Shown here: positions 1-64,000 of the stretch, in pieces
Position numbering within the stretch: position 1 is the stretch's first letter
Layout: each line of letters begins with the position of its first letter
Origin: Rhizomicrobium sp.
GTDB taxonomy: Bacteria > Pseudomonadota > Alphaproteobacteria > Micropepsales > Micropepsaceae
Direction of reading: 5' to 3'
Length of the DNA: 64,000 bases
NCBI GenBank assembly: GCA_037200985.1
Contig: JBBCGJ010000001.1
Coordinates: forward strand, 2,456,756-2,520,755
Program-made: the position numbers and the translations under genes
The notes under the pieces: model-generated
Told to the model about the DNA's origin: nothing
Seen by the model: the letters and a program-made list of their open reading frames with translations, nothing else
Databases searched by the model: none

Positions 1-1
1 T

Positions 2-973
2 TCTCCCCGACGGATCGTGATGCTGGCGTTCGAGGACGCGCAGATCCTCGACATCACCGGACCGTTGCAAATTCTCGGCGCCGCCAATCGCGGGCCGCGC
101 CGCGTCTACGACATCGCGCTGGGGGCGAAACGGCCCGGCCCGTTCCGCACCAGCGAGGGTCTCAGCCTCGTCGCCGATGCCCGCTTCGACGCGGCGCTGC
201 TGAAAGACGTGGACACGCTGATGATCGCCGGCGGCGAAGGCATCGACCGGGTGCGGCACGACAAGGCGCTCGTCCGCCTCGTCGCGGAGGGCGCAAGGCG
301 GGCGCGGCGTGTCGTATCGGTGTGCTCCGGCGCGTTCCTTTTGGGCGAGGCCGGGCTGCTGGACGGCCGGCGCGCCACGACGCATTGGAGCCGCGCGGGG
401 CAATTGGCGCGCGAATTCCCCAAGGTGACGCTGGAGCCCGACGCGATCTTCGTGCGCGACGGGCGCGTCTGGACCTCGGCCGGCGTCACCGCCGGCATGG
501 ACCTGGCCCTGGCCCTGGTGCGCGAGGATTTGGGCGACGAGGCCGCGCTCGCCATCGCGCGCCAGCATGTGATCTTCCTGATGCGCCCCGGCGGGCAATC
601 GCAGTTCAGCGCCCATCTGGCGCCCGAGGCCTATCCGAAGGGCAAGCTTGCGGGATTGTTGCGCTGGATTCCGGAGCACGCCGGCGAGGACCTCGACGTC
701 GCGGGCCTGGCGGCGAAGGCCAACATGTCCGAGCGCAGCTTCGCGCGGAATTTCCGGCGCGAGACCGGCGAGACGCCGGCCCGCTATCTCGAACGCGCGC
801 GCATCGACGCGGCGCGGCGGCTGCTGACGGCGTCCGACCTGCCGGTCGGCAGCGTCGCCATGCGCGCCGGCTTCGGCTCGGAGGAGCGCATGCGGCGCGC
901 CTTCCAGCGCCGGCTCAAGACCAGCCCCGGCGCCTTCCGCGCCCGCTTCCAAGCCCAAGGAGACGCGTCATGA
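2..973 (+). CDS. GlxA-type AraC transcriptional regulator (5' end outside window)
   Basis: Cytoplasmic regulator with an N-terminal DJ-1/PfpI amidotransferase-like domain and a C-terminal AraC helix-turn-helix DNA-binding domain. Counting from the GTG at 17, the nucleophile-elbow Cys (VSVCSGAF) is near residue 103, and the two HTH motifs lie at about residues 215-310 (NMSERSFARNF and GFGSEERMRRAF). The frame stays open upstream to base 2 and reads SPRRIVMLAF, the normal N-terminus of this family, so the true start is probably just outside the window. It overlaps the next gene, another DJ-1 protein, by ATGA, so the two are co-transcribed. The ligand is unknown; GlxA relatives respond to small nitrogenous metabolites, but nothing here names one. 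Confidence 0.9.
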   Translation, partial: SPRRIVMLAFEDAQILDITGPLQILGAANRGPRRVYDIALGAKRPGPFRTSEGLSLVADARFDAALLKDVDTLMIAGGEGIDRVRHDKALVRLVAEGARRARRVVSVCSGAFLLGEAGLLDGRRATTHWSRAGQLAREFPKVTLEPDAIFVRDGRVWTSAGVTAGMDLALALVREDLGDEAALAIARQHVIFLMRPGGQSQFSAHLAPEAYPKGKLAGLLRWIPEHAGEDLDVAGLAAKANMSERSFARNFRRETGETPARYLERARIDAARRLLTASDLPVGSVAMRAGFGSEERMRRAFQRRLKTSPGAFRARFQAQGDAS

Positions 974-1572
974 AGCTTCGCATCGGGATCCTCATCTTCG
1001 ACGACGCGGAGGAACTGGATTTCGTCGGACCCTATGAGGTCTTCACCATGGCGAAGTCGATAAAGCCCGACGAGATCGAGGTGCTTCTGGTGGCCGAGCG
1101 CGACGCGCCCATCCGCTGCGCCAAGGCGATGCGCGTGCTGCCCGATGCGACGATCGCGACCTGCGGGGTGCTCGACGTGCTGCTGGTGCCGGGCGGCCAG
1201 GGAACCCGCCGCGAGGTCGACAACAAGCCCCTGCTGGACTGGATCGCGGGCGTCGCCGGGACCGCGCGCTGGACGACCAGCGTTTGTACCGGCGCGATGC
1301 TGCTGACGGCGGCGGGACCGGCGCGCGGCAAGCGCGTCACCACGCACTGGGCCTTCATCGAGGCGTTGCGCGCGCGCGGCGAGGCGCCGGAAGTCCTCGA
1401 AAATTATCGTTATGTCCAGGACGGCAATGTTGTCACCTCGGCCGGCGTTTCGGCCGGGATCGACATGGCGCTCTGGCTGGTCGGACAATTATACGGCGTT
1501 CCGTTCGCGCGCGAGGTGCAGAAGCGCATGGAATACGATCCCGCGCCGCCCTATGCCGCGCTTGTCGGATGA
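970..1572 (+). CDS. DJ-1/PfpI family protein
   Basis: 200-aa single-domain protein of the DJ-1/PfpI superfamily. The nucleophile-elbow Cys is near residue 106 (TSVCTGAM), and the acidic residue near residue 15 (DDAEELDFVGP) is in the position expected for this fold. It resembles the isonitrile hydratase/InhA-like branch more than the protease branch, but the substrate cannot be read from sequence. It has no DNA-binding domain, unlike its upstream neighbour. The ATG overlaps the stop of the GlxA-type gene (ATGA), so translational coupling is likely. The pair looks like an old duplication of the amidotransferase-like domain, with the regulator probably governing the enzyme. Confidence 0.88.
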   Translation: MKLRIGILIFDDAEELDFVGPYEVFTMAKSIKPDEIEVLLVAERDAPIRCAKAMRVLPDATIATCGVLDVLLVPGGQGTRREVDNKPLLDWIAGVAGTARWTTSVCTGAMLLTAAGPARGKRVTTHWAFIEALRARGEAPEVLENYRYVQDGNVVTSAGVSAGIDMALWLVGQLYGVPFAREVQKRMEYDPAPPYAALVG

Positions 1573-1660
1573 CCCTACGCCCTTCCGTCCGCCCCGGTTG
1601 ATGTGCTTGTATCGCCCCGGTTTTGCGAGGGGTCGCAACCGCAAGGGGAGTAGGAATTCC

Positions 1661-2035
1661 ATGATGTTGAAGACTTTGGTACTGGCCGCGGCTCTGGCCA
1701 TCGGCACGGCGGCGCCGGCGCTGGCCGAGAGCGCCTGCCAGGAACCGATCGCCCCCGCGGCGGTGGACGGCAACACGGCGACCTCGGCGCAATTGCACGC
1801 CGCGGTGGTCGACGTGAAGACCTTCATCAAGCAGTCCGACGATTATCAGGAATGCCTCTATCGCGACCTGAAGGCCCAGGCGGACCAGGCCAAGAAGGAC
1901 AAGAAGGACCTCGACCCGTCGGTCGCGGCGGATGTCGACGCCAAGGTCAAGGCGAACCAGGCGCTCAAGGAGCGCGTCGGCGCGGAATACAACGCCGCCG
2001 CCCTCGCCTATAAGGCCAAGCATCCCGGCGAGTGA
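1661..2035 (+). CDS. small secreted alpha-helical protein, unknown function
   Basis: 124-aa protein with a clear Sec signal peptide (MMLKTLVLAAALAIGTAAP, cleavage near ALA-ES at about residue 24). The mature part has two Cys residues and a charged, Lys/Asp/Ala-rich helical C-terminal half. The start is supported by AAGGGGAG at 1643-1650, 10 nt upstream. I do not recognise the family. It stands alone between the DJ-1 gene and a strong intrinsic terminator at 2061-2086, so it is probably its own transcription unit. A periplasmic location is inferred from the signal peptide. Confidence 0.75.
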   Translation: MMLKTLVLAAALAIGTAAPALAESACQEPIAPAAVDGNTATSAQLHAAVVDVKTFIKQSDDYQECLYRDLKAQADQAKKDKKDLDPSVAADVDAKVKANQALKERVGAEYNAAALAYKAKHPGE

Positions 2036-2060
2036 CGGGCAGCGCCGAAACGGAAGACGG

Positions 2061-2087
2061 GGGCCGCGCGCGTCGCGGCCCTTTTTC
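2061..2087 (+). terminator. intrinsic terminator
   Basis: Perfect 8-bp stem GGGCCGCG (2061-2068) with CGCGGCCC (2074-2081), a 5-nt loop, then TTTTTC. It closes the transcript of the small secreted protein. Confidence 0.9.
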
Positions 2088-2114
2088 GTTGCGCGAATCG
2101 CGTATCCTGCCGTC

Positions 2115-2711
2115 ATGATTCGAGCGGCCCTTGCCGAACAACGGACGCTGCGGCGGGCGCAGGCGCATGCCGCGACGCGCGGCGCGATCCTGGACGCGGC
2201 GCGGCGCGTGGCGGTGCGCGACGGCGAGCTTTCGCTGCGCGGCGTCGCGGCCGAGGCGGGCTTCGCGCCGGCCGCGCTCTACGGCTATTTCTCGGGCAAG
2301 GACGACCTTCTGCTGGCGCTGGCGGCGGAAGACCTCGCGCAACTGGCGCGCGCCATGCGCGAGGCGGCGGCGCATGAGACCGGACCCGGACGGCTGGCGG
2401 CGGCGGCGAAGGCCGCGCTGTCGCAACTGAGCGAGACCGACTCGCTCGGCGCCGCGCTGACGGCCTTGCCCGCGCAACCCGGCGCGCGCGACGCGGAGCG
2501 GCTGTTCAACGGACGGCTGATCGCGGCGCTGAAAGTGCTGTCCGAGGCCTCGGGCAAGCCGGCCGCGACGCGTGACGATCAATGCGACATCGTCCTTCTG
2601 GCCGCGGCGGTCGGCGGGCTCGCGCTGCTCGCGCGCTCGGGGCGTCTCGATGCCCTGGGCTTCTCGCACGACGAAGTCCTCGCGCGGCTCGCGGCGCATT
2701 TCGCGGCGTAG
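2115..2711 (+). CDS. TetR/AcrR family transcriptional regulator
   Basis: 198-aa repressor-type protein. The N-terminal TetR HTH spans about residues 20-65, with the typical pattern ILDAARRVAVRDG, LSLRGVAAEAGFAPAALYGYF and SGKDDLLLAL. The C-terminal ligand-binding domain is Ala-rich and not diagnostic. The start ATG at 2115 lies just after the terminator of the preceding gene. The next gene, a TauE/SafE permease, follows after 120 nt on the same strand and is a possible target, but no operator was identified. Confidence 0.85.
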   Translation: MIRAALAEQRTLRRAQAHAATRGAILDAARRVAVRDGELSLRGVAAEAGFAPAALYGYFSGKDDLLLALAAEDLAQLARAMREAAAHETGPGRLAAAAKAALSQLSETDSLGAALTALPAQPGARDAERLFNGRLIAALKVLSEASGKPAATRDDQCDIVLLAAAVGGLALLARSGRLDALGFSHDEVLARLAAHFAA

Positions 2712-2831
2712 GACAAGCATAAAGTCTCACGAAGGTTGACCCCACCGCTTCGCGCGAGCACATTCGCCCGCAGTTCGGGGCTGGCCGATTCGCGAGTCCC
2801 TTCGCCTCCTTTCTGCGATCAAACGCGTTCG

Positions 2832-3746
2832 ATGGAAATCTATCTCCCCATCGCCGAGATGTCGGTCCATTGGCTGATCGTGCTCGGCATGGGAGGGGCG
2901 ATCGGTTTCCTCTCGGGCCTGTTCGGCGTCGGCGGCGGCTTCCTGCTCACGCCGCTCCTCATCTTCTACGGCATCCCGGCCGAGGTCGCGGTGGCGACGA
3001 CGTCGAGCCACATCACGGCCTCGTCGATCTCGGGCGCGCTGGCGCAATGGCGCCGCCGCGCCGTCGACCTGAAAATGGGCGCGGTGATGGCGGCGGGCGG
3101 CCTGGTCGGCACGAGCTTCGGCGTCTGGCTGTTCACCGTGATGCGCCGCTACGGCCAGATGGATCTGCTGGTCTCGGCGAGCTATGTGATCCTGCTCGGC
3201 ACGGTCGGCGCGCTCATGCTGAACGAGAGCCTGGGCGCGCTGCGCGCGTCGCGCGGCGGGGCGCCTCCGGCGCGGCGGGCGCCGCATCTGTGGATGCACG
3301 GCCTGCCGTTCAAGATGCGCTTCCGCGAGTCGCGGCTCTATATCAGTGTCATCCCGCCCGTGGTGATCGGCTTCTTCGTCGGCGTGCTGTCGGCGATCAT
3401 GGGCGTCGGCGGCGGCTTCGTCATCGTGCCGGCGATGATCTATCTCCTGCGCATGCCGACCAACGTCGTGATGGGCACGTCTCTGTTCCAGATCATCATC
3501 GTCACGGCGGCGACCACGATCCTGCAATCCACCTCCAACTACTCGGTCGACATCGTGCTCGCCCTGTTCCTGATCCTGGGCGGGGTGATCGGCGCGCAGC
3601 TCGGCGTGCGGGCGGGCGAGCGGCTGCGCGGCGAGCAGCTTCGGCTTCTCCTCGCGCTGCTGGTGCTGGCGGTGGCGCTCCGGCTGTTTATCGGCCTCGT
3701 CGTCAAGCCGGACGATCTGTTCTCCGTCTCGATCGGCGCGCCATGA
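2832..3746 (+). CDS. TauE/SafE family permease (sulfite/organosulfonate exporter type)
   Basis: 304-aa inner-membrane protein with two homologous halves. Each half begins with the family signature of Gly-rich first helices (FLSGLFGVGGGFLLTP near residue 25 and VLSAIMGVGGGFVIVPA near residue 185). Roughly eight transmembrane segments are separated by a basic loop around residues 135-165. The family exports or imports small anions such as sulfite, sulfoacetate or taurine; the substrate here is not defined. It overlaps by ATGA with a TIGR02186 protein, an alphaproteobacterial pairing. An in-frame upstream extension exists, but MEIYLP is the natural membrane-protein start. Confidence 0.88.
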   Translation: MEIYLPIAEMSVHWLIVLGMGGAIGFLSGLFGVGGGFLLTPLLIFYGIPAEVAVATTSSHITASSISGALAQWRRRAVDLKMGAVMAAGGLVGTSFGVWLFTVMRRYGQMDLLVSASYVILLGTVGALMLNESLGALRASRGGAPPARRAPHLWMHGLPFKMRFRESRLYISVIPPVVIGFFVGVLSAIMGVGGGFVIVPAMIYLLRMPTNVVMGTSLFQIIIVTAATTILQSTSNYSVDIVLALFLILGGVIGAQLGVRAGERLRGEQLRLLLALLVLAVALRLFIGLVVKPDDLFSVSIGAP

Positions 3747-4489
3747 GAGGCCGGGCGCTCGCCGTTTGCCTGCTGCTCGCCGCGACGCCCGCGGGGGCGA
3801 GCGAGGACCTCGTCTCGGGCCTGTCGCAGGACACGGTCGAGATCACCTCCAACTACACCGGCACCGACATCGTGGTGTTCGGCGCGATCGAGCATCCGGA
3901 GGAAACGGGCGTCAACGACGTGGTCGTGGTGGTGCGCGGACCGGGCGCCAACATGACGGTGCGCGAGAAGCAATGGGTGGGCGGCATCTGGATCAACCGC
4001 GACCAGGCGAAGCTGCTCGCCATGCCGACCTATTACTTCCTCGCGAGCACGCGGCCGGTCGACCGGATCGCGCCGGCCTTCACGCTGGAGCGCTATGCCA
4101 TCGGGCTCGCCAATGTCGTGCCGGCGCGGATCGTCAGCCATCACGATCCCGAACCGTTCCGCCAGGCGCTGATCCGCCACCGCCAGGCGGACGGGCTCTA
4201 TGGCGAGGAGCCGAGCGGCGTGATCTTCAACAGCCCGACGCTGTTTCATGCCCGCGTCCCGATTCCGGCGACGGTCACGCGCGGGCTTTTCAACGTCGAG
4301 GTCTATCTGTTCCGCGACGGTACGGTGATAGCCGCGCAATCGACGCCGCTGTTCATCGACCAGACGGGGCTGGAGCGGCGGCTGTTCAACTTCGCCCATG
4401 ACGAGCCGTTCTCCTACGGCGTGGTGACGGTGGTGATGGCGAGCCTGCTGGGATGGCTGAGCTCGGTGCTGTTCCGGCGGAACGAATGA
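3743..4489 (+). CDS. TIGR02186 family membrane-anchored protein
   Basis: 248-aa protein with an N-terminal signal peptide (CLLLAATPAGAS), a periplasmic beta-rich region and one C-terminal transmembrane helix (about residues 220-242) ending in a short basic tail. The conserved block QDTVEITSNYTGTDIVVFGA matches the alphaproteobacterial TIGR02186 family. Its ATG overlaps the stop of the TauE/SafE permease, so it is translationally coupled and probably works with it at the inner membrane. The molecular function of the family is unknown. The operon ends here, and an IS1595 element is inserted 36 nt downstream. Confidence 0.85.
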   Translation: MRGRALAVCLLLAATPAGASEDLVSGLSQDTVEITSNYTGTDIVVFGAIEHPEETGVNDVVVVVRGPGANMTVREKQWVGGIWINRDQAKLLAMPTYYFLASTRPVDRIAPAFTLERYAIGLANVVPARIVSHHDPEPFRQALIRHRQADGLYGEEPSGVIFNSPTLFHARVPIPATVTRGLFNVEVYLFRDGTVIAAQSTPLFIDQTGLERRLFNFAHDEPFSYGVVTVVMASLLGWLSSVLFRRNE

Positions 4490-4498
4490 CACCCTCTT

Positions 4499-4520
4499 AC
4501 CCTTCCCTTGAGGGAGGGTA
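4499..4520 (+). terminator. imperfect hairpin repeat, probable terminator
   Basis: ACCCTTCCC and GGGAGGGT form a GC-rich hairpin just after the TIGR02186 stop. The same 22 bases occur as an exact reverse complement at 34157-34178 after the LLM oxidoreductase gene, so this is a dispersed hairpin module. The last bases belong to the IS1595 target site. Confidence 0.55.
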
Positions 4521-4525
4521 AATAC
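4518..4525. repeat. left target-site duplication of the IS1595 element
   Basis: GTAAATAC is repeated exactly at 6999-7006 on the other side of the element. Eight-base duplications are the norm for IS1595. Confidence 0.92.
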
Positions 4526-4638
4526 GGAACTTATATAGATGAGTCCCTTTAACCTTTGGAAGGTGATCCTCCACCAAAAGCTCAACAAAAACCACCGCTG
4601 GCGAGCAGCCAAGATGGCGATTTGGCTGCTGTGGGAAG

Positions 4639-4878
4639 CTATTTGCCCATGGTCTTTAGAAATGTCTGAATCTGAGATGAAAGCTCGACGACAGATTCCA
4701 TGGTCAAATGAATCTCCAATATGGCTTCAGATGGAGGTTTTGCGAGGGCGCGTTCTAAGTCTGGCGGACTTGCAAAGACTAAAGAGAGCTTGGCAGGTGA
4801 TGTGCTGCCGGGAATGCAGGAAACCTCCGGACGTACCCCCAACATAGAATACACGTCATGAAATACATCGTTTGTCAT
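4639..4878 (-). CDS. 79-aa hypothetical protein, IS1595 passenger
   Basis: Small acidic protein with no signal peptide and no membrane segment. The C-terminal third (AILEIHLTMESVVELSSQI) is predicted helical. GGAG lies 7 nt upstream of the ATG, which supports real translation. It is the last ORF of the IS1595 element, 40 nt after the lipoprotein gene and on the same strand, so both are probably transcribed from the transposase side. I do not recognise the family. The overlapping plus-strand ORF at 4539-4847 is likely a shadow. Confidence 0.55.
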   Translation of the reverse strand: MTNDVFHDVYSMLGVRPEVSCIPGSTSPAKLSLVFASPPDLERALAKPPSEAILEIHLTMESVVELSSQIQTFLKTMGK

Positions 4879-4918
4879 TTTCGTCTCCGGTTAGAGAATT
4901 AGTCAGTGTACTGATTAT

Positions 4919-5491
4919 TCAATGAACCTCGTGATAGTTGGGATCGGCACATTTCGCCCATAGCTGCCAAGCGAAATCTTCTCCTATTCCTCGCGCAACG
5001 GCGCGGCCGACGCAACGCTGCACGCGAACGGTTTTCAAGTCTGGCGTGAAGAGCGGCGTCGGTACGCGGCGATCATTGTCGGCGAGATTGGACGCGATCT
5101 CGGCGTCCGATATCCATTGCACTTGAATCGGCGCGTAGTCGCCGGGGTTAGAAACACTCAGGACTCCGGCGTCAGCGGTATTGTCCTCAAAGACGACCGT
5201 CGCTTGGCAAGAAACGGAACCGGCATCTGACGGCAGTCGAATGCTGACGCTGGAAAGCGCGACCGGATCAGCGGAGGACAGATCGTAGATAGCGCGTGCT
5301 CTTTTAGGAATGCCATTGGTCTTTCCAACAGACGCGTTCAACCATTGAAGCGCGCCGGCACTCGTCATTTCTACTCGTTGGCATGGATCATTCGGCGTCG
5401 TTGAAAAGAACTGCCCGGGTTCGTAATGGCGACCAGGGCCGGCGCACGCCATCAAAAGAAAATAGACTGCGACTAACAAGACCGAGCGCAT
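4919..5491 (-). CDS. putative lipoprotein, IS1595 passenger
   Basis: 190-aa protein with a lipoprotein signal: a hydrophobic N-terminus ending in the lipobox LMAC, with the acylated Cys at residue 16. A GGAGGGG ribosome-binding site sits just before the ATG. The mature protein has paired Cys residues, for example around SVSCQATVVFEDN and RVQRCVGRAV, and looks like a compact periplasmic beta domain. No family was recognised. It lies inside the IS1595 element, downstream of the transposase and on its strand. It is therefore mobile cargo rather than a host gene. A lipoprotein is an unusual IS passenger, and its role in the host or in transposition is unknown. Confidence 0.75.
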   Translation of the reverse strand: MRSVLLVAVYFLLMACAGPGRHYEPGQFFSTTPNDPCQRVEMTSAGALQWLNASVGKTNGIPKRARAIYDLSSADPVALSSVSIRLPSDAGSVSCQATVVFEDNTADAGVLSVSNPGDYAPIQVQWISDAEIASNLADNDRRVPTPLFTPDLKTVRVQRCVGRAVARGIGEDFAWQLWAKCADPNYHEVH

Positions 5492-5896
5492 TCAACCCCT
5501 CCATTGATCGGGGAGTTGATAAGGCCTCGTCTAAAAGGTCCGCACCGGCCTTTAGGCTTTCGCCCTGAACATGCGCCGGTGCCTCCTCGACCATAAGGTG
5601 AGGAGTGCGGATCACGGACGCACAACGCCGTTAGACGAAGGAGTTATCAAGCTCCGGGAGCGACTGCGCCGCTCTTGCCGAAGTTATAGCAAAGACCATT
5701 GATTCGCGCGAGATGTTCACGTACACATTCGATCCGCCTTCGCTTCGGAAACGGAGCATGCAGGCGAGATAACCGGAGACGATAAAAAGCAAACAGGCCC
5801 CAGCGCAAACTGGAGCCTGTCTTTCGTCAACCTGTTCCGGCTAGACCCGGAGACTGGAGGTGCTCAATGCGTTTCGTCGAACGCGTGATAATACTA
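5492..5896. other. non-coding interior of the IS1595 element
   Basis: No convincing gene. A palindrome CTAAAGGCC...GGACCTTTTAG lies near 5538-5562. A strong hairpin ACAGGCCCCAG (5793-5803) with CTGGAGCCTGT (5810-5820) is followed by CTTTCG on the plus strand. A plus-strand ORF of about 58 codons starts at ATG 5867 behind GGAGGT, but it runs antisense into the transposase end and has no recognisable content. Confidence 0.5.
5793..5825 (+). terminator. hairpin inside the IS1595 element
   Basis: 11-base arms 5793-5803 and 5810-5820 with one mismatch and a 6-nt loop, followed by a short T-rich run on the plus strand. It could stop read-through transcription into the element, or serve as a bidirectional terminator for the transposase side. 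Confidence 0.5.
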
Positions 5897-6022
5897 CTAA
5901 GTCTTTGTTCGGATGGGAAGTTTTTTCTTCTTGGGTTTTCGCCCGGGTTTTTCCTTCGCGACGGCCTTCTTCGAGCGGCCGTATGCAAGAACCTTGTCGA
6001 GGATGCCTTCTATCGCCTTCAA
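5897..6022 (-). CDS. 41-aa basic ORF coupled to the transposase
   Basis: Begins at a TTG overlapping the transposase stop (TTTTGA), 8 nt after GAGGAG, and ends at TAG 5897-5899. The peptide starts KAIEGILDKVLAYGRSKK and finishes with a very Lys/Arg-rich tail (PGRKPKKKKLPIRTKT). Two readings are possible: a translationally coupled small DNA/RNA-binding peptide, or a frameshift extension of the transposase. Composition and the precise coupling signals argue that it is real, but the start is non-ATG and no homology was tested. Confidence 0.45.
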   Translation of the reverse strand: MKAIEGILDKVLAYGRSKKAVAKEKPGRKPKKKKLPIRTKT

Positions 6023-6930
6023 AAGATCAGCTCCTCGTAAGTCAGGCGCTTGCCGACCGCCGCGTCGAACAGGCTGTCGAGGCGATCCATCGTGTGGCGC
6101 TTAACGTCGCCATCGTTGAGCCTGAACGCGAACTCGTCGACGTAGCGATGCAAATGCTTTGCGCTGGTGTGATGGTAAACCCCGTAAATACCGCGCTTCA
6201 AGACCGCCCATGCGCTCTCGACGCCATTGGTCGTCACGCCGTCGCGAACGTATTCGTTCGCGCTGTGGTTGACCGTCTCGTGCTTGTAGTCGGGACGAAG
6301 CCCGATGTAGCTGCTGAATTCGTCCGTGTGGATCGTCGAGCCGACCTCGATGTTGTTTCGGATAGCGCGCTGGAGCGCGAACGCCGTCGTCTTGCCGACG
6401 GGAAGCGCTTTCATCCTTCCGCCGCGTTCCCTTATTCCGATCACGGCGACCTTGCCGCCGGCGCCGTTCGCACCAAGCTTCTTGTGCTGGTGACGGTTCT
6501 TTTCCTTGCCGCCGACGTAGGTCTCGTCGACCTCGACGATCCCGCGAAGCATCGTCAGATCGTTGCCACAGGCTTCGCGCAAGCGACCGAGAACGAACCA
6601 GGCGGTCTTCTGCGTCACGCCGATCTGCTTAGCGAGTTGGACGCTGGAGATGCCCTTGCGCGCGGTCACGAGCATGTACATCGCGTACAGCCACTTATGC
6701 AGGGGGACGTGGCTGCGCTCGAAGACAGTGCCGGTCCGAACCGTGAAGTCCGTCTTGCAGGCGTTGCAGCGGTAAAAGCCGTTCTTGCGCGCGGTGATCC
6801 GGCTCGCCTCCCGGCACTCTGGGCACTTCGCGCCGCTAGGCCAGCGCCGGGCCTCTATGTAAGCTCGGGCGGCGGCTTCGTCGGGGAACCGTTGGAAAAG
6901 CTCGAAGGTCGAAATGGTCGAACGGGACAT
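6019..6930 (-). CDS. IS1595 family transposase
   Basis: 303-aa DDE-type transposase. The N-terminal zinc ribbon has CPEC and CNAC near residues 36 and 55. An HTH-like segment (SVQLAKQIGVTQKTAW) follows. The catalytic core has Asp in VDETYVGGK near residue 148, Asp in HTDEFSSY near residue 213, and the conserved third region TTNGVESAWAVLKRGIYG. Length and motif order are normal for IS1595. The start ATG at 6930 lies 27 nt downstream of a good -10 (6957-6962), whose -35 is in the terminal inverted repeat. The gene appears intact. Confidence 0.93.
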   Translation of the reverse strand: MSRSTISTFELFQRFPDEAAARAYIEARRWPSGAKCPECREASRITARKNGFYRCNACKTDFTVRTGTVFERSHVPLHKWLYAMYMLVTARKGISSVQLAKQIGVTQKTAWFVLGRLREACGNDLTMLRGIVEVDETYVGGKEKNRHQHKKLGANGAGGKVAVIGIRERGGRMKALPVGKTTAFALQRAIRNNIEVGSTIHTDEFSSYIGLRPDYKHETVNHSANEYVRDGVTTNGVESAWAVLKRGIYGVYHHTSAKHLHRYVDEFAFRLNDGDVKRHTMDRLDSLFDAAVGKRLTYEELIF

Positions 6931-6956
6931 CGGTCTTATCTCGAAATGACTTCTAT

Positions 6957-6985
6957 CCTATAGCGGACAAGATCGAGGGAGTCAA
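6957..6985 (-). promoter_or_regulatory. transposase promoter embedded in the IS end
   Basis: On the minus strand, TTGACT (6980-6985) and TATAGG (6957-6962) are separated by exactly 17 bases. The -35 box lies in the terminal inverted repeat, so transposase binding there could repress its own transcription. Confidence 0.7.
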
Positions 6986-6998
6986 GTATATAAGTCCC

Positions 6999-7006
6999 GT
7001 AAATAC
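6999..7006. repeat. right target-site duplication of the IS1595 element
   Basis: GTAAATAC, identical to 4518-4525. Confidence 0.92.
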
Positions 7007-7017
7007 ACGCCCGCGTG

Positions 7018-7713
7018 CTAAGCCCGCAGCGCCACTCTCGGCTTGCCGCGTGCCGCCACCGCGTACACCCGCCGTCCGCCCAGCATGTAGGCCGCGAAGG
7101 CGCCTTCGAAGAGCGTCGCGATCGCCGCGTCCCGCACATCGAGTCCGCCGGCATAGGCGCCGAAGGCCGGCATTACGAGACGCGTGCCGTCCGACGCGAA
7201 GCAGCGGCGGCGCAGGCTCTTGCCGCGCAACGTGACGGTGGCGCAGGGATGCAGATGGCCGGCGATCTCGCCCGGCTGCGGCTCGGCCGAGGGCTCATGG
7301 CGGAAGACGAGGCCGCCGATGGCGATCTCTTCGGCGATCGCGCCGCCGAGCCAGGCGGGCGGCTCGGGATCGTGGTTGCCCTCGATCCAGATCCAGTCGC
7401 GGCCGCCGACGAAGGCGGCGAGGAGGGCGCGCTCTTCCGCGTCGAGACGGTCGGCGGCGTCGCGGTCGTGGAAGGAATCGCCCAGCGCGATCACCCGCAG
7501 CGGCGCATAGCGCGCGATCAGCGCCGCCATGCGCTTCAAGGCCGTGCGCGTGTCATAGGGCGGCAGGAACTGGCCGCGCCGCGCGAAGGACGAGCCTTTT
7601 TCGAGATGGATGTCGGAGAAGACCAGCGTGCGCTCCGCCGGCCACCAGGCCGCGCCGGCGCAATCGAGCACCAGGTGCTCGCCGTTCACTTCGGCGTAGA
7701 GTTCGTCGGACAT
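7018..7713 (-). CDS. pdeM: ligase-associated DNA damage response endonuclease PdeM
   Basis: 231-aa calcineurin-like metallophosphoesterase. All metal-binding blocks are visible: FSDIHLEKG (D-x-H), GDSFHD, GNHDPE and a final GHLHP. Proteins of this class occur with an Lhr-type helicase, a ligase and an MBL-fold exonuclease in a DNA-repair cluster. Here the Lhr-type gene lies directly upstream on the same strand, separated by a palindromic repeat; the ligase and exonuclease are not in the window. The start is ambiguous: ATG 7713, or GTG 7722, which has GGAGGG 7 nt upstream inside the repeat. The gene ends only 12 nt from the IS1595 target site, so the insertion just missed it. Confidence 0.87.
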   Translation of the reverse strand: MSDELYAEVNGEHLVLDCAGAAWWPAERTLVFSDIHLEKGSSFARRGQFLPPYDTRTALKRMAALIARYAPLRVIALGDSFHDRDAADRLDAEERALLAAFVGGRDWIWIEGNHDPEPPAWLGGAIAEEIAIGGLVFRHEPSAEPQPGEIAGHLHPCATVTLRGKSLRRRCFASDGTRLVMPAFGAYAGGLDVRDAAIATLFEGAFAAYMLGGRRVYAVAARGKPRVALRA

Positions 7714-7731
7714 GTCTCTCACGTATAACCC

Positions 7732-7876
7732 TCCCGTTCACGGGAGGGTCGAAAAATTCGAAGCGCAGCGAAGAATTTTTCGGGGGAGGCTACGCAGTCC
7801 GTTCTCCATCTGAGAGACTTTCCCCTCCCCGAAATCTGCTTCGCAGATTTCGACCCTCCCGTGAACGGGAGGATAG
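7732..7876. repeat. long palindromic intergenic repeat
   Basis: Two CCCTCCCGTTCACGGGAGG-type hairpins in inverted arrangement enclose AT-richer arms (GAAAAATTCGAAGC... and GAAATCTGCTTCGCAGATTTC). It fills the gap between lhr and pdeM and could form an mRNA stem between the two coding regions. It belongs to the same general class as the repeats at about 10330, 11820 and 13440. Confidence 0.7.
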
Positions 7877-7878
7877 TT

Positions 7879-10485
7879 TCACATTCGCATCGCATCCTCG
7901 ATCAGGCGTTCCTCGGCTTCGTGCAGGATGTCCTCGTGCGCTTCGCCGGCCACCATCTCCTTGGATATCTCCAGGAGCGCCGGCACAGCCAGCGGTGAGA
8001 CGCGTTCGAGGCGCCGCACGATTATTCGATTCCGGATGCGCTTCAGCATATCGGCCAGACGCGCGATGTCGAGCAGGCCGCTGCCGGCATCCTCATATGT
8101 CGCACGCAGCAGGACATGATCGGGCTCGTGCTCGCGCAGCACGTCGTAGATCAGGTCGGAAGAGAAGGTCACCTGCCGGCCCGTCTTCTCGCCGCGCGGA
8201 TGGCGCCGCTCGATCAGGCCAGAGATGATCGCGCAGTTGCGGAAGGTACGCTTGTAGAGGCTCGATTCCGCCAGCCAGGCGTCGAGATCGTCGCCCAGCA
8301 TGTCTTCGCTGAACAGCGCGTCCATGTCGGCGCCCCCCATATCGCGCAAGGCCCAGACGGCAAGTGCGTATTCGTTGGCGACGAAACCCAGCGGGCGCAG
8401 ACGCAGGCGTTCGAGCCGGCGCGTGAGCAGCATGCCGAGCGTTTGATGCGCCAGGCGCCCCTCGAACGGATAGCAGACAAGGTACTCTTTCGAACCGCGC
8501 GGGAAGGTTTCCACGAGAAGCTGGCCGGGCTGCGGCACGACGGAACGGAACTCCTGCATGCGAAGCCACTCGCCGACCGGATCGGGCAGATGCGCCCAGC
8601 TCTCGGGCCGCGACACCATCTCGCGCACGCGTTGCGCGAGGAACGTCGAGAGCGGGAACTTGCCGCCGTTGTAGGAGGGGATCTGCGCCTCGGCTTCCTG
8701 GGTGCGGCTGACATAGGCGCCGTCCTCGCGCATGCCTTCGAAGCGCAGGACATGGCCCGAGAAGATGAAGGTGTCGCCGGAGGTGAGCTGCTCGACGAAA
8801 TATTCCTCGAGCTGGCCGAGCACGCGGCCGCCGGCGCCGGTCGGCTTGCCGCGCGCCTGGAGGCGGATGTCGACCATCGGCTCCTCCACGATGACGCCGG
8901 CATTCATCCGGTAATGCTGGGCGAGACGCGGATGGGAGAGCCGCCACAAGCCTTCCGGCGTTCGGCGGAGCCGGGCATAACGGTCGTAGCGCTTGAGGGC
9001 GTAGCCGCCGGTGGCGACGAAATCGACCACCTTGTCGAAATCCTCGCGGGTCAGATGCGCATAGGGCGAGGCGGAACGGACTTCGGCATAGAGCGCCCCG
9101 GCATCGAACGGTTTCGAACAGGCGATACAGAGCACGTGCTGCGCGAGCACGTCGAGGCCGCCGCGCTTGAGGCGCTCGCCGTCGAGCTCGCCCGCCAGCA
9201 CTGCGTCGCGCGCCGCGTTGCATTCGAGCACTTCGAAACGGTTGGCGGGCACGAGCAGCGCCTGGCTCGGCTCGTCCAGCCGGTGATTGGCGCGGCCGAT
9301 GCGCTGCACCAGCCGCGCGGCGCCTTTCGGTGCGCCGATGCAGATCACCTTGTCCACCGCGCCCCAGTCGATGCCGAGATCCAGCGTCGAGGTGCAGACC
9401 ACGGCGCGCAAGTCGCCGCGCATCATTGCGGCCTCTACCTTGCGGCGCTGCTGCGGCGCGAGGCTGCCGTGATGCAGCGCGATGGCGAGGTTGTCGGCGT
9501 TGATGCGCCACAGTTCCTGGAACGTCCGCTCCGCCTGGCTGCGGGTGTTGACGAAGACGAGCGCGGTCTTCGCCTCCTTGATCGCCGTCATCACGTCGGC
9601 CATGGCGTGGCGCGCCAGATGGCCGGCCCAGGGGACATAGGAATCCGAGGCGCTGATCGAAATCTCAGGCTTCGCGCCTGGCCGGCCCAGCACCAGTGCC
9701 GATCTCGCCTCGCCTTCGGCGGGCTGCGGCATCAGATAGCGCTGCAGAGGCGCGGGGTCCGCGACGGTCGCGGAGAGCCCGACGCGGCGATGGCCCGGCG
9801 CCAGCGTGCGCAGCCGCGCGAGGCCGAGCGCGAGCAGATCGCCGCGCTTGGAATTGTGCATGGCGTGAAGCTCATCGAGCACCACGGCCTTCAGGTCCGC
9901 GAACATCAGGCCGGCGCCGGGATTGGACAGCAGCAGCGCGAGCTGCTCCGGCGTGGTGAGCAGGATGTCGGGCGGACGATGGCGCTGGCGCTGGCGCTTG
10001 GAGACCGAGGTGTCGCCGGTGCGGGTTTCGACCCGGATGGGCAGGCCCATCTCGGCGACCGGCGCTTCGAGATTGCGCGCCACGTCGACGGCGAGGGCCT
10101 TCAGCGGCGAGATATAGAGCGTGTGCAGGCGAGCGGCGCGCCGGGCAGGGAGTTTCGCGAGGTCGATCAGGCTGGGCAGGAAGCCGGCCAGCGTCTTGCC
10201 GCCACCGGTCGGCGCGACCAGCAGCACGGATTCGCCGCGCGACGCGTGCGCGATCAGCGCGGACTGGTGCGGACGGATCGACCAGCCGCGCGACGCGAAC
10301 CAGGCGGAAAAGGTGGCGGGGAGTGCGAGAGCGTTTTCCTCCCCCGCGTTTGCGGGGGAGGGGGACCGCGAAGCGGTGGAGGGGGCCGACTGGGCGGGCC
10401 CCCTCCGGCTCGCTACGCTCGCCACCTCCCCCGCAACAGCGGGGGAGGAAACTAATGTGCCGTCATTTTTGCCTGTCGCCGTCAT
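7879..10485 (-). CDS. ligase-associated DEXH-box DNA helicase (Lhr type)
   Basis: About 868-aa SF2 helicase. Walker A is APTGGGKT, the DEXH box is VVLDELHAMH, motif III is GLSATVAD, and the second RecA domain has LVFVNTRSQAE and the arginine-finger region QRIGRANHR. The long C-terminal Lhr core, with DUF4145-like/winged-helix parts, follows. It pairs with PdeM downstream in the alphaproteobacterial DNA-repair cluster. The N-terminus is odd: from ATG 10485 the first ~50 codons read through a palindromic intergenic repeat before the family-typical LPATFSAWFASRGW. No start codon was found between repeat and domain, so either the repeat is translated or a GTG inside it is used. Confidence 0.88.
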   Translation of the reverse strand: MTATGKNDGTLVSSPAVAGEVASVASRRGPAQSAPSTASRSPSPANAGEENALALPATFSAWFASRGWSIRPHQSALIAHASRGESVLLVAPTGGGKTLAGFLPSLIDLAKLPARRAARLHTLYISPLKALAVDVARNLEAPVAEMGLPIRVETRTGDTSVSKRQRQRHRPPDILLTTPEQLALLLSNPGAGLMFADLKAVVLDELHAMHNSKRGDLLALGLARLRTLAPGHRRVGLSATVADPAPLQRYLMPQPAEGEARSALVLGRPGAKPEISISASDSYVPWAGHLARHAMADVMTAIKEAKTALVFVNTRSQAERTFQELWRINADNLAIALHHGSLAPQQRRKVEAAMMRGDLRAVVCTSTLDLGIDWGAVDKVICIGAPKGAARLVQRIGRANHRLDEPSQALLVPANRFEVLECNAARDAVLAGELDGERLKRGGLDVLAQHVLCIACSKPFDAGALYAEVRSASPYAHLTREDFDKVVDFVATGGYALKRYDRYARLRRTPEGLWRLSHPRLAQHYRMNAGVIVEEPMVDIRLQARGKPTGAGGRVLGQLEEYFVEQLTSGDTFIFSGHVLRFEGMREDGAYVSRTQEAEAQIPSYNGGKFPLSTFLAQRVREMVSRPESWAHLPDPVGEWLRMQEFRSVVPQPGQLLVETFPRGSKEYLVCYPFEGRLAHQTLGMLLTRRLERLRLRPLGFVANEYALAVWALRDMGGADMDALFSEDMLGDDLDAWLAESSLYKRTFRNCAIISGLIERRHPRGEKTGRQVTFSSDLIYDVLREHEPDHVLLRATYEDAGSGLLDIARLADMLKRIRNRIIVRRLERVSPLAVPALLEISKEMVAGEAHEDILHEAEERLIEDAMRM
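10328..10455. repeat. palindromic repeat inside the 5' end of the Lhr-type gene
   Basis: TTTCCTCCCCCGC...GCGGGGGAGGAAA outer arms enclose an inner inverted pair (GGAGGGGGCC / GGCCCCCTCC). It resembles the elements at 11815-11945 and 13440-13612. It falls in the coding frame and adds about 40 low-complexity residues to the helicase N-terminus. Confidence 0.7.
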
Positions 10486-10525
10486 CGCTCCTACTGTGCC
10501 CCAAAGAGCCGCGGAGGAACAGATC

Positions 10526-11422
10526 ATGTACAACTTGATGCTCAAGGATGGCATTCTCAAGGGCAAGCGCATCCTGGTGACGGGCGGCGGTACGGGCCTC
10601 GGCGAGGTCATGACCGAGGCCTATGCCCAGCTCGGCGCCACGGTCTACATCTGCGGCCGGCGCAAGCCCGTCCTCGACGAGACGGCCAAGAAGATTTCCG
10701 ACGACACCGGTTCCACGGTCAAAGGCATCGCCTGCGACATCCGTGTGGCCGAAGCGGTCGACGACATGATCGCGCAGATCTGGGCCGATGGCGGGGCACT
10801 CACCGGTCTGGTCAACAATGCGGCGGGCAATTTCATCTCGCGGACCAAGGACCTCAGCCCGCGCGGCTTCAACGCCATCGCCGACATCGTGTTCCGCGGC
10901 TCGTTCTACGTCACCCTGGCCTGCGGCAAGCGCTGGATCGAAGAGGAAAAGAAGGCGAGCGTGATCTCCATCCTCACGACCTGGATCTGGAACGGCGGGC
11001 CATTCACCGTGCCGAGCGCGATGAGCAAGGCCGGCCTCAACATCATGACCAAATCGCTGGCGCAGGAATGGGGGCCGAACGGCATCCGCCTCAACGCCAT
11101 CGCGCCGGGTCCCTTCCCGACCAAGGGCGCGTGGGAGCGGCTGAACCCGGCGGCGAGCGGCAACACCGAAGCCTCGGCGCGGCAGACCGCCGGCATGGCG
11201 CGCAACGGCGAGATGGTGGAACTGGCGAACCTCGCCTCGTTCCTGATGGCGGACGGCTGCGAATATCTCACGGGCCAGACGCTGGCGATCGACGGTGCGC
11301 TGCACCTGGCGAGCGGCGGGAACTTCGCGCGGCTGGCGGCGCTGGGCGACGCGGAATGGGAGGCGATCCGCGGCCAGATCCGCTCGGCCAACGACAAGGA
11401 CAAGGCGCAACGCAGCGTCTAG
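10526..11422 (+). CDS. SDR family oxidoreductase, 2,4-dienoyl-CoA reductase type
   Basis: 298-aa Rossmann-fold enzyme, NAD(P)-binding through VTGGGTGLG near residue 19 and the NNAAG motif near residue 93. The usual active-site Tyr of YxxxK is absent: the position reads PSAMSKAG, with the Lys kept. Members of the dienoyl-CoA reductase branch also lack the canonical Tyr there, which supports that assignment over a generic SDR. The C-terminal LTGQTLAIDGALHLASGG is typical. ATG 10526 has GGAGGA 8 nt upstream. It is divergent from the Lhr-type gene. A role in unsaturated fatty acyl-CoA oxidation is inferred. Confidence 0.85.
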   Translation: MYNLMLKDGILKGKRILVTGGGTGLGEVMTEAYAQLGATVYICGRRKPVLDETAKKISDDTGSTVKGIACDIRVAEAVDDMIAQIWADGGALTGLVNNAAGNFISRTKDLSPRGFNAIADIVFRGSFYVTLACGKRWIEEEKKASVISILTTWIWNGGPFTVPSAMSKAGLNIMTKSLAQEWGPNGIRLNAIAPGPFPTKGAWERLNPAASGNTEASARQTAGMARNGEMVELANLASFLMADGCEYLTGQTLAIDGALHLASGGNFARLAALGDAEWEAIRGQIRSANDKDKAQRSV

Positions 11423-11467
11423 CGAAGCGTTCCGGTTTCCATCCGTATACGGACCGATTCTTCGCTG

Positions 11468-11496
11468 TTGACACGCAATCGTCACGGGCGGAGGAT
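11468..11496 (+). promoter_or_regulatory. possible promoter for the intergenic transcript
   Basis: TTGACA at 11468-11473 and GAGGAT at 11491-11496, spaced by 17 bases. The -35 is perfect and the -10 weak. Confidence 0.35.
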
Positions 11497-11499
11497 TTC

Positions 11500-11802
11500 G
11501 CGTGGCCTCCGAGACGGGCGTCACCGCGCGCAAGGGCGCAGAGATTGCGGTCAGGACCGGCAATCCAGCGGAACCCGCCGAGAGAGACCGTGGAACCGCT
11601 GCCAAAGGGAGATTCCGCATGGAAGAAACTCCACCGGGCATAGAACCGGGGCTCCGCCCAGCGCGGAGCCACGACCGGCCGAGGCGAAACGCCGGTCGCC
11701 GCCCAAAATCGACGTGGACGTCGCGAGCTTAGGCTCGCCTGCAAAGGCCGCTTTTGCGGCAATGGGAAAGCTCCGGACACGCTCCGGAGCTTTTCGTTTT
11801 TC
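11500..11802 (+). ncRNA. candidate structured transcript (unassigned)
   Basis: No confident gene fills this interval. It holds GGCTCCGC/GCGGAGCC (11650-11657 with 11663-11670), GACCGGC/GCCGGTC (11673-11679 with 11691-11697), and then a strong intrinsic terminator at 11768-11802. A 37-codon ORF starts at ATG 11619 behind GGAG, but its Pro/Arg-rich product is not recognisable. The signals fit either a small RNA or a short leader mRNA. It matches none of tmRNA, SRP RNA, RNase P RNA or a riboswitch that I can recognise by eye. Confidence 0.35.
11768..11802 (+). terminator. intrinsic terminator
   Basis: Perfect 10-bp stem AAGCTCCGGA (11768-11777) with TCCGGAGCTT (11783-11792), a 5-nt loop, then CGTTTTTCC. 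Confidence 0.9.
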
Positions 11803-11814
11803 CTCTACCGCGGT

Positions 11815-11945
11815 TGCGGGAAGGTGCCGAACGGAGTGAGGCGGAAGGGGGGCAGCGCCGAAACGATCGGCCCAGTCCGGCCCCCTCCGTCACGGCTACG
11901 CTACGCTTCGCCATGCCGCCTCCCCCGCAACAGCGGGGGCGGAAA
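11815..11945. repeat. palindromic intergenic repeat
   Basis: Right arm CCTCCCCCGCAACAGCGGGG is nearly identical to the right arm at 10430-10452, with the shared interior motif GCTACGCT. It ends exactly at the 3' end of the CoA-transferase gene. Confidence 0.65.
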
Positions 11946-13064
11946 TTAGGTGCGCCATGCCACACGCTTGCCCGGTTCATACGCCGGCAGATCAAATTTC
12001 GGTTCGGCCGGGTCGTTCTTGAACTTGATCGCCGGGCCGATATGCGGATTGCCGGCCGCGTCGCGCAGCAGCAGGCCGCGCGCCGCCGCGTTCGCGTCGC
12101 CGAACGCGTCCTTCAGCGTGCGCACCGGCGCCCAGCAAAGATCGATCGGTTCCAGGAACGCTTCCCATTCGGCGCGCGTCTTCGTCGCGAAGAGCGCGGT
12201 GAAGAAATCGGTCAGCGGCTTCTGCGACGGCCCGGGCTCGCCCTTCGCGATATCGAGGAAATCGAGACGGCCGAGCGCCCGCAGCAGGTTCTCGCAGAAT
12301 TTCGGCTCCGAGCCCGCGAGCACGATGAAGCCGCCGTCCTTCGTCTCGTAAATCCGGTTCATCGCCTGGCCGCCGTAATTGCGCATGGCGAGCGGCTGCG
12401 GCGCCCTGCCCTCGCCAAGCACCGTGCCGGTGATGTTCGGCGTCCAGGCGAGCAGCGCGTCGTACATCGCGATGTCGATATGGTCGCCCAGGCCCGTCTT
12501 CTCGCGCGCCAGGAGCGCCATCAGGATTGCCGACAGCGCGGTCAGCGACGAGGCCATGTCGGCCGCGACCAGGTTCGGCATGTTGGGCTTGCCGTCCGAA
12601 AATCCGCGCGACAGTTCCAGCGTGCCCGCCAGCGCCTGGACGCCGAGATCGTGCGACGGCTTCTGCGCCCAAGGCCCCGCCTGCCCGAAGGCGCTGATCG
12701 AGCAATAGACGATGCGCGGATTGCGCGCCGCGACCGCGCCGTAGCCGATGCCGAGCCGCTGCACGACGCCGGGGCGGAACGCCTCGACGATCACATCGGC
12801 ATCGGCGGCCAGATCGAGGAACGCCGCGCGGTCGGACGCGTCCTTGAGGTCGAGCGCCAGCGCGCGTTTGCCGCGCGCGATGTTGCGGAACCACGCCGCC
12901 ATGCCGTCGGGCGCCCGCGTGCCCATCGCCCGCACCGGCTCGCCGACGCCGTTCTTCGGCTCGACCATGATCACGTCGGCGCCGTGATCGGCCATGGTCA
13001 TGGTCAGGTGCGGCCCGGGAAGATATTGGGACAGATCCAGGACGCGCACGCCGCCAAGCTTCAT
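11946..13064 (-). CDS. CaiB/BaiF CoA-transferase family protein (probable glutarate CoA-transferase)
   Basis: 372-aa class III CoA-transferase. The N-terminal VRVLDLSQYLPGPH and the catalytic-Asp region NLVAADMASSLTALSA, near residue 170, are conserved, as is the internal AMRNYGGQAMNRIYETKDG loop. Length is normal for the compact members. Downstream on the minus strand's flank lies gcdH, in the same orientation, with only the small EncFtn gene between. CaiB plus glutaryl-CoA dehydrogenase is a recurring proteobacterial pairing in which the transferase activates glutarate. That substrate is inferred from the pairing; the active site alone does not show it. Confidence 0.83.
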   Translation of the reverse strand: MKLGGVRVLDLSQYLPGPHLTMTMADHGADVIMVEPKNGVGEPVRAMGTRAPDGMAAWFRNIARGKRALALDLKDASDRAAFLDLAADADVIVEAFRPGVVQRLGIGYGAVAARNPRIVYCSISAFGQAGPWAQKPSHDLGVQALAGTLELSRGFSDGKPNMPNLVAADMASSLTALSAILMALLAREKTGLGDHIDIAMYDALLAWTPNITGTVLGEGRAPQPLAMRNYGGQAMNRIYETKDGGFIVLAGSEPKFCENLLRALGRLDFLDIAKGEPGPSQKPLTDFFTALFATKTRAEWEAFLEPIDLCWAPVRTLKDAFGDANAAARGLLLRDAAGNPHIGPAIKFKNDPAEPKFDLPAYEPGKRVAWRT

Positions 13065-13126
13065 TGCCGTATCCGTTCGAAAAGTGCTTCTATCGGCGCC
13101 CGCCGCCCACTCCCCGAGGATATCCC

Positions 13127-13435
13127 ATGTCCAGCGAAAATCTTCACGCCCCCCGCGAACGCCTGTCCAAGGAGACGCTCGCGATGCATCAGGCCATCGT
13201 TTCGCTGATGGAGGAGCTCGAGGCCGCGGACTGGTATCGCCAGCGGGCCGACGATTGCGACGCGCCCTCGCTCAAGGAGATCCTGCTGCACAACATGCGC
13301 GAGGAGATCGAGCATGCCGCGATGATCATCGAATGGCTCAGGCGCAACAATCCGCATTTCGCCAAGGAGCTGAAGGAATATCTCTTCACCGAGAAGGACA
13401 TCATCGAGGTCGAGCACGAGGCGGAGAAGCCGTAG
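13127..13435 (+). CDS. encapsulated ferritin-like protein (EncFtn family), orphan
   Basis: 102-aa four-helix half-ferritin. Residues typical of EncFtn are present: IVSLMEELEAADWY in helix 1 carries the first Glu ligand and Trp/Tyr, and REEIEHAAMIIEWLRR in helix 2 carries the E..EH pair; then YLFTEKDI. Such proteins form decamers with a di-iron ferroxidase site between subunits and are normally loaded into encapsulin shells. Here the protein stops at HEAEKP, without the usual C-terminal encapsulin-targeting extension, and no encapsulin gene is next to it. GAGGA precedes ATG 13127. It lies divergently to caiB, 62 nt away. Confidence 0.85.
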   Translation: MSSENLHAPRERLSKETLAMHQAIVSLMEELEAADWYRQRADDCDAPSLKEILLHNMREEIEHAAMIIEWLRRNNPHFAKELKEYLFTEKDIIEVEHEAEKP

Positions 13436-13436
13436 G

Positions 13437-13612
13437 GCTTTCCTCCCCGCTGTTGCGGGGCTTTGTAGCGACAGCGAACCCGGCAGGGTGGCATGCCGCA
13501 GCGAAGCGGAGGCATGACGGAGGGGGACCGCCCCGCGCCGCCGTTCAAACACTTCCCCCTCCGCCGCGCTCGCTTCGCGCGTGCGGCACCTCCCCCGCTT
13601 TGCGGGGGAGAA
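13437..13612. repeat. palindromic intergenic repeat
   Basis: TTTCCTCCCCGCTGTTGCGGGG at the left and CCTCCCCCGCTTTGCGGGGG at the right enclose an inverted interior (GGAGGGGGACCG / TTCCCCCTCCG). It fills the gap between the EncFtn and gcdH 3' ends. Confidence 0.65.
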
Positions 13613-13616
13613 AAAT

Positions 13617-14834
<1,218 letters not shown>

Positions 14835-14887
14835 GCGAAGGCGCTCCGTCGTTGCGGGCGCCTTCTACTCCGGCATGCGCGTGCCTG

Positions 14888-15910
14888 TCACGAGGCCGGG
14901 TGCGGGGCGTTGGCCGGCGCCGGCGAAGGCGATCCGGCCGTGATGTAGATCTTCTTTTCGGCGTAGGCGATGTAGACGTGCAGGTGGCGCAGGATATCCA
15001 TGCCGATCCGCAGGGCCTGATCGGTCTCGTCGATCCGCTTGTCGGAGAGGCGCGTCCCGAGCGGCGGCGCCCCGGCCTTGGCGCGCATGTTGCGCGTAAC
15101 GTCGGGGACGATGAGCAGGCCGGGATTGGCGATGACGACGCCGCCGATGTCCAGCGTCTTGAAGACATGCCGGTACTGCGGCGGGTTGCCCGCGGCGGGC
15201 GTGGCGGCGTCGCCGACCTCGACGCTGAAATCGCGCGACGCGACCCCGCGTGTCAGGGTGGTGGCGCGGGCGCCGGTATCCAGGTCGGCGACGACCGCCT
15301 TGCCGTCCAACTGGACCGGGAATTGGATATGTCCGGTCGGCATTTTCTCGAACGGCACGATCGCGACCGCATCGGCGTTCCAATAGACGACCTTGCCTTC
15401 GCAATGGTCCTGCGACAGCAGGTTGAGCTTGCGGGCGCCGAAATCCATCTCGACATCGTAATTGCCGAGGACGTCCGGCGCGATCAGGCCCGCGACGGTT
15501 GCGTCGTCGGCCGGCAGGTCGTCGTCCGACGTGACGCGGAATTCCATGTTCCGGGCGACGAGATTGCCGAGCTTCATCGATGCGTGCACGAGCACGGTCG
15601 GCGCATCGTGCACGATATTGGCGGCCTCGTACGTCCTCCACCTGACGCTATGCGCGTCCGCCCCATGGCCCGGCTTCAGGCCGAGCGCGTCGGCAACCGA
15701 GGGGAGCATTTCGGTCAGGGTGCCGCCGGTATCGACCAGCATCGTCTTGCGCGTATCGCCGAAGGTCACGGGAACGAAGGGCCGGATGTCCGCCGTCGGC
15801 GCCAGATCGACGGACGCGACGATCGAGAGCGGCTTGCAGTCGGCAAAGGCCGGACCGGCCAGCAGGCAGGATGCGGCGAGCAAGGCGGCGCTGGTAAGCT
15901 TCGACGACAT
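14888..15910 (-). CDS. secreted retropepsin-like aspartyl protease family protein, copy A
   Basis: 340-aa exported protein with a Sec signal (ALLAASCLLAGPAFADC). It has two aspartyl-protease half-domains: the first D-T-G is LVDTGGT near residue 60 and the second ADLDTGA near residue 207. A Cys pair is predicted between the mature N-terminus and QDHCEGKVVY. The tail is Pro/Ala-rich. The upstream gene at 15998 is a close paralogue sharing the same architecture. Substrate and true protease activity are unknown; many single-gene bacterial members are uncharacterised. ATG 15910 was chosen because it opens the signal peptide. Confidence 0.78.
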   Translation of the reverse strand: MSSKLTSAALLAASCLLAGPAFADCKPLSIVASVDLAPTADIRPFVPVTFGDTRKTMLVDTGGTLTEMLPSVADALGLKPGHGADAHSVRWRTYEAANIVHDAPTVLVHASMKLGNLVARNMEFRVTSDDDLPADDATVAGLIAPDVLGNYDVEMDFGARKLNLLSQDHCEGKVVYWNADAVAIVPFEKMPTGHIQFPVQLDGKAVVADLDTGARATTLTRGVASRDFSVEVGDAATPAAGNPPQYRHVFKTLDIGGVVIANPGLLIVPDVTRNMRAKAGAPPLGTRLSDKRIDETDQALRIGMDILRHLHVYIAYAEKKIYITAGSPSPAPANAPHPAS

Positions 15911-15997
15911 GTTCCCCCCGGTCGGTGTATCTCGAAATGTCGGGCTGCAACTTATCATATTGGCGCCGGTCCCGGAATGGGGACCTGCACCCGTCGG

Positions 15998-17005
15998 TCA
16001 CGGCGTCGCGTGCGGAGACGGGGCGGCCGGCGGCGGTCCGGCCGCCGTGATGTAGATTTTCTGTTCGTTGTAGGCGATGTAAATATGAAGGTGGCGCAGG
16101 ATATTCATGCCGAGCAGCATGGCCTGGTCGGCTTCGTCGCCGCGCTTGTCCGAAAGACGATATCCGACCGGAGGCGCCGCCGCCCTGCGGCGCACGGTGC
16201 GCGTCATATCGGGAATGATGACGACATTGAGATTGGAGACGGCGACGCCGCCGAGGTCCAGGCTCTTGAACACATGCGTGTAGACGGCCGCGTCGGCGCT
16301 GTCGGTGAGACTGCCGACCCGGGGCGTGTCAGCGCCGCCGACCGTGATCCCTAAATCGTCCACCGCGACGGACCGGGTCAAGGTCGTGACGTAGGCGCCG
16401 GTGTCGAAATCGGCGACGACGTCCTTGCCGTCCAGCATCACCTTGAACTGGATGTGCCCCGAATTCATCTTCAGGAAGGGTATGATCGCCACGAACTCGG
16501 TCGGCCAATAGACCACCTTGCCCTCGCAATGGTCCTGCGAAAGCAGATTGAACTTGCGGCTGCCGAAATCGATCTCGACGTCGTAGTTGCTGAGAACGTC
16601 CGGCGCGATGATGCCCGCGGTGTTCGGTTCGTCGATGGCGTGATCGTCCGGCAGGACGTAGAAGGACATGTTCTGCGCGCTGAGCCGGCCCAGCGTCAGA
16701 GGGCTGTGCACCAGCTTGCTCGTTTTCCTGCCGGCGATGTCCGACAGTTCGAGCATTCCCTGCGTCGGCTTGAGGCCGAGTTCGTCGGCCGCCTGCTGAG
16801 TCAACACGGTCGCGACGCCGCCGGTATCGATCAGCATCAGTTTCGGCCTGCCGGACAGCGTCACGGGCACGAAGGGGCGCAGGTCGTCCGTCGGCGCCAG
16901 GTCCACGGACGCGACCAGCGACAGCGGCTTGCAATCGGCGACGGCCGGACCGGCCGCAAGCCACAACGCGGCGAACGCAAAAACGCCCAGCAATTTCGAC
17001 GACAT
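15998..17005 (-). CDS. secreted retropepsin-like aspartyl protease family protein, copy B
   Basis: 335-aa paralogue of the protein at 14888-15910, in tandem on the same strand, 87 nt apart. The signal peptide ends GPAVADC. D-T-G motifs are LMLIDTGGV and VADFDTGAYV. Long stretches are shared with copy A (IVASVDLAPT-like start, NYDVEIDFGSRKFNLLSQDH, ILRHLHIYIAYNEQKIYIT), so the pair arose by local duplication. Between them, the C-terminal halves are more conserved than the first flap region, which may mark different substrates. Function unknown; periplasmic location inferred. Confidence 0.78.
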   Translation of the reverse strand: MSSKLLGVFAFAALWLAAGPAVADCKPLSLVASVDLAPTDDLRPFVPVTLSGRPKLMLIDTGGVATVLTQQAADELGLKPTQGMLELSDIAGRKTSKLVHSPLTLGRLSAQNMSFYVLPDDHAIDEPNTAGIIAPDVLSNYDVEIDFGSRKFNLLSQDHCEGKVVYWPTEFVAIIPFLKMNSGHIQFKVMLDGKDVVADFDTGAYVTTLTRSVAVDDLGITVGGADTPRVGSLTDSADAAVYTHVFKSLDLGGVAVSNLNVVIIPDMTRTVRRRAAAPPVGYRLSDKRGDEADQAMLLGMNILRHLHIYIAYNEQKIYITAAGPPPAAPSPHATP

Positions 17006-17050
17006 GTTTCCCCCGTATTCGTCGGCCCATCCCCGGCCCGATGCGACCCG

Positions 17051-17800
17051 CTACGCGGTCAGAAACGCGATGACGGCATCCTTGTAGACTTTATCGCCCA
17101 CCGCCGTCATGTGGTCGCGGTTGGGAACGACCGCGGCGCGGCCGTCGGCGAAGGCCTGCGCGAGCGGCCCGGGCGATCCGGCCTGGATGTCCTTGGCGCC
17201 GTCGACCACCAGCACCGGCACGGTGCAGGTCCCAAGCTGCTCGCGCGTGTACAGCGTCCGGTCGGCCCCCATGCAGGCGGCGAGCGCCTCCCTGTCCTTG
17301 CCGGGCTGCGAGGCGAAGGCGCGGAACGCCTTCTGGATCGGATCGGCGATCGTGGAGGGATCGGCGGCGCGCAGCGCCTTCGCGATGCCCGGACGGTGGG
17401 AATCGCGGTTGAAATAGGTCTCGCCGACGCCGGCGCAGACCGCGCGCCGGATCCGCTCCGGCCGCGTCATCAGGAGGCCGATGGTCAGGAAGGCGCCCAT
17501 CGAATAGCCCATCACATCGGCGCGCGGCACCTCGGCGGCATCCATCACCGTCAGGATGTCGCCCACCATCTTGTCGCCATACGAGATCTCGTCATGCGGC
17601 TTGTCGCTCAGGCCGTGGCCGCGGCAGTCCATCGCCACGATGCGGCGGCCGGCGCCGGTCAGCGTTTCGTACCAGCCGACATTCTTCCAGTTCTGCGCCC
17701 GGTCCGACGCGAAGCCATGGACCAGGACGATGGGCTCGCCCTCGCCGACGGTTTCATAGGCGAGCCGGATACCGTCCGGCGCGGTTGCAAAGCGTGTCAT
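17051..17800 (-). CDS. alpha/beta hydrolase
   Basis: 249-aa cytoplasmic alpha/beta hydrolase. Oxyanion segment VLVHGFASD, nucleophile elbow GYSMGA (Ser near residue 96), acid in VDGAKDIQ and the catalytic His in PNRDHMTAV near the end are all visible, so the triad is complete. The start ATG 17800 faces the divergent M20 peptidase gene 66 nt away. The substrate cannot be inferred; 3-oxoadipate enol-lactonase-like esterases look similar. Confidence 0.85.
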   Translation of the reverse strand: MTRFATAPDGIRLAYETVGEGEPIVLVHGFASDRAQNWKNVGWYETLTGAGRRIVAMDCRGHGLSDKPHDEISYGDKMVGDILTVMDAAEVPRADVMGYSMGAFLTIGLLMTRPERIRRAVCAGVGETYFNRDSHRPGIAKALRAADPSTIADPIQKAFRAFASQPGKDREALAACMGADRTLYTREQLGTCTVPVLVVDGAKDIQAGSPGPLAQAFADGRAAVVPNRDHMTAVGDKVYKDAVIAFLTA

Positions 17801-17866
17801 GCGGCGACCTTCGCAAAGCGGCGCGGGACTGTCTATGATGACCCTGTCGTTGCGAAAGCCTGCGCT

Positions 17867-19123
17867 ATGTCTTTGGAAAAGTTGAAGAAAGATGTCTGCG
17901 CGGCGGTCGACGGGCTGGCCGGGGAACTGCTCGCGCTGAGCCATGCGATCCATGGCGAGCCGGAGCTCGCGCTGGAGGAATTCAAGGCGGCGAAGCGGCT
18001 GACCGACGCGGTCGAGAGCCACGGCATCCCGGTCCAGCGCGAGGCCTTCGGCCTCGCGACCGGCTATGCCGCGCAGTTCGGCCGGGACGGCGGACCGAAC
18101 ATCGCGATCCTGTCGGAATACGACGCGCTGCCGGGCATCGGCCATGCCTGCGGCCACAACATCATCGCGGCCAGCGGCTATGGCGCGGCGATCGCGCTGT
18201 CGAAGCTGAACGGGCGGCTGCCCGGGCGCGTGCGCTATCTGGGCACGCCGGCGGAGGAACGGTTCGGCGGCAAGGAGATCATGGCGCGCGAGGGCGCCTT
18301 CGACGGCACCGACGCGGCGATGATGATCCATCCCTCCAACCAGAACCTCGTCACCATGCCCTGCATCGCCATCTCGGAGGTCGAGGCGATCTTCCACGGC
18401 CGCTCGGCGCACGCCTCGGCCATACCCTATCGCGGGCTGAACGCGCTCGACGCCGTGGTGACCGCCTATCAGGCCATCGCGCAGCTTCGCCAGCACATCC
18501 GCAACACCGACCGCATCCACGGCATCATCACCGAGGGGGGCCTCGCGCCCAACATCGTGCCGGAGCGGGCGGCATGCTGCTTTTATGTCCGCGCGGCCGA
18601 CGTGCATGAGCTCGTGCCGCTGAAAGCCCGTGTGCAGAAATGCTTCGAGGCCGGCGCGCTCGCCACCGGCTGCACGCTGGAGGCGCATTGGGGCGACACC
18701 GACTATCTCGACCTCAAGACCAACTGGCCGATGGCGGAGATGTACGAGAAGAACGCGATCCGGCTGGGGCGCGAATTCTCCCCCGTGAAGGACCTGCCGC
18801 CGGGCTATGCCGGCTCGACCGACATGGGCAATGTCAGCCATCGCGTGCCCTCGATCCATCCGATGCTGGGCGTCGCGCCCGGCAACGTCATCATCCACAA
18901 CCAGGAATTCGCCCGCTATGCCGCGTCGCCGGCGGGCGACGCGGCGGTGATCGACGGCGCCAAATCGCTCGCCATGACGGCGCTCGACCTGATGGCGGAT
19001 GCCGGACAGCTCGCGGCGGCGCGCGCGGATTTCGCGGCGACGGCGGAGCTTTCGCATGCCGCAATCGCCAGGTCGCGCGAGCCCATGACGCACAGCCATC
19101 ACGGCGGCTGCGGCTGCGCATGA
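17867..19123 (+). CDS. M20 family metallopeptidase/amidohydrolase (AbgB-like)
   Basis: 418-aa enzyme of the M20D group. The metal site is built from LPGIGHACGHN and the EE pair of GTPAEERFGG; the dimerisation/substrate domain has GRSAHASAIPYRGLNALDA. The closest functional model is the p-aminobenzoyl-glutamate hydrolase subunit B group. The C-terminus carries an unusual His/Cys tail (HSHHGGCGCA) beyond the normal fold, which might bind metal. The stop overlaps the next start (ATGA), coupling it to a DUF423 membrane protein. Confidence 0.85.
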   Translation: MSLEKLKKDVCAAVDGLAGELLALSHAIHGEPELALEEFKAAKRLTDAVESHGIPVQREAFGLATGYAAQFGRDGGPNIAILSEYDALPGIGHACGHNIIAASGYGAAIALSKLNGRLPGRVRYLGTPAEERFGGKEIMAREGAFDGTDAAMMIHPSNQNLVTMPCIAISEVEAIFHGRSAHASAIPYRGLNALDAVVTAYQAIAQLRQHIRNTDRIHGIITEGGLAPNIVPERAACCFYVRAADVHELVPLKARVQKCFEAGALATGCTLEAHWGDTDYLDLKTNWPMAEMYEKNAIRLGREFSPVKDLPPGYAGSTDMGNVSHRVPSIHPMLGVAPGNVIIHNQEFARYAASPAGDAAVIDGAKSLAMTALDLMADAGQLAAARADFAATAELSHAAIARSREPMTHSHHGGCGCA

Positions 19124-19491
19124 GCGGCTGGCTTGTCGTCGCGGCAATCAACGGGGCGCTTGCCGTAGCGTTCGGCGCTTTCGCGGCGCATGGGCTGCAG
19201 GGCCGGCTGGACGCGCATGCGATGCAGATCTTCGAGACGGCGGCGCGCTATCACATGTATCACGCGCTGGCGATCGGGCTGGCGGCCTTCGCGATACGTG
19301 ACGCAGCGGCAGGCGCGTCTGCAACAGCCTGCGCATTTTTCCTCGGCGGGATATTGCTCTTCAGCGGTTCGCTCTATCTTCTGGCCCTGACGGGCGCGCG
19401 GCTTTTCGCGTTCGTTACGCCGTTCGGCGGCCTTGGTTTCATCATCGGATGGTGCGCGCTGGCACTCGCCGCCACGCGGTTGCCAAAGTGA
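19120..19491 (+). CDS. DUF423 family membrane protein
   Basis: 123-aa inner-membrane protein with four hydrophobic helices. It has the family pattern GAFAAHGL near residue 20, TAARYHMYHALAIGL near residue 42 and GILLFSGSLYLLALTG near residue 76. Function is unknown for the family. It overlaps the M20 gene by ATGA and is followed within 13 nt by an FAD oxidoreductase, so all three are likely one transcript. Confidence 0.9.
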   Translation: MSGWLVVAAINGALAVAFGAFAAHGLQGRLDAHAMQIFETAARYHMYHALAIGLAAFAIRDAAAGASATACAFFLGGILLFSGSLYLLALTGARLFAFVTPFGGLGFIIGWCALALAATRLPK

Positions 19492-19504
19492 TCGAAAGAG
19501 TGTG

Positions 19505-20992
19505 ATGGGTAAGGACGAGCATATCCTGGTCGCCGGCAGCGGCATCGCCGGGCTCGGCGCCGCGCTGGCCTTCGGCGGCGGCGCGCGCCGCATCACCATC
19601 CTCGACCGCGATCCGCCGCCGCCCGCCGGCTCGGCGGAGGAGGCATTCTACGAATGGGAGCGGCGCGGCGCGACGCAGCTTCGTCATAGCCATGCCTTCC
19701 TCGGACGGCTGACCTCGCTGATCCGCGACCGCTATCCCGAGCTGATGGCCGAACTGCTGGCCGAAGGCACCCGCCTGTTCGGCTTCGAGGACGGACTGCC
19801 GCCCGCGCTCGCGAAGGATTACCGCCCGGCGAAGGGCGACGAGGACCTGAAGCTGCTGTTCAGCCGGCGCACGACGCTGGAACTGATCCTGCGGCGCTAT
19901 GCGGCCAGGCTGCCCGGCGTGTCGTTCATTCCCGATGCCGGCGTGCGCGGCCTCCTCACGCGGCGCGAGAACGGGCGCGTCGTGGTCGAGGGCCTGAAGG
20001 TCGAGCGCAACGGCGCCGTGGAGGAGATGCGCGCCGCCATCGTGGTCGATGCGTCGGGCCGCAACACGCTGTTTCCCGAATGGCTGCGCGCCGAAGGCGC
20101 GACGGTGCGCGAGGAATCGAGCCCCTGCGGCATCCTCTATTACACGCGGCATTACAAGCTGCGCGACGGCCAGGACGAGCCGCCGCGCGATCCCAAGGCC
20201 GCTGCCGGCGGCGCCGATCTCGGCTACATCAAGTTCGGCGTGTTCATCGCCGACAATCGCCACTTCTCCGTCACGCTGGCGGTGCCGGAAATCGAAAGCC
20301 ATCTGCGCACCGCGGTGATGAAGCCGGAGACCTTCGACGCCGCCTGCCTGGCGATGCCGGGCGCGGCGCGCTGGATCGATCCGGCGCGGGCCGAACCGGT
20401 CAGCCGGGTGTTCTCGATGGGCGAACTGCACAATGTCTGGCGCCACTACATGAAGGACGGCGAGCCGCAGGTGCTGAACTTCTTCGCGCTGGGCGACGCG
20501 GCGATCCGCACCAATCCGCTCTACGGGCGCGGCTGTTCCTCCGGCGTGGTCGAGGCGCATCTGTTGCGCGCGGCGCTGGACGCCGGCACCGATCCGGTGG
20601 AGCGCGCCAGGAAATACGAGCGCGACCTCGTGACCGCCATCCGGCCGTTCTTCGATTCCATGGTCGACCTCGACCTCAACGCGATCCGCCGCGCCCAGCA
20701 TGAGCGCGATCCCGACTATCGCCCGGGCTATCGCGCGCGGCTCGCCAAGAGCTTCACCGAGGACGGGTTGATGCCGGCCCAGCGCGGCGACGTGGAGGTG
20801 AGCCGCGCGCTCTCCCGCGTCTTCCACATGCTCGACGAGCCGACCGCGTTCATGAAACGCCCGGCGATCATGGCGCGCATCCTGAGCCATTGGGCGATGT
20901 CGAAGGCGGAGAAGGAACGGCGCGGTCTCTATCCGCCCAAGGCCGGACCGGATCGCGCGGGGATGCTGAAGCTGTTGAACATCGCGGCGTAA
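19505..20992 (+). CDS. FAD-dependent oxidoreductase (halogenase/hydroxylase-like)
   Basis: 495-aa flavoprotein with an N-terminal Rossmann FAD motif VAGSGIAGLGAALAF and the second flavin signature region FFALGDAAIRTNPLYGRGCS near residue 330. This layout is close to aromatic hydroxylases and to tryptophan halogenase-like or geranylgeranyl reductase-like proteins. The halogenase Lys/WxWxIP signature is not visible, so halogenation is not supported. The ATG at 19505 lies 13 nt after the DUF423 stop. Substrate unknown. Confidence 0.78.
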   Translation: MGKDEHILVAGSGIAGLGAALAFGGGARRITILDRDPPPPAGSAEEAFYEWERRGATQLRHSHAFLGRLTSLIRDRYPELMAELLAEGTRLFGFEDGLPPALAKDYRPAKGDEDLKLLFSRRTTLELILRRYAARLPGVSFIPDAGVRGLLTRRENGRVVVEGLKVERNGAVEEMRAAIVVDASGRNTLFPEWLRAEGATVREESSPCGILYYTRHYKLRDGQDEPPRDPKAAAGGADLGYIKFGVFIADNRHFSVTLAVPEIESHLRTAVMKPETFDAACLAMPGAARWIDPARAEPVSRVFSMGELHNVWRHYMKDGEPQVLNFFALGDAAIRTNPLYGRGCSSGVVEAHLLRAALDAGTDPVERARKYERDLVTAIRPFFDSMVDLDLNAIRRAQHERDPDYRPGYRARLAKSFTEDGLMPAQRGDVEVSRALSRVFHMLDEPTAFMKRPAIMARILSHWAMSKAEKERRGLYPPKAGPDRAGMLKLLNIAA

Positions 20993-21000
20993 CAACAATT

Positions 21001-21070
21001 GTCATGCCCGCGCAGGCGGGCATCCAGCACGGTGACGGCAGACCTGGATGCCCGCCTGCGCGGGCATCAC
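21001..21070. repeat. palindromic repeat (copy 1)
   Basis: Inverted arms GTCATGCCCGCGCAGGCGGG...CCCGCCTGCGCGGGCAT enclose a short loop. The same arms occur at 60798-60864. This is a REP-like dispersed hairpin, placed between two plus-strand genes. Confidence 0.85.
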
Positions 21071-21091
21071 AAAAAAAGAATGGAGGAACGC

Positions 21092-22063
21092 ATGGCATCC
21101 TTTCCCGAGCCCACCATGGTCAAGACCAACGGCATCGACATGGCGGTCTACGAGGCCGGGCCGAAGGACGGCGTGCCGGTCGTGCTGTGCCACGGCTTTC
21201 CCGAACTCGCCTATTCCTGGCGGCATCAATTGCCGGCGCTCGCGGCGGCGGGCTTTCGCGCCATCGCGCCCGACCAGCGCGGCTATGGCCGCACCTCCCG
21301 CCCCGAGGCCGTCGCCGACTACGACATGGAGCACCTGACCGGCGATCTGGCCGGCATGCTCGATGCGCTCGGCCTGAAGGACGCGGTGTTCTGCGGCCAT
21401 GACTGGGGCGGGATGGTGGTGTGGAACATGCCGTTGCTGCACCCCAGCCGCGTGCGCGGCGTCATCGGCGTGAACACGCCGTTCCTGCCGCGCGGGCCGA
21501 TGGACCCGATCGCGATGATGCGCGCGGTGTTCGGCGAGGACATGTACATCGTCTATTTCCAGAAGCCGGGCCTCGCCGACGCGGCACTGGCCAAGGATGT
21601 CGGCAAGTCGATGCGCTTCTTCATGCGCAAATCGGGGATGAAGGCGGCGGACTACGCCAAGCTGCCGGCCGGGCAGCGCAACCTCGCCCTCGTCAAGGCG
21701 CTGGAGGCCGACGAGACGAGCTGGGCGGGCGCCGGCACGCAGCTCCTCAACCCGGAGGAGCTGAAATATTTCGTCGACACCTTCACCCGGACCGGCTTCA
21801 CCGGCGGCATCAACTGGTACCGCAATTTCACCCGCAACTGGGAGCGCAGCGCGGACCTCGTGCAGAAGGTGCCGATGCCGAGCCTGATGATCATGGCGGA
21901 GGACGACATCGTGCTCTCGCCGGCCATGGCCGAGGGCATGGAGCAGTTCGTGCCGGACCTCGAGAAGGCGCTGATCAAGGATTGCGGCCACTGGACCCAG
22001 CAGGAACACCCCGACCAGGTGAACGCGATCATGGTGGACTGGTTGAAGCGGCGGTTCGGGTAG
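21092..22063 (+). CDS. epoxide hydrolase-like alpha/beta hydrolase
   Basis: 323-aa alpha/beta hydrolase whose nucleophile is Asp (CGHDWGGMV), not Ser. This is the hallmark of epoxide hydrolases and haloalkane dehalogenases. The oxyanion motif is HGFPE, as in epoxide hydrolases; the cap domain has the FQKPGLA segment with candidate Tyr residues. The acid is in AEDDIVLS and the base His in DCGHWTQQEHP. These details favour soluble epoxide hydrolase. Start ATG 21092 with GGAGGA 4 nt upstream is chosen over ATG 21080. Confidence 0.85.
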   Translation: MASFPEPTMVKTNGIDMAVYEAGPKDGVPVVLCHGFPELAYSWRHQLPALAAAGFRAIAPDQRGYGRTSRPEAVADYDMEHLTGDLAGMLDALGLKDAVFCGHDWGGMVVWNMPLLHPSRVRGVIGVNTPFLPRGPMDPIAMMRAVFGEDMYIVYFQKPGLADAALAKDVGKSMRFFMRKSGMKAADYAKLPAGQRNLALVKALEADETSWAGAGTQLLNPEELKYFVDTFTRTGFTGGINWYRNFTRNWERSADLVQKVPMPSLMIMAEDDIVLSPAMAEGMEQFVPDLEKALIKDCGHWTQQEHPDQVNAIMVDWLKRRFG

Positions 22064-22176
22064 GGCCGCTTCCGGCATATGGCTCGCCGCGGTGCGGCGA
22101 AACCGTGGCGCCGCCGCCCCAAATCCGCCCGTTTGAGGCTGTGGCTTGCGTCCGCCGCCCGTGACAAAATCCCGCC

Positions 22177-23061
22177 ATGGCTGAATCGACCGCCGACATC
22201 GATACCTTCTCCTATGCCGATCCGGCCGACCCGCGGCTGAAGCGCTTCTTCATCCGGCTGGTGGAGCGCATCACCGGCCAGCCCTATCTGAAATGGCTCT
22301 ATGAGGAGAACCGCGCCCATCCGGTGCCGGGCGAGGATTTCTGGGACGCGGCGATCCGCAAGCTGGAGCTCAAGGTCCGGATCAACGAGGAGGCGCTGGC
22401 GCAATGGCCGCGCACCGGGCCGCTGGTGGTGGTCGCCAACCATCCCTTCGGGGTGCTGGACGGGCTCATCATCTGCCACATCATCTCGAAGGTGCGGAAG
22501 GATTTCCGCGTGCTGACCAATGCGGTGCTGCTGCGCGCGGAAGAGGTGAAGACCTTCCTGCTGCCGGTCGATTTCGCGGAGACCGAGGAGGCGCTGAAGA
22601 CCAATCTGCGCACCCGTGCCGAGGCCAAGAACCATCTGATGAAGGGCGGCTGCCTGGTGGTGTTCCCGGCCGGCGGCGTCTCCACCACGCCGACCATCTG
22701 GCACAAGCGGGCCGTCGACACCGAATGGAAGAACCTGACGGCGCGGCTGATCGCGCAGTCCAAGGCGGCGGTAGCGCCGGTCTATTTCGCGGGCCAGAAC
22801 AGCCGGCTGTTCCAGGTGGCGAGCCATATCAGCGTGACGCTGCGCCTGTCGCTGCTGTTCAAGGAGGTGCACGACCGCATCGGCAGCGAGGTCTATGTGC
22901 GGCTCGGCGACGTGCTGCCTTATGAGCGCATCGCCGGCATCAACGACCGGCAATCGGTAATGGATCGGCTGAAGGAGATCACCTATTCGCTGGGCGAGAC
23001 GATGCCGCAGAAACTGCCGCGGACGCGCGTGAAACGCCCCAAGCGGGCGCCCGGTGCATGA
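22177..23061 (+). CDS. lysophospholipid acyltransferase family protein
   Basis: 294-aa PlsC-like acyltransferase. The catalytic motif is NHPFGVLDG (H-x4-D) near residue 89 and the glycerol-phosphate-binding block is FPAGGVST near residue 166. No obvious transmembrane helix is seen, so it is peripheral. The stop overlaps the lutA start (ATGA), but no metabolic link to lactate oxidation is obvious. A role in membrane-lipid or lipid A-like acylation is possible. Confidence 0.83.
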   Translation: MAESTADIDTFSYADPADPRLKRFFIRLVERITGQPYLKWLYEENRAHPVPGEDFWDAAIRKLELKVRINEEALAQWPRTGPLVVVANHPFGVLDGLIICHIISKVRKDFRVLTNAVLLRAEEVKTFLLPVDFAETEEALKTNLRTRAEAKNHLMKGGCLVVFPAGGVSTTPTIWHKRAVDTEWKNLTARLIAQSKAAVAPVYFAGQNSRLFQVASHISVTLRLSLLFKEVHDRIGSEVYVRLGDVLPYERIAGINDRQSVMDRLKEITYSLGETMPQKLPRTRVKRPKRAPGA

Positions 23062-23822
23062 GCACGGCAGCGCGGCCCCGGGTCGGGCTTTTCGTCACCT
23101 GCCTCGTCGACCTGGTGCGGCCGCAAATCGGCTTCGCGGCGGTCAAGCTCTTGGAGCAGGCCGGGTGCGACGTCGAGGTGCCGGCGGCGCAGACCTGCTG
23201 CGGCCAGCCGGCCTGGAACGCCGGCGCCGACCGCGACGCCAAGGACATCGCGCGAAACGTCATAATGGCGTTCGAGGGCTTCGACCATGTCGTGGCGCCG
23301 TCCGGCTCCTGCGGCGGGATGATCAAGCGGCACTATCCCGAAATATTCGAGAAGGATGCCGAATGGCTGCCGCGCGCCCGGGCGCTGGCGGCGAAGACGC
23401 ATGAGCTGCTGTCGTTCCTGGCCAGGGTGCGCGGGATGACGGGCGTGACGGCGGCCTTCGCCAAGCGCGTCTGCTATCACGATTCCTGTTCCTCGCTGCG
23501 CGAGATGGGCGTGAAGGCGGAGCCGCGCGCGCTGCTGTCGACGGTGACGGGCCTTTCGATAAACGAATTGACCGATCCGCAGGTGTGCTGCGGCTTCGGC
23601 GGATTGTTCAGCGTGAAATATCCCGACATCTCCGAGCGCATGGCGGACGACAAGATCGCCGATGCCTGCGCTACCGGCGCCGACGCGCTTCTGGGCGGCG
23701 ATCTCGGCTGCCTCTTGCATCTGAAGGGCCGCATGGCGCGGCAGGGCAAGAGAATCGACGTGCGCCACGTCGCCGAAGTGCTGGCCGGCATGGGCGGCGG
23801 CAAGGCGCTGGGCGAGCCGTGA
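23058..23822 (+). CDS. lutA: L-lactate dehydrogenase complex Fe-S protein LutA
   Basis: 254-aa protein with two CCG (DUF224) modules: TCCGQPAWNAG near residue 48 and VCCGFGGLFSV near residue 184. These hold an unusual iron-sulfur cofactor. It is the first subunit of the LutABC complex that oxidises L-lactate to pyruvate with electrons passed to the respiratory chain. It overlaps the preceding acyltransferase and the following lutB by 4 nt, so the operon is tightly coupled. Confidence 0.93.
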   Translation: MSTAARPRVGLFVTCLVDLVRPQIGFAAVKLLEQAGCDVEVPAAQTCCGQPAWNAGADRDAKDIARNVIMAFEGFDHVVAPSGSCGGMIKRHYPEIFEKDAEWLPRARALAAKTHELLSFLARVRGMTGVTAAFAKRVCYHDSCSSLREMGVKAEPRALLSTVTGLSINELTDPQVCCGFGGLFSVKYPDISERMADDKIADACATGADALLGGDLGCLLHLKGRMARQGKRIDVRHVAEVLAGMGGGKALGEP

Positions 23823-25228
23823 ACGCCGATCCCAAAGAGTTCATCGCGAATGCGCGGGCGGCGCTGGGCGATCCCAAGCTGCGGCCGGCGCTCGGCCGCC
23901 TCAAGACGCATTTCGGTGCCGGCCGCGCCATTGCCGTGCAGCGCTATGGCGATTTCGAGGGCCTGCGCGAAGCCGGCAAGGCGATCCGCAACCATGCGGT
24001 GACGCATCTGGACGAATTGCTCGTGCAATTCGAGGCCAGCGTCGCGGCGCGCGGCGGCACGGTGCGTTGGGCGCGCGATGCGGGCGAGGCGCGGCGCGTT
24101 ATCCTCTCCATCCTGCAGGATGTGGGCGCCAAGACCGTCACCAAGGGCAAGTCCATGGTGACGGAGGAGATCCTGCTCAACCCGTTCCTCGAAGCCAACG
24201 GCATCGAGCCGGTCGAGACCGATCTGGGCGAATACATCATCCAGCTTCGCCATGAGCCGCCGAGCCATATCATCGCGCCGGCCTTCCATCTCTCCAAGGA
24301 ACAGGTGGCCGAGACGTTCTTTGCCGCGCACACGGAGCTCGATCCTAAGCGCTCGCTGGAAGAGCGCAATTCCCTGGTGCAGGAGGCGCGCGCCATCCTG
24401 CGCCGCCGGTTCGAGGCCGCCGACGCCGGCATCACCGGCGCCAATTTCCTGAGCGCCAAGGACGGCGCGGCGGTGATCGTCACCAATGAGGGCAATGGCG
24501 ATCTCACGCGGCTTCTGCCCAGGACCCATATCGTCGTCACCGGCATCGAGAAGGTCGTCGCCGATATGAACGACGTGGCGGTGCTGCTGCGCCTTTTGAC
24601 GCGCTCGGCGACTGGCCAGCCGATCTCGACCTATGTCAGCGTCATGGCGGGGCCGCGCGGGCCGGACGAGACCGACGGGCCCGAGAATTTCCATGTCGTG
24701 CTGATCGACAACGGACGCTCCAGGCTGATCGGCACCGAGGCGCAGGACGTGCTGCGCTGCATCCGCTGCAGCGCCTGCATCAATCATTGCCCGATCTATG
24801 GCGCGGTCGGCGGCCATGCCTATGGCGCGACCTATATGGGGCCGATCGGCGCGGCGCTGAACCCCGCCACGATGGGGGTGGAGAACGCGGCCCATCACGC
24901 CAACGCCTCGACCTTTTGCGGCCGCTGTGCGGAGGTCTGCCCGGTGATGATCCCGCTGCCCAAGATCATGCGGCATTGGCGCGCCATCGAATACGGCCAG
25001 GGCCTGGCGCCGAAAGCGATCACGCGCGGGCTGACGCTGTGGGCCTTCGCGGCGAAGCGGCCGGCGCTCTATCGGCTGGGGGCGAGCATCGCGGCGCGGG
25101 TGCTGAAGATGCTTGGCCGCCGCGGCACTATTCACGCGGTGCCATTCAAGAATGGCTGGTTCGCGGTGCGCGATTTTCCGGTGCCGGAAGGGCAGACGTT
25201 CCAGCAGCAATGGCGGGCACGCAAATGA
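23819..25228 (+). CDS. lutB: L-lactate dehydrogenase complex Fe-S protein LutB
   Basis: 469-aa protein. An N-terminal LUD domain is followed by two 4Fe-4S ferredoxin motifs: CIRCSACINHCP near residue 305 and CGRCAEVCP near residue 364. The start is GTG 23819, overlapping the lutA stop (GTGA). Full-length for LutB; acts with LutA and LutC in L-lactate oxidation at the inner membrane face. Confidence 0.93.
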   Translation: MNADPKEFIANARAALGDPKLRPALGRLKTHFGAGRAIAVQRYGDFEGLREAGKAIRNHAVTHLDELLVQFEASVAARGGTVRWARDAGEARRVILSILQDVGAKTVTKGKSMVTEEILLNPFLEANGIEPVETDLGEYIIQLRHEPPSHIIAPAFHLSKEQVAETFFAAHTELDPKRSLEERNSLVQEARAILRRRFEAADAGITGANFLSAKDGAAVIVTNEGNGDLTRLLPRTHIVVTGIEKVVADMNDVAVLLRLLTRSATGQPISTYVSVMAGPRGPDETDGPENFHVVLIDNGRSRLIGTEAQDVLRCIRCSACINHCPIYGAVGGHAYGATYMGPIGAALNPATMGVENAAHHANASTFCGRCAEVCPVMIPLPKIMRHWRAIEYGQGLAPKAITRGLTLWAFAAKRPALYRLGASIAARVLKMLGRRGTIHAVPFKNGWFAVRDFPVPEGQTFQQQWRARK

Positions 25229-25286
25229 ACGACGCGGCCGAGCGAATTGGGTTGGCGGGCGGCAATTCGCGAGGCCGCCATCAAAA

Positions 25287-25907
25287 ATGAGCGCGCGGGA
25301 CGAAATCCTTGAGTCGATCCGCGCACGGCAGCTCACGCGGACGCCGAAGCCTGCCGTCTATCGCGCGCCGGCGAGCGAGGGCGATCTCATCGAGGCCTTC
25401 GCGAAAAAGCTTTCGGCGCAATACGCGGACGTTCGCATGCTGGACGGCATGGCCGACGTGCCGGCCGCCATCGCCGACATTCTGCGCGGCCGCAACATGG
25501 CGCCGATGGTGCACATCGCGCCGGACAGCGAATTGACGCTCGACCTGCCGAATGTCGAGATCCTGCGCGAGCCGCCCGGCCAGTTCGACGCCGCGGTGAC
25601 CGTGGCACCGTTCGCCATCGCGGAGACCGGCACGCTGGCTTATCCCTCCGCGAAGGGGGCGCCGGCCTCGTGGCATTTCCGTCCCGTGCTGGAGATCGCC
25701 ATCGTGCGCGCGGCGTCGGTGGTCGCCGGACTGGAGGACGTATTGGCGGCGCTGCCGGACGGGTTGCCGTCGACGCTCAATCTCGTCAGCGGTCCCTCGC
25801 GCACCGGCGACATCGAGCAGACCATGGAGCTGGGCGCGCACGGCCCGAAAGCTCTGGCGGTGCTGGTAATACCAACGGCCTCAGTGGTTGACACATTTGG
25901 CCCATGA
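25287..25907 (+). CDS. lutC: L-lactate dehydrogenase complex protein LutC, extended by an IS630 insertion
   Basis: 206 codons of LUD domain protein. The last genuine codon is ATA (25869-25871). The following 11 residues (PTASVVDTFGP) are read from the inserted IS630 element. If the element is removed and one TA target copy kept, the codon run becomes GTA ATA TAA TAA, so native LutC had 195 residues. The Gly-rich nucleotide-type loop AETGTLAYPSAKG is intact. The gene keeps all of its own coding sequence and probably still works, with an altered tail. Confidence 0.88.
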   Translation: MSARDEILESIRARQLTRTPKPAVYRAPASEGDLIEAFAKKLSAQYADVRMLDGMADVPAAIADILRGRNMAPMVHIAPDSELTLDLPNVEILREPPGQFDAAVTVAPFAIAETGTLAYPSAKGAPASWHFRPVLEIAIVRAASVVAGLEDVLAALPDGLPSTLNLVSGPSRTGDIEQTMELGAHGPKALAVLVIPTASVVDTFGP

Positions 25908-27033
25908 TCTTTGGGTTATCGAGGCGATATTGTCTGGGTTTCTGAGGAAGCTTCGCCAAGCGTCGCAACAAGCATCGAGGATGGCGTCGTAGTCTTTGAA
26001 GACGCGGTTTGCGAGATGGTTCTGGCGCAGGAACTGCCAGACATTCTCGACCGGGTTGAGTTCGGGGGCGTATGCCGGCAACGTCAGCAGCGAGATGTTG
26101 GACGGCAGGTGGGTGATGGCTTTCTCGTGATAGCCAGCGCCGTCCATGACCAGGACAGCATGGGCGCCTGGCCTGACGGCCCGGCTGATCTCCTTGAGGT
26201 GCGCCGTCATCGCCCTGGTATTGGCGCAAGGAAGAACCAGACCGGCGGCACAGGCGCGCTCGGGACAGACCGCGCCGAAGAGGTAGGCCCACTTGTAGCG
26301 CTGATCGCGCGGCGCGGTGGGGCGTGTCCCGCGCCGCGCCCACATTCTGGTCAAGCTTCCCTTCTGGCCGATCCGGGCTTCATCCTGGAACCAGATCTCG
26401 ACCGGCTTGGTTTTGGCGGCATCCGGCAAGGCGCGATCGACAAGCTGCGCGAAGTTTTTTTGAACGCCTCTTGGGCATCGGCGTCTGCTTTGGGATGGCG
26501 CGGGCGAACCGACATATGGCTGAAGTTGAGACGATCCAGCACCTTGCCCACGGTGCGCTCGTGAAGCGCAACGCCAAAGCGCGCGGCGATCACGTCGCGA
26601 AGATCGACGCGGCGCCAGCGCACCATACCGTCGTTCGCAAGATCGGGACCTTGCTCCACAATCTGGACAAGTTCAGCCTCCTGCTGCTCCGTCAGCCGGG
26701 GCGTTGGGCCTGGAGCCTTGCGGTCGACAAGACCATCGATGCCTGACGCATTATAGCGATGCACCCAGTCGCGCAGCGTCTGGCGATCCATGCCGCACGC
26801 CGTTGCCGCGTCCGTGCGAGACGTGCCTTCCAGCACCAGTGCCAGCGCCAGCAACCGGCGAGCCTGATCGGCGTGCCGCGTCTTGGCCGCCTCCCGCCGC
26901 AAATCCGAAGCACTGTGTTCCGAACGCAAAATCTTGATCGCCATCGCCGATCCCCTTCGCGAATCACCTCGCAAAGCGAATCACAGACAGCGGCCGCGTT
27001 GAATCCTCACGAGTCAGAAACTAAGGCCGTTGG
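25872..27033 (-). mobile_element. IS630-family insertion sequence A (1162 bp)
   Basis: Ends CCAACGGCC...GGCCGTTGG form imperfect inverted repeats (18 of 23 positions match over the outer 23 bases). The flanking TA at 25870-25871 and 27034-27035 is the target duplication typical of IS630. The transposase is encoded in two overlapping frames joined by a seven-A slip site (poly-T 26455-26461). It is inserted at the stop codon of lutC. Confidence 0.92.
25881..26944 (-). CDS. IS630 transposase A, made by programmed -1 frameshift
   Basis: Two frames: N-terminal part from ATG 26944 down to 26351, and a C-terminal part 26429-25881. Around 26455-26461 the coding strand reads TTC AAAAAAA C. Zero frame gives F-K-K-T-S-R; after a -1 slip it gives F-K-K-N-F-A-Q-L, which continues smoothly into the catalytic part. 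The fused product is about 354 aa. The N-terminal half has two HTH motifs (TDAATACGMDRQTLRDWVH). The DDE residues are in WFQDEARIG, VLVMDGAGYH and PELNPVENVWQ. AAGGGGAT precedes the start. It appears intact. Confidence 0.87.
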
Positions 27034-27051
27034 TATAATAAGGACATGATT

Positions 27052-27080
27052 TCTTCCCCCGCTGTTGCGGGGGAGGAAAA
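27052..27080. repeat. short palindromic repeat fragment
   Basis: TTCTTCCCCCGCTGTTGCGG followed by GGGAGGAAA; this matches one arm of the elements at 10328, 11815 and 13437. It sits right after the lutC/IS630 junction and next to the acyl-CoA synthetase stop, so it may act as a terminator. Confidence 0.6.
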
Positions 27081-28730
27081 CTAAGATGCGATCCCCAATT
27101 CCCGCCGTGCGAACTCGGCCGCGCTCTTGTAATCCGCCTTGCCGTTCGGCGCGCGGAGCGGCACGCCGGCGAGGATCACGCGCTTGGGCGTCTTGTAGCC
27201 GGCGAGCGAGGCGCGGACATGGGCGCGCAGGCCCGCCTCGTCGAAATCCCCGCCCGGCGCGAGCTTCACCAGACCGGTTACCGCTTGGCCCCATTGCTCG
27301 TCGGGCACGCCCAGCACCAGCGCGTCCTCGATGGACGGATGGGTCTTCAGCGTCTCCTCGACTTCCTCGGGAAACACCTTCTCGCCGGCCGTGTTGATGC
27401 AGTTGCTGCCGCGGCCGAGCAGTGTGATGCGGCCATCGGCCTCCACGATCGCGTAGTCGCCGGGGATCGAGAAGCGGCGGCCGTCGATGACCTTGAACAG
27501 CCGGTCGGTTTTCTCCGCGTCCTTGTAATAGCCGACGGGCAGCACGCCGCCGACGGCGAGGCGGCCCGTCCTGCCGCTGCCCGGCACGATGGGGCGGTCC
27601 TCGTCGTCCAGCACCATGGCGTTCGGGCCCATCAGGAAGCCGGCGGTGCGCGTCTCCCCGCCGCGCTGCGCCACCGACACGCCCATGCCGAGCGCCTCGG
27701 TCGAGGAGAAGGCATCCGTCAGCGCGGCCTGTAGCGGCAGGTGCTCCAGCAGGCCCTGCTTCACCTCGGCGCTCCACATCGCGCCGGACGAGCCGATCCC
27801 GACGATGGACGACAGATCGTATCTCGCCGGATTCTCGTCGAGGGCGCGCAGCAGCGGCTTGGCGAAGGGATCGCCGACGATCGCCATGTTGGTGACGCGG
27901 TGCGTCTCCACCGCGCCCCAGATCGCGTGCGGATCGAGCGAGGCATTGTCCACCGTCACGACGCAGCCCCCGGTCAGGAGCGAGGTCATCGTGCCGAAGA
28001 AGCCTGTGCCGTGCATCTGCGGACAGGCCGGAAGGTAGCGGGTATTCGCCGCGCCCAGCGGCTTCACGAACGCCACGACCTCCTCCACGGTTTCCGGCAG
28101 CTTGCCGGTGGCGATCAGGACGCGCGCGAGGAGCGTGTTGGCAAGATCGCCCTGCGCGTACATCACGCCCTTGGGCATGCCGGTGGTGCCGCCGGTGTAG
28201 ACCATGACGAGGTCCGTGGGCGAACGGTCGATGCCGAGCCTGGCGCCGCTGCCGCGCGTCGCCAGCGCCTCGTAGGGCGTGGCGAAGGATGCGACGTCGG
28301 ACGGGCCGACCTCGACGAACACCTTCACCTTGTCGAGCTGGTTGTGGATTTGCGCCACCGCGTCGCGGAACTCGCGGGCGTAGCACACGACTGCCGCGTC
28401 GGAATTGTCGACGATGTAGCGTACCTCGTCGGGCTTGTAGCGGTAGTTGACGTTCACATGGGTGAGGCGTCCGACGAAGCAGGCGCCGGTCAGCTCGCCG
28501 TATTCGATGCCGTTGCGCATGTAGAAGGCGACCTTGTCGCCGGGCGCCACGCCGTTGGCGTGGAGGTTGCGCGCGATGTTGTTCATGCGCCGCGCCGCCT
28601 CGCTCCAGGGGATCGTGCGTTCGCCGTGCACGAAGGCGGGCGAATCCGGCGGAACGACCGCGCTCACCGCGTCGATGATGTCGCCGAAATTCAGCGCCGT
28701 GCTCGGCGGAGGCGGTTCTGTCGTCAGCAT
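27081..28730 (-). CDS. acyl-CoA synthetase (AMP-binding)
   Basis: 549-aa ANL superfamily enzyme that activates a carboxylic acid through an acyl-adenylate to its CoA thioester. P-loop signature YTGGTTGMPKGV near residue 173; later core motifs around DAFSSTEALG, IPGDYAIVEADG and GRGSNCINTAGEKV; the catalytic Lys lies in PNGKADYKSA near the C-terminus. Length is typical of fatty-acid/aryl-acid ligases. The ligand cannot be read with confidence. It starts 19 nt downstream of the TauD-type gene's stop and is very probably co-transcribed with it. Confidence 0.88.
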   Translation of the reverse strand: MLTTEPPPPSTALNFGDIIDAVSAVVPPDSPAFVHGERTIPWSEAARRMNNIARNLHANGVAPGDKVAFYMRNGIEYGELTGACFVGRLTHVNVNYRYKPDEVRYIVDNSDAAVVCYAREFRDAVAQIHNQLDKVKVFVEVGPSDVASFATPYEALATRGSGARLGIDRSPTDLVMVYTGGTTGMPKGVMYAQGDLANTLLARVLIATGKLPETVEEVVAFVKPLGAANTRYLPACPQMHGTGFFGTMTSLLTGGCVVTVDNASLDPHAIWGAVETHRVTNMAIVGDPFAKPLLRALDENPARYDLSSIVGIGSSGAMWSAEVKQGLLEHLPLQAALTDAFSSTEALGMGVSVAQRGGETRTAGFLMGPNAMVLDDEDRPIVPGSGRTGRLAVGGVLPVGYYKDAEKTDRLFKVIDGRRFSIPGDYAIVEADGRITLLGRGSNCINTAGEKVFPEEVEETLKTHPSIEDALVLGVPDEQWGQAVTGLVKLAPGGDFDEAGLRAHVRASLAGYKTPKRVILAGVPLRAPNGKADYKSAAEFARRELGIAS

Positions 28731-28749
28731 GTCCCACCCTTGATGGATT

Positions 28750-29796
28750 TCAATTCGTTCTTTCGACCGCCGGGATACGGCTGACCGAGATGTTGTCCGC
28801 CCAGTGCGAATGCTCGCGACGGCGGAAATGGCCGGGCCGGTCCGTCAGATGGCGCGTCGCCAGCCACAGCCGCTTCAGATGGCGCCTGAAGCCGTTCGCC
28901 GGATCGTCGCGATATTCCTGGCGGCCGTGCAGCACATGGTAGTTGTTGATGAACTGCATCTCGCCCGGCGCCAGGTCCATATAGACGTTGTAGCGCGGGT
29001 CGCGCGCCATCTCGGTGACGGTCTTGAGCGCCTCCTGCGCGATGGGCGACAGGCGCGGCGCCTCGGCGTGCTTCTGCGAGGCCAGCACATATTGCGGGAT
29101 GAAGCGGGTGAAGAGCCGCCCGCCATGCTCGGTGAAAACCGGCATCAGGTAATAGGGCTTCTGCCCTTTGGCCTGCTCCTGCCGCGCGTCGAAGGGCAAG
29201 GGTTCGTGGAGCGCGGCGACGAGGTCGGGCCGCGTCTTCACCAATTCGTTGTAGATCGCCACGACGTTCGCGACGCAGGAGAGCCCGCCCTCCCGCGCCT
29301 TGCGCAGGCACATCAGGCCGATGATGTCGGCGCCGTCGGTGTGGTAGTCGAGCCCGACCTGGCCGATCTCGTTGCCGCGCAGGGTCGGATCGTCGAGCCG
29401 CTTGCCCTGGTCGGTCACGTCGCCCATCACATGGCCGTAATGGTTCTGCGGCCAGGGATCGCCCAGATGGATGCCGATGCCCCAATATAGCATGGTCAGG
29501 TCGTCGTCAGAGTATTTCGCCGTGTCGAGGGTGCGGATGCGCACGAAGCCGCGGGGACCGTCGATCAGGTCGCGCGCGATGGCTTCGAGCTTGCGACCGA
29601 GACCGTCGAGCGGAAATTGCGCAAGGCCGATATCGAGCAGGCTGTCCGAATGGGCCTTGGCGACGCCGAGCGCGGCATCGAGTTCGCGGCGGTCGGTCTC
29701 GCTCAGCTCGACCGTCCAGGCGGCTTCGTCGGCGACGTCTTCGTGCCGCCAGTCGACATGGGTCTCGAGCGGTCGCGGGAATGGACTCATGCTCAT
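28750..29796 (-). CDS. TauD/TfdA-type Fe(II)/2-oxoglutarate dioxygenase family protein
   Basis: 348-aa member of the TauD/TfdA superfamily. The facial triad is visible: H-x-D in LDYHTDGADI near residue 151 and the distal His in NYHVLHGRQEY near residue 295, followed by the Arg that binds 2-oxoglutarate about 10-20 residues later. It is longer than TauD and resembles the clavaminate-synthase-like/TfdA branch found beside catabolic genes. Downstream is an acyl-CoA synthetase, so it may start degradation of an acidic substrate; the substrate itself is not indicated. Confidence 0.83.
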   Translation of the reverse strand: MSMSPFPRPLETHVDWRHEDVADEAAWTVELSETDRRELDAALGVAKAHSDSLLDIGLAQFPLDGLGRKLEAIARDLIDGPRGFVRIRTLDTAKYSDDDLTMLYWGIGIHLGDPWPQNHYGHVMGDVTDQGKRLDDPTLRGNEIGQVGLDYHTDGADIIGLMCLRKAREGGLSCVANVVAIYNELVKTRPDLVAALHEPLPFDARQEQAKGQKPYYLMPVFTEHGGRLFTRFIPQYVLASQKHAEAPRLSPIAQEALKTVTEMARDPRYNVYMDLAPGEMQFINNYHVLHGRQEYRDDPANGFRRHLKRLWLATRHLTDRPGHFRRREHSHWADNISVSRIPAVERTN

Positions 29797-29840
29797 GACA
29801 AACCTGCCACTCTTCTTGCGGTGATTTGGTCAAAGAAAAG

Positions 29841-30000
29841 ATTGTCACCCCCGGCCGAGCGCCCGAAGGGCGCGAGGGAAAGGGGACCCAGGCGGTTCCG
29901 TGCCGCACCTGTTGCCGAATGCAAAGAATGTCGGCGAGACCGTCCGAACGGCAGCGCCTGGGTCCCCTTACCCTCGCTTCGCTCGGCCGGGGATGACAAT
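29841..30000. repeat. long inverted repeat (about 160 bp)
   Basis: Left arm ATTGTCACCCCCGGCCGAGC... pairs with right arm ...GCTCGGCCGGGGATGACAAT, and a second inner pair GGGGACCCAGGC / GCCTGGGTCCCC follows. It lies between two minus-strand genes and has the form of a non-autonomous palindromic element. No coding content. Confidence 0.85.
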
Positions 30001-30029
30001 CGTGTTTGGTTCGTCGGCATCGCGCGCGT

Positions 30030-31760
30030 CTAGTTGCGCGCGGCTTGCGGGCCGCGGACGAGCCTGCCGGGCAGGGCTCCGGTGGGTTCGCCGTGACGGT
30101 AGATCACCCGGCCGGAGACGATGGTCGCGTCATAGCCGCGCGCGCCCTGCAGCAGGCGCTTGCCGCCGGCCGGCAGGTCGTAGGCCATGCTGGGCGCCTC
30201 GACCGCCAGCCTATCCATGTCGATGACGTTGAGATCGGCCTTCAGGCCCGGCGCGATCGCGCCGCGATCGTTCAGCCCCACGGCGCGCGCGGTGTCGAGG
30301 GTCTGGCGCTTGACCAGATAGCCGAGATCGAACCGGCCCTTGGCGCGGTCGCGGCCCCAATGGGTGAGCAGATAGGTCGCGAAGCTCGCGTCGGAGATGA
30401 TGCCGACATGGGCGCCGCCGTCGCCCAGGCCCATGACGCAATCCTTGTGCGCGATCATCTCGCCGCAGCAATCCAGATTGTAGTCGGCGTAGTTGGCGAA
30501 GGGCGAGAACAGGAAGGCGCGGCCTTCGTCCTCCAGCAGAAGATCGTAGGCGATGTCGGCGGCCGCGCGATTGGAGCGGTCCGCCATGGCCTGGATCGAG
30601 GTCTCTCGCGGCGGCTCGTAGTCCGGCGGATCGCCGAGCAGGAACATACGCTCGAATGCCATGATGCCGCGCGCCAGCGGATGGGCCTTTTCGCGCGCGG
30701 CGCTCTCTTCGATCACCCTGGCGCGGAAGGACGGATCGCGCATCGCGGCGACGCGCTCGGCGAGCGGCCTGTCCTTGATCGCCTGATAGGCCGCATGGCC
30801 GATGAACGGGTTGATCGTGCCTTGCAGGCCGAGCAGCACGCCGATGGGGCGCGGCGCCACCTGCGCCTTGACCGGCAGGCCGGCGTCGGAGGCGCTTTCG
30901 ATCAGCTCCAATATCCGCCGCCAGCCTTCGGCATGGGAATGGCCCTGGGCGAGCGACAGCGTCAGCGGGCGGCCCGACGTCTCCACAACGCGCCGGATCA
31001 TGGCGAATTCGGTCGCGAGATCGGGCTGGTTGAAGTCCGAGATCATCTCGATGACGCCGCTGCCGGCATCCTTCAGGCCGAGCGCGATACCGGTGAGCTC
31101 GGCTTCGGTGGCGCGCAGGCTGGGCGTCGGATCGCCTTTCACCGTCTTGTGGTTCAGCGTGCGCGAGGTGGAAAAGCCGAGCGCGCCCGCACGCATCGCC
31201 TCCGCCGCGAGACGGCGCATCCGCGCGATGTCGTCATCCGTCGCCGCATCGAGATTGGCGCCGCGCGCGCCCATCACATAGACCCGGAGCGCGCCGTGCG
31301 GGAGCTGGGCGCCGATGTCGATATCGTGCGGCGTGCTTTCCACCGCGTTGAGATATTCGGCAAAACTTTCCCAATTCCATTTGAGCCCTTCGTGCAGGGC
31401 GACGCCGGGGATATCCTCGACGCCCTCCATCAGCTCGATCAGCCGGTCGTGGTCGGCGGCGCGCACCGGGGCGAAGCCGACGCCGCAATTTCCCATCACC
31501 ACCGTGGTCACGCCATGCCAGCTCGACGGCGCGAGTCGCGCGTCCCAGGTCGCCTGGCCGTCGTAATGGGTGTGGATGTCGACGAATCCGGGCGTGACGA
31601 GCCGGGATTTCGCATCGATTTCCGTGATGCCGCGTCCCAGACCCGGCGCCGCCGCCGCGATGGTACCGTTTCGTACACCGACATCGGCATCGCGCAAGGC
31701 GCCGCCGAATCCGTCCGCGACCGTGCCGCCCCTGATGACAAGATCGTATTCGGCTTCCAT
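30030..31760 (-). CDS. N-acyl-D-amino-acid deacylase family amidohydrolase
   Basis: 576-aa metal-dependent amidohydrolase. First metal motif [10 protein letters not shown] near residue 64; the later His/Asp ligands include [10 protein letters not shown] and the C-terminal [10 protein letters not shown] with Asp in GDGGAH. These features are those of D-aminoacylases and related dihydropyrimidinase-type enzymes. The start is [12 protein letters not shown] at 31760. The upstream gene, a histidine kinase, is divergent. Substrate not fixed; D-amino-acid derivatives are the family default. Confidence 0.87.
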
Positions 31761-31985
31761 GGCGTTCCCCGGATCGATTGTCTGTTTTGCCAAACGGTTT
31801 GCCTCCACTGACATAAAGTCAAGTTGGGGAACCCGCCTGCTCCTAAGTTTCCAAGGCTTGCTTAAGGACGCCGGGATTACGCTATCATCCGACCTCCGGG
31901 GGCGGCATCGTGCGCTCTCGCGGTGCGTGGCGCGTCGCCAGTTCCAAGAACGCAGTTGGGCCGGGGATTTTTGCGCGTGCAAACG

Positions 31986-33350
31986 ATGCTTCGACGAGCC
32001 TGGACAGGGCTGCGCGATCGCTTTTCCGCGAACGTGCTGGGGACGACGTCGTCCTCGGTTCCGCGCCTCGACGGCGGGTTGTCGCGCCAAGTGCGCCTCC
32101 TGATCACCGCGGTCTTCCTGGCGCTCGCGATGCTCGCGGCCTGGCTCGCAGGCGGGCCCTGGGGCGCGCAGTTCTTCTTCCCGGCGCTGATGATCGCCGG
32201 CATTTTCGGCGGCGTGGAGCTGGCGGCCCTCGCCTATGCTGCCAGCCTGCTCGCCGCCGCGCGACTCGATTCCGGGACCGATCTGTGGCTGTTCGCCGGC
32301 GCTGCCGCGGTGCAAACGGCGGTCGCGCTGATCCTGCGGCAGTTCTTCCGCGAAAGCCGGCGCTGGGGCGTGCGCTATCGCCGGCTGCTTTCGGCTACAT
32401 CCGCGGCGGTCACGGTGTCGGACGATCGCGGGCGCATCGAGCGGCCGCACCCCGATCTCGAAAGGCTGATCGGCATGACATGGCCGAGCTATGCGGGCAC
32501 CAGCTGGCTCGCCTCGGTCCATCCGGACGATCACGCCAAGCTGTGGCCGGCGGGACCCTACAAGGACGTGACGGCGCACCGCGCCGAGATACGGCTCAAG
32601 GATCCGGCCAGCGGCGACTGGCGCTGGCATGCGATGCGCGCCGTGCCGCTGCCGGGCGAGAGCGGCGAGGTCGAGGAATGGATTTCCACCCTCACCGACG
32701 TGCATGAGCGCAAGCTGAGCGGCGAGCAGCAGGACATGATGGTGGGCGAGGCGCGCCACCGGCTGAAGAACCTGATGACGATCATCGATTCGCTGGTGAA
32801 GAGCTCGCGGCCGCGCGGCGCCGACGCCAATGTCGACGCCTACCAGAAGAAGCTGGTCGGCCGGCTGCATGCCTTGAGCGCGGCCGGAGACCTGGCGCTG
32901 GCGGGCAACTACACGACGATGAACGCCAAGGAGATCGTCGCGGCCACACTGGCGCCGTTCCTGGAGACCGAGTCCGACCGGCTGTTCTTCGAGGGGCCCG
33001 ATCTCGAACTCAGCCAGGCGACGGGCGGAAGCCTTGCGCTCGGGGTGCACGAGCTCACCACCAATGCGATCAAGCACGGCGCGCTGTCCGTGCCGGAGGG
33101 ACGCGTCGAATTCCACTGGTGGGTGGCGCCGAACGGCAATGGCAGCCGGGTCGAGATGCTGTGGAAGGAATCCGGCGGCCCGCCGCCCAAAAAGCCTGAA
33201 CGCGACGGTTACGGGGCGCGGGTGATCGCGTTTATTCCGTCGCGCGAGAAGAACGGCCAGGTGACGATGGACTATCCGCCGGACGGCTATGTCTGCCGCA
33301 TCGCGTTCACGCTTGCGGCCGAGACGCGCGTGGCGGAGGAGATCACGTAG
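31986..33350 (+). CDS. HWE-family sensor histidine kinase
   Basis: 454-aa inner-membrane kinase. Hydrophobic helices lie at about residues 36-115, then a PAS-like domain with a PAC segment (EWISTLTDVHERK). The H-box EARHRLKNLMTIIDSL has the phospho-acceptor His near residue 257; the N-box is GVHELTTNAIKHGAL. W-x-E in EMLWKESGGP defines the HWE group. No response regulator gene is adjacent, so its partner is elsewhere. An in-frame GTG at 31977 and an ATG at 31923 are possible earlier starts; ATG 31986 gives a natural cytoplasmic N-terminus. Confidence 0.85.
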   Translation: MLRRAWTGLRDRFSANVLGTTSSSVPRLDGGLSRQVRLLITAVFLALAMLAAWLAGGPWGAQFFFPALMIAGIFGGVELAALAYAASLLAAARLDSGTDLWLFAGAAAVQTAVALILRQFFRESRRWGVRYRRLLSATSAAVTVSDDRGRIERPHPDLERLIGMTWPSYAGTSWLASVHPDDHAKLWPAGPYKDVTAHRAEIRLKDPASGDWRWHAMRAVPLPGESGEVEEWISTLTDVHERKLSGEQQDMMVGEARHRLKNLMTIIDSLVKSSRPRGADANVDAYQKKLVGRLHALSAAGDLALAGNYTTMNAKEIVAATLAPFLETESDRLFFEGPDLELSQATGGSLALGVHELTTNAIKHGALSVPEGRVEFHWWVAPNGNGSRVEMLWKESGGPPPKKPERDGYGARVIAFIPSREKNGQVTMDYPPDGYVCRIAFTLAAETRVAEEIT

Positions 33351-34137
33351 AGCCTGAGGCGATCCGGCCGATTGCCTGCACGACCCGATCGGTCTTTTCC
33401 AGCGTCACCATGTGGCCGGCCTCCGGGATCGAAACCAACTCCGCGCCCGCGATGCCCTTCTTGAAGCCGTGCGCATAGGCCGGCGGGATCAGCCTGTCGC
33501 TGTCGCCCCAGATCAGCACCGTCTTCGCCTTGATGCGGTAGAGGCGCGTCGAGAGCCCGCGCTCCGGAATCGGAAACAGGATCTTGCCCGCCATGCCGAG
33601 CTGGCGCGCATTGGTGACGAGATAGGTCTGCAGGAATTTCGGATCGCCGAAGGAAAGGCCCGCCGTCAGCAGCTTGGTCCCCGCCTCCACATCGTGGAAC
33701 AGGAGCGCGGGCATCTCGAAGGGCAGCGTCGCGAAGATGTCGGGGATCGGATAGGCGTCGAGCCACAGGCCCGCCGGACAGATCAGCGCCAGCCGCGTCA
33801 CGTCGTGCGGCGCCACCGCCGCCATCTCGGCGGCGATCATGCCGCCCATCGAATGGCCGACCAGGATCGGGTCTTTGAGGCCGAGTGCTTCGACCACGTC
33901 CCAGCTGTGGAGGGTGAAGTCGAGCATGTCGCGCAGCTCGGGACATTCCTCGCTGTCGCCATAGCCGGGCAGCAGCGGCGCGTAGACGTGGTACTTCTCC
34001 GCGAGCCGGTTCAGGAACGCGTCGTTCGCCAGCGCGCCGCCGGCGCCGTGCAGGAAGACGAGCGGCGCGCCGGAGCCGCCTTCGAGATAGCGGACGGGAA
34101 CGTGCGGCGTGGCGACGGTTTTGAGGTCCAGAGGCAT
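33343..34137 (-). CDS. alpha/beta hydrolase
   Basis: 264-aa hydrolase with oxyanion loop FLHGAGG, nucleophile GHSMGG (Ser near residue 95), acid in GDSDRLIP and His in EAGHMVTLEK. The triad is complete. The plus-strand histidine kinase gene ends 8 nt inside this gene's 3' end (tail-to-tail overlap). The gene is preceded on its own strand by an LLM flavin oxidoreductase, which may provide a hydroxylated or Baeyer-Villiger-type product for hydrolysis; this link is inference. Confidence 0.85.
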   Translation of the reverse strand: MPLDLKTVATPHVPVRYLEGGSGAPLVFLHGAGGALANDAFLNRLAEKYHVYAPLLPGYGDSEECPELRDMLDFTLHSWDVVEALGLKDPILVGHSMGGMIAAEMAAVAPHDVTRLALICPAGLWLDAYPIPDIFATLPFEMPALLFHDVEAGTKLLTAGLSFGDPKFLQTYLVTNARQLGMAGKILFPIPERGLSTRLYRIKAKTVLIWGDSDRLIPPAYAHGFKKGIAGAELVSIPEAGHMVTLEKTDRVVQAIGRIASGST

Positions 34138-34156
34138 ATTGATCGTTCCTTTCGTC

Positions 34157-34178
34157 TACCCTCCCTCAAGGGAAGGGT
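34157..34178 (-). terminator. hairpin, second copy of the 4499-4520 repeat
   Basis: Exact reverse complement of the 22 bases at 4499-4520. It lies just downstream of the LLM oxidoreductase stop, in the position expected for a terminator. Confidence 0.6.
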
Positions 34179-34184
34179 GGAGTC

Positions 34185-35447
34185 TCACCTTGCGGCGCCC
34201 ACGGCCTCCATCGCTTTCGCTTCGCTCGGCAGGCTGCCGGGCTTCACCTGTTTGATCGGGTGGCACCAGAAGCGGTCGTCGTCCGCGTATTCCGGGAAGA
34301 CGTTGCGCAGTTTGGGCATCACCTTCTCGGCGAACAGCTTGGTCGAGTACATGCACTTCTCCTTCGGCATGTTTCCGACATGGAGCAGGCAGAACAGATT
34401 GCCGACATGGAGCGACTTGGCGAGCTCCTCCAGCCGCTGGCGCACCGTCTCGGGCGAGCCGGCGATGACATGGCCCTGCTCGGTCAGATCCTTCCAGGTC
34501 AGCTTCGAGAAGCCGACCGGCGGAGCGTATTGCGACAGGGCGCCGGTCTGGATCGTCCGAATCGTGCGGTAGCCCGGCGCGTCGGCAAAGCCGCCATAGA
34601 CATGCAGGCAGCGATTGTAGAAATAGTCGATATGCTCCTTGTACAGACGTTCCGCCTCGGCGTCGGTGTCGGCGACGCAGATGGTCTGGGCGAAGCCGGC
34701 GCGGTAGGGCGATTTGTCGGGCGCGCCGCGCTCCTCCACCCGGCGCCAATAGCCGTCGAGCAGCGCCTTGCCGCGGATATAGCCGCTGAACGACAGGTAG
34801 GAATAGGAGTAGGTGTTGTCGATGCAGAAATCATAGGTCTCGACGCTGCCGCCGCCCGGGATGTGGATCGGCGGATGCGGCTGCTGGATCGGGCGCGGCC
34901 AGATGTTGACGTGCCGCAGCTTGTTGTAGCGGCCGTTGAAGGCGAAGGGATCGCGCGTCGTCCAGGCCTTGATGATGAGGTCGTGCGCCTCCTGGTATTT
35001 CTCGCGGGTCAGCGCCGGGATCTGGCCATAGCAGAAATTCGTGTCCATCGAGGTGCCGACCGGGAAACCCGCGATGAGGCGGCCGCCCGAGATGCAGTCG
35101 AGCATCGCGAATTCCTCCGCGACCCGGACCGGCGGATTGTAGAGCGCGATGGAATTGCCCAGCACGACGAGCGCGACGTCCTTCGTGCGCCGCGCCAGCG
35201 CCGCGGCGATGATGTTCGGCGACGGCATGATGCCGTAGCCGTTCTGGTGATGCTCGTTGCAGCCGATCGCGTCGAAGCCGCAATCGGCGGCGTATTCGAG
35301 CAGGTCGAGATAGGTATTGTAGACCTCGTGGCTCTTCACCGGGTCGAACAGGCGCTGGTCGATGTCGACCCAGACCGAGCGGTTCTTCTCCCGGAAATCG
35401 TCCGGCAGGTACGGCCACGGCATGAGGTTGAACCAGGTGAATTTCAT
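34185..35447 (-). CDS. LLM class flavin-dependent oxidoreductase
   Basis: 420-aa luciferase-like monooxygenase-type protein with a TIM-barrel pattern: GFDAIGCNEHHQNGYG near residue 58, IIAAALARRTKDVALVVLGN, then DCISGGRLIAGFPVG near residue 125 for flavin/phosphate binding. Ribosome-binding GGGAGA lies 6 nt before ATG 35447. The family uses FMNH2 or F420; neither can be chosen from sequence. It is close to the alkane/nitrilotriacetate monooxygenase-type branch. The next gene downstream is an alpha/beta hydrolase. Confidence 0.87.
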   Translation of the reverse strand: MKFTWFNLMPWPYLPDDFREKNRSVWVDIDQRLFDPVKSHEVYNTYLDLLEYAADCGFDAIGCNEHHQNGYGIMPSPNIIAAALARRTKDVALVVLGNSIALYNPPVRVAEEFAMLDCISGGRLIAGFPVGTSMDTNFCYGQIPALTREKYQEAHDLIIKAWTTRDPFAFNGRYNKLRHVNIWPRPIQQPHPPIHIPGGGSVETYDFCIDNTYSYSYLSFSGYIRGKALLDGYWRRVEERGAPDKSPYRAGFAQTICVADTDAEAERLYKEHIDYFYNRCLHVYGGFADAPGYRTIRTIQTGALSQYAPPVGFSKLTWKDLTEQGHVIAGSPETVRQRLEELAKSLHVGNLFCLLHVGNMPKEKCMYSTKLFAEKVMPKLRNVFPEYADDDRFWCHPIKQVKPGSLPSEAKAMEAVGAAR

Positions 35448-35548
35448 GAGCGTCTCCCGGTTTATCGTTGTTGCCGGCAATCCTGACGAAATGTCAGGAG
35501 CTTGGCAATTCGGGCTGAGACCCGGTCTGGCACGGGCGCGGACGCGCT

Positions 35549-36457
35549 CTACCGGGCCGCCTGCCAAACCTGCCGCCGACCGTAATCGATCGCGAATGGC
35601 CGAGTCCCGATCCAATCCATTCCGACGATCGCAAGGGCCTCGTTTGCGCCACCCAGCCGTCCGAACACGGGGAGGTTCGCGACATTCGCCGTCGGATGCA
35701 CGAAGCGCCATCTGCCGATCGTCGCCTCGGGCAAGACGAATGCGGATAGCGCGGTCTCGCGGCCATCGACGCCGGTAACGGTTCCGCCGCCGCCGCCATC
35801 GCGAAGCCCTGCCAGGCGCGCGAAGGCCGGAGACAGTATCGTCCGCTGCGAACCCGTATCCAGAAGTCCCCAGCCCGCCGCCCGTCCGATGCGGACGGGG
35901 ACCAGGATTTTCCATGGCTTGAGCCATCGGGATTCGATGCGCCGCCAACCCCGGCCGCCGGGGCGGGCGCCGCTCGGCCGTACCTGCACACAACCCCGCT
36001 CCAAGCGCCATACCGCCAACCGGCTGCCGAACAGATCGACACCGCCAAGGCCGGCGATGTCGCGACCCTCGATCTGCGGCGCGGCGACGCCCGGCACATC
36101 GAGATCGCGGACGACCAGCGATCCGGTGGCGACGCTGTGCAAGCGAAAGACGCGAACGTCTACGGCGCCGCCCATACCCTGGCCCTGCTCCGGCGCCGGG
36201 TTGGGCACGAGCCCGAGTTGCTTTGTCCGAAGCTCGTCGAGGGTCGTGCTGCTCGATCCGGTGTCGAGGACAAACCCAAACGGACCCCGGCCGTTTACCC
36301 GGGCCGCGATGATGGGGCTGCCGCCCTCGGCGGCCTCGACCACAATGCAAGCAGACGGCAACCGACCTTCGGCGGATGCCGCGTACGGCAAAACGGATAT
36401 GCCGACCATCGCCGCGAACAGCGGCGGAAGGCGACGACGGAGAATGGATGGAGACAT
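35549..36457 (-). CDS. secreted aspartyl-protease-like protein, third type
   Basis: 302-aa protein opening with a signal peptide (PPLFAAMVGISVLPYAASA). Two retropepsin-like halves: D-T-G in FVLDTGSSST near residue 53 and LLDTGSQRTI near residue 199. The C-terminal VGMDWIGTRPFAIDYGRR-like strand is typical of the gag-asp-protease-like family. It is clearly different in sequence from the tandem pair at 14888-17005. The start ATG 36457 was preferred because it creates the signal peptide. It lies alone between the LLM and fucosidase genes. Confidence 0.75.
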   Translation of the reverse strand: MSPSILRRRLPPLFAAMVGISVLPYAASAEGRLPSACIVVEAAEGGSPIIAARVNGRGPFGFVLDTGSSSTTLDELRTKQLGLVPNPAPEQGQGMGGAVDVRVFRLHSVATGSLVVRDLDVPGVAAPQIEGRDIAGLGGVDLFGSRLAVWRLERGCVQVRPSGARPGGRGWRRIESRWLKPWKILVPVRIGRAAGWGLLDTGSQRTILSPAFARLAGLRDGGGGGTVTGVDGRETALSAFVLPEATIGRWRFVHPTANVANLPVFGRLGGANEALAIVGMDWIGTRPFAIDYGRRQVWQAAR

Positions 36458-36574
36458 GCACGTTTGCCTAGCACACGACGCCGTCGCGGCATCGGCAAAA
36501 TACACGGCATCGCGCACGACCGTGTAACGACAGGGTTCCTTTCCGTGCAACCGAGGGGCCGGTCGCCCAAACCG

Positions 36575-38017
36575 TCAGCCGATCTTAAAGCCGTGCGCCG
36601 GCGCCGGCGGGAGCGGTGCGGACAACGTCAGCAGCAGACCGCCTTCGACGCGGCGTGCCGTAGCGGCAACGCCGGTCGCCAGATGGACGGCGACGGTCGC
36701 GTCCGGCAGATCGTCGCCCGCGATCAGGACGTCGGTTCCCGGCGGCGTGCCGAGAAGATGGACGAAGAGGTTCCCGTCCGCCTGCGCGAAGCGGACCTGC
36801 GTGCCGTCCGCCGTCCGGCCGTCGAAGCGCGTCCAGGGGCGCGTGCCGTAGATGCCTTCGCCATTGGCGCGCAGCCAGGCGCCGAAGCCTTTCAGGCGCG
36901 CAAGCTGCTCGCGCGGAATCTGCGCGTCCACGCCGCGCGGCCCGACATTGAGCAGCAAGTTTCCGTTCTTCGCCACCGCGTCGATGAAGCTCGTCACCAG
37001 CGACTCGATGCTTTCATAGTCCGCATCCGTGTCGTTGCGGTTGTAGCCGAAGGAATGGCTCATGCCGCGCGTCGCTTCCCATTTCTTTTCGGAGATCGCG
37101 TCGAAGGCGGCGTATTCCGGCGTGCGGAAATCGCAATGCGGCGGCAATTGGGGGATGACGCCCTTGGTCGTTTCCCTGGCCATGCGCTCCTTAAGCATCG
37201 CATCGAGCCCGCGGCGAACCTGCGGATCGCGCAGGGCCGCGCGTTCCGGCGTCATGGGCAGCCAGCGGTCGTTTACCACGCCCTCCGGAACGGCGTTGTA
37301 ATAGTCGGCGAACAGCTTCAGCTCATCGTCGAGCGGCGTCGGCCAGGAAATGTCGTTCCACAGGATGGACGGCCGATAGCGCTCGATCAGTTCGCGGGTC
37401 TGCGCATCGGCATAGGCGGGATAGTCGCCGCCCGGCGTCGAGCCGACGAAATCGCCCAGCGTGCGCAAGGGCTCGCGGTTGAACGTCCAGTCGATGCCAC
37501 CGGAATAGTAGACGCCGAAGCGAAGGCCTTTGGCGCGGACCGCATCCGCCAGCACGCCGACGATATCGCGCGGGCTGGTCCAGTCCTTCTGGTGCGGATT
37601 GGCGACCGAAGACGGCCACAGGCAGAAGCCGTCGTGATGCTTTGTGACGAGGACGACATAGCGGGCGCCCGCATCGGCAAACGCGCCGGCCCAATCGGCC
37701 GGGTCCCATTTTTCGAGCCCCTCCAGGAACGCGGCGCGGAAGTTTTCGTAAGGCGCGTTGTTGTAGGTCGCGGCGTGGAATTTCGCGCTGTCGCTCTCCG
37801 GCACCTTGATCGCGTTCCAGTACCATTCGCAGTACGGCGTCTGGGCGACGGCGATGTCGTATTGGTTGCGGAAGGATTCCGCGATCGATCCGGATTTCGC
37901 CGCGAAGGCGGGGATCGAGAACAGCCCCCAATGGATGAAGATGCCGAATTTGGCGTCCTCGAACCATTGCGGCACGGCGTGGGCATTGAGCGAGTCGAGC
38001 GTCGGTTCGTAGGTCAT
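36575..38017 (-). CDS. GH29-family alpha-L-fucosidase
   Basis: 480-aa glycoside hydrolase. The N-terminus has the family signature FGIFIHWGLFSIPAFA, then HHDGFCLWPS near residue 122 and the nucleophile segment PSILWNDISWP with Asp near residue 223. The C-terminal beta-sandwich follows the (beta/alpha)8 barrel. No signal peptide is present, so it is cytoplasmic and presumably acts on imported fucosides. No sugar transporter is adjacent. Length agrees with bacterial fucosidases. Confidence 0.9.
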   Translation of the reverse strand: MTYEPTLDSLNAHAVPQWFEDAKFGIFIHWGLFSIPAFAAKSGSIAESFRNQYDIAVAQTPYCEWYWNAIKVPESDSAKFHAATYNNAPYENFRAAFLEGLEKWDPADWAGAFADAGARYVVLVTKHHDGFCLWPSSVANPHQKDWTSPRDIVGVLADAVRAKGLRFGVYYSGGIDWTFNREPLRTLGDFVGSTPGGDYPAYADAQTRELIERYRPSILWNDISWPTPLDDELKLFADYYNAVPEGVVNDRWLPMTPERAALRDPQVRRGLDAMLKERMARETTKGVIPQLPPHCDFRTPEYAAFDAISEKKWEATRGMSHSFGYNRNDTDADYESIESLVTSFIDAVAKNGNLLLNVGPRGVDAQIPREQLARLKGFGAWLRANGEGIYGTRPWTRFDGRTADGTQVRFAQADGNLFVHLLGTPPGTDVLIAGDDLPDATVAVHLATGVAATARRVEGGLLLTLSAPLPPAPAHGFKIG

Positions 38018-38069
38018 GCCCGACCTTACCAGCCGGGCCGCGCCGCTCAACGGTGCCGCACGGGAACGT

Positions 38070-38237
38070 TCAGCGGGCGACCGCCGCGATCACCTGCACC
38101 AGGATCAGCCCCGCGGCCATGACGGCCGGAAAGACGCCGAAGAACACGATGGTACTGGCGAGCGCCATGTCGGTGCCGGCGCGGTGCGCGGCGGGCCGTG
38201 CGGCGCGCTTGGCGTTCAGTCTCTGTTGGCGAAGCAT
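38070..38237 (-). CDS. 55-aa single-helix membrane protein
   Basis: Short gene with a good ribosome-binding site (GGGAGGA 5 nt before ATG 38237). The N-terminal half is basic (LRQQRLNAKRAARPAAHRAG); one transmembrane helix spans about residues 24-52 (STIVFFGVFPAVMAAGLILV). The positive N-terminus points to an in-out orientation. It lies head-to-head with the DUF2946/copper genes, 150 nt away. Function unknown; small helices of this type often regulate or stabilise a larger membrane complex. Confidence 0.68.
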   Translation of the reverse strand: MLRQQRLNAKRAARPAAHRAGTDMALASTIVFFGVFPAVMAAGLILVQVIAAVAR

Positions 38238-38386
38238 GAAAGTCCTCCCTCATTCGATGAGAGGAGCTTGCGCCCGCGCCCTTCAACCGGCCCTGAAGGG
38301 CGCGTTCATCCGCCGTTCACCCGTGCGGCGCCGCGCATGCTTGACCGAAAACGCGCGGACCCGCGATAACTGCCGCGGAGGGTCCC

Positions 38387-38743
38387 ATGCGCCTGCCGTT
38401 GTCCCGCTCGGCCGCCATCAGCCTCGCGCTCTGCGCGATGGTGCTGCGCGCGCTTCTGCCGGACGGTTGGATGCCGGCCGCGGCCGGTTCGCCCTTCGTC
38501 ATCTGCTCGGTGGACGGCACCCATACCGGCGGCAAGGCACCCGCCGCGCCGGCGCGCGAGCACAGCCACGCGCCCTGCGCCTTCGCCGCCGCGGCCCCGC
38601 TGGCGCCGCCGCAAATCACGGCTTTCGCCGGGCCGATCGTCTCAAAGGCCCCAACCCTCGCCTTTGCCGGGCGTGCCGAACCCTTCGATTCGCGCGCCTT
38701 CCATCGACCCAATGCGCCCCGCGCACCGCCGTCCTTCTCCTGA
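38387..38743 (+). CDS. DUF2946 family protein
   Basis: 118-aa protein with an N-terminal hydrophobic helix (AISLALCAMVLRALLP) followed by PDGWMPAA and a Cys (FVICSVDG), then a His-containing linker and a second Cys (HAPCAF). This matches the DUF2946 layout, which commonly accompanies copper genes in proteobacteria. It is the first gene of the copper cluster. The His/Cys pattern suggests metal contact, but the family function is not established. Confidence 0.8.
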   Translation: MRLPLSRSAAISLALCAMVLRALLPDGWMPAAAGSPFVICSVDGTHTGGKAPAAPAREHSHAPCAFAAAAPLAPPQITAFAGPIVSKAPTLAFAGRAEPFDSRAFHRPNAPRAPPSFS

Positions 38744-38809
38744 GTGATGCGTAAGCCGCGTCCGCGCTGCCGCGCGGGCGTCCCTTTCCGTTCATTCGAG
38801 AGACATTCC

Positions 38810-39688
38810 ATGACAATCGCATCCGCGAGACTTCGCGCCGCTGGCTTCGCCGCCGGCTTTCTGCTCTTCCCGCAACTCGTCCACGCCCATGGCGTGGTCG
38901 GAGACCGCTTCTTTCCCGCCAGCATCGCGAGCGACGATCCCTTCGCTGCCGACGAGCTGGCCTTGCCAACGATCTCGCTCGGCAATCACGAGGAGGACTA
39001 CGATTTCGAATACACCAAGACGATCCTGCCGCATGTCTCGCTGTCGCTGGAAGGCGGCTATGTCGACGCGCATCCCCCCGGCGGCGGCGCATCGGGCTGG
39101 GACAATTTCGAGATCACGCCGACCTGGCAGTTCCTGACCGATCCGAAAGCCGAGTTCGTGATGTCGGCCGCAATGAGCTTCGAGATCGGCGGCAGCGGAT
39201 CGAAATCGGTGGCCGACACCTTCACGACCTACACGCCGAAACTCCTGTTCGGCAAGGGCTTCGGCGACCTGCCGGACTCGATGGCGCTGCTGAGGCCCCT
39301 CGCGGTGACGGGAGTGGTGGGCTATGCGATCCCCGGCACCAGCGGCGAGTCGAAGGCGATCGAATGGAGCGGCGCGGTGGAATACAGCCTGCTCTATCTG
39401 CAGAACGACGTCCGCGACCAGGGGTTCTCGAAATTCGTCGCGCATCTGACGCCGCTGGTCGAGTTCGCGATGACCTCGTCGACCGATGCGGGCGGCGGCG
39501 GCACGACGGGGACGATCAATCCGGGTATCCTGTGGTCCGGCCAGTACACCCAGCTCGGCATCGAGGCGGTGATCCCGGTCAACCATGCGTCGGGCGACAC
39601 GGTCGGGGCGCTCTTGCAGCTTCACTTCTATGTGGACGATATCTTCCCCCACTCCCTGGGCACACCGATCTTCGGAGGCAACAAGTGA
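38810..39688 (+). CDS. outer-membrane-like protein of the copper operon
   Basis: 292-aa exported protein with a signal peptide ending VHAHG. The mature part is rich in alternating hydrophobic and aromatic strands, for example VSLSLEGGYVDAHPPGG and YTPKLLFGKGFG, ending in ALLQLHFYVDDIFPHS. This is consistent with a beta-barrel of about ten to twelve strands. I do not recognise a named family; it resembles uncharacterised proteins beside copC/copD in alphaproteobacteria. It overlaps the copC start by 4 nt, so it is part of the copper operon. Confidence 0.7.
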   Translation: MTIASARLRAAGFAAGFLLFPQLVHAHGVVGDRFFPASIASDDPFAADELALPTISLGNHEEDYDFEYTKTILPHVSLSLEGGYVDAHPPGGGASGWDNFEITPTWQFLTDPKAEFVMSAAMSFEIGGSGSKSVADTFTTYTPKLLFGKGFGDLPDSMALLRPLAVTGVVGYAIPGTSGESKAIEWSGAVEYSLLYLQNDVRDQGFSKFVAHLTPLVEFAMTSSTDAGGGGTTGTINPGILWSGQYTQLGIEAVIPVNHASGDTVGALLQLHFYVDDIFPHSLGTPIFGGNK

Positions 39689-40032
39689 GACATGTGATCC
39701 TCGTCGCGTTCGCCGTCGCCGGGCTTTGCGGTCCGGCGATGGCGCACGCCTTTCTCGATGCGGCGGCCCCGGCCGCCGGCGAAAACCTCAAATCGCCGCC
39801 GCGCGCGGTCGATCTGCATTTCACCGAAGCGCTCGAACCGGCCTTCAGCGGAATCGGCGTCACCGACGAAGCGGGCCGGGATGTCACGGCGGGGGCCGTC
39901 GCGGCCGACGGCGCGGAAATGAAGGTCGCGCTCAAGCCTCTCGCGCCCGGCCGCTATCGCGTAAGCTGGCATGCCGTGTCGGTCGACACCCACCGGACCG
40001 ACGGCCGCTACAATTTCCTGGTGCTGCCATGA
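39685..40032 (+). CDS. copC: copper resistance protein CopC
   Basis: 115-aa periplasmic copper-binding beta-barrel. After the signal peptide (CGPAMA), the mature protein starts HAFLDAAAP, giving the N-terminal His used for Cu(II). The C-terminal WHAVSVDTHRTDGRYNF contains the second metal-binding His region. Start GTG 39685 was chosen: GGAGG is 6 nt upstream and it overlaps the previous stop (GTGA). It probably passes copper to CopD in the same operon. Confidence 0.9.
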   Translation: MRHVILVAFAVAGLCGPAMAHAFLDAAAPAAGENLKSPPRAVDLHFTEALEPAFSGIGVTDEAGRDVTAGAVAADGAEMKVALKPLAPGRYRVSWHAVSVDTHRTDGRYNFLVLP

Positions 40033-40457
40033 CGAAACCCTTTCTCGCGGCCCTGGCGCTGGTTCTCGCCGCCGGCACCGCCGAGGCCGAGCCGCTGACG
40101 GTCACGGACGCCTGGATCCGGGCGCTGCCGGGCGGGCTTCCGGCCGCCGGTTATTTCACGCTGCACAATGCGACGGCGAAGACCGTGGTCCTGACCGGCG
40201 CCGGCGCGGCCGATTGCGCGGAGTTCATGCTGCATCGTTCGGACACATCGAACGGCATGGCGATGATGGAGGATACGACCGCCATTCCGGTGCCGCCGGG
40301 AAAAGGCATTGCCTTCGCGCCGGGCGGCTACCACCTCATGTGCCTGACGCCGTCGGCGCGGGTGAAGGCCGGGGGACACATTCCGGTCACGCTGTATTTC
40401 GCCGGCGGCGCCAGGCTGGAGACCGTCTTCGCGGTGCGCGGGGCGACCGGGCGGTGA
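40029..40457 (+). CDS. copper chaperone PCu(A)C
   Basis: 142-aa periplasmic protein with a signal peptide (LALVLAAGTAEA). The Cu(I) site is FMLHRSDTSNGMAMMED together with GGYHLMCL, matching H(M)x10Mx21HxM. PCu(A)C proteins deliver copper to the CuA/CuB centres of cytochrome oxidase or detoxify copper. It overlaps copC and copD by 4 nt on either side. Confidence 0.92.
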   Translation: MTKPFLAALALVLAAGTAEAEPLTVTDAWIRALPGGLPAAGYFTLHNATAKTVVLTGAGAADCAEFMLHRSDTSNGMAMMEDTTAIPVPPGKGIAFAPGGYHLMCLTPSARVKAGGHIPVTLYFAGGARLETVFAVRGATGR

Positions 40458-41314
40458 CGGCGCTGTTCGCGATCGTGCGGGCGCTCCACTTCGCCTGCCT
40501 GATGAGCGTGTTCGGCGCGAGCGCGCTGCAGGCACAAGCCGCGCGGCTTGGCCTGTCGCGCGCGCCGTTGCGGCAGCCGCTCGCTTTCGCGGCGTTCGGC
40601 GCGCTCGCGACCGCGATCCTGTCGGTGGGCTTCGTCGGCGGCGAGATGGCCGGCGATCCCGTCCAGGGCTTTCGCCCCGACGTGTTCGCCGCCGTCGCCG
40701 CCGATACGCAATACGGCCACGTCTTCCTCGTTCGCCTCATCCTGCTGCTAGGTCTAAGCCTGCTCTGCGCCGCCGGCGGCGAGGCGCGGTTCGTCGCCCT
40801 GACCGCCGGCGCGGCGCTGGCGCTGGTCTCGCTCACCAGTCATGCCGCGGCGGCCCGCACGCCGTCCCTCGCCGGCGCGGCGAGCGACGCGCTGCACCTG
40901 CTCACGGCGGGATTTTGGCTGGGTGGTCTGGTCGCCCTGCTGCCCGAGATCGTGCCGCGCATCCGCGACACGGCGCGGCTCGTGGCGCTGCTCACGCTGT
41001 TCTCCCGCTGGGGCGCGATCTCGGTCGCGGTGCTGATCGCGGCGGGAACGGCCAATGCCGTCTTCATCCTCGACATGCCGGGCATGGCGTGGTCGACGGC
41101 CTATGCGACATGGCTCGCGGTCAAGATCGTGCTGGCGGGGCTGATGGTGGCGCTGGCGCTGACCAACCGCTTCGGCGTGCTGCCGGCGCTGGCGCGCGGC
41201 GACAAGGAGGCGCAGGACACGATCCCGCTCACCGTGCTCGCGGAACTGGGCGCCGGCTTGGCGATCCTGCTGATCGTAGGCATTCTCGGCCTGACGGCAC
41301 CGATGCGGATGTGA
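40454..41314 (+). CDS. copD: copper resistance protein CopD
   Basis: 286-aa inner-membrane protein with about eight helices. Conserved His/Met residues lie in IVRALHFACLMSVFGAS and in the DALHLLTAGFWLGGL helix, the CopD/YcnJ type metal-import helices. Start GTG 40454 overlaps the PCu(A)C stop (GTGA). It is the last gene of the copper operon; copper uptake across the inner membrane is the known family role. Confidence 0.88.
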   Translation: MTALFAIVRALHFACLMSVFGASALQAQAARLGLSRAPLRQPLAFAAFGALATAILSVGFVGGEMAGDPVQGFRPDVFAAVAADTQYGHVFLVRLILLLGLSLLCAAGGEARFVALTAGAALALVSLTSHAAAARTPSLAGAASDALHLLTAGFWLGGLVALLPEIVPRIRDTARLVALLTLFSRWGAISVAVLIAAGTANAVFILDMPGMAWSTAYATWLAVKIVLAGLMVALALTNRFGVLPALARGDKEAQDTIPLTVLAELGAGLAILLIVGILGLTAPMRM

Positions 41315-41325
41315 GGACTCGCAAT

Positions 41326-41343
41326 TAGTTTCATTTGAAACTA
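41326..41343. promoter_or_regulatory. palindromic operator upstream of hppD
   Basis: Perfect inverted repeat TAGTTTC-ATTT-GAAACTA ending 36 nt before the hppD start. It has the size and symmetry of a MarR-dimer site, and a MarR gene is the last gene of the downstream operon. It is probably the autoregulatory operator of the tyrosine-catabolic operon. Confidence 0.75.
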
Positions 41344-41379
41344 TATTCCGCTCGCACCCTTTGGATCGTGGAGACGGCC

Positions 41380-42453
41380 ATGCCCGCGCTATGGGACAAC
41401 CCGATGGGGACCGACGGCTTCGAGTTCGTCGAATACACCGCGCCCGATGTGAGCCAGCTTTACGCCCTGTTCGCATGCATGGGCTTTCGCGCCGTGGCGC
41501 GGCATCGTTCCAAGGACGTCACGCTGTTCCGCCAGGGCAATGTGAACTTCGTCGTCAATGCCGAGCCGGGCAGCCACGGCGCGCGTTTCGCGCTGGAGCA
41601 CGGGCCGTCGGCCTGCGCCATGGCGTTCCGCGTGCACGACGCGGCCAAGGCCTATGCGAAGCTGATCGCGCTGGGCGCCACGCCGTTCCACAACCCGGTG
41701 GGGCCGATGGAGCTGAACATCCCGGCGATCGAGGGGATCGGCGGCAGCGTGATCTATCTCGTCGACCGCTACGGCGACCGCACGATCTACGACGTCGATT
41801 TCATACCGACCGACGCGAAACTGGGCTGGGAACATGCCGGCGCCGGCCTGACCGAGATCGACCACGTCACCCATAACGTCTTCCGCGGCAACATGGACAA
41901 ATGGGCCGGCTTCTATGAGCGCTTCTTCAACTTCCGCGAGGTGCGCTATTTCGACATCGAGGGCAAGCTGACGGGGCTGAAAAGCCGCGCGATGACGAGC
42001 CCGGACGGGCAGATCCGCATCCCGATCAACGAATCCTCCGACGACAAATCGCAGATCGAGGAATATCTCCACGCCTATCACGGCGAGGGCATCCAGCACA
42101 TCGCGCTCGGCACCGACGACATCTATGCGAGCGTCGAGACGCTGAAGGCGCGGGGCGCCGCGTTCCAGGAGACGCCCGAGACCTATTACGAGCGGCTCGA
42201 CAACCGTATCAAGGGCCATGGCGAGGACGTGCCGCGGCTGAAGAAGAACAGCATCCTGATGGACGGCGAGCGCAACTCCGAGGTCGGCCTGCTGCTGCAG
42301 ATCTTCACCCAGAACGCCATCGGCCCGATCTTCTTCGAACTTATCCAGCGCAAGGGCAATCAGGGCTTCGGCGAGGGCAATTTCCGCGCCCTGTTCGAAT
42401 CCATCGAGGCCGACCAGGTCCGCCGCGGCGTCCTCAAGGACACGACCGCATGA
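41380..42453 (+). CDS. hppD: 4-hydroxyphenylpyruvate dioxygenase
   Basis: 357-aa Fe(II) dioxygenase that converts 4-hydroxyphenylpyruvate to homogentisate. Two vicinal-oxygen-chelate halves: the ligands are the His in EIDHVTHNVFRG near residue 164, the His in GIQHIALGTDD near residue 243, and the Glu in GPIFFELIQRKG near residue 323. The C-terminal gating helix region RKGNQGFGEGNFRALFESIE is complete. GGAG lies 7 nt upstream of ATG. First gene of the tyrosine-catabolic operon. Confidence 0.96.
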   Translation: MPALWDNPMGTDGFEFVEYTAPDVSQLYALFACMGFRAVARHRSKDVTLFRQGNVNFVVNAEPGSHGARFALEHGPSACAMAFRVHDAAKAYAKLIALGATPFHNPVGPMELNIPAIEGIGGSVIYLVDRYGDRTIYDVDFIPTDAKLGWEHAGAGLTEIDHVTHNVFRGNMDKWAGFYERFFNFREVRYFDIEGKLTGLKSRAMTSPDGQIRIPINESSDDKSQIEEYLHAYHGEGIQHIALGTDDIYASVETLKARGAAFQETPETYYERLDNRIKGHGEDVPRLKKNSILMDGERNSEVGLLLQIFTQNAIGPIFFELIQRKGNQGFGEGNFRALFESIEADQVRRGVLKDTTA

Positions 42454-43580
42454 GCAGCCGCAACTGGATCGAATTCCCGCGCATCGAGGGAGAGACCTCG
42501 AAACAGGCGCATGCCGACCTGCCCGCCGGCACCTATGAGCGCGAGATCGGGCGGGACGGCTTCTTCGGGCCGGCGACGCACATCTATCACCGGCACCCGC
42601 CGACCGGTTGGTCGTCGTTCGAGGGACCGCTGCGGCCCCGCGCCTTCGATGCGGTGAAGGCCGCGGCGAAGCCCGCTGCCGAACCTTACAAGGGCGCCCT
42701 GCTGCTGTCGAACGCCCATTGTCGGATCGCGCTGTGGCGCGTGGCCGAGCCGATGCCGCGCCTGCAGCGCAATGCCGATGGCGACGTGCTGCTGTTCATC
42801 CACCAGGGCGCGGGCGATCTGTTCTGCGATTTCGGCCATCTCGCCTATGGCGAAGGCGATTATCTTCTCCTGCCGCGCGGCACGATGTGGCGGCTGGAGC
42901 CGCTCGCGCCCACCGCCGCCCTGCTGATCGAGGCGACAAACGGCAGCTACAGGCTGCCGGATCGCGGCATCCTCGGGCCGCATGCGATCTTCGATCCCGC
43001 CGCGCTCGACACGCCCAAGCTCGACGCGGCGTTCAAGGCGCAGCGCGACGGCGAATGGACGGTCGAGGTCAAGCGCCGCGCCGCCATCTCCACCATCACC
43101 TATCCGTTCAACCCGCTGGACGCGGTGGGCTGGAAGGGCAACCTGTCGGTCGTGAAGCTGAACTGGCGCGACATCCGCCCGGTGGTGAGCCACCGCTATC
43201 ATATCCCGCCATCCGTGCATTCGACCTTCGTCGCCGACCGTTTCGTGGTCTGCACCTTCGTGCCGCGCCCGATCGAGAGCGATCCCGGCGCGCTCAAAGT
43301 CCCGTTCTTCCACTCCAACGACGATTTCGACGAGGTGATCTTCTATCACGCCGGCGAGTTCTTCAGCCGCGACAACATCCATCCCGGCATGGTGACCTGG
43401 CATCCCAACGGCTTCACCCATGGGCCGCATCCCAAGGCCTTCGCGGCGGGCGCCAAGGCGGCCAAGACGATGACCGACGAGGTCGCGGTGATGATCGACG
43501 CACGCGATCCCTTGGATATGGCGCCGGCCGCGGAGGCAACCGAAGACCGCGGCTATGCCGATAGCTGGAAGACCGGATGA
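42450..43580 (+). CDS. hmgA: homogentisate 1,2-dioxygenase
   Basis: 376-aa cupin-type ring-cleaving dioxygenase (homogentisate to maleylacetoacetate). Iron-ligand region PFFHSNDDFDEVIFYHAGEF gives His and Glu, with the later His in NGFTHGPHP. It is shorter than the approximately 430-aa eukaryotic type and belongs to the bacterial HGD-like branch. ATGA overlaps on both sides bind it tightly into the operon. Confidence 0.93.
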   Translation: MSSRNWIEFPRIEGETSKQAHADLPAGTYEREIGRDGFFGPATHIYHRHPPTGWSSFEGPLRPRAFDAVKAAAKPAAEPYKGALLLSNAHCRIALWRVAEPMPRLQRNADGDVLLFIHQGAGDLFCDFGHLAYGEGDYLLLPRGTMWRLEPLAPTAALLIEATNGSYRLPDRGILGPHAIFDPAALDTPKLDAAFKAQRDGEWTVEVKRRAAISTITYPFNPLDAVGWKGNLSVVKLNWRDIRPVVSHRYHIPPSVHSTFVADRFVVCTFVPRPIESDPGALKVPFFHSNDDFDEVIFYHAGEFFSRDNIHPGMVTWHPNGFTHGPHPKAFAAGAKAAKTMTDEVAVMIDARDPLDMAPAAEATEDRGYADSWKTG

Positions 43581-44560
43581 AGCTCGCCTCGCTCCGCCAC
43601 GGCCGCGACGGCCGCCTCGCCGTCGTCTCGCGCGACCTGAAGACCTGCGTCGCCGTTCCCGGCATCGCGCCGACGCTGCAAGCGGCGCTGGATGGCTGGA
43701 GCGAGATCGCGCCGCAGCTCGAAGAGGTCTATGCGCTGCTGAACAGCCGCGAAGCGGACGGCAGTCATCCGTTCGAGGCAAAGAACTGCGTGTCGCCCCT
43801 GCCGCGGGCCTATCAATGGGCCGACGGCTCGGCCTATGTCACCCATGTCGAGCTGGTGCGAAAGGCGCGCGGCGCGCAGATGCCGCCCTCTTTCTGGACC
43901 GATCCCCTGATGTATCAGGGCGGCTCGGATTCTTTCATCGCGCCGACCGATCCGATCCTCGCCGCCGACGAGGCCTGGGGCATCGATTTCGAGGCCGAGG
44001 TCGCGGTCGTCACGGACGACGTGCCCTACGGCACCGGCGCGGCGGAGGCGGCGGGACACATCAAGCTCCTGATGCTGGTGAATGACGTTTCGCTGCGCAA
44101 TCTCATCCCCGGCGAGCTCGCGAAGAATTTCGGTTTCTTCCAGTCCAAGCCGGCCAGCGCGTTCTCGCCCGTGGCGGTGACGCCGGACGAGATCGGCGCG
44201 GCGTGGAAGGACGCCAAGGTCCATCTGCCGCTGCATGTGTGGCTCAATGGCGAGACGTTCGGTGCGCCCAATGCCGGCATCGACATGACGTTCAGCTTCG
44301 TCGATCTCATCGCCCATGCCGCCAGGACGCGGGCGCTTGGCGCCGGCTCCATCGTCGGCTCGGGCACGGTGTCGAACAAATCCGGCGATGCCGGTTCCTG
44401 CTGCATCGCGGAGCGCCGCACGCTGGAGACCCTCGCCGGCGGCGAGCCCGTCACGCCCTTCCTGAAATTCGGCGACCGCGTCCGCATCGAGATGTTCGGC
44501 GCCGACGGACATTCCCTTTTCGGAGCGATCGACCAGCATGTCGTCCCACACGCAAAGTGA
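43577..44560 (+). CDS. fumarylacetoacetate hydrolase family protein
   Basis: 327-aa FAH-fold enzyme. The metal-binding acidic residues lie in WGIDFEAEVAVVTDDVPYG near residue 140, and the C-terminal domain has the FAH pattern of LMLVNDVSLRN and GSIVGSGTVSNKSGD. In this operon it should split fumarylacetoacetate to fumarate and acetoacetate. It is the short bacterial form. It overlaps maiA by 23 nt. Confidence 0.92.
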   Translation: MKLASLRHGRDGRLAVVSRDLKTCVAVPGIAPTLQAALDGWSEIAPQLEEVYALLNSREADGSHPFEAKNCVSPLPRAYQWADGSAYVTHVELVRKARGAQMPPSFWTDPLMYQGGSDSFIAPTDPILAADEAWGIDFEAEVAVVTDDVPYGTGAAEAAGHIKLLMLVNDVSLRNLIPGELAKNFGFFQSKPASAFSPVAVTPDEIGAAWKDAKVHLPLHVWLNGETFGAPNAGIDMTFSFVDLIAHAARTRALGAGSIVGSGTVSNKSGDAGSCCIAERRTLETLAGGEPVTPFLKFGDRVRIEMFGADGHSLFGAIDQHVVPHAK

Positions 44561-45206
44561 CTTCGCGCTCTACGGCTATTTCCGCTCCTCCGCCGCGTTC
44601 CGCGCGCGCATCGCGCTGAACCTGAAAGGCATCGTGCCGGAGCTGCGCTTCGTCCACCTGCTGCGCAATGGCGGCGAGCAGCACACGCCCGAATACAAGG
44701 CGGTCAACCCGCAGGCGCTGATCCCGGCGCTGGCGCATGACGGGCATCTGATCACCCAGTCGCTGGCGATCATCGAATATCTCGACGAACTGGTGCCGGA
44801 GCCGCCGCTGCTGCCGAAGGATCCGTACGGCCGCGCCCGCGCCCGCGAGATCGCCTATGTCGTCGCCTGCGACATCCATCCGGTGAACAATCTGCGCGTC
44901 GGGCGCCATCTGAAGCACAAGCTGAACATCTCCGACGACGACATCGTGCGCTGGCAGCGCCACTGGATCCGCGTCGGGTTCGACGCGCTGGAGATCATGC
45001 TGGCGACCAGCGGCGACACCGGTGCCTATTGTCACGGCGATGCGCCGACCATCGCCGATATCTGCCTGATCCCGCAGGTCGCCAATGCGCGGCGCGTCAA
45101 GCTCGAGCTCGATCCGTGGCCGACGATCGCGCGGATCGAGGCGCAGGCGCTGACGCATCCGGCCTTCGACGCGGCGCTGCCCAAGAACCAGCCCGATGCC
45201 GAGTAG
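44538..45206 (+). CDS. maiA: maleylacetoacetate isomerase (zeta-class GST)
   Basis: 222-aa glutathione-dependent isomerase. The zeta-class motif near the N-terminus reads YFRSSAAFRARIALN. The catalytic Ser pair is present, while the Cys usual in the SSCxxR form is replaced by Ala. The GST substrate loop NPQALIPALAHDG and SLAIIEYLDEL are typical. Converts maleylacetoacetate to fumarylacetoacetate. Overlaps the FAH gene and marR. Confidence 0.93.
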   Translation: MSSHTQSDFALYGYFRSSAAFRARIALNLKGIVPELRFVHLLRNGGEQHTPEYKAVNPQALIPALAHDGHLITQSLAIIEYLDELVPEPPLLPKDPYGRARAREIAYVVACDIHPVNNLRVGRHLKHKLNISDDDIVRWQRHWIRVGFDALEIMLATSGDTGAYCHGDAPTIADICLIPQVANARRVKLELDPWPTIARIEAQALTHPAFDAALPKNQPDAE

Positions 45207-45669
45207 CGACGCCGCCAAGATCCGGCTCGATCTCGAGCGTTTCCTGCCCTACCGGCTGTCGGTCCTGTCGAACCGCGTGTCGGACGCGATCGCGCGGCAA
45301 TATTCCGACCGCTTCGGGCTTTCGATTCCGGAATGGCGCGCCATGGCGGTGCTGGGCGGAGCGCCGGGACTCTCGGCGCGCGAGGTCGCCGAGCGCACCG
45401 CGATGGACAAGGTCCAGGTCTCCCGCGCCATCGAGAGCCTGGTACGGGCGCGCCGCGTCGCCCGCGTAGCCGACGCCGAAGACGGCCGCATCCTGCGCCT
45501 GTCGCTGACGCCAAAGGGGCGCGCGATCTATGACGAGGTCGTGCCGCTGGCGCTGCACCTGGAAGAAATCTTTCTCTCCGCGCTCGATCCGCAAGAGCGC
45601 CGCCAGTTCGACATGCTGATGGCGAAGCTGGCGCGCCAGGCGCATCTGTTGGGCGGCGGCGGCAAATAG
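45196..45669 (+). CDS. MarR family regulator of the tyrosine operon
   Basis: 157-aa winged-helix regulator. The recognition helix region is LSAREVAERTAMDKVQVSRAI near residues 60-80, followed by the beta-wing with DAEDGRILRLSLTPKG. It starts inside the end of maiA. The perfect palindrome at 41326-41343 is the likely target; homogentisate or a pathway intermediate is the expected ligand, by analogy with HpdR/HmgR-type MarR proteins, but is not shown here. Confidence 0.83.
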   Translation: MPSSDAAKIRLDLERFLPYRLSVLSNRVSDAIARQYSDRFGLSIPEWRAMAVLGGAPGLSAREVAERTAMDKVQVSRAIESLVRARRVARVADAEDGRILRLSLTPKGRAIYDEVVPLALHLEEIFLSALDPQERRQFDMLMAKLARQAHLLGGGGK

Positions 45670-45703
45670 GGCAGACTGCGTCTCGCAATTCTCGGGGCAC
45701 GGC

Positions 45704-46678
45704 ATGGCCATTCGCATCGGCATTCTGGGCGCGGCGCGGATCGCGCCGCCCGTCGTCATCCTTCCCTCGCGCGACAATCCCGATTTCGAAGTGGTCGCGG
45801 TGGCGGCGCGCGACGGCGACCGCGCCCGGGCTTACGCCGCGGAACACAAGATCCCGCTCGTGCTGAAGGACTACGATGCTCTGGTGCGCCACGCGGATGT
45901 CGATCTCGTCTACAACGCCCTGCCGCCGTCGGGGCATGCGCACTGGACCATCGCCGCGCTGGAAGCCGGCAAGGACGTGCTGTGCGAGAAGCCCTTCGCG
46001 ATGAACGCGACCCAGGTGCGCCGGATGAACGACGCCGCGGTGCGGACGGGCAAGCGCCTGGTGGAGGCCTTCCATTATCGCCACCATGTCGTCATGCAGC
46101 GCGCCGTCGCCATCGCGCGCGCGGGCGAGCTCGGCGGGCTTGTCCGCGCGGAAGCGTTCTTCGAGGTGCCGATTCCATACCGCGAAGGCGAATTGCGCTG
46201 GACCCGCGGACAGGGCGGCGGCGCGCTGATGGATCTGGGCTGCTATCCGGTGCATGCGCTGCGTTCGGTTTTGGGGAGCGAGCCTGAAGTCCTTTCGGCA
46301 AGCTGCGTCCTGGAACATGAGGTCGATGTCTCGACCAGGACATCGCTCGAATTCGCCGGCGTGCCGGCGACGTTCTCCTGCTCGATGAAGCCGGATCGGT
46401 TCGGCGCGACGCTGCGCCTGGCCGGCGACAAGGGCTCGCTCGAAATCCTGAATTTCGTCGCGCCGCAACTCGGCTGCCGCTTCACCATGACGGTCGGCGG
46501 CACGACGCGAGAGGAACCGACGGCGGGACCCGCGACCTATGTCGCCCAGCTCGCCGAACTCGGCGATGTGCTGCTCCGGGGCAAGGCGCCGCTGATCACG
46601 AATGCGGATTCGCTCGCGAACATGGCGGCAATCGACGCGATCTACGCCAAGGCGGGCGTCGACCGGACGTTTGCGTGA
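45704..46678 (+). CDS. Gfo/Idh/MocA family oxidoreductase
   Basis: 324-aa NAD(P)-dependent dehydrogenase-type protein. The N-terminal Rossmann fold has GILGAARIAPP; the conserved EKP signature appears in LCEKPFAMN near residue 97. The second domain has the typical QGGGALMDLGCYPVHALR segment with His near residue 186. It begins 34 nt after marR, perhaps in the same transcript. Substrate, probably a sugar or polyol derivative, is not known. Confidence 0.87.
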   Translation: MAIRIGILGAARIAPPVVILPSRDNPDFEVVAVAARDGDRARAYAAEHKIPLVLKDYDALVRHADVDLVYNALPPSGHAHWTIAALEAGKDVLCEKPFAMNATQVRRMNDAAVRTGKRLVEAFHYRHHVVMQRAVAIARAGELGGLVRAEAFFEVPIPYREGELRWTRGQGGGALMDLGCYPVHALRSVLGSEPEVLSASCVLEHEVDVSTRTSLEFAGVPATFSCSMKPDRFGATLRLAGDKGSLEILNFVAPQLGCRFTMTVGGTTREEPTAGPATYVAQLAELGDVLLRGKAPLITNADSLANMAAIDAIYAKAGVDRTFA

Positions 46679-46682
46679 ACGG

Positions 46683-46796
46683 TCAGATCAGCGCCGTCGC
46701 CAGGATCGTGCCGACGCAGATCGCCGCCGCGTAGCCGCTGAGCTCTCCCCACGGACGAATCGGCTTCAGCCGGCGCCCCCAAGGCGTATCGCGCAT
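46683..46796 (-). CDS. possible 37-aa membrane peptide
   Basis: An ORF from ATG 46796 encodes MRDTPWGRRLKPIRPWGELS followed by one hydrophobic helix (GYAAAICVGTILATALI). Position immediately after the Gfo/Idh gene and helix pattern suggest a small membrane protein; the ribosome-binding site is weak. The ORF can extend upstream to 46937 (84 aa). Kept at low confidence. Confidence 0.35.
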   Translation of the reverse strand: MRDTPWGRRLKPIRPWGELSGYAAAICVGTILATALI

Positions 46797-46799
46797 TGT

Positions 46800-47125
46800 G
46801 TGGGATTGGGTGCGCGCAAAAACGAAATCCGTCCTGCGGTAGTCCGCGTGCGCGCTGATAATGTGTCTCTGTGCCGCAAATTTGGGCCCTTGGGCCAGTC
46901 CTGCTGCCGACATTGGTTTGCTTCCGTTCTTAACCACCCTCCAGACGAGCGCAAACGCGCGAAGAATTCCGCCGGTTCCTTTGCCCGTTGACGCAGGGCC
47001 ACAGCTGTTGCGCCAAAGCCGCGCGCGCGGCGAACAAGTCGGCAGCCAGGGTTAACGGCGTGTTGTTGGCGCTTCGTCCGCCATCGTCCTAAAGTGGCAC
47101 GTGACGGATCACAGAAGGTGAACCC
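46800..47125. other. gap with no supported gene
   Basis: 326 bases between the candidate peptide and the Gly-rich protein. Apart from an apparently random GC-rich composition, I saw no clear hairpin terminator, repeat or RNA gene. A promoter for the next gene must lie near its 3' end. Confidence 0.4.
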
Positions 47126-47479
47126 ATGCGCAGAACGCGCTTCGTTGTCTTGGCACTCCTCGCACTCTGCGGAGCCGCATCAGCGCATGAGCGCTGCGAC
47201 TGCGATCGGCCGCTCGTTCTCAACGGCAGACTGAGCACCGGCGATTTCGACGGCGGAGTGGGCGATCGGTTCGGCGACGGCGGAACGGCGTATGGCGGTG
47301 GATACGCTATCGCCTATGGCGGTGCAGGCGCCTTCGCCGGCGGCGCGGCGAGCGCCGGCGCGTCGGCACGGGCCTCGGCATCGGTGTCGATCTCGACGCA
47401 TTTCGGCGGGTCGTTCCACGGCGGCGGCCATGGCATGCATGGCGGTGGAATGCACGGCGGCTTTGGCGGTCATCACTGA
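47126..47479 (+). CDS. small secreted Gly/Ala/His-rich protein
   Basis: 117-aa protein: signal peptide (VLALLALCGAASA), a Cys pair in ERCDCDRP, then a low-complexity Gly/Ala/Ser region and a C-terminal Gly-His-Met tail (GGGHGMHGGGMHGG). The His/Met tail could bind metal. Function unknown. It lies next to a tRNA gene whose 3' end is 31 nt away on the opposite strand. Confidence 0.65.
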   Translation: MRRTRFVVLALLALCGAASAHERCDCDRPLVLNGRLSTGDFDGGVGDRFGDGGTAYGGGYAIAYGGAGAFAGGAASAGASARASASVSISTHFGGSFHGGGHGMHGGGMHGGFGGHH

Positions 47480-47509
47480 CCGCCTGCCGCGTCCGATGCG
47501 AAGTTTGGA

Positions 47510-47585
47510 TGGTAGGCCGGGAGGGGATCGAACCCACGACCATTCGATTAAGAGTCGAACGCTCTACCAACTGAGCTACCGGCCC
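47510..47585 (-). tRNA. tRNA-Lys(CTT)
   Basis: 76 nt with encoded CCA. Acceptor GGGCCGG pairs with CCGGCCT (G-U at the top), the D-arm has GCTC-AGTTGGTAGA-GC, and the anticodon arm reads TTCGA-CTCTTAA-TCGAA, giving anticodon CTT. The T-arm has GTTCGATC. Complete cloverleaf. Confidence 0.95.
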
Positions 47586-47686
47586 ATCCAGGAAGGGGCG
47601 GGGCTATAGCAGAGCGGTTTTGGCCTGTCCAGCAGGCGTGCCCAACCGCGACCCTCACGCGAAAAGCGCGGCAATTCGGCGGTCTT

Positions 47687-48001
47687 TCACCAGCGCGAAT
47701 AGCGGTGCCCGTTGCGATAATAATAGCGGCTGCGCTCATAGCGGGCCCGATGATAGCGATGATCGCAATCGGCGCCGCGCGACACCGCGTTGCCGGCCAA
47801 GCCGCCGAGCACCGCGCCGCCAAGCACGCCGACGATGCTGCCGTGACTGACCGCGCTGCCGATCGCCCCGCCGCCGACGGCGCCCAGCACCGTCCCGGTG
47901 GTGTGGCGATGGCCGCTGCAGGCGTCGGCCAGCGCGCCGGTGGTTCCCGCGCCCAGCGCGAGCGCCGCGGCGGCGAATATGCGTGTGGTGCGCGTGAGCA
48001 T
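47687..48001 (-). CDS. glycine-zipper secreted protein
   Basis: 104-aa protein with a signal peptide (AAALALGAGTTGALA), a Gly-zipper segment TGTVLGAVGGGAIGSAV followed by VGVLGGAVLGGLAGNAV (two short hydrophobic helices), then a Tyr/Arg/His-rich tail (YYYRNGHRYSRW). GGAG lies 6 nt before ATG 48001. Gly-zipper 2TM proteins are often found in the envelope; function here is unknown. Confidence 0.75.
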   Translation of the reverse strand: MLTRTTRIFAAAALALGAGTTGALADACSGHRHTTGTVLGAVGGGAIGSAVSHGSIVGVLGGAVLGGLAGNAVSRGADCDHRYHRARYERSRYYYRNGHRYSRW

Positions 48002-48092
48002 CGTCGTCTCCGTTTGAAATCCCTCGGCCGCGCGTCGCGGCATGAGAAGAAAACGGAGGCGCGGACGGATCGTTCCGGCGGGTTCCCGATGC

Positions 48093-49247
48093 TCAGATGA
48101 TGCCGCCGGAGTGGCGCGGGATTTCGACCTGGCGATGGACATGCACGCTCATCAGAAGGCCGAAGCCGAACATCACCGAGAACATCGCCGAACCGCCATA
48201 GGAGATCAGCGGCATCGGAATGCCGACCACCGGGATGAGGCCCATGACCATCGAGGCGTTGATCATGATGTAGAAGAAGAAGTTGAGCGTCAGGCCCATG
48301 GCGAGGAGGCGGCCGAACTGGCTGCGCGCGCTGCCGGCGATCTGCACGCCATAGCCGATGATCACCGCGAAGAGGATCAGCAGCGCCACCGAGCCGACGA
48401 AGCCGAACTCCTCCGCGAAATTCGTGAAGATGAAATCGGTGTGCTTCTCGGGCAGGAAGTTCAGCTTGCTCTGCGTGCCGCCGAGGAAGCCCTTGCCGGT
48501 GGCGCCGCCCGAGCCGATCGCGATCTTGGCCTGGGTGATGTTCCAGCCGGCGCCCAGCGCGTCGGATGCCGGATCGAGGAAGGTCAGCACGCGGCGCTTC
48601 TGGTAATCGTGCAGCACGAACTGCCAGGCGGTCGGCACCGCGACCGCGACCGCGGAGAGCGCCGGCAGGATCCACCACCAGGACAGCCCCGCCAGGAACA
48701 GCAGCGACGCGCCGTCGGCTAGGATGATCAGCGTGGTGCCGAGATTGGGCTGCAGCACCACGAACACCGCCGGGATGCCGATCATCGCCAGCGCCAGGGC
48801 GAGATTGGCGGGCTTGGAGATATCCTCCACGCTCTTGCCGTGCAGGAAACGCGCCAGCGCCAGCACCAGCGAGATCTTCATGAGCTCCGACGGCTGCAAT
48901 CCCAGGGGGCCAAGCGTGATCCAGCGTTCGGCGCCCTTGCCGACATGGCCCGCGATCACGACGCCGATCAAAAGCACGAGGGAGACGCCATAGGCCGGAT
49001 AGGCGAGGCTCAGCCAGGTGCGGATGTCGACCACCGACACCGCGACCAGGATCGCGAAGCCGGCGAGGAAGCGGATGATCTGCGTCGTCGCCCAGGGAGA
49101 GAAATTGCCGCCCGCCACCGAATAGAGCATAGCGAAGCCGATGCAGGCGACGATGGTGATCAGGAGCACCATGCCCCAGTTCACTTCGTAGAGCTTGTCG
49201 ACGACGCTGAGCGTGCGCCGCATCGCGGCATAGGGGCGGGTGGTCAT
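48093..49247 (-). CDS. rodA: rod shape-determining protein RodA (peptidoglycan glycosyltransferase)
   Basis: 384-aa SEDS-family membrane protein with about ten helices. The catalytic-site region KGAERWITLGPLGLQPSELMK includes the family's essential Glu/Lys area. It ends with LISYGGSAMFSVM, the typical C-terminal motif. It overlaps mrdA by 4 nt and is the last gene of the elongasome cluster. Confidence 0.94.
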   Translation of the reverse strand: MTTRPYAAMRRTLSVVDKLYEVNWGMVLLITIVACIGFAMLYSVAGGNFSPWATTQIIRFLAGFAILVAVSVVDIRTWLSLAYPAYGVSLVLLIGVVIAGHVGKGAERWITLGPLGLQPSELMKISLVLALARFLHGKSVEDISKPANLALALAMIGIPAVFVVLQPNLGTTLIILADGASLLFLAGLSWWWILPALSAVAVAVPTAWQFVLHDYQKRRVLTFLDPASDALGAGWNITQAKIAIGSGGATGKGFLGGTQSKLNFLPEKHTDFIFTNFAEEFGFVGSVALLILFAVIIGYGVQIAGSARSQFGRLLAMGLTLNFFFYIMINASMVMGLIPVVGIPMPLISYGGSAMFSVMFGFGLLMSVHVHRQVEIPRHSGGII

Positions 49248-51136
49248 CCGTGCCCTCCCAGCGGCACCGGCGGCGTCGCCAGCGCGGCATTGGTCGGATA
49301 GGCGGTGCGCATCCCGAGCGGATTGCGCTTCTGCGCGAACAGCAGCACGTCGTGCGCGATCTGCACCTGGGGATGGCCGAGCGCGCCGTGCTCCACGATG
49401 CAGGCCAGCGCATAGCGCGGCGCCGCGACGGGCGCGAAGGCGATGAACAGGCCGTGGTCGCGCATCTTCCAGGGCAGCGCGGTGTCGTTGAGCACGCCGG
49501 TGGAGCGCTCCTGCTTGGTGATGACGCGGACCTGCGCGGTGCCGGTCTTGCCCGCCATCTCCATGCCCGGCTCGGCGATGCGCCAGCGGCTGGCCGTGCC
49601 CCCCTCATTGCACACCGCGTTCATGCCGTCGCGGATCGCGGCGAACGCCTCGTCGGTGAAGGGCAGCGGATCGGCCAGCGGCCTGGGCTGCGCGATGGTG
49701 CCCACGGTATGGGCGATGCGCGGCACCACGGCGCGGCCGCTCGCGATGCGCGCGGCGAGCGTCGCGAGCTGGAGCGGCGTCGCCAGCACATAGCCCTGGC
49801 CGATGCCGGTGTTCAGCGTCTCGCCCATCTGCCAGGGGATGCCGAAGCGGGCTTCCTTCCAGGCGGCGCTGGGGATGAAGCCGGAATTCTCGCCGGGGAT
49901 CTCGATGCCGCTGGTGGCGCCCATCCCCATGGCGCGGGCGGCGGCCTCCATCTTGTCGATGCCGAGGCGGCGGGCGACTTCGTAGAAGAACACATCGCAG
50001 GATTGCGCGATGCCGCGCTTGAGGTCGACGCCGCCATGGCCGCCGCGCTTCCAGCAATGGAATTGGTGGTTGCCCAGCGTGACCGCGCCGGTGCAGTTGA
50101 CGTGCAGGTCCTTCAGACCGTTCTGCACCGCCGCCAGCGCCATCGCCGGCTTGAAGGTGGAACCGGGCGGATAGGCGCCGCTGAGCGCCTTGTTGACCAG
50201 CGGCTTGTGATCGTCGGTGATGAGGCCTTTCCACTGGTCGGGCGTGATGCCCACATTGAAGAGGTTCGGGTCGTAGCCGGGCGTCGAGGCCAGCGCGAGC
50301 ACGTCGCCGGTCTGGCAATCGAGCACGACGCAGGCGGCGCTCTCCGCGCCCATGCGTTGGGCGGTGAAGGTCTGCAGCTCCTTGTCGATGGTGAGCCAGA
50401 TGTCCTGGCCGGGCACGCCGGGATCGCGACTGAGCTCGCGGATGACGCGGCCATAGGCGTTGACCTCCACCCGGCTGGCGCCGGCGGTGCCGCGCACCTC
50501 CGAATCGAACGCCTTCTCGATGCCACGCTTGCCGATGCGGAAGCCCGGCAGGGAAAGCAGCGGATCGTCGGCGTCCTTCTTGTCGTCCGGGCTGACCGAG
50601 GCGACATAGCCCAGCACGGGCGACAGCTCGACACCGAAAGGATAGTCGCGGGTCTGCCCGACATCGGGCTGCACGCCCGCCAGATAGGGCAAATGCATGT
50701 TGATGCGCGCGAACTCTTCCCAGGTGAGATTCTCCGCCACCGGCACGGGGACGAATTTCTTGTTCATCTGGATGTCGTGCAGCACGCGCTTCTTCTGCGC
50801 ATCGGTGAGCTCGATGACCTTGCCGATCGTGTCGAGCGCCGCCTCGACGCCCTCGGTCGCCTGTTCGGAGACCAGGAGGACGCGGTAGTTGCGCCGGTTG
50901 TTGGCGAGCTCGACGCCGAAGCGGTCGAGGACGCGTCCGCGCGGCGGCGCCAGGAGGCGCTGGTTGACGCGGTTCTCCTCGGCTTCCGTCATGTACTGGT
51001 TGCCGTTGCGGATCTGCAATTGGTAGAGCCGCCCGCCCAGCACCGCGAACACCGCCGCCATGCCGGCGCTCATGCCCAGCGAGCGGCGGGTGAAGCTGGC
51101 GTAACGGCTCTTGTCCTTGCGGTCGAACAGCGGCAT
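49244..51136 (-). CDS. mrdA: penicillin-binding protein 2 (transpeptidase)
   Basis: 630-aa class B PBP. It has one N-terminal membrane helix (SAGMAAVFAVLGGRLYQLQI), a PBP dimerisation domain and a transpeptidase domain. The active Ser is in PGSTFKPAMA (SxxK); SCDVFF carries the SxN-type position and KTGTAQV the KTG motif. Elongation-specific partner of RodA. The start overlaps the mreD stop (ATGA). Confidence 0.93.
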   Translation of the reverse strand: MPLFDRKDKSRYASFTRRSLGMSAGMAAVFAVLGGRLYQLQIRNGNQYMTEAEENRVNQRLLAPPRGRVLDRFGVELANNRRNYRVLLVSEQATEGVEAALDTIGKVIELTDAQKKRVLHDIQMNKKFVPVPVAENLTWEEFARINMHLPYLAGVQPDVGQTRDYPFGVELSPVLGYVASVSPDDKKDADDPLLSLPGFRIGKRGIEKAFDSEVRGTAGASRVEVNAYGRVIRELSRDPGVPGQDIWLTIDKELQTFTAQRMGAESAACVVLDCQTGDVLALASTPGYDPNLFNVGITPDQWKGLITDDHKPLVNKALSGAYPPGSTFKPAMALAAVQNGLKDLHVNCTGAVTLGNHQFHCWKRGGHGGVDLKRGIAQSCDVFFYEVARRLGIDKMEAAARAMGMGATSGIEIPGENSGFIPSAAWKEARFGIPWQMGETLNTGIGQGYVLATPLQLATLAARIASGRAVVPRIAHTVGTIAQPRPLADPLPFTDEAFAAIRDGMNAVCNEGGTASRWRIAEPGMEMAGKTGTAQVRVITKQERSTGVLNDTALPWKMRDHGLFIAFAPVAAPRYALACIVEHGALGHPQVQIAHDVLLFAQKRNPLGMRTAYPTNAALATPPVPLGGHG

Positions 51137-51663
51137 CAGAACTCGCTCCGGAGCGGTCCGACGACGCGGCGATGGATGGCGCCGAGCACGAAGACGGCGG
51201 CGGTGTATTCGATGACGGTGATGGCGAGCTCCGCCATCGAGGGCGCCAGCGGCTGAAGCCGCCAATGATAGATATCGACGATCACATAGGCGCTGGCGCA
51301 GGCCGTCAGCGCCGCCACGCCGAAACCGACCAGGGCGCCGACGCCGGAAAGCCCCGCCAGCATATCGCGCTGGTTGTCCACGAAGGCATAAGCCGCAAGA
51401 TAGGACGCCGCCCACACGCCGGGCGGTCCGCCCGACAGGAAATCCTCCAGCAGCCCCAGCATGAAGGCCCAGAAGGGCGTCATCAGGTCGGGCCGCACGA
51501 TCGCCCAGAAATAGAGCGGCATGAAGGAGAGCAGCGGTGGCGGCACGAGGTTGCCGAGGAACGAGACCGGGAAATTCGCGATCAGCGCGCCCAGGATTCC
51601 GAGCACGACCGGGATCGTCGAGGAGAATATCCGTCCGCTCATCAGGCTGCCCATGCGCTCCAT
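51136..51663 (-). CDS. mreD: rod shape-determining protein MreD
   Basis: 175-aa inner-membrane protein with about five to six helices and the short charged loop RDMLAGLSGVG; synteny with mreC upstream and mrdA downstream makes the call. Sequence divergence is normal for MreD. Overlaps the mrdA start. Confidence 0.88.
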   Translation of the reverse strand: MERMGSLMSGRIFSSTIPVVLGILGALIANFPVSFLGNLVPPPLLSFMPLYFWAIVRPDLMTPFWAFMLGLLEDFLSGGPPGVWAASYLAAYAFVDNQRDMLAGLSGVGALVGFGVAALTACASAYVIVDIYHWRLQPLAPSMAELAITVIEYTAAVFVLGAIHRRVVGPLRSEF

Positions 51664-51667
51664 GGGG

Positions 51668-52705
51668 TCACTCGTTCCCGCTGTCGGCCGCGGCCGGCGG
51701 CACGATATCGGGTTTGGCGGCGGAAGGTTTGGCGACAGCGGGCGCAGCCTGCGTCAAGGCCGGCGCGGTCGCGGGTGTCGGTCCCGGCGTCGCGCCGGGG
51801 ACGGGCAGCGGCGGGGGCGGCGGCGCGGGCGGCAGGCCGGCGGCGGTGGCCGGCAGGTCGGACGGCGAGACGGAGGGCGGAAGCTCCGCCTTCTGCTTGA
51901 AGTCGACGATATTCACGTCCTCGCTGGACGACGGATCGGCCAGGAGCACGACGCGCGAGCCGCCGGCCGGGTCGGCGATCACGGAGCCGATGGCGAGGCC
52001 CGGCGGCAGCAAGCCGCCGTCGCCGGAGCTGACGACCTGCATGCCGGGGCGCAGGACCACGTTCTGCGACAGAAGGTCGATCTGCGGCGCGGCGGAATTG
52101 TCGCCGGCCATGATCGCCTGGATGTTGCCCGGCTCGATCACCACCGGGATGCGGCTGTTCAGGTCGGTGAGCAGGATGACCCAGGAAGTATGGTCGCCGG
52201 CCAGGAAGATGCGGCCGATCATGCCGCGGGCGTCGATCACGCCCTGCCCCGGCTTGACGCCCTGGGCCTTGCCGGCGTCGAGGATCATGGTCTGCAGGAA
52301 CGGCCGGTTGGCGCGACCGATGACGCGCGCCATCACCGAGGACAGGCTCGGATCGGGCACCGCGTGGAGCAGCAGCTGGTAGCGTTTGACGCGGGTGTCG
52401 AGCACCACCGCCGCGTTCTGCCATTGGCGCAGCCGCGCGTTCTCTTCCTTGAGCTTGAGGTTTTCCCTGTAGACCTGGAAGACCTCGCCGATGGAACCGA
52501 TCCAGCGGTCGATCCCGCTCAACGGCGTCTGCACGACCTGGATCGCCGGGGCGGCCCAGTCCGTCACATTGGCGCGCGCCCGGTCGAACAGGTTCGACTG
52601 CGCCTTGCCGATCAGGATGAGGGCGATGGCGAGAGCGGCGAGCAGCGCCAGAGGGAGCTGTGCCCCGCTCCTGCTACGCGCAATCTTCCACCCGCCGTTC
52701 GCCAT
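51668..52705 (-). CDS. mreC: rod shape-determining protein MreC
   Basis: 345-aa periplasmic scaffold with an N-terminal membrane helix (LLAALAIALILIG), a coiled coil (LKLKEENARLRQWQN) and two beta domains. The C-terminal Pro/Ala-rich tail of about 70 residues, with a run of proline after GLPPAP, is disordered, an alphaproteobacterial feature. Gap to mreD is 4 nt. Confidence 0.9.
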   Translation of the reverse strand: MANGGWKIARSRSGAQLPLALLAALAIALILIGKAQSNLFDRARANVTDWAAPAIQVVQTPLSGIDRWIGSIGEVFQVYRENLKLKEENARLRQWQNAAVVLDTRVKRYQLLLHAVPDPSLSSVMARVIGRANRPFLQTMILDAGKAQGVKPGQGVIDARGMIGRIFLAGDHTSWVILLTDLNSRIPVVIEPGNIQAIMAGDNSAAPQIDLLSQNVVLRPGMQVVSSGDGGLLPPGLAIGSVIADPAGGSRVVLLADPSSSEDVNIVDFKQKAELPPSVSPSDLPATAAGLPPAPPPPPLPVPGATPGPTPATAPALTQAAPAVAKPSAAKPDIVPPAAADSGNE

Positions 52706-52739
52706 GACCTGTCGTTCCGGCTCCTAGCGCCGGTCCACG

Positions 52740-53828
<1,089 letters not shown>

Positions 53829-53879
53829 TTATTCCCGAGAAGGACCGCCCCGGCGGGGTTAAACGCCGGGGCTATTGTC

Positions 53880-55448
53880 TCATCGCGCGACGGTCAAGGC
53901 CTCTGGCGCCTGCTTTTTGCGTTTCACCAACAGCTTGTTGAGCGCATTGACATAGGCATAGGCCGCGGCCACCAGCGTATCGGTGTCCGAACCCTTGCCC
54001 GTGACGGTGCGCCCGTTTTCCTCGAGCCGCACGCTGACCGTGGCCTGCGCATCCGTGCCTTCCGTGACCGCGTTGATCTGGAAGAGCTGCAGGGTGGCCG
54101 TGTGCGGATAAAGCTCATGAATGGCCTTGAAGATGGCGTCGACGGCGCCGTCGCCGCCGGTGCTCGCCGTCTTCTCCTCGCCGTCGATGACGAGCGTCAG
54201 TCGGCAGGCGGGCGGAACACCAAGACCGGTCTCGACGCGAAGGGCCCGCACCGCGACACTGTCATGGCCGCGCACGATCTCGTCGTCCACCAGGGCGACG
54301 ATGTCCTCGTCGAAGACGTGCTTCTTCTTGTCGGCCAGTTCCTTGAAGCGCTTGAAGGCCTCGGCGAAGGCGTCCGCCTCCAGCTGATAGCCCATGGCCT
54401 CCAGCTTGTCGCGGAAGGCGTGGCGGCCGGACAGCTTGCCCAGGACGAGCGAAGTCTCCTTCACCCCGACATCCTCGGGCCGCATGATCTCGTAGGTTTC
54501 CACGTTCTTCAGCATGCCGTCCTGGTGGATGCCCGATTCATGGCTGAAGGCATTCTTGCCGACGATCGCCTTGTTGTACTGGACCGGGAAACCCGTGACG
54601 TTGGAGACGAGCTTGGAGGCGCGGGCCAGCATCGGGGTCTTCACCCGCGTCTCATAGGGCATCAGGTCCTTACGAACCTTGAGCGCCATGACGATTTCTT
54701 CCAGCGCGGCGTTGCCCGCCCGCTCGCCGATGCCGTTGACGGTGCATTCGACCTGCCGCGCCCCCGCCAGCACGCCGGCCAGCGAGTTGGCCACCGCCAG
54801 GCCGAGATCGTTGTGGCAGTGGGTGGAGAAGACGACCTTGTCCGCATTGGGCACGCGGTCGCGCAGCATCTTGATGATCTCGAAATATTCCTGGGGCGTC
54901 GAGTATCCCACAGTATCGGGCACATTTATGACCGTGGCGCCGGAATGAATCGCGACTTCGACGGTTTTGCACAGGAAGTCGGGCACGGTGCGCGTCGCGT
55001 CTTCCGCCGACCACTGAACGTCGTCGGTGAAGTTGCGCGCCCGCGTGACCGAGGCGCCGACGGCCTCCAGGACCGCGTTCTCGCCCATCTGGAGCTTGTG
55101 CTTCATGTGGACGGGGCTGGTGGAGATGAAGGTGTGGATGCGCGGCCGTTTGGCGCCCTTGAGCGCCTCGCCCGCCGCGTCGATGTCCTTGATGCCGGCG
55201 CGCGCCAGGCCGCAAACGGCCGCATTCTTGACGATCTTGGTGATCTCTTTCACGGCCTCGAAGTCGCCGGGCGAGGAGATCGGGAAGCCGGCCTCGATGA
55301 TGTCGACGCCCATCTCGTCGAGGAACTCGGCGATCTGGATCTTTTCTTCCAGGGTCATGGCGGCACCGGGCGACTGCTCGCCGTCGCGCAGCGTGGTGTC
55401 GAAGATGTTGATCTTCGCAGGCTTGGCCGTCTGGGATTGGGTACTCAT
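53880..55448 (-). CDS. leuA: 2-isopropylmalate synthase
   Basis: 522-aa long-type alpha-IPMS that condenses acetyl-CoA and 2-oxoisovalerate, committing carbon to leucine. Catalytic motifs: FDTTLRDGEQSPGA near residue 17, the metal-binding STHCHNDLGLAVAN and VNGIGERAGNA. A full C-terminal regulatory domain (about residues 390-520) carries leucine feedback. The upstream leader with a leucine-codon run (55551-55679) predicts attenuation control. ATG 55448 (MSTQSQ) is preferred over 55508. Confidence 0.94.
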   Translation of the reverse strand: MSTQSQTAKPAKINIFDTTLRDGEQSPGAAMTLEEKIQIAEFLDEMGVDIIEAGFPISSPGDFEAVKEITKIVKNAAVCGLARAGIKDIDAAGEALKGAKRPRIHTFISTSPVHMKHKLQMGENAVLEAVGASVTRARNFTDDVQWSAEDATRTVPDFLCKTVEVAIHSGATVINVPDTVGYSTPQEYFEIIKMLRDRVPNADKVVFSTHCHNDLGLAVANSLAGVLAGARQVECTVNGIGERAGNAALEEIVMALKVRKDLMPYETRVKTPMLARASKLVSNVTGFPVQYNKAIVGKNAFSHESGIHQDGMLKNVETYEIMRPEDVGVKETSLVLGKLSGRHAFRDKLEAMGYQLEADAFAEAFKRFKELADKKKHVFDEDIVALVDDEIVRGHDSVAVRALRVETGLGVPPACRLTLVIDGEEKTASTGGDGAVDAIFKAIHELYPHTATLQLFQINAVTEGTDAQATVSVRLEENGRTVTGKGSDTDTLVAAAYAYVNALNKLLVKRKKQAPEALTVAR

Positions 55449-55522
55449 GGCAGTATAGTCCTTCCGTTCGCCGCAACAGCGGCTTCTGATTTCTCCTTTC
55501 GCTTTCATCCCCTAAGAGCCGC

Positions 55523-55541
55523 GCGCGAGATGACCTCGCGC
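55523..55541 (-). terminator. attenuator hairpin of leuA
   Basis: Arms GCGCGAG and CTCGCGC with a 5-base loop, directly after the leader stop. An outer pairing CCCCTA with TAGGGG encloses it. Together they could form mutually exclusive terminator/antiterminator structures. Confidence 0.55.
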
Positions 55542-55550
55542 CGTCAGCGC

Positions 55551-55679
55551 CTAGGGGCAGCTAAGAAGAAGCAGAAGCGCCTGCGACGAACCGAGGGAAG
55601 GACGGGGCTTGCGCAGGGTGCACGCACGGACGCCGGCGGAGAATCCGCCCTTCGCGTCGTTGTGCGCCACCTTTGTCAT
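55551..55679 (-). CDS. leuA leader peptide with a leucine run
   Basis: 42-codon ORF from ATG 55679 to TAG 55551-55553. It reads MTKVAHNDAKGGFSAG..., and close to the end has five consecutive Leu codons (CTT CTG CTT CTT CTT at 55563-55577), followed by SCP and stop. A strong hairpin lies 10 bases after the stop. The arrangement is that of a classical amino-acid attenuator: when charged tRNA-Leu is scarce, the ribosome stalls in the run and alters folding upstream of leuA. The Leu run, the stop and the hairpin are directly seen. The mechanism is inferred. Confidence 0.72.
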   Translation of the reverse strand: MTKVAHNDAKGGFSAGVRACTLRKPRPSLGSSQALLLLLSCP

Positions 55680-55841
55680 CGCCTGTTCGCCGTTCCGCCC
55701 GCCGTGTTTACGGTTCGATAACTTTGCCCGAATCGTGGTTAAGCGCTGGTAAAAGCTCTATTTTCGACACCGGACGAGCCGTTTTACGCTGAATGTTGCC
55801 GCGCACGCAAGGGTCGGTGTGCAATCGCAGGGGAACCCCCG

Positions 55842-56612
55842 TTGATAGAATTGCAAGAGATTTCAAAAGCTTACGGAGCAACCTCGGCGCCGTCGGTTCG
55901 CGCGCTGAGCTTTGCCGTCGCGAGCGGAGAATTTCTCGTCCTGATCGGCGAATCCGGCTCGGGCAAGACCACGACCCTCAACATGATCAACCGGCTGATC
56001 GAGCCCACGGGGGGCCGCATCCTGGTCGACGGCGAAGACGTCCTGGCGCTCGACGCCGTGACCCTGCGCCGGCGCATGGGTTATGTCTTTCAAGGCGCGG
56101 GGCTCTTTCCCCACCTGACGGTGGCGGAGAACATCGCCGTGACGCCCCGCCTTTTGGGCTGGCCGCGCGAGGCGATGGCCGCGCGCGTCGACGAACTGCT
56201 CCAACTCATGCGGCTGGCGCCGGGCGAATATCGGGACCGCTTCCCGAGCGAACTCTCCGGCGGACAGCGGCAGCGCATCGCGCTGGCGCGCGCGCTTGCC
56301 GCCAAGCCGAAGATCATGCTGATGGACGAGCCGTTCGGCGCCCTCGATCCCCTGATCCGCGACGATCTCGCCGAGGATTATCGCCAGATCCATGCGGCGC
56401 TCGGCCTGACCACGATCTTCGTGACCCACGACATGACCGAGGCGATGATGCTGGGCGACCGCATCGCGGTGATGCGCGAGGGCGCGCTGGTGCAGATCGG
56501 CACGCCGAACGAATTGCTCTCCGCCCCGGCGGACGATTTCGTCCGCTCGCTGGTCGAGACGCCAAAGAAGCGGGCGCGGCGCCTCGCCGACGTGCTGAAG
56601 GCCGCGTCGTGA
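55842..56612 (+). CDS. osmoprotectant ABC transporter ATP-binding protein
   Basis: 256-aa ATPase of the choline/betaine (OpuCA/OpuBA-like) type. Walker A GESGSGKTT, Q-loop VFQGAGLF, signature LSGGQRQR, Walker B LMDEPFGALD, H-loop THDMTEA are all normal. It lacks the C-terminal CBS domains of OpuCA. The start is a TTG at 55842 behind AGGGGAA, since no in-frame ATG lies near. It overlaps the permease-binding-protein gene by GTGA. Confidence 0.88.
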   Translation: MIELQEISKAYGATSAPSVRALSFAVASGEFLVLIGESGSGKTTTLNMINRLIEPTGGRILVDGEDVLALDAVTLRRRMGYVFQGAGLFPHLTVAENIAVTPRLLGWPREAMAARVDELLQLMRLAPGEYRDRFPSELSGGQRQRIALARALAAKPKIMLMDEPFGALDPLIRDDLAEDYRQIHAALGLTTIFVTHDMTEAMMLGDRIAVMREGALVQIGTPNELLSAPADDFVRSLVETPKKRARRLADVLKAAS

Positions 56613-58156
56613 GCGAAATGGCCGAGGCCTGGTCGTATCTCCCGGGCTATCTGAGCGCCCATGTCCTGCTCAGCATGAGCGCGCTCCTGCTCGGACTTGC
56701 GATCAGCCTGCCGCTGGCGGTGCTGGCGGCACGGTCGCGCTGGCTGGGCGGCGTCCTGCTCGGCTTCGCCGGCATCGTGCAGACGATCCCGAGCCTGGCG
56801 CTGCTGGCGCTGTTCTATCCGCTGCTTCTGGCGCTGTCGCATTTCACCAGTGAGACGTTCGGATTCGGATTTCGCGCCCTCGGCTTCCTCCCGGCGCTGC
56901 TGGCGCTGACGCTGTATTCGATGCTGCCGGTGCTCCGGAACACCGTCACCGCGCTCGCCACCATGGACGCCGGCGTCAAGATGGCGGCGCGGGGCGTGGG
57001 CATGACGCCGTGGCAGTCGCTCACCCTGGTCGAACTGCCTTTGGCGGCGCCCGTCATCATGGCCGGCATCCGTACCGCCGCGGTATGGGTGATCGGCACC
57101 GCGACGCTGGCGACGCCCGTGGGCCAGACCAGCCTCGGCAACTACATCTTCACCGGCCTGCAGATCGAGAACTGGGTGTTCGTCACCTTCGGCGTGGTCG
57201 CCGCGGCCGGACTGGCGTTCGCCGTCGACCGCCTGCTGGCGCTGGCGGAGAGTGGGCTGGCGCTGCGGTCGCGCCCGCGCATCGTCGCGGCGGCGATCGG
57301 GCTGGCGCTCGTGGTGGGCGCGAGCGTCTATCCCGCGGTCGCCAGCGGTGGCGGCGGCAAGATCGTCATCGGCGCCAAGAATTTCGACGAACAGTACATC
57401 CTGGGGGCGCTGATCTCCGACAAGCTCGCTTCCGCCGGCATCGCCTCGACCGAGCGCGACGATCTGGGCTCCAGCGTGATCTTCCGCGCGCTCGCGGCCG
57501 GCGACGTCGACGTCTATGTCGATTATTCCGGCACGATCTGGACCGGCGCGATGAAGCGCACCGACATGCCTGGCCGCCAGGCCGTGCTCGACGGCATCGC
57601 GTCCTGGGCGGGCAAGACCCATGGCATCAAATATCTGGGACCGCTCGGCTTCGAGAACGCCTATGCGCTGGCGATGCGGCGGGACAAGGCCGAGGCCCTG
57701 CACATCAAGACCCTGGCCGATCTCGCCGCCCATGCGCGCGAGATGAAGATCGGCGGCGACTTCGAGATCTTCTCGCGGCCAGAATGGCGCGCGGTCGTGC
57801 AGGCCTATGGCATGAAATTCGCGGCACGGCGCCAGTACCAGCCCAATCTGATGTTCCGCGCCCTGGTCTCCGGCGATGTCGACGTGATCACGGCCTTTTC
57901 GACCGACGGCCGCATCGCGCAATACGGTCTCACCGTGCTTCGCGATCCCAAGGGCGCGCTGCCGCCCTATGATGCGATCCTGCTGGTCTCGCCGGCGCAT
58001 GCCAATGACACGGCGCTGCTGGACGCGCTGAAGCCGCTGGTCGGCGCGATTGACCTGACGACCATGCAGCAGGCCAATTTGATGGTCGATCGCCCCGACG
58101 ACAAGCGATCGCCGCAGCAGGCGGCGCGCTGGCTGGAGGGGCGGCTGCGGCGCTGA
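56609..58156 (+). CDS. fused osmoprotectant ABC permease and substrate-binding protein
   Basis: 515-aa fusion. Residues 1-235 form a BPD_transp_1 permease with five to six helices and the EAA-type loop (NTVTALATMDAGVKMAARGVG). Residues 250-515 form an OpuAC-like glycine-betaine/choline binding domain (IVIGAKNFDEQYILGALI and DVDVYVDYSGTIWTG). This permease-SBP fusion is well known in Opu-type systems, where the receptor is tethered on the periplasmic side. Ligand probably a quaternary amine; the aromatic-cage residues were not checked. Start GTG 56609 or ATG 56618. Confidence 0.85.
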   Translation: MSEMAEAWSYLPGYLSAHVLLSMSALLLGLAISLPLAVLAARSRWLGGVLLGFAGIVQTIPSLALLALFYPLLLALSHFTSETFGFGFRALGFLPALLALTLYSMLPVLRNTVTALATMDAGVKMAARGVGMTPWQSLTLVELPLAAPVIMAGIRTAAVWVIGTATLATPVGQTSLGNYIFTGLQIENWVFVTFGVVAAAGLAFAVDRLLALAESGLALRSRPRIVAAAIGLALVVGASVYPAVASGGGGKIVIGAKNFDEQYILGALISDKLASAGIASTERDDLGSSVIFRALAAGDVDVYVDYSGTIWTGAMKRTDMPGRQAVLDGIASWAGKTHGIKYLGPLGFENAYALAMRRDKAEALHIKTLADLAAHAREMKIGGDFEIFSRPEWRAVVQAYGMKFAARRQYQPNLMFRALVSGDVDVITAFSTDGRIAQYGLTVLRDPKGALPPYDAILLVSPAHANDTALLDALKPLVGAIDLTTMQQANLMVDRPDDKRSPQQAARWLEGRLRR

Positions 58157-58159
58157 CCG

Positions 58160-58798
58160 CTACGGCGATACCCTCCGGTCCGGGCCGAGGTCGTTCTCCG
58201 CCTTCACCTGCGTCCGCCGCGCCGGCGTGACGCAGACGACGTCGCCGCCGAACGCCTCGCGCCAGACGAAGCCCGGCACGCAGGTGTTGGGACCGTAGGC
58301 CCCGCCGGCCGCGCGGCGCGAATCCGCCAGCGCATTCTCGTTCGCCGCCATGGCGCGGTGCGACGGCGGCACGCAGACATGGTCATTGGGCGCCGCATCG
58401 CGCCAGACGAAGCCGGACTTGCAGGTGTCGGGTCCATAGGCGAGCGCGCGATGGCTCGGCCCCGCCGCGTTCTGCACCTTGGCCTCGGTGCGCTCCGCCG
58501 GCGTCACGCAGACGACGTCGCCGCCGAAGGCTTCGCGCCAGACAAAGCCCGGCAGGCAGGTGTTGGGGCCGTAGGCGCCGCCGGTCGGGCTCAGATGGCT
58601 CGGCCCCGCCGCGTTCTCCGCCGCCGCATGTTCGCGGCCGGCCGGCGAGACGCAGACATGATCGTTGGGCGCGGCGTCGCGCCAAACATAGCCGGAGGCG
58701 CAGGTATCGGGTCCATAGGGCAGCGGATCGGCTTTCGCCAAGCCGCCAAGCATCAGGCCGGCCGCGAGCATCGCGGCGGCCGCAAGAATCGATTTCAT
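58160..58798 (-). CDS. secreted four-repeat Cys protein, unknown function
   Basis: 212-aa protein with a signal peptide (residues 1-23). Four tandem repeats of about 45-48 residues follow, at about 28-75, 76-120, 121-167 and 168-212. Consensus: YGP[DN]TC.[SP]G[FY]VWR[DE]A...D.VCV.P, with two Cys each, so each repeat can form one disulfide. Repeats 1 and 3 share WRDAAPNDHVCV and repeats 2 and 4 share WREAFGGDVVCVTPA, showing duplication of a two-repeat unit. Single repeats of this kind occur in other envelope proteins, but no function is known to me. Divergent from the following ABC system. Confidence 0.8.
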   Translation of the reverse strand: MKSILAAAAMLAAGLMLGGLAKADPLPYGPDTCASGYVWRDAAPNDHVCVSPAGREHAAAENAAGPSHLSPTGGAYGPNTCLPGFVWREAFGGDVVCVTPAERTEAKVQNAAGPSHRALAYGPDTCKSGFVWRDAAPNDHVCVPPSHRAMAANENALADSRRAAGGAYGPNTCVPGFVWREAFGGDVVCVTPARRTQVKAENDLGPDRRVSP

Positions 58799-59031
58799 GG
58801 CAATCCCCCCAAGAGATCGCGGAAAGTTTACTCTCGTATCTGGGGACCCGCAATCGGCGTGGACCGTCCAGGCCACGAATCCCGCAACCATCGCTGCGTC
58901 ATTCGCTCCGCCGAAGCCGCCACTTTCCGCTTTCCCGCGCGCGGGCAAAGTGGTTGTGTGCCGCCGTGCCCCGCCTGGCGGAGCGCTCGCCCGCGTTACC
59001 GACGCTCAACCAGCTTCGAGGCCTGCCGGAT

Positions 59032-60759
59032 ATGAAAATCCTGCCGCCCGTCTCGATCGAGGCACGCCGCCTCGTGCCCAGCAAATGGGATGTGCTGGCG
59101 GCGATCCTCGTGCTCGGCTTTATCGTCCTCTTCGCCGATGCGAGCCGCGCCCTGGTCGAACCGCTGGCTTCGCTGGGCAGCAAGCCCTTGTCGCTCGATC
59201 CGTGGAATCTGCCCGGATACGCGCTGCGAACGGCGCTGCGCATGCTGATCGCGCTCGCCGTGTCGCTCGTCTTCACGCTGACCTATGCGACCTGGGCGGC
59301 GAAAAGCCCGCGCGCCGGCAGTCTTCTGGTGCCGCTGCTCGACATCCTGCAATCGGTGCCGATCCTGGGTTTCATTTCGGTGACGGTGGTGTTCTTCCTG
59401 AGTCTCGCGCCCGGCCGCATCTTCGGCGCCGAGCTGGCGGCGGTGTTCGCGATCTTCACCAGCCAAGCCTGGAACATGGCGTTCAGCTTCTATCAATCGC
59501 TGCGCACCGTGCCGGAGGAGATGACCGAGGCGGGCCGCATGTTCGGGCTCAACGGCTGGGCCCGGTTCTGGCGTATCGAAGTGCCGTTCGGCCTGCCGCC
59601 GCTGATCTGGAACATGATGATGTCGATGTCGGGCGGCTGGTTCTTCGTCGTCGCGGCGGAGGCGATCAGCGTCGGCCACACCACCTTCATCCTGCCCGGC
59701 ATCGGCTCCTATATCGCCAGCGCCATCGCGCAGCAGAACCTGACGGCGATCGCCTGGGCGATCGGCGCGATGCTGGTGGTGATCCTGATCTACGATCAGC
59801 TCCTGTTCCGCCCGCTGGTCGCCTGGGCCGACAAATTCCGCATCGACAACGAGGACAGCGAGGACTTCCCGGAATCCTGGGTGCTCGACGTCATCCGCCG
59901 CTCCGATTTCATGGACTGGGTCGCGGCGCCGTTTCACGCCTTCATGGCCTGGACCTACCGGCTGACGCCGCCCGCGCGCGGCCGCGCCGGCATCCTGCGC
60001 GACGCGGTGCCGTCGCGCGCCGGCGACATCGTGTGGTGGGTGTTCCTGTCCCTGCTGGCCGCCTATGCGCTGTGGCACATCTGGCGTCTCCTCGGCGGCG
60101 GGCTGAGCTGGGGCGACGTCGCCCTCTCTTTCGAGCTCGGCGCCATCACCATGGTGCGCGTCGTCGTCCTGATCGCGCTGGCGAGCGCGATCTGGACGCC
60201 GATCGGGGTCTATGTCGGGCTTCGGCCGCATCTGGCACGCGTCATCCAGCCGGTGGCGCAATTCCTCGCCGCGTTCCCGGCGAACCTGGTCTTTCCGGTC
60301 GCGGTGTTCGTCATCGTGCGCTATTCGCTCAACCCGGACATCGCGCTGTCGCCGCTGATGGTGCTGGGCACGCAGTGGTACATCCTGTTCAACGTCATCG
60401 CCGGCGCCTCGGCCATTCCGCGCGAGCTGCGCGATGCCGGCACGAACCTGCAGGTGAAGGGCTGGTTGTGGTGGCGCAAGGTCGCTCTGCCCGGCGTGTT
60501 CCCCTACTACGTGACCGGCGCGATCACCGCCTCGGGCGGTTCGTGGAACGCGGCCATCGTCGCGGAGGTCGCGAGCTGGGGCAGCCACACGGTGCGCGCC
60601 CACGGGCTCGGCACCTATATCGCCGACGCGACCCAGGCGGGGGATTTCCATCGCATCGTTCTGGGCATCGCGACGATGAGCTTCTATGTCGTGGTGGTGA
60701 ACCGGCTGTTCTGGCGCCCGCTCTACTGGTTCGCCGAGCGCCGCTATCGCATGACGTGA
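59032..60759 (+). CDS. ABC transporter double permease (nitrate/sulfonate/taurine type)
   Basis: 575-aa inner-membrane protein made of two fused BPD_transp_1 permease domains. First EAA-type loop near MTEAGRMFGLNGWARFWRIEVP, second near LRDAGTNLQVKGWLWWRKVALP. About eleven to twelve helices with a charged linker at residues 270-320. It pairs with the ATPase 135 nt downstream; that gap contains the palindromic repeat at 60798-60864. No substrate-binding protein gene is present nearby. Confidence 0.86.
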   Translation: MKILPPVSIEARRLVPSKWDVLAAILVLGFIVLFADASRALVEPLASLGSKPLSLDPWNLPGYALRTALRMLIALAVSLVFTLTYATWAAKSPRAGSLLVPLLDILQSVPILGFISVTVVFFLSLAPGRIFGAELAAVFAIFTSQAWNMAFSFYQSLRTVPEEMTEAGRMFGLNGWARFWRIEVPFGLPPLIWNMMMSMSGGWFFVVAAEAISVGHTTFILPGIGSYIASAIAQQNLTAIAWAIGAMLVVILIYDQLLFRPLVAWADKFRIDNEDSEDFPESWVLDVIRRSDFMDWVAAPFHAFMAWTYRLTPPARGRAGILRDAVPSRAGDIVWWVFLSLLAAYALWHIWRLLGGGLSWGDVALSFELGAITMVRVVVLIALASAIWTPIGVYVGLRPHLARVIQPVAQFLAAFPANLVFPVAVFVIVRYSLNPDIALSPLMVLGTQWYILFNVIAGASAIPRELRDAGTNLQVKGWLWWRKVALPGVFPYYVTGAITASGGSWNAAIVAEVASWGSHTVRAHGLGTYIADATQAGDFHRIVLGIATMSFYVVVVNRLFWRPLYWFAERRYRMT

Positions 60760-60797
60760 GGTGGTTGCAGTGCCCCATCGTTTGACCACGTCCTATT

Positions 60798-60864
60798 GTC
60801 ATGCCCGCGCAGGCGGGCATCCAGAGTCGCTTGCGAAATGGATGCCCGCCTGCGCGGGCATGAC
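60798..60864. repeat. palindromic repeat (copy 2)
   Basis: GTCATGCCCGCGCAGGCGGG at the left and CCCGCCTGCGCGGGCATGAC at the right, with a 27-base loop region. Same arms as 21001-21070. Located between the permease and ATPase genes, so it will form a strong mRNA hairpin in the operon. Confidence 0.87.
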
Positions 60865-60894
60865 ATTCGTGGGCTTGAAAGATCGCGCACAAGG

Positions 60895-62184
60895 ATGACT
60901 GCGATGACCGACGAACTTCTCCTCGACGTGCATGCCGTGCGCCGCTCCTTTCCCAAGCCGGGCGGCGGCGAGTTGCTGGTGCTCGACGGCGTCGAGCTTT
61001 CGCTCAAGCAGGGCGAGATCGTCGGCCTGCTCGGCCGTTCCGGCTCGGGCAAATCGACCTTCCTGCGCCTCATCGCGGGGCTGGCGCAGCCGCAGGGCGG
61101 CACGCTGACCTATCTCGGCCATCCGATCGACGGGCCGGCGAACGGCATCGCCATGGTGTTCCAAAGCTTCGCGCTGTTTCCCTGGCTGACGGTGCTCGAG
61201 AACGTGCAGCTCGGCCTCGAGGCGCTGCGCCTGCCGGCGGGCGAAATCCGCACCCGCGCGCTGGCCGCCATCGACCTGATCGGCCTCGACGGCTACGAGA
61301 ACGCCTATCCGCGCGAGCTCAGCGGCGGGATGCGCCAGCGCGTCGGCTTCGCCCGCGCCATGGTCGTGCATCCCAACATCCTCCTGCTGGACGAGCCGTT
61401 CAGCGCCCTCGACGTGCTGACCGCGGAGAACCTGCGCACCGACCTTTTGGAGCTGTGGGGCGAGGGCCGCCTGCCGATCAAGGGCATGATCCTCGTCACC
61501 CATAATATCGAGGAGGCGGTCCTGATGTGCGACCGCGTGCTCCTGTTCTCGACCAATCCGGGGCGCATCGCCGGCGAGATCAAGATCGACATCCCGCGGC
61601 CGCGCGACCGCACCGATACGCGCTTCGAGAACTACGTCGACCAGATCTACACCGAGATGACGGCGCGGCAGCGCAGCTCCCGCTCCGGCGCGGGGCTGGC
61701 CACGCTGATGACGCATGTCTCGCCGAACCTAATATCGGGCCTGATCGAGGCGGTGGCGGCGGCGCCCTATAACGGCAAGGCCGACCTGCCCGAGATCGCC
61801 TCCGACCTCCAATTGGAGATCGACGAGCTGTTCCCCATCGCCGAGGCGCTGCAATTGCTGCGGCTGGGCGAGATGGAGGGCGGCGAATTGAAGCTCACCC
61901 ATATGGGCAAGCGCTTCGCGGATGCCGGCCTCAACGAGCGCAAGGAGATCTTCGCGCGCGCGCTGATGAGCCAGGTACCGCTCGCGTCCCTGATCCGCCG
62001 GGTGCTGGACGAGCGCGCCAGCCACACCGCGCCCCGGCGCCGCTTCGTCGACGAGCTGGAAGACCACATGACGGAAGAGGCGGCGGAGGAGACGCTGCGC
62101 ACCGTGGTGAGCTGGGCCCGTTTCGGCGAGCTCTTCTCCTATGACGACGAAAGCGAAATGTTCGGCTTGGAGAACCCGACATAG
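60895..62184 (+). CDS. ABC transporter ATPase with C-terminal AAA-associated domain
   Basis: 429-aa protein. The ATPase part (about 1-260) has Walker A GRSGSGKST, VFQSFALFPW, signature LSGGMRQRVG, Walker B LLDEPFSALD. A C-terminal AAA-associated domain of about 150 residues (HMGKRFADAGLNERKEIFA) follows, as in ATPases that accompany fused nitrate/sulfonate-type permeases. Start ATG 60895, or ATG 60904, which has a better-spaced AAGG. Stop is 7 nt before the IS630 insertion site. Confidence 0.87.
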   Translation: MTAMTDELLLDVHAVRRSFPKPGGGELLVLDGVELSLKQGEIVGLLGRSGSGKSTFLRLIAGLAQPQGGTLTYLGHPIDGPANGIAMVFQSFALFPWLTVLENVQLGLEALRLPAGEIRTRALAAIDLIGLDGYENAYPRELSGGMRQRVGFARAMVVHPNILLLDEPFSALDVLTAENLRTDLLELWGEGRLPIKGMILVTHNIEEAVLMCDRVLLFSTNPGRIAGEIKIDIPRPRDRTDTRFENYVDQIYTEMTARQRSSRSGAGLATLMTHVSPNLISGLIEAVAAAPYNGKADLPEIASDLQLEIDELFPIAEALQLLRLGEMEGGELKLTHMGKRFADAGLNERKEIFARALMSQVPLASLIRRVLDERASHTAPRRRFVDELEDHMTEEAAEETLRTVVSWARFGELFSYDDESEMFGLENPT

Positions 62185-62190
62185 GGGCTA

Positions 62191-63241
62191 GAGCGGGATG
62201 ACATCAGGCTGAGTCGGATTTGGGATTCCCACGGGGTCGCGAGTCTGATTCAAGATGCTGGCTGGGAAGGAGGCCGGCATGGATGGGCAAGCCTTATTCG
62301 ATGGATCTTCGCGAACGGGTTGTTGCGGCGGTTGAGCGCGAGGGACTTTCGCGGCGCCAGGCCGCGGCGCGCTTTGGCGTCAGCTACAGTGCCGTGATCG
62401 CCTGGCTGAAGCGGGTTGATGCCACGGGCAGCTTCGCTCCCGGTCAGATGGGCGGCCACAAGCCAAAGACGCTTTCCGGTGCTTGGCGGGACTGGCTTGT
62501 ACAGCGCTGCCGGTCTGGCGACTTCACGCTGCGCGGGCTGGTGGCGGAACTGGGCGAGCGCGGCCTGAAGGTGGACTATCGCTCGGTGTGGGCGTTCGTC
62601 CACGCCGAGAAGCTCAGTCACAAAAAAAGACGCTGATCGCCGCCGAGCAGGATCGCCCGGACGTGGCGCGCCGGCGTACCCAGTGGGCGAAGTACCGCGG
62701 CTGGGTCGATCCCTCCCGTCTGGTGTTCATCGACGAGACTTGGACCAAGACCAATATGGCGCCGTTGCGGGGCTGGGCGCCGGTCGGCGAAAGGCTGCGC
62801 GCCAAGGTTCCGCACAAGCGCTGGAAGACCATGACCTTCCTCGCCGCCTTGCGCCAGGATCGCCTCGATGCGCCCTGGCTCATCGACGGGCCGATCAACG
62901 GCGTGCGCTTCCTGCTTTATGTCGAGAAGGTGCTCGTCCCCACTCTCAAGCCCGGCGATATCGTCGTCATGGACAATCTCGGATCACACCGAAGCAAAGC
63001 CGTACGCGCCGCCATCCGAGCGGCAGGCGCAAAGCTCTTCTTCCTGCCCAAATACTCCCCCGATCTGAACCCCATCGAGCAGTTCTTCTCAAAGCTCAAG
63101 CACTGGTTGCGAAAGGCCGCGCGCCGTTCTCAAGATGCCGTCTGCAACGCCATCGGCCACGTCCTCGACACCGTCACGCCGACAGAATGCAAAAACTACT
63201 TCGAGAACTCGGGGTATGAGTAACCTAACTTCATCACGCTC
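62191..63241 (+). mobile_element. IS630-family insertion sequence B (1051 bp)
   Basis: Ends GAGCGGGATGA...TCATCACGCTC are imperfect inverted repeats, with TA duplicated at 62189-62190 and 63242-63243. Two overlapping frames encode a transposase with a seven-A frameshift site. It is unrelated in sequence to element A at 25872-27033. It lies between an ABC ATPase gene and a DUF4386-like gene, touching the latter's stop codon. Confidence 0.9.
62283..63223 (+). CDS. IS630 transposase B, made by programmed -1 frameshift
   Basis: N-terminal frame 62283-62636 ([24 protein letters not shown]) and C-terminal frame ending at 63223. At the CAC AAAAAAA GACG run (62622-62628) the zero frame stops soon as H-K-K-R-R; a -1 slip gives H-K-K-K-T-L-I and continues. 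DDE residues in [21 protein letters not shown] and [15 protein letters not shown]. The fused product is about 314 aa, with GGAGG upstream of ATG 62283. Intact. Confidence 0.88.
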
Positions 63242-63933
63242 TAGAGCCTTCCGACAGCCGCCAGCCGGATGCCGATCAGGGTGAAGACCAGCGAGCCGCC
63301 GGCGATTCCGGCGCCGAGAAGGTGCGGAGGGATGCCGACGCCGCACAGGCCCAACGCCCCGTCAAGCAGGGCGACCGCGCCCGCCGCGACGGCAAGGAGC
63401 GCGAGAAGGCGGCCGAGGCCATGCGTCCGGCTTGTCGCCAGGGCGAGCACCGCCCCCAACCCGAAGGTCGCCGTGCCGAGCAGGAACAGCGCGTCGAACA
63501 GGTTTTTGGTCGCCGGAAAGGCTGCGGGCGCCTGACGCGCCGACTGCGAGAGCGCATATCCGACAATGGAGTCCACGACCGCGAAGAGCACGGTCGAAAT
63601 CGCGATCAGGAACCAGCCCATTGCGGCGATGCCCCTGCCGCGCGCGACTTCGTGCTGGCCGAACAGCAATGCCGCGGCCGCGACCAGGACGTCGCCGAAG
63701 ACGCCGATAAGGCCGGCCAAATGCATCGTCGTGGCGCCGCGGATCGCGCCGGCGAGCGCGGCGGCTAGATCGGCGGGGACAAGCGGCATGGCCGCCGCGG
63801 GCGGCGAGACGCCGTAGAGCACACTGGTGGCAACAACGCCGGCGGCCCCCAGCGCCAGCACGACGCCACCGGCACGGATCGCGCCGCGCTGGTCCGATAC
63901 GAGGCCGGCTTGCGGCTGGTCCATGACGGTCAT
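63241..63933 (-). CDS. DUF4386-like membrane protein
   Basis: 230-aa membrane protein with about six helices; DUF4386-type order with GLIGVFGDVLVAAAALLFG, GWFLIAISTVLFAVVDSI and LFLLGTATFGLGAVLALA. The start ATG 63933 has GGGAGG 6 nt upstream, better than 63954. The stop codon TAG is formed by the IS630-B target duplication (TA) plus the outermost base of the element; without the element the codon would still be TAG, so the protein end is unchanged. Its promoter region has a palindrome at 63966-63980. Confidence 0.78.
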   Translation of the reverse strand: MTVMDQPQAGLVSDQRGAIRAGGVVLALGAAGVVATSVLYGVSPPAAAMPLVPADLAAALAGAIRGATTMHLAGLIGVFGDVLVAAAALLFGQHEVARGRGIAAMGWFLIAISTVLFAVVDSIVGYALSQSARQAPAAFPATKNLFDALFLLGTATFGLGAVLALATSRTHGLGRLLALLAVAAGAVALLDGALGLCGVGIPPHLLGAGIAGGSLVFTLIGIRLAAVGRL

Positions 63934-63965
63934 CCTGGCCTCCCTCTTGCGCAACGCTGCATATG

Positions 63966-63980
63966 GTTGCAGAGTGCAAC
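63966..63980. promoter_or_regulatory. palindromic operator candidate upstream of the DUF4386-like gene
   Basis: GTTGCA-GAG-TGCAAC, a perfect inverted repeat 32 bases upstream of the start; TATAAT follows at 63981-63986 on the plus strand, so a divergent gene (probably its regulator) may start beyond the window. Confidence 0.6.
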
Positions 63981-64000
63981 TATAATGCGATAGTTTCGGA

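Follow-up and report, generated by a model that had tools for sequence, protein, structure and literature searches.

The locus analyzed here raises the question of which genes between the ends of an insertion sequence belong to its transposition machinery, and which are carried as cargo. It lies in a 64,000-nucleotide stretch of DNA from Rhizomicrobium sp., referred to below as the window. An initial annotation described a complete IS1595 element holding a transposase, a 41-aa basic peptide, a lipoprotein and a 79-aa protein, and took the genes other than the transposase to be passengers. The overall explanation that we favor, with a probability of roughly 0.72, is that the element belongs to a cargo-bearing clade of the IS1595 family with a two-gene module, in which the transposase is accompanied by an overlapping basic protein of 40–55 residues, and with cargo that is replaceable.

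The element and its insertion site

The features of the element are listed in Table 1. The element proper occupies positions 4526–6998, or 4518–7006 when the duplications are included. Its two terminal repeats are identical at 18 of 22 positions, and the same pair was returned by an inverted-repeat finder; simple arithmetic gives an expectation of about 5e-6 for an 8/8 duplication with an adjoining 18/22 inverted pair among some 9 million position pairs. The transposase matches the Pfam families DDE_Tnp_IS1595 (1.7e-41) and Zn_ribbon_IS1595 (1.7e-10) and the NCBIfam model IS1595 NF033547 (2.4e-60; 204 bits against a cut-off of 75). The complete element of the initial annotation, with its ends, perfect 8-bp duplication, family transposase and four ORFs on one strand, was therefore confirmed. 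The boundaries are secure because dozens of homologous elements have the same ends of 22 bp, and duplications of 8 bp, just where the position of the transposase predicts them.

Table 1. Features of the window element, in window coordinates.
Feature	Position	Strand	Basis
Target-site duplication, left copy, GTAAATAC	4518..4525	.	Sequence read directly, inverted-repeat search
Terminal inverted repeat distal to transposase, GGAACTTATATAGATGAGTCCC	4526..4547	+	Inverted-repeat search; homologue consensus GGGAATTATATACTTGACTCCC
79-aa ORF, cargo; Shine-Dalgarno-like GGAGA upstream of ATG	4639..4878	-	
190-aa predicted lipoprotein, cargo; signal peptide, lipobox LLMAC, own Shine-Dalgarno GGAGG	4919..5491	-	
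Intrinsic-terminator-like hairpin, 14 pairs and T tract, between peptide and lipoprotein genes	5791..5822	-	Consensus match only
41-aa basic peptide, member of conserved accessory family	5897..6022	-	ORF list, HMM 40.1 bits, E 3.9e-11
IS1595-family DDE transposase, 303 aa	6019..6930	-	Pfam and NCBIfam matches
Terminal inverted repeat, transposase side; reverse complement GGGACTTATATACTTGACTCCC	6977..6998	-	Inverted-repeat and end-pattern search
Target-site duplication, right copy, GTAAATAC	6999..7006	.	Sequence read directly, inverted-repeat search

The insertion point is intergenic, with a chromosomal gene on either side. The nearest relative (G028), whose two flanks are 92 and 91% identical at the nucleotide level, has these genes side by side across a spacer of about 155 bp that holds neither the element nor the lipoprotein, and roughly 20 more genus members share this arrangement. 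This makes the insertion a recent one that brought the lipoprotein with it, in line with the earlier expectation that the cargo is likely to move with the element. The genome is a single 4.64-Mb contig, and an end-pattern search found the element in it once. A second element of the same clade, 1.98 kb long (L040 7734–9716), lies about 70 kb away; its transposase is 71% identical to that of the window element, it is bounded by ends of its own, of which one equals the clade consensus exactly, it is flanked by the duplication ATAACAAT, and its cargo differs. We conclude that the window element is an intact IS1595-family unit transposon that inserted recently, and we regard it as almost certain that it is a real mobile element with cargo.

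It could be argued that the lipoprotein gene and the 79-aa ORF are not cargo but long-standing parts of the chromosome that became enclosed between an IS copy and a sequence resembling its end by chance. Neither gene has homologues in other elements, and the left end departs from the clade consensus at several positions, both of which would fit. We find this scarcely credible, however: the perfect duplication lies outside both ends, the passengers were not found at this site without the element in the relatives compared, in which the flanking genes are neighbors, and all other complete elements hold cargo in the same slots. The G+C content of the element (0.56) and of the lipoprotein gene (0.57) also departs from the 0.67 of the surroundings; that of the left 390 bp is 0.47.

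A clade of cargo-bearing elements and its partner peptide

We sampled transposases of about 47–73% identity, 80 loci from GTDB species contigs and the best 80 of 316 from IMG/VR viral contigs; the clade described here covers about 55–73% transposase identity. Boundaries were located by inverted-end similarity and duplicated 8-mers, without use of the window's own ends, and this search recovered GGGAATTATATACTTGACTCCC together with an 8/8 duplication in many loci. A wider boundary search gave 101 distinct complete elements of 1.28 to 4.06 kb, 77 of them with an 8/8 duplication. These span at least five phyla in addition to viral contigs: the records give the hosts as Alpha-, Beta-, Gamma- and Deltaproteobacteria/Myxococcota, Acidobacteriota, Bacteroidota, Planctomycetota and Caldilineaceae, mostly from metagenome bins in which short contigs can be misassigned. 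No transposase of at least 60% identity was present among 72,556 PLSDB plasmids or 50,697 INPHARED phage records, so that what is known of the clade comes mostly from metagenome-assembled genomes and uncultivated viral contigs. Some of the latter are true phage sequences, with head-tail adaptor, terminase, integrase and tail-fiber genes adjoining the elements (L127, L198, L132, L189).

There is no bare IS among the 101 complete elements; each contains extra DNA with at least one cargo ORF. The view that passengers are a minority feature of such elements, taken in the initial annotation, thus does not hold within this clade.

An HMM search placed the 41-aa peptide in a family that 96 of the 101 complete elements possess. 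It adjoins the transposase in 66 and follows cargo in 20, and in 10 it was scored as an N-terminal fusion; nine of these fusions look genuine, the tenth, L090, being probably a chance ORF. The complete element L140 lacks the peptide. Members are basic and 40–55 residues long, with the consensus KPPKALDAIADKVLAYRPKPKSKPAKKRKRR; in the consensus written as KPPKALDAIADKVLAYRPKPKSKPAKKRKRRKKKAKKKA, residues L6, D11, V13, L14, Y16 and P18 are 92–97% conserved. Members are recognized by the motif LDxIxDxVLxYRP with an Arg/Lys-rich helix after it, in a protein encoded beside a transposase. The window peptide shows this pattern as a divergent member, with a TTG start, 41 residues and the helix motif EGILDKVLAYG. 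It scores 40.1 bits with the seed HMM, whose seed includes it, and 25.8 bits with a broader model; reversed sequences peak at about 7 bits, compared with 20–69 bits for typical real matches. The 385 genomes of the class that were searched contain a single strong match, in the second element of the window's own genome, and near the more distant IS1595 transposases of relatives (about 44–47% identity or less) no match exceeded 7.5 bits.

The start codon of the peptide overlaps the stop codon of the transposase as ATGA (position -1) in 81 loci, and in the window a TTG start overlaps the TGA stop (TTGA). Pooled dN/dS over 33 independent pairs is 0.19, an approximate value given that synonymous sites are partly saturated, and indicates purifying selection. 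Peptide distances track transposase distances (Mantel r 0.61, 0 of 999 permutations), which shows that the two genes are inherited together. On these sequence comparisons the 41-aa peptide is the conserved second gene of an IS1595 clade, not cargo, and very probably belongs to the transposition module. Of the passengers first proposed, the lipoprotein and the 79-aa ORF therefore stand as cargo inside the ends, while the peptide does not.

In most elements the peptide is read in the -1/+2 frame with respect to the transposase and shares bases with the transposase stop codon, as would be expected if it were a C-terminal extension of the transposase made by -1 frameshifting, with no free protein. 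This reading is very improbable, and we reject it because cargo often lies between the two: in 20 complete elements a cargo gene parts transposase from peptide, and in these the overlap is often with the stop codon of whichever ORF directly precedes the peptide. In addition, the peptide is fused to cargo proteins in nine elements, and nearly all peptides have their own ATG.

AlphaFold, applied to 42 sequences, predicts the peptide to be a two-helix hairpin, with helices at residues 8–19 and 27–45, a pLDDT of 92–95 in the core block and a mean of 85. A comparison of the predicted fold with the PDB gave no match at E <= 10, which is expected for a hairpin of 55 residues.

Cargo content and turnover

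The complete elements contain 134 cargo ORFs of at least 70 aa, in 109 sequence groups; ORFs were called mechanically, and some of the small ones may not be genes. The set includes defense-type and phage-type genes. There are C5 and N4/N6 DNA methyltransferases, some of them paired with a restriction enzyme into whole restriction-modification (R-M) systems (L054, SfiI-like, 1.2e-50; L124, REase_II, 1.3e-121; L175, HNH), and PAPS-reductase-like proteins (phrog_424, which PHROG classes as 'moron'). A Beta-protein/PD-Lambda-2_C protein, an ASCH domain and a Gp49/RelE-like protein also occur, a family of membrane/coiled-coil proteins recurs, and a distant member carries HsdM/HsdS.

Cargo may lie upstream of the transposase, in the gap that separates it from the peptide, or on the far side of the peptide, and its upstream or downstream state requires 14 changes on the transposase tree. 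Pairs of elements whose DNA is 83–94% identical over the transposase, and which have the ends and usually the peptide in common, carry unrelated cargo. For example, L154 (PAPS-reductase-like) and L168 (nuclease-like) are 93.6% identical over 1,002 bp; further sets are L055 and L064; L176, L178 and L183; and L163 and L186. The breakpoints fall at gene junctions, mostly directly before the transposase start or after its stop. These comparisons show that the transposition module is conserved and the genes in the cargo slots are replaced wholesale.

In the nine genuine fusions, the first helix of the peptide is joined to the N-terminus of a cargo protein, and in eight of them this protein is a DNA methyltransferase. 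Methyltransferase cargo is thus found in 8 of 9 fused and 2 of 85 unfused elements (Fisher p 3.6e-9, which is overstated, as related rows are not independent). The fusion state changed at least twice on the tree, and most simply four times. Several of the fusions have lost the basic tail and kept the LDxIxDxVLxYxP helix; this suggests that the helix serves some function of its own.

No homologue of the lipoprotein in the window element was detected in searches that covered 60 near genomes, the 385 of the class, contigs from GTDB and from viruses, plasmids and family libraries. The proposed check for the same lipoprotein between IS1595 ends elsewhere accordingly found nothing, because there is no detectable homologue to find. 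The closest chassis, in a sister species (G034/L044, 72%), carries another, unrelated lipoprotein. A single-sequence AlphaFold prediction of the window lipoprotein has a mean pLDDT of 37 and no confident fold, and for the 79-aa ORF no homologue turned up, with no Pfam, PHROG or NCBIfam match. Judged from its signal peptide, the lipoprotein could plausibly be an envelope accessory or exclusion-type gene of the phage-moron sort. It is probably expressed separately, because the terminator-like hairpin parts its gene from the transposase-peptide operon; this suggests that the two cargo genes may form a separate transcription unit.

Function of the module and comparison with known systems

The module is made up of the two 22-bp ends, the DDE transposase and the translationally overlapping basic protein; transposase and peptide would be co-translated. 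The N-terminal helix of the peptide may provide an interaction surface for the transposase, and the Arg/Lys-rich second helix may bind DNA, possibly the A/T-rich TATATA ends; the peptide would thereby aid or tune transposition or its regulation. Cargo such as the lipoprotein, which would have moved together with the element, may persist by benefiting the host or phage genome that carries it. Whether the peptide is a positive accessory factor of transposition is in our judgment evenly balanced. A more extended proposal, which we put forward tentatively and as less likely than not, is that the cargo slots lie at the ATGA junctions, that cargo is rapidly exchanged in phages and bacteria, that transposition or cargo handling depends on the partner, and that fusion to a methyltransferase ties an R-M system to the mobility machinery.

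The peptide might instead be a regulator or inhibitor, such as an autorepressor of the transposase operon or an inhibitor that binds the transposase. Small regulators are known from IS1-type and IS911-type elements, and the overlap with the transposase, the small basic helical fold and the conservation with the transposase all fit such a role. The distal position of some peptides and the methyltransferase fusions do not specially favor a repressor, however, and we place this possibility on the doubtful side.

If the favored reading of a two-gene module with replaceable cargo is right, then this clade, with no bare members, with cargo swapped between almost identical chassis and with a presence in phage contigs, would give whole R-M systems and other defense or moron genes a path into and between phages and their hosts, as units of 1.3–4 kb. 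It also raises a testable question, namely what role a 45-residue helical hairpin plays for a DDE transposase.

The IS1595 family comprises seven ISfinder groups (IS1016, IS1595, ISH4, ISPna2, ISSod11, ISNwi1 and ISNha5), and a single transposase gene is usual (PMC8101967). The present clade agrees with the family definition in having a DDE transposase with an N-terminal zinc ribbon, inverted ends that start with GG, and 8-bp duplications (PMC8101967). It differs in its conserved second gene and in the presence of cargo in every complete element found. The second gene does not exclude membership, because a single gene is only the usual state and members with passengers are recognized. Two of the groups, ISNwi1 and ISNha5 (about 1.75–8 kb), are listed with passengers and may include this clade.

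Transporter ISs (tIS) are a recognized part of the IS1595 family (Siguier 2009, as cited in PMC5704250, PMC3129680 and PMC11891212). The window element resembles them in that the lipoprotein and 79-aa ORF lie inside the ends and the site is empty in relatives; these two genes would be dispensable for transposition, because they are absent from other clade elements. Like ISNha5, tISCpe8 and MTnSag1, the clade has an IS1595-type transposase and ends that enclose passengers (PMC5704250, PMC11891212). Unlike tISCpe8 and MTnSag1, which are known as a lincomycin-resistance element and mobilizable elements (PMC5704250), it swaps cargo between elements on one chassis and has a partner peptide.

Given that cargo-carrying elements of this family are already known, and that ISNha5 carries transcription regulators, the window element might be an ordinary tIS with passengers of a catalogued kind, and its peptide an overlooked minor ORF of no importance. 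We think this unlikely, since the peptide is near-universal in the clade, under purifying selection, and independently displaced and fused. Moreover, no prior description of such a partner was found in the openly accessible papers searched. Two features appear to be new: the near-universal partner, which is displaced in some elements and fused to methyltransferases in others, and the scale on which cargo is exchanged.

Two other systems offer parallels. As in integron gene cassettes, a constant mobility chassis is combined with exchangeable genes, but here those genes are enclosed by the terminal repeats of a DDE transposon. As with phage morons, the cargo includes the PHROG 'moron' PAPS reductase, methyltransferases and small phage-type ORFs, and several elements adjoin phage structural genes; unlike morons, the cargo genes of this clade are not individually inserted but travel within a transposon.

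Recurring cargo

The commonest single cargo type among the cargo-bearing IS1595-family elements related by transposase to that of the window is a protein family whose members have membrane helices at the N-terminus, a coiled coil and a domain at the C-terminus. The protein from L134, the sole member tested, had no match in Pfam, PHROG or PADLOC.

Members of the membrane-helix/coiled-coil cargo family (locus-internal coordinates)
Locus	Position
L134	8090-8920
L087	8192-9013
L084	5901-6713
L135	8201-8953
L067	8153-8866
L040 (window's genome)	8947-9618

Distribution of the basic partner peptide

The peptide was not detectable in the complete element L140:6931-8768, which carries a PAPS-reductase-like cargo and has an 8-bp duplication; this natural exception is of use for testing whether the peptide is needed. 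Weak peptide matches were found in divergent Caldilineaceae loci (L095, L102, L103 and L109; 47-56% identity); in L095 (HMM match, element positions 2469-2705, - strand) and L109 they lie on the opposite strand. The origin of the peptide family may predate the close clade.

Insertion site and distant locus

Spacers near the window's insertion site contain short G+C-rich inverted repeats of the CCCTCCCGTT...GGGAGGG type (4490-4517 and 7720-7790), and the transposon is inserted at the edge of one of these. The sequence CCCGTAAATAC, which spans the join between the element's end and the target duplication (6991-7006), occurs again within the transposase gene (6176-6191), probably by chance.

At a distant IS1595-type locus from Leptospirales (L110:6920-9663), HsdM and HsdS genes lie directly downstream of the transposase, and the ends are of a different type, TTGCCCCAGTCTGAAAAATATA.
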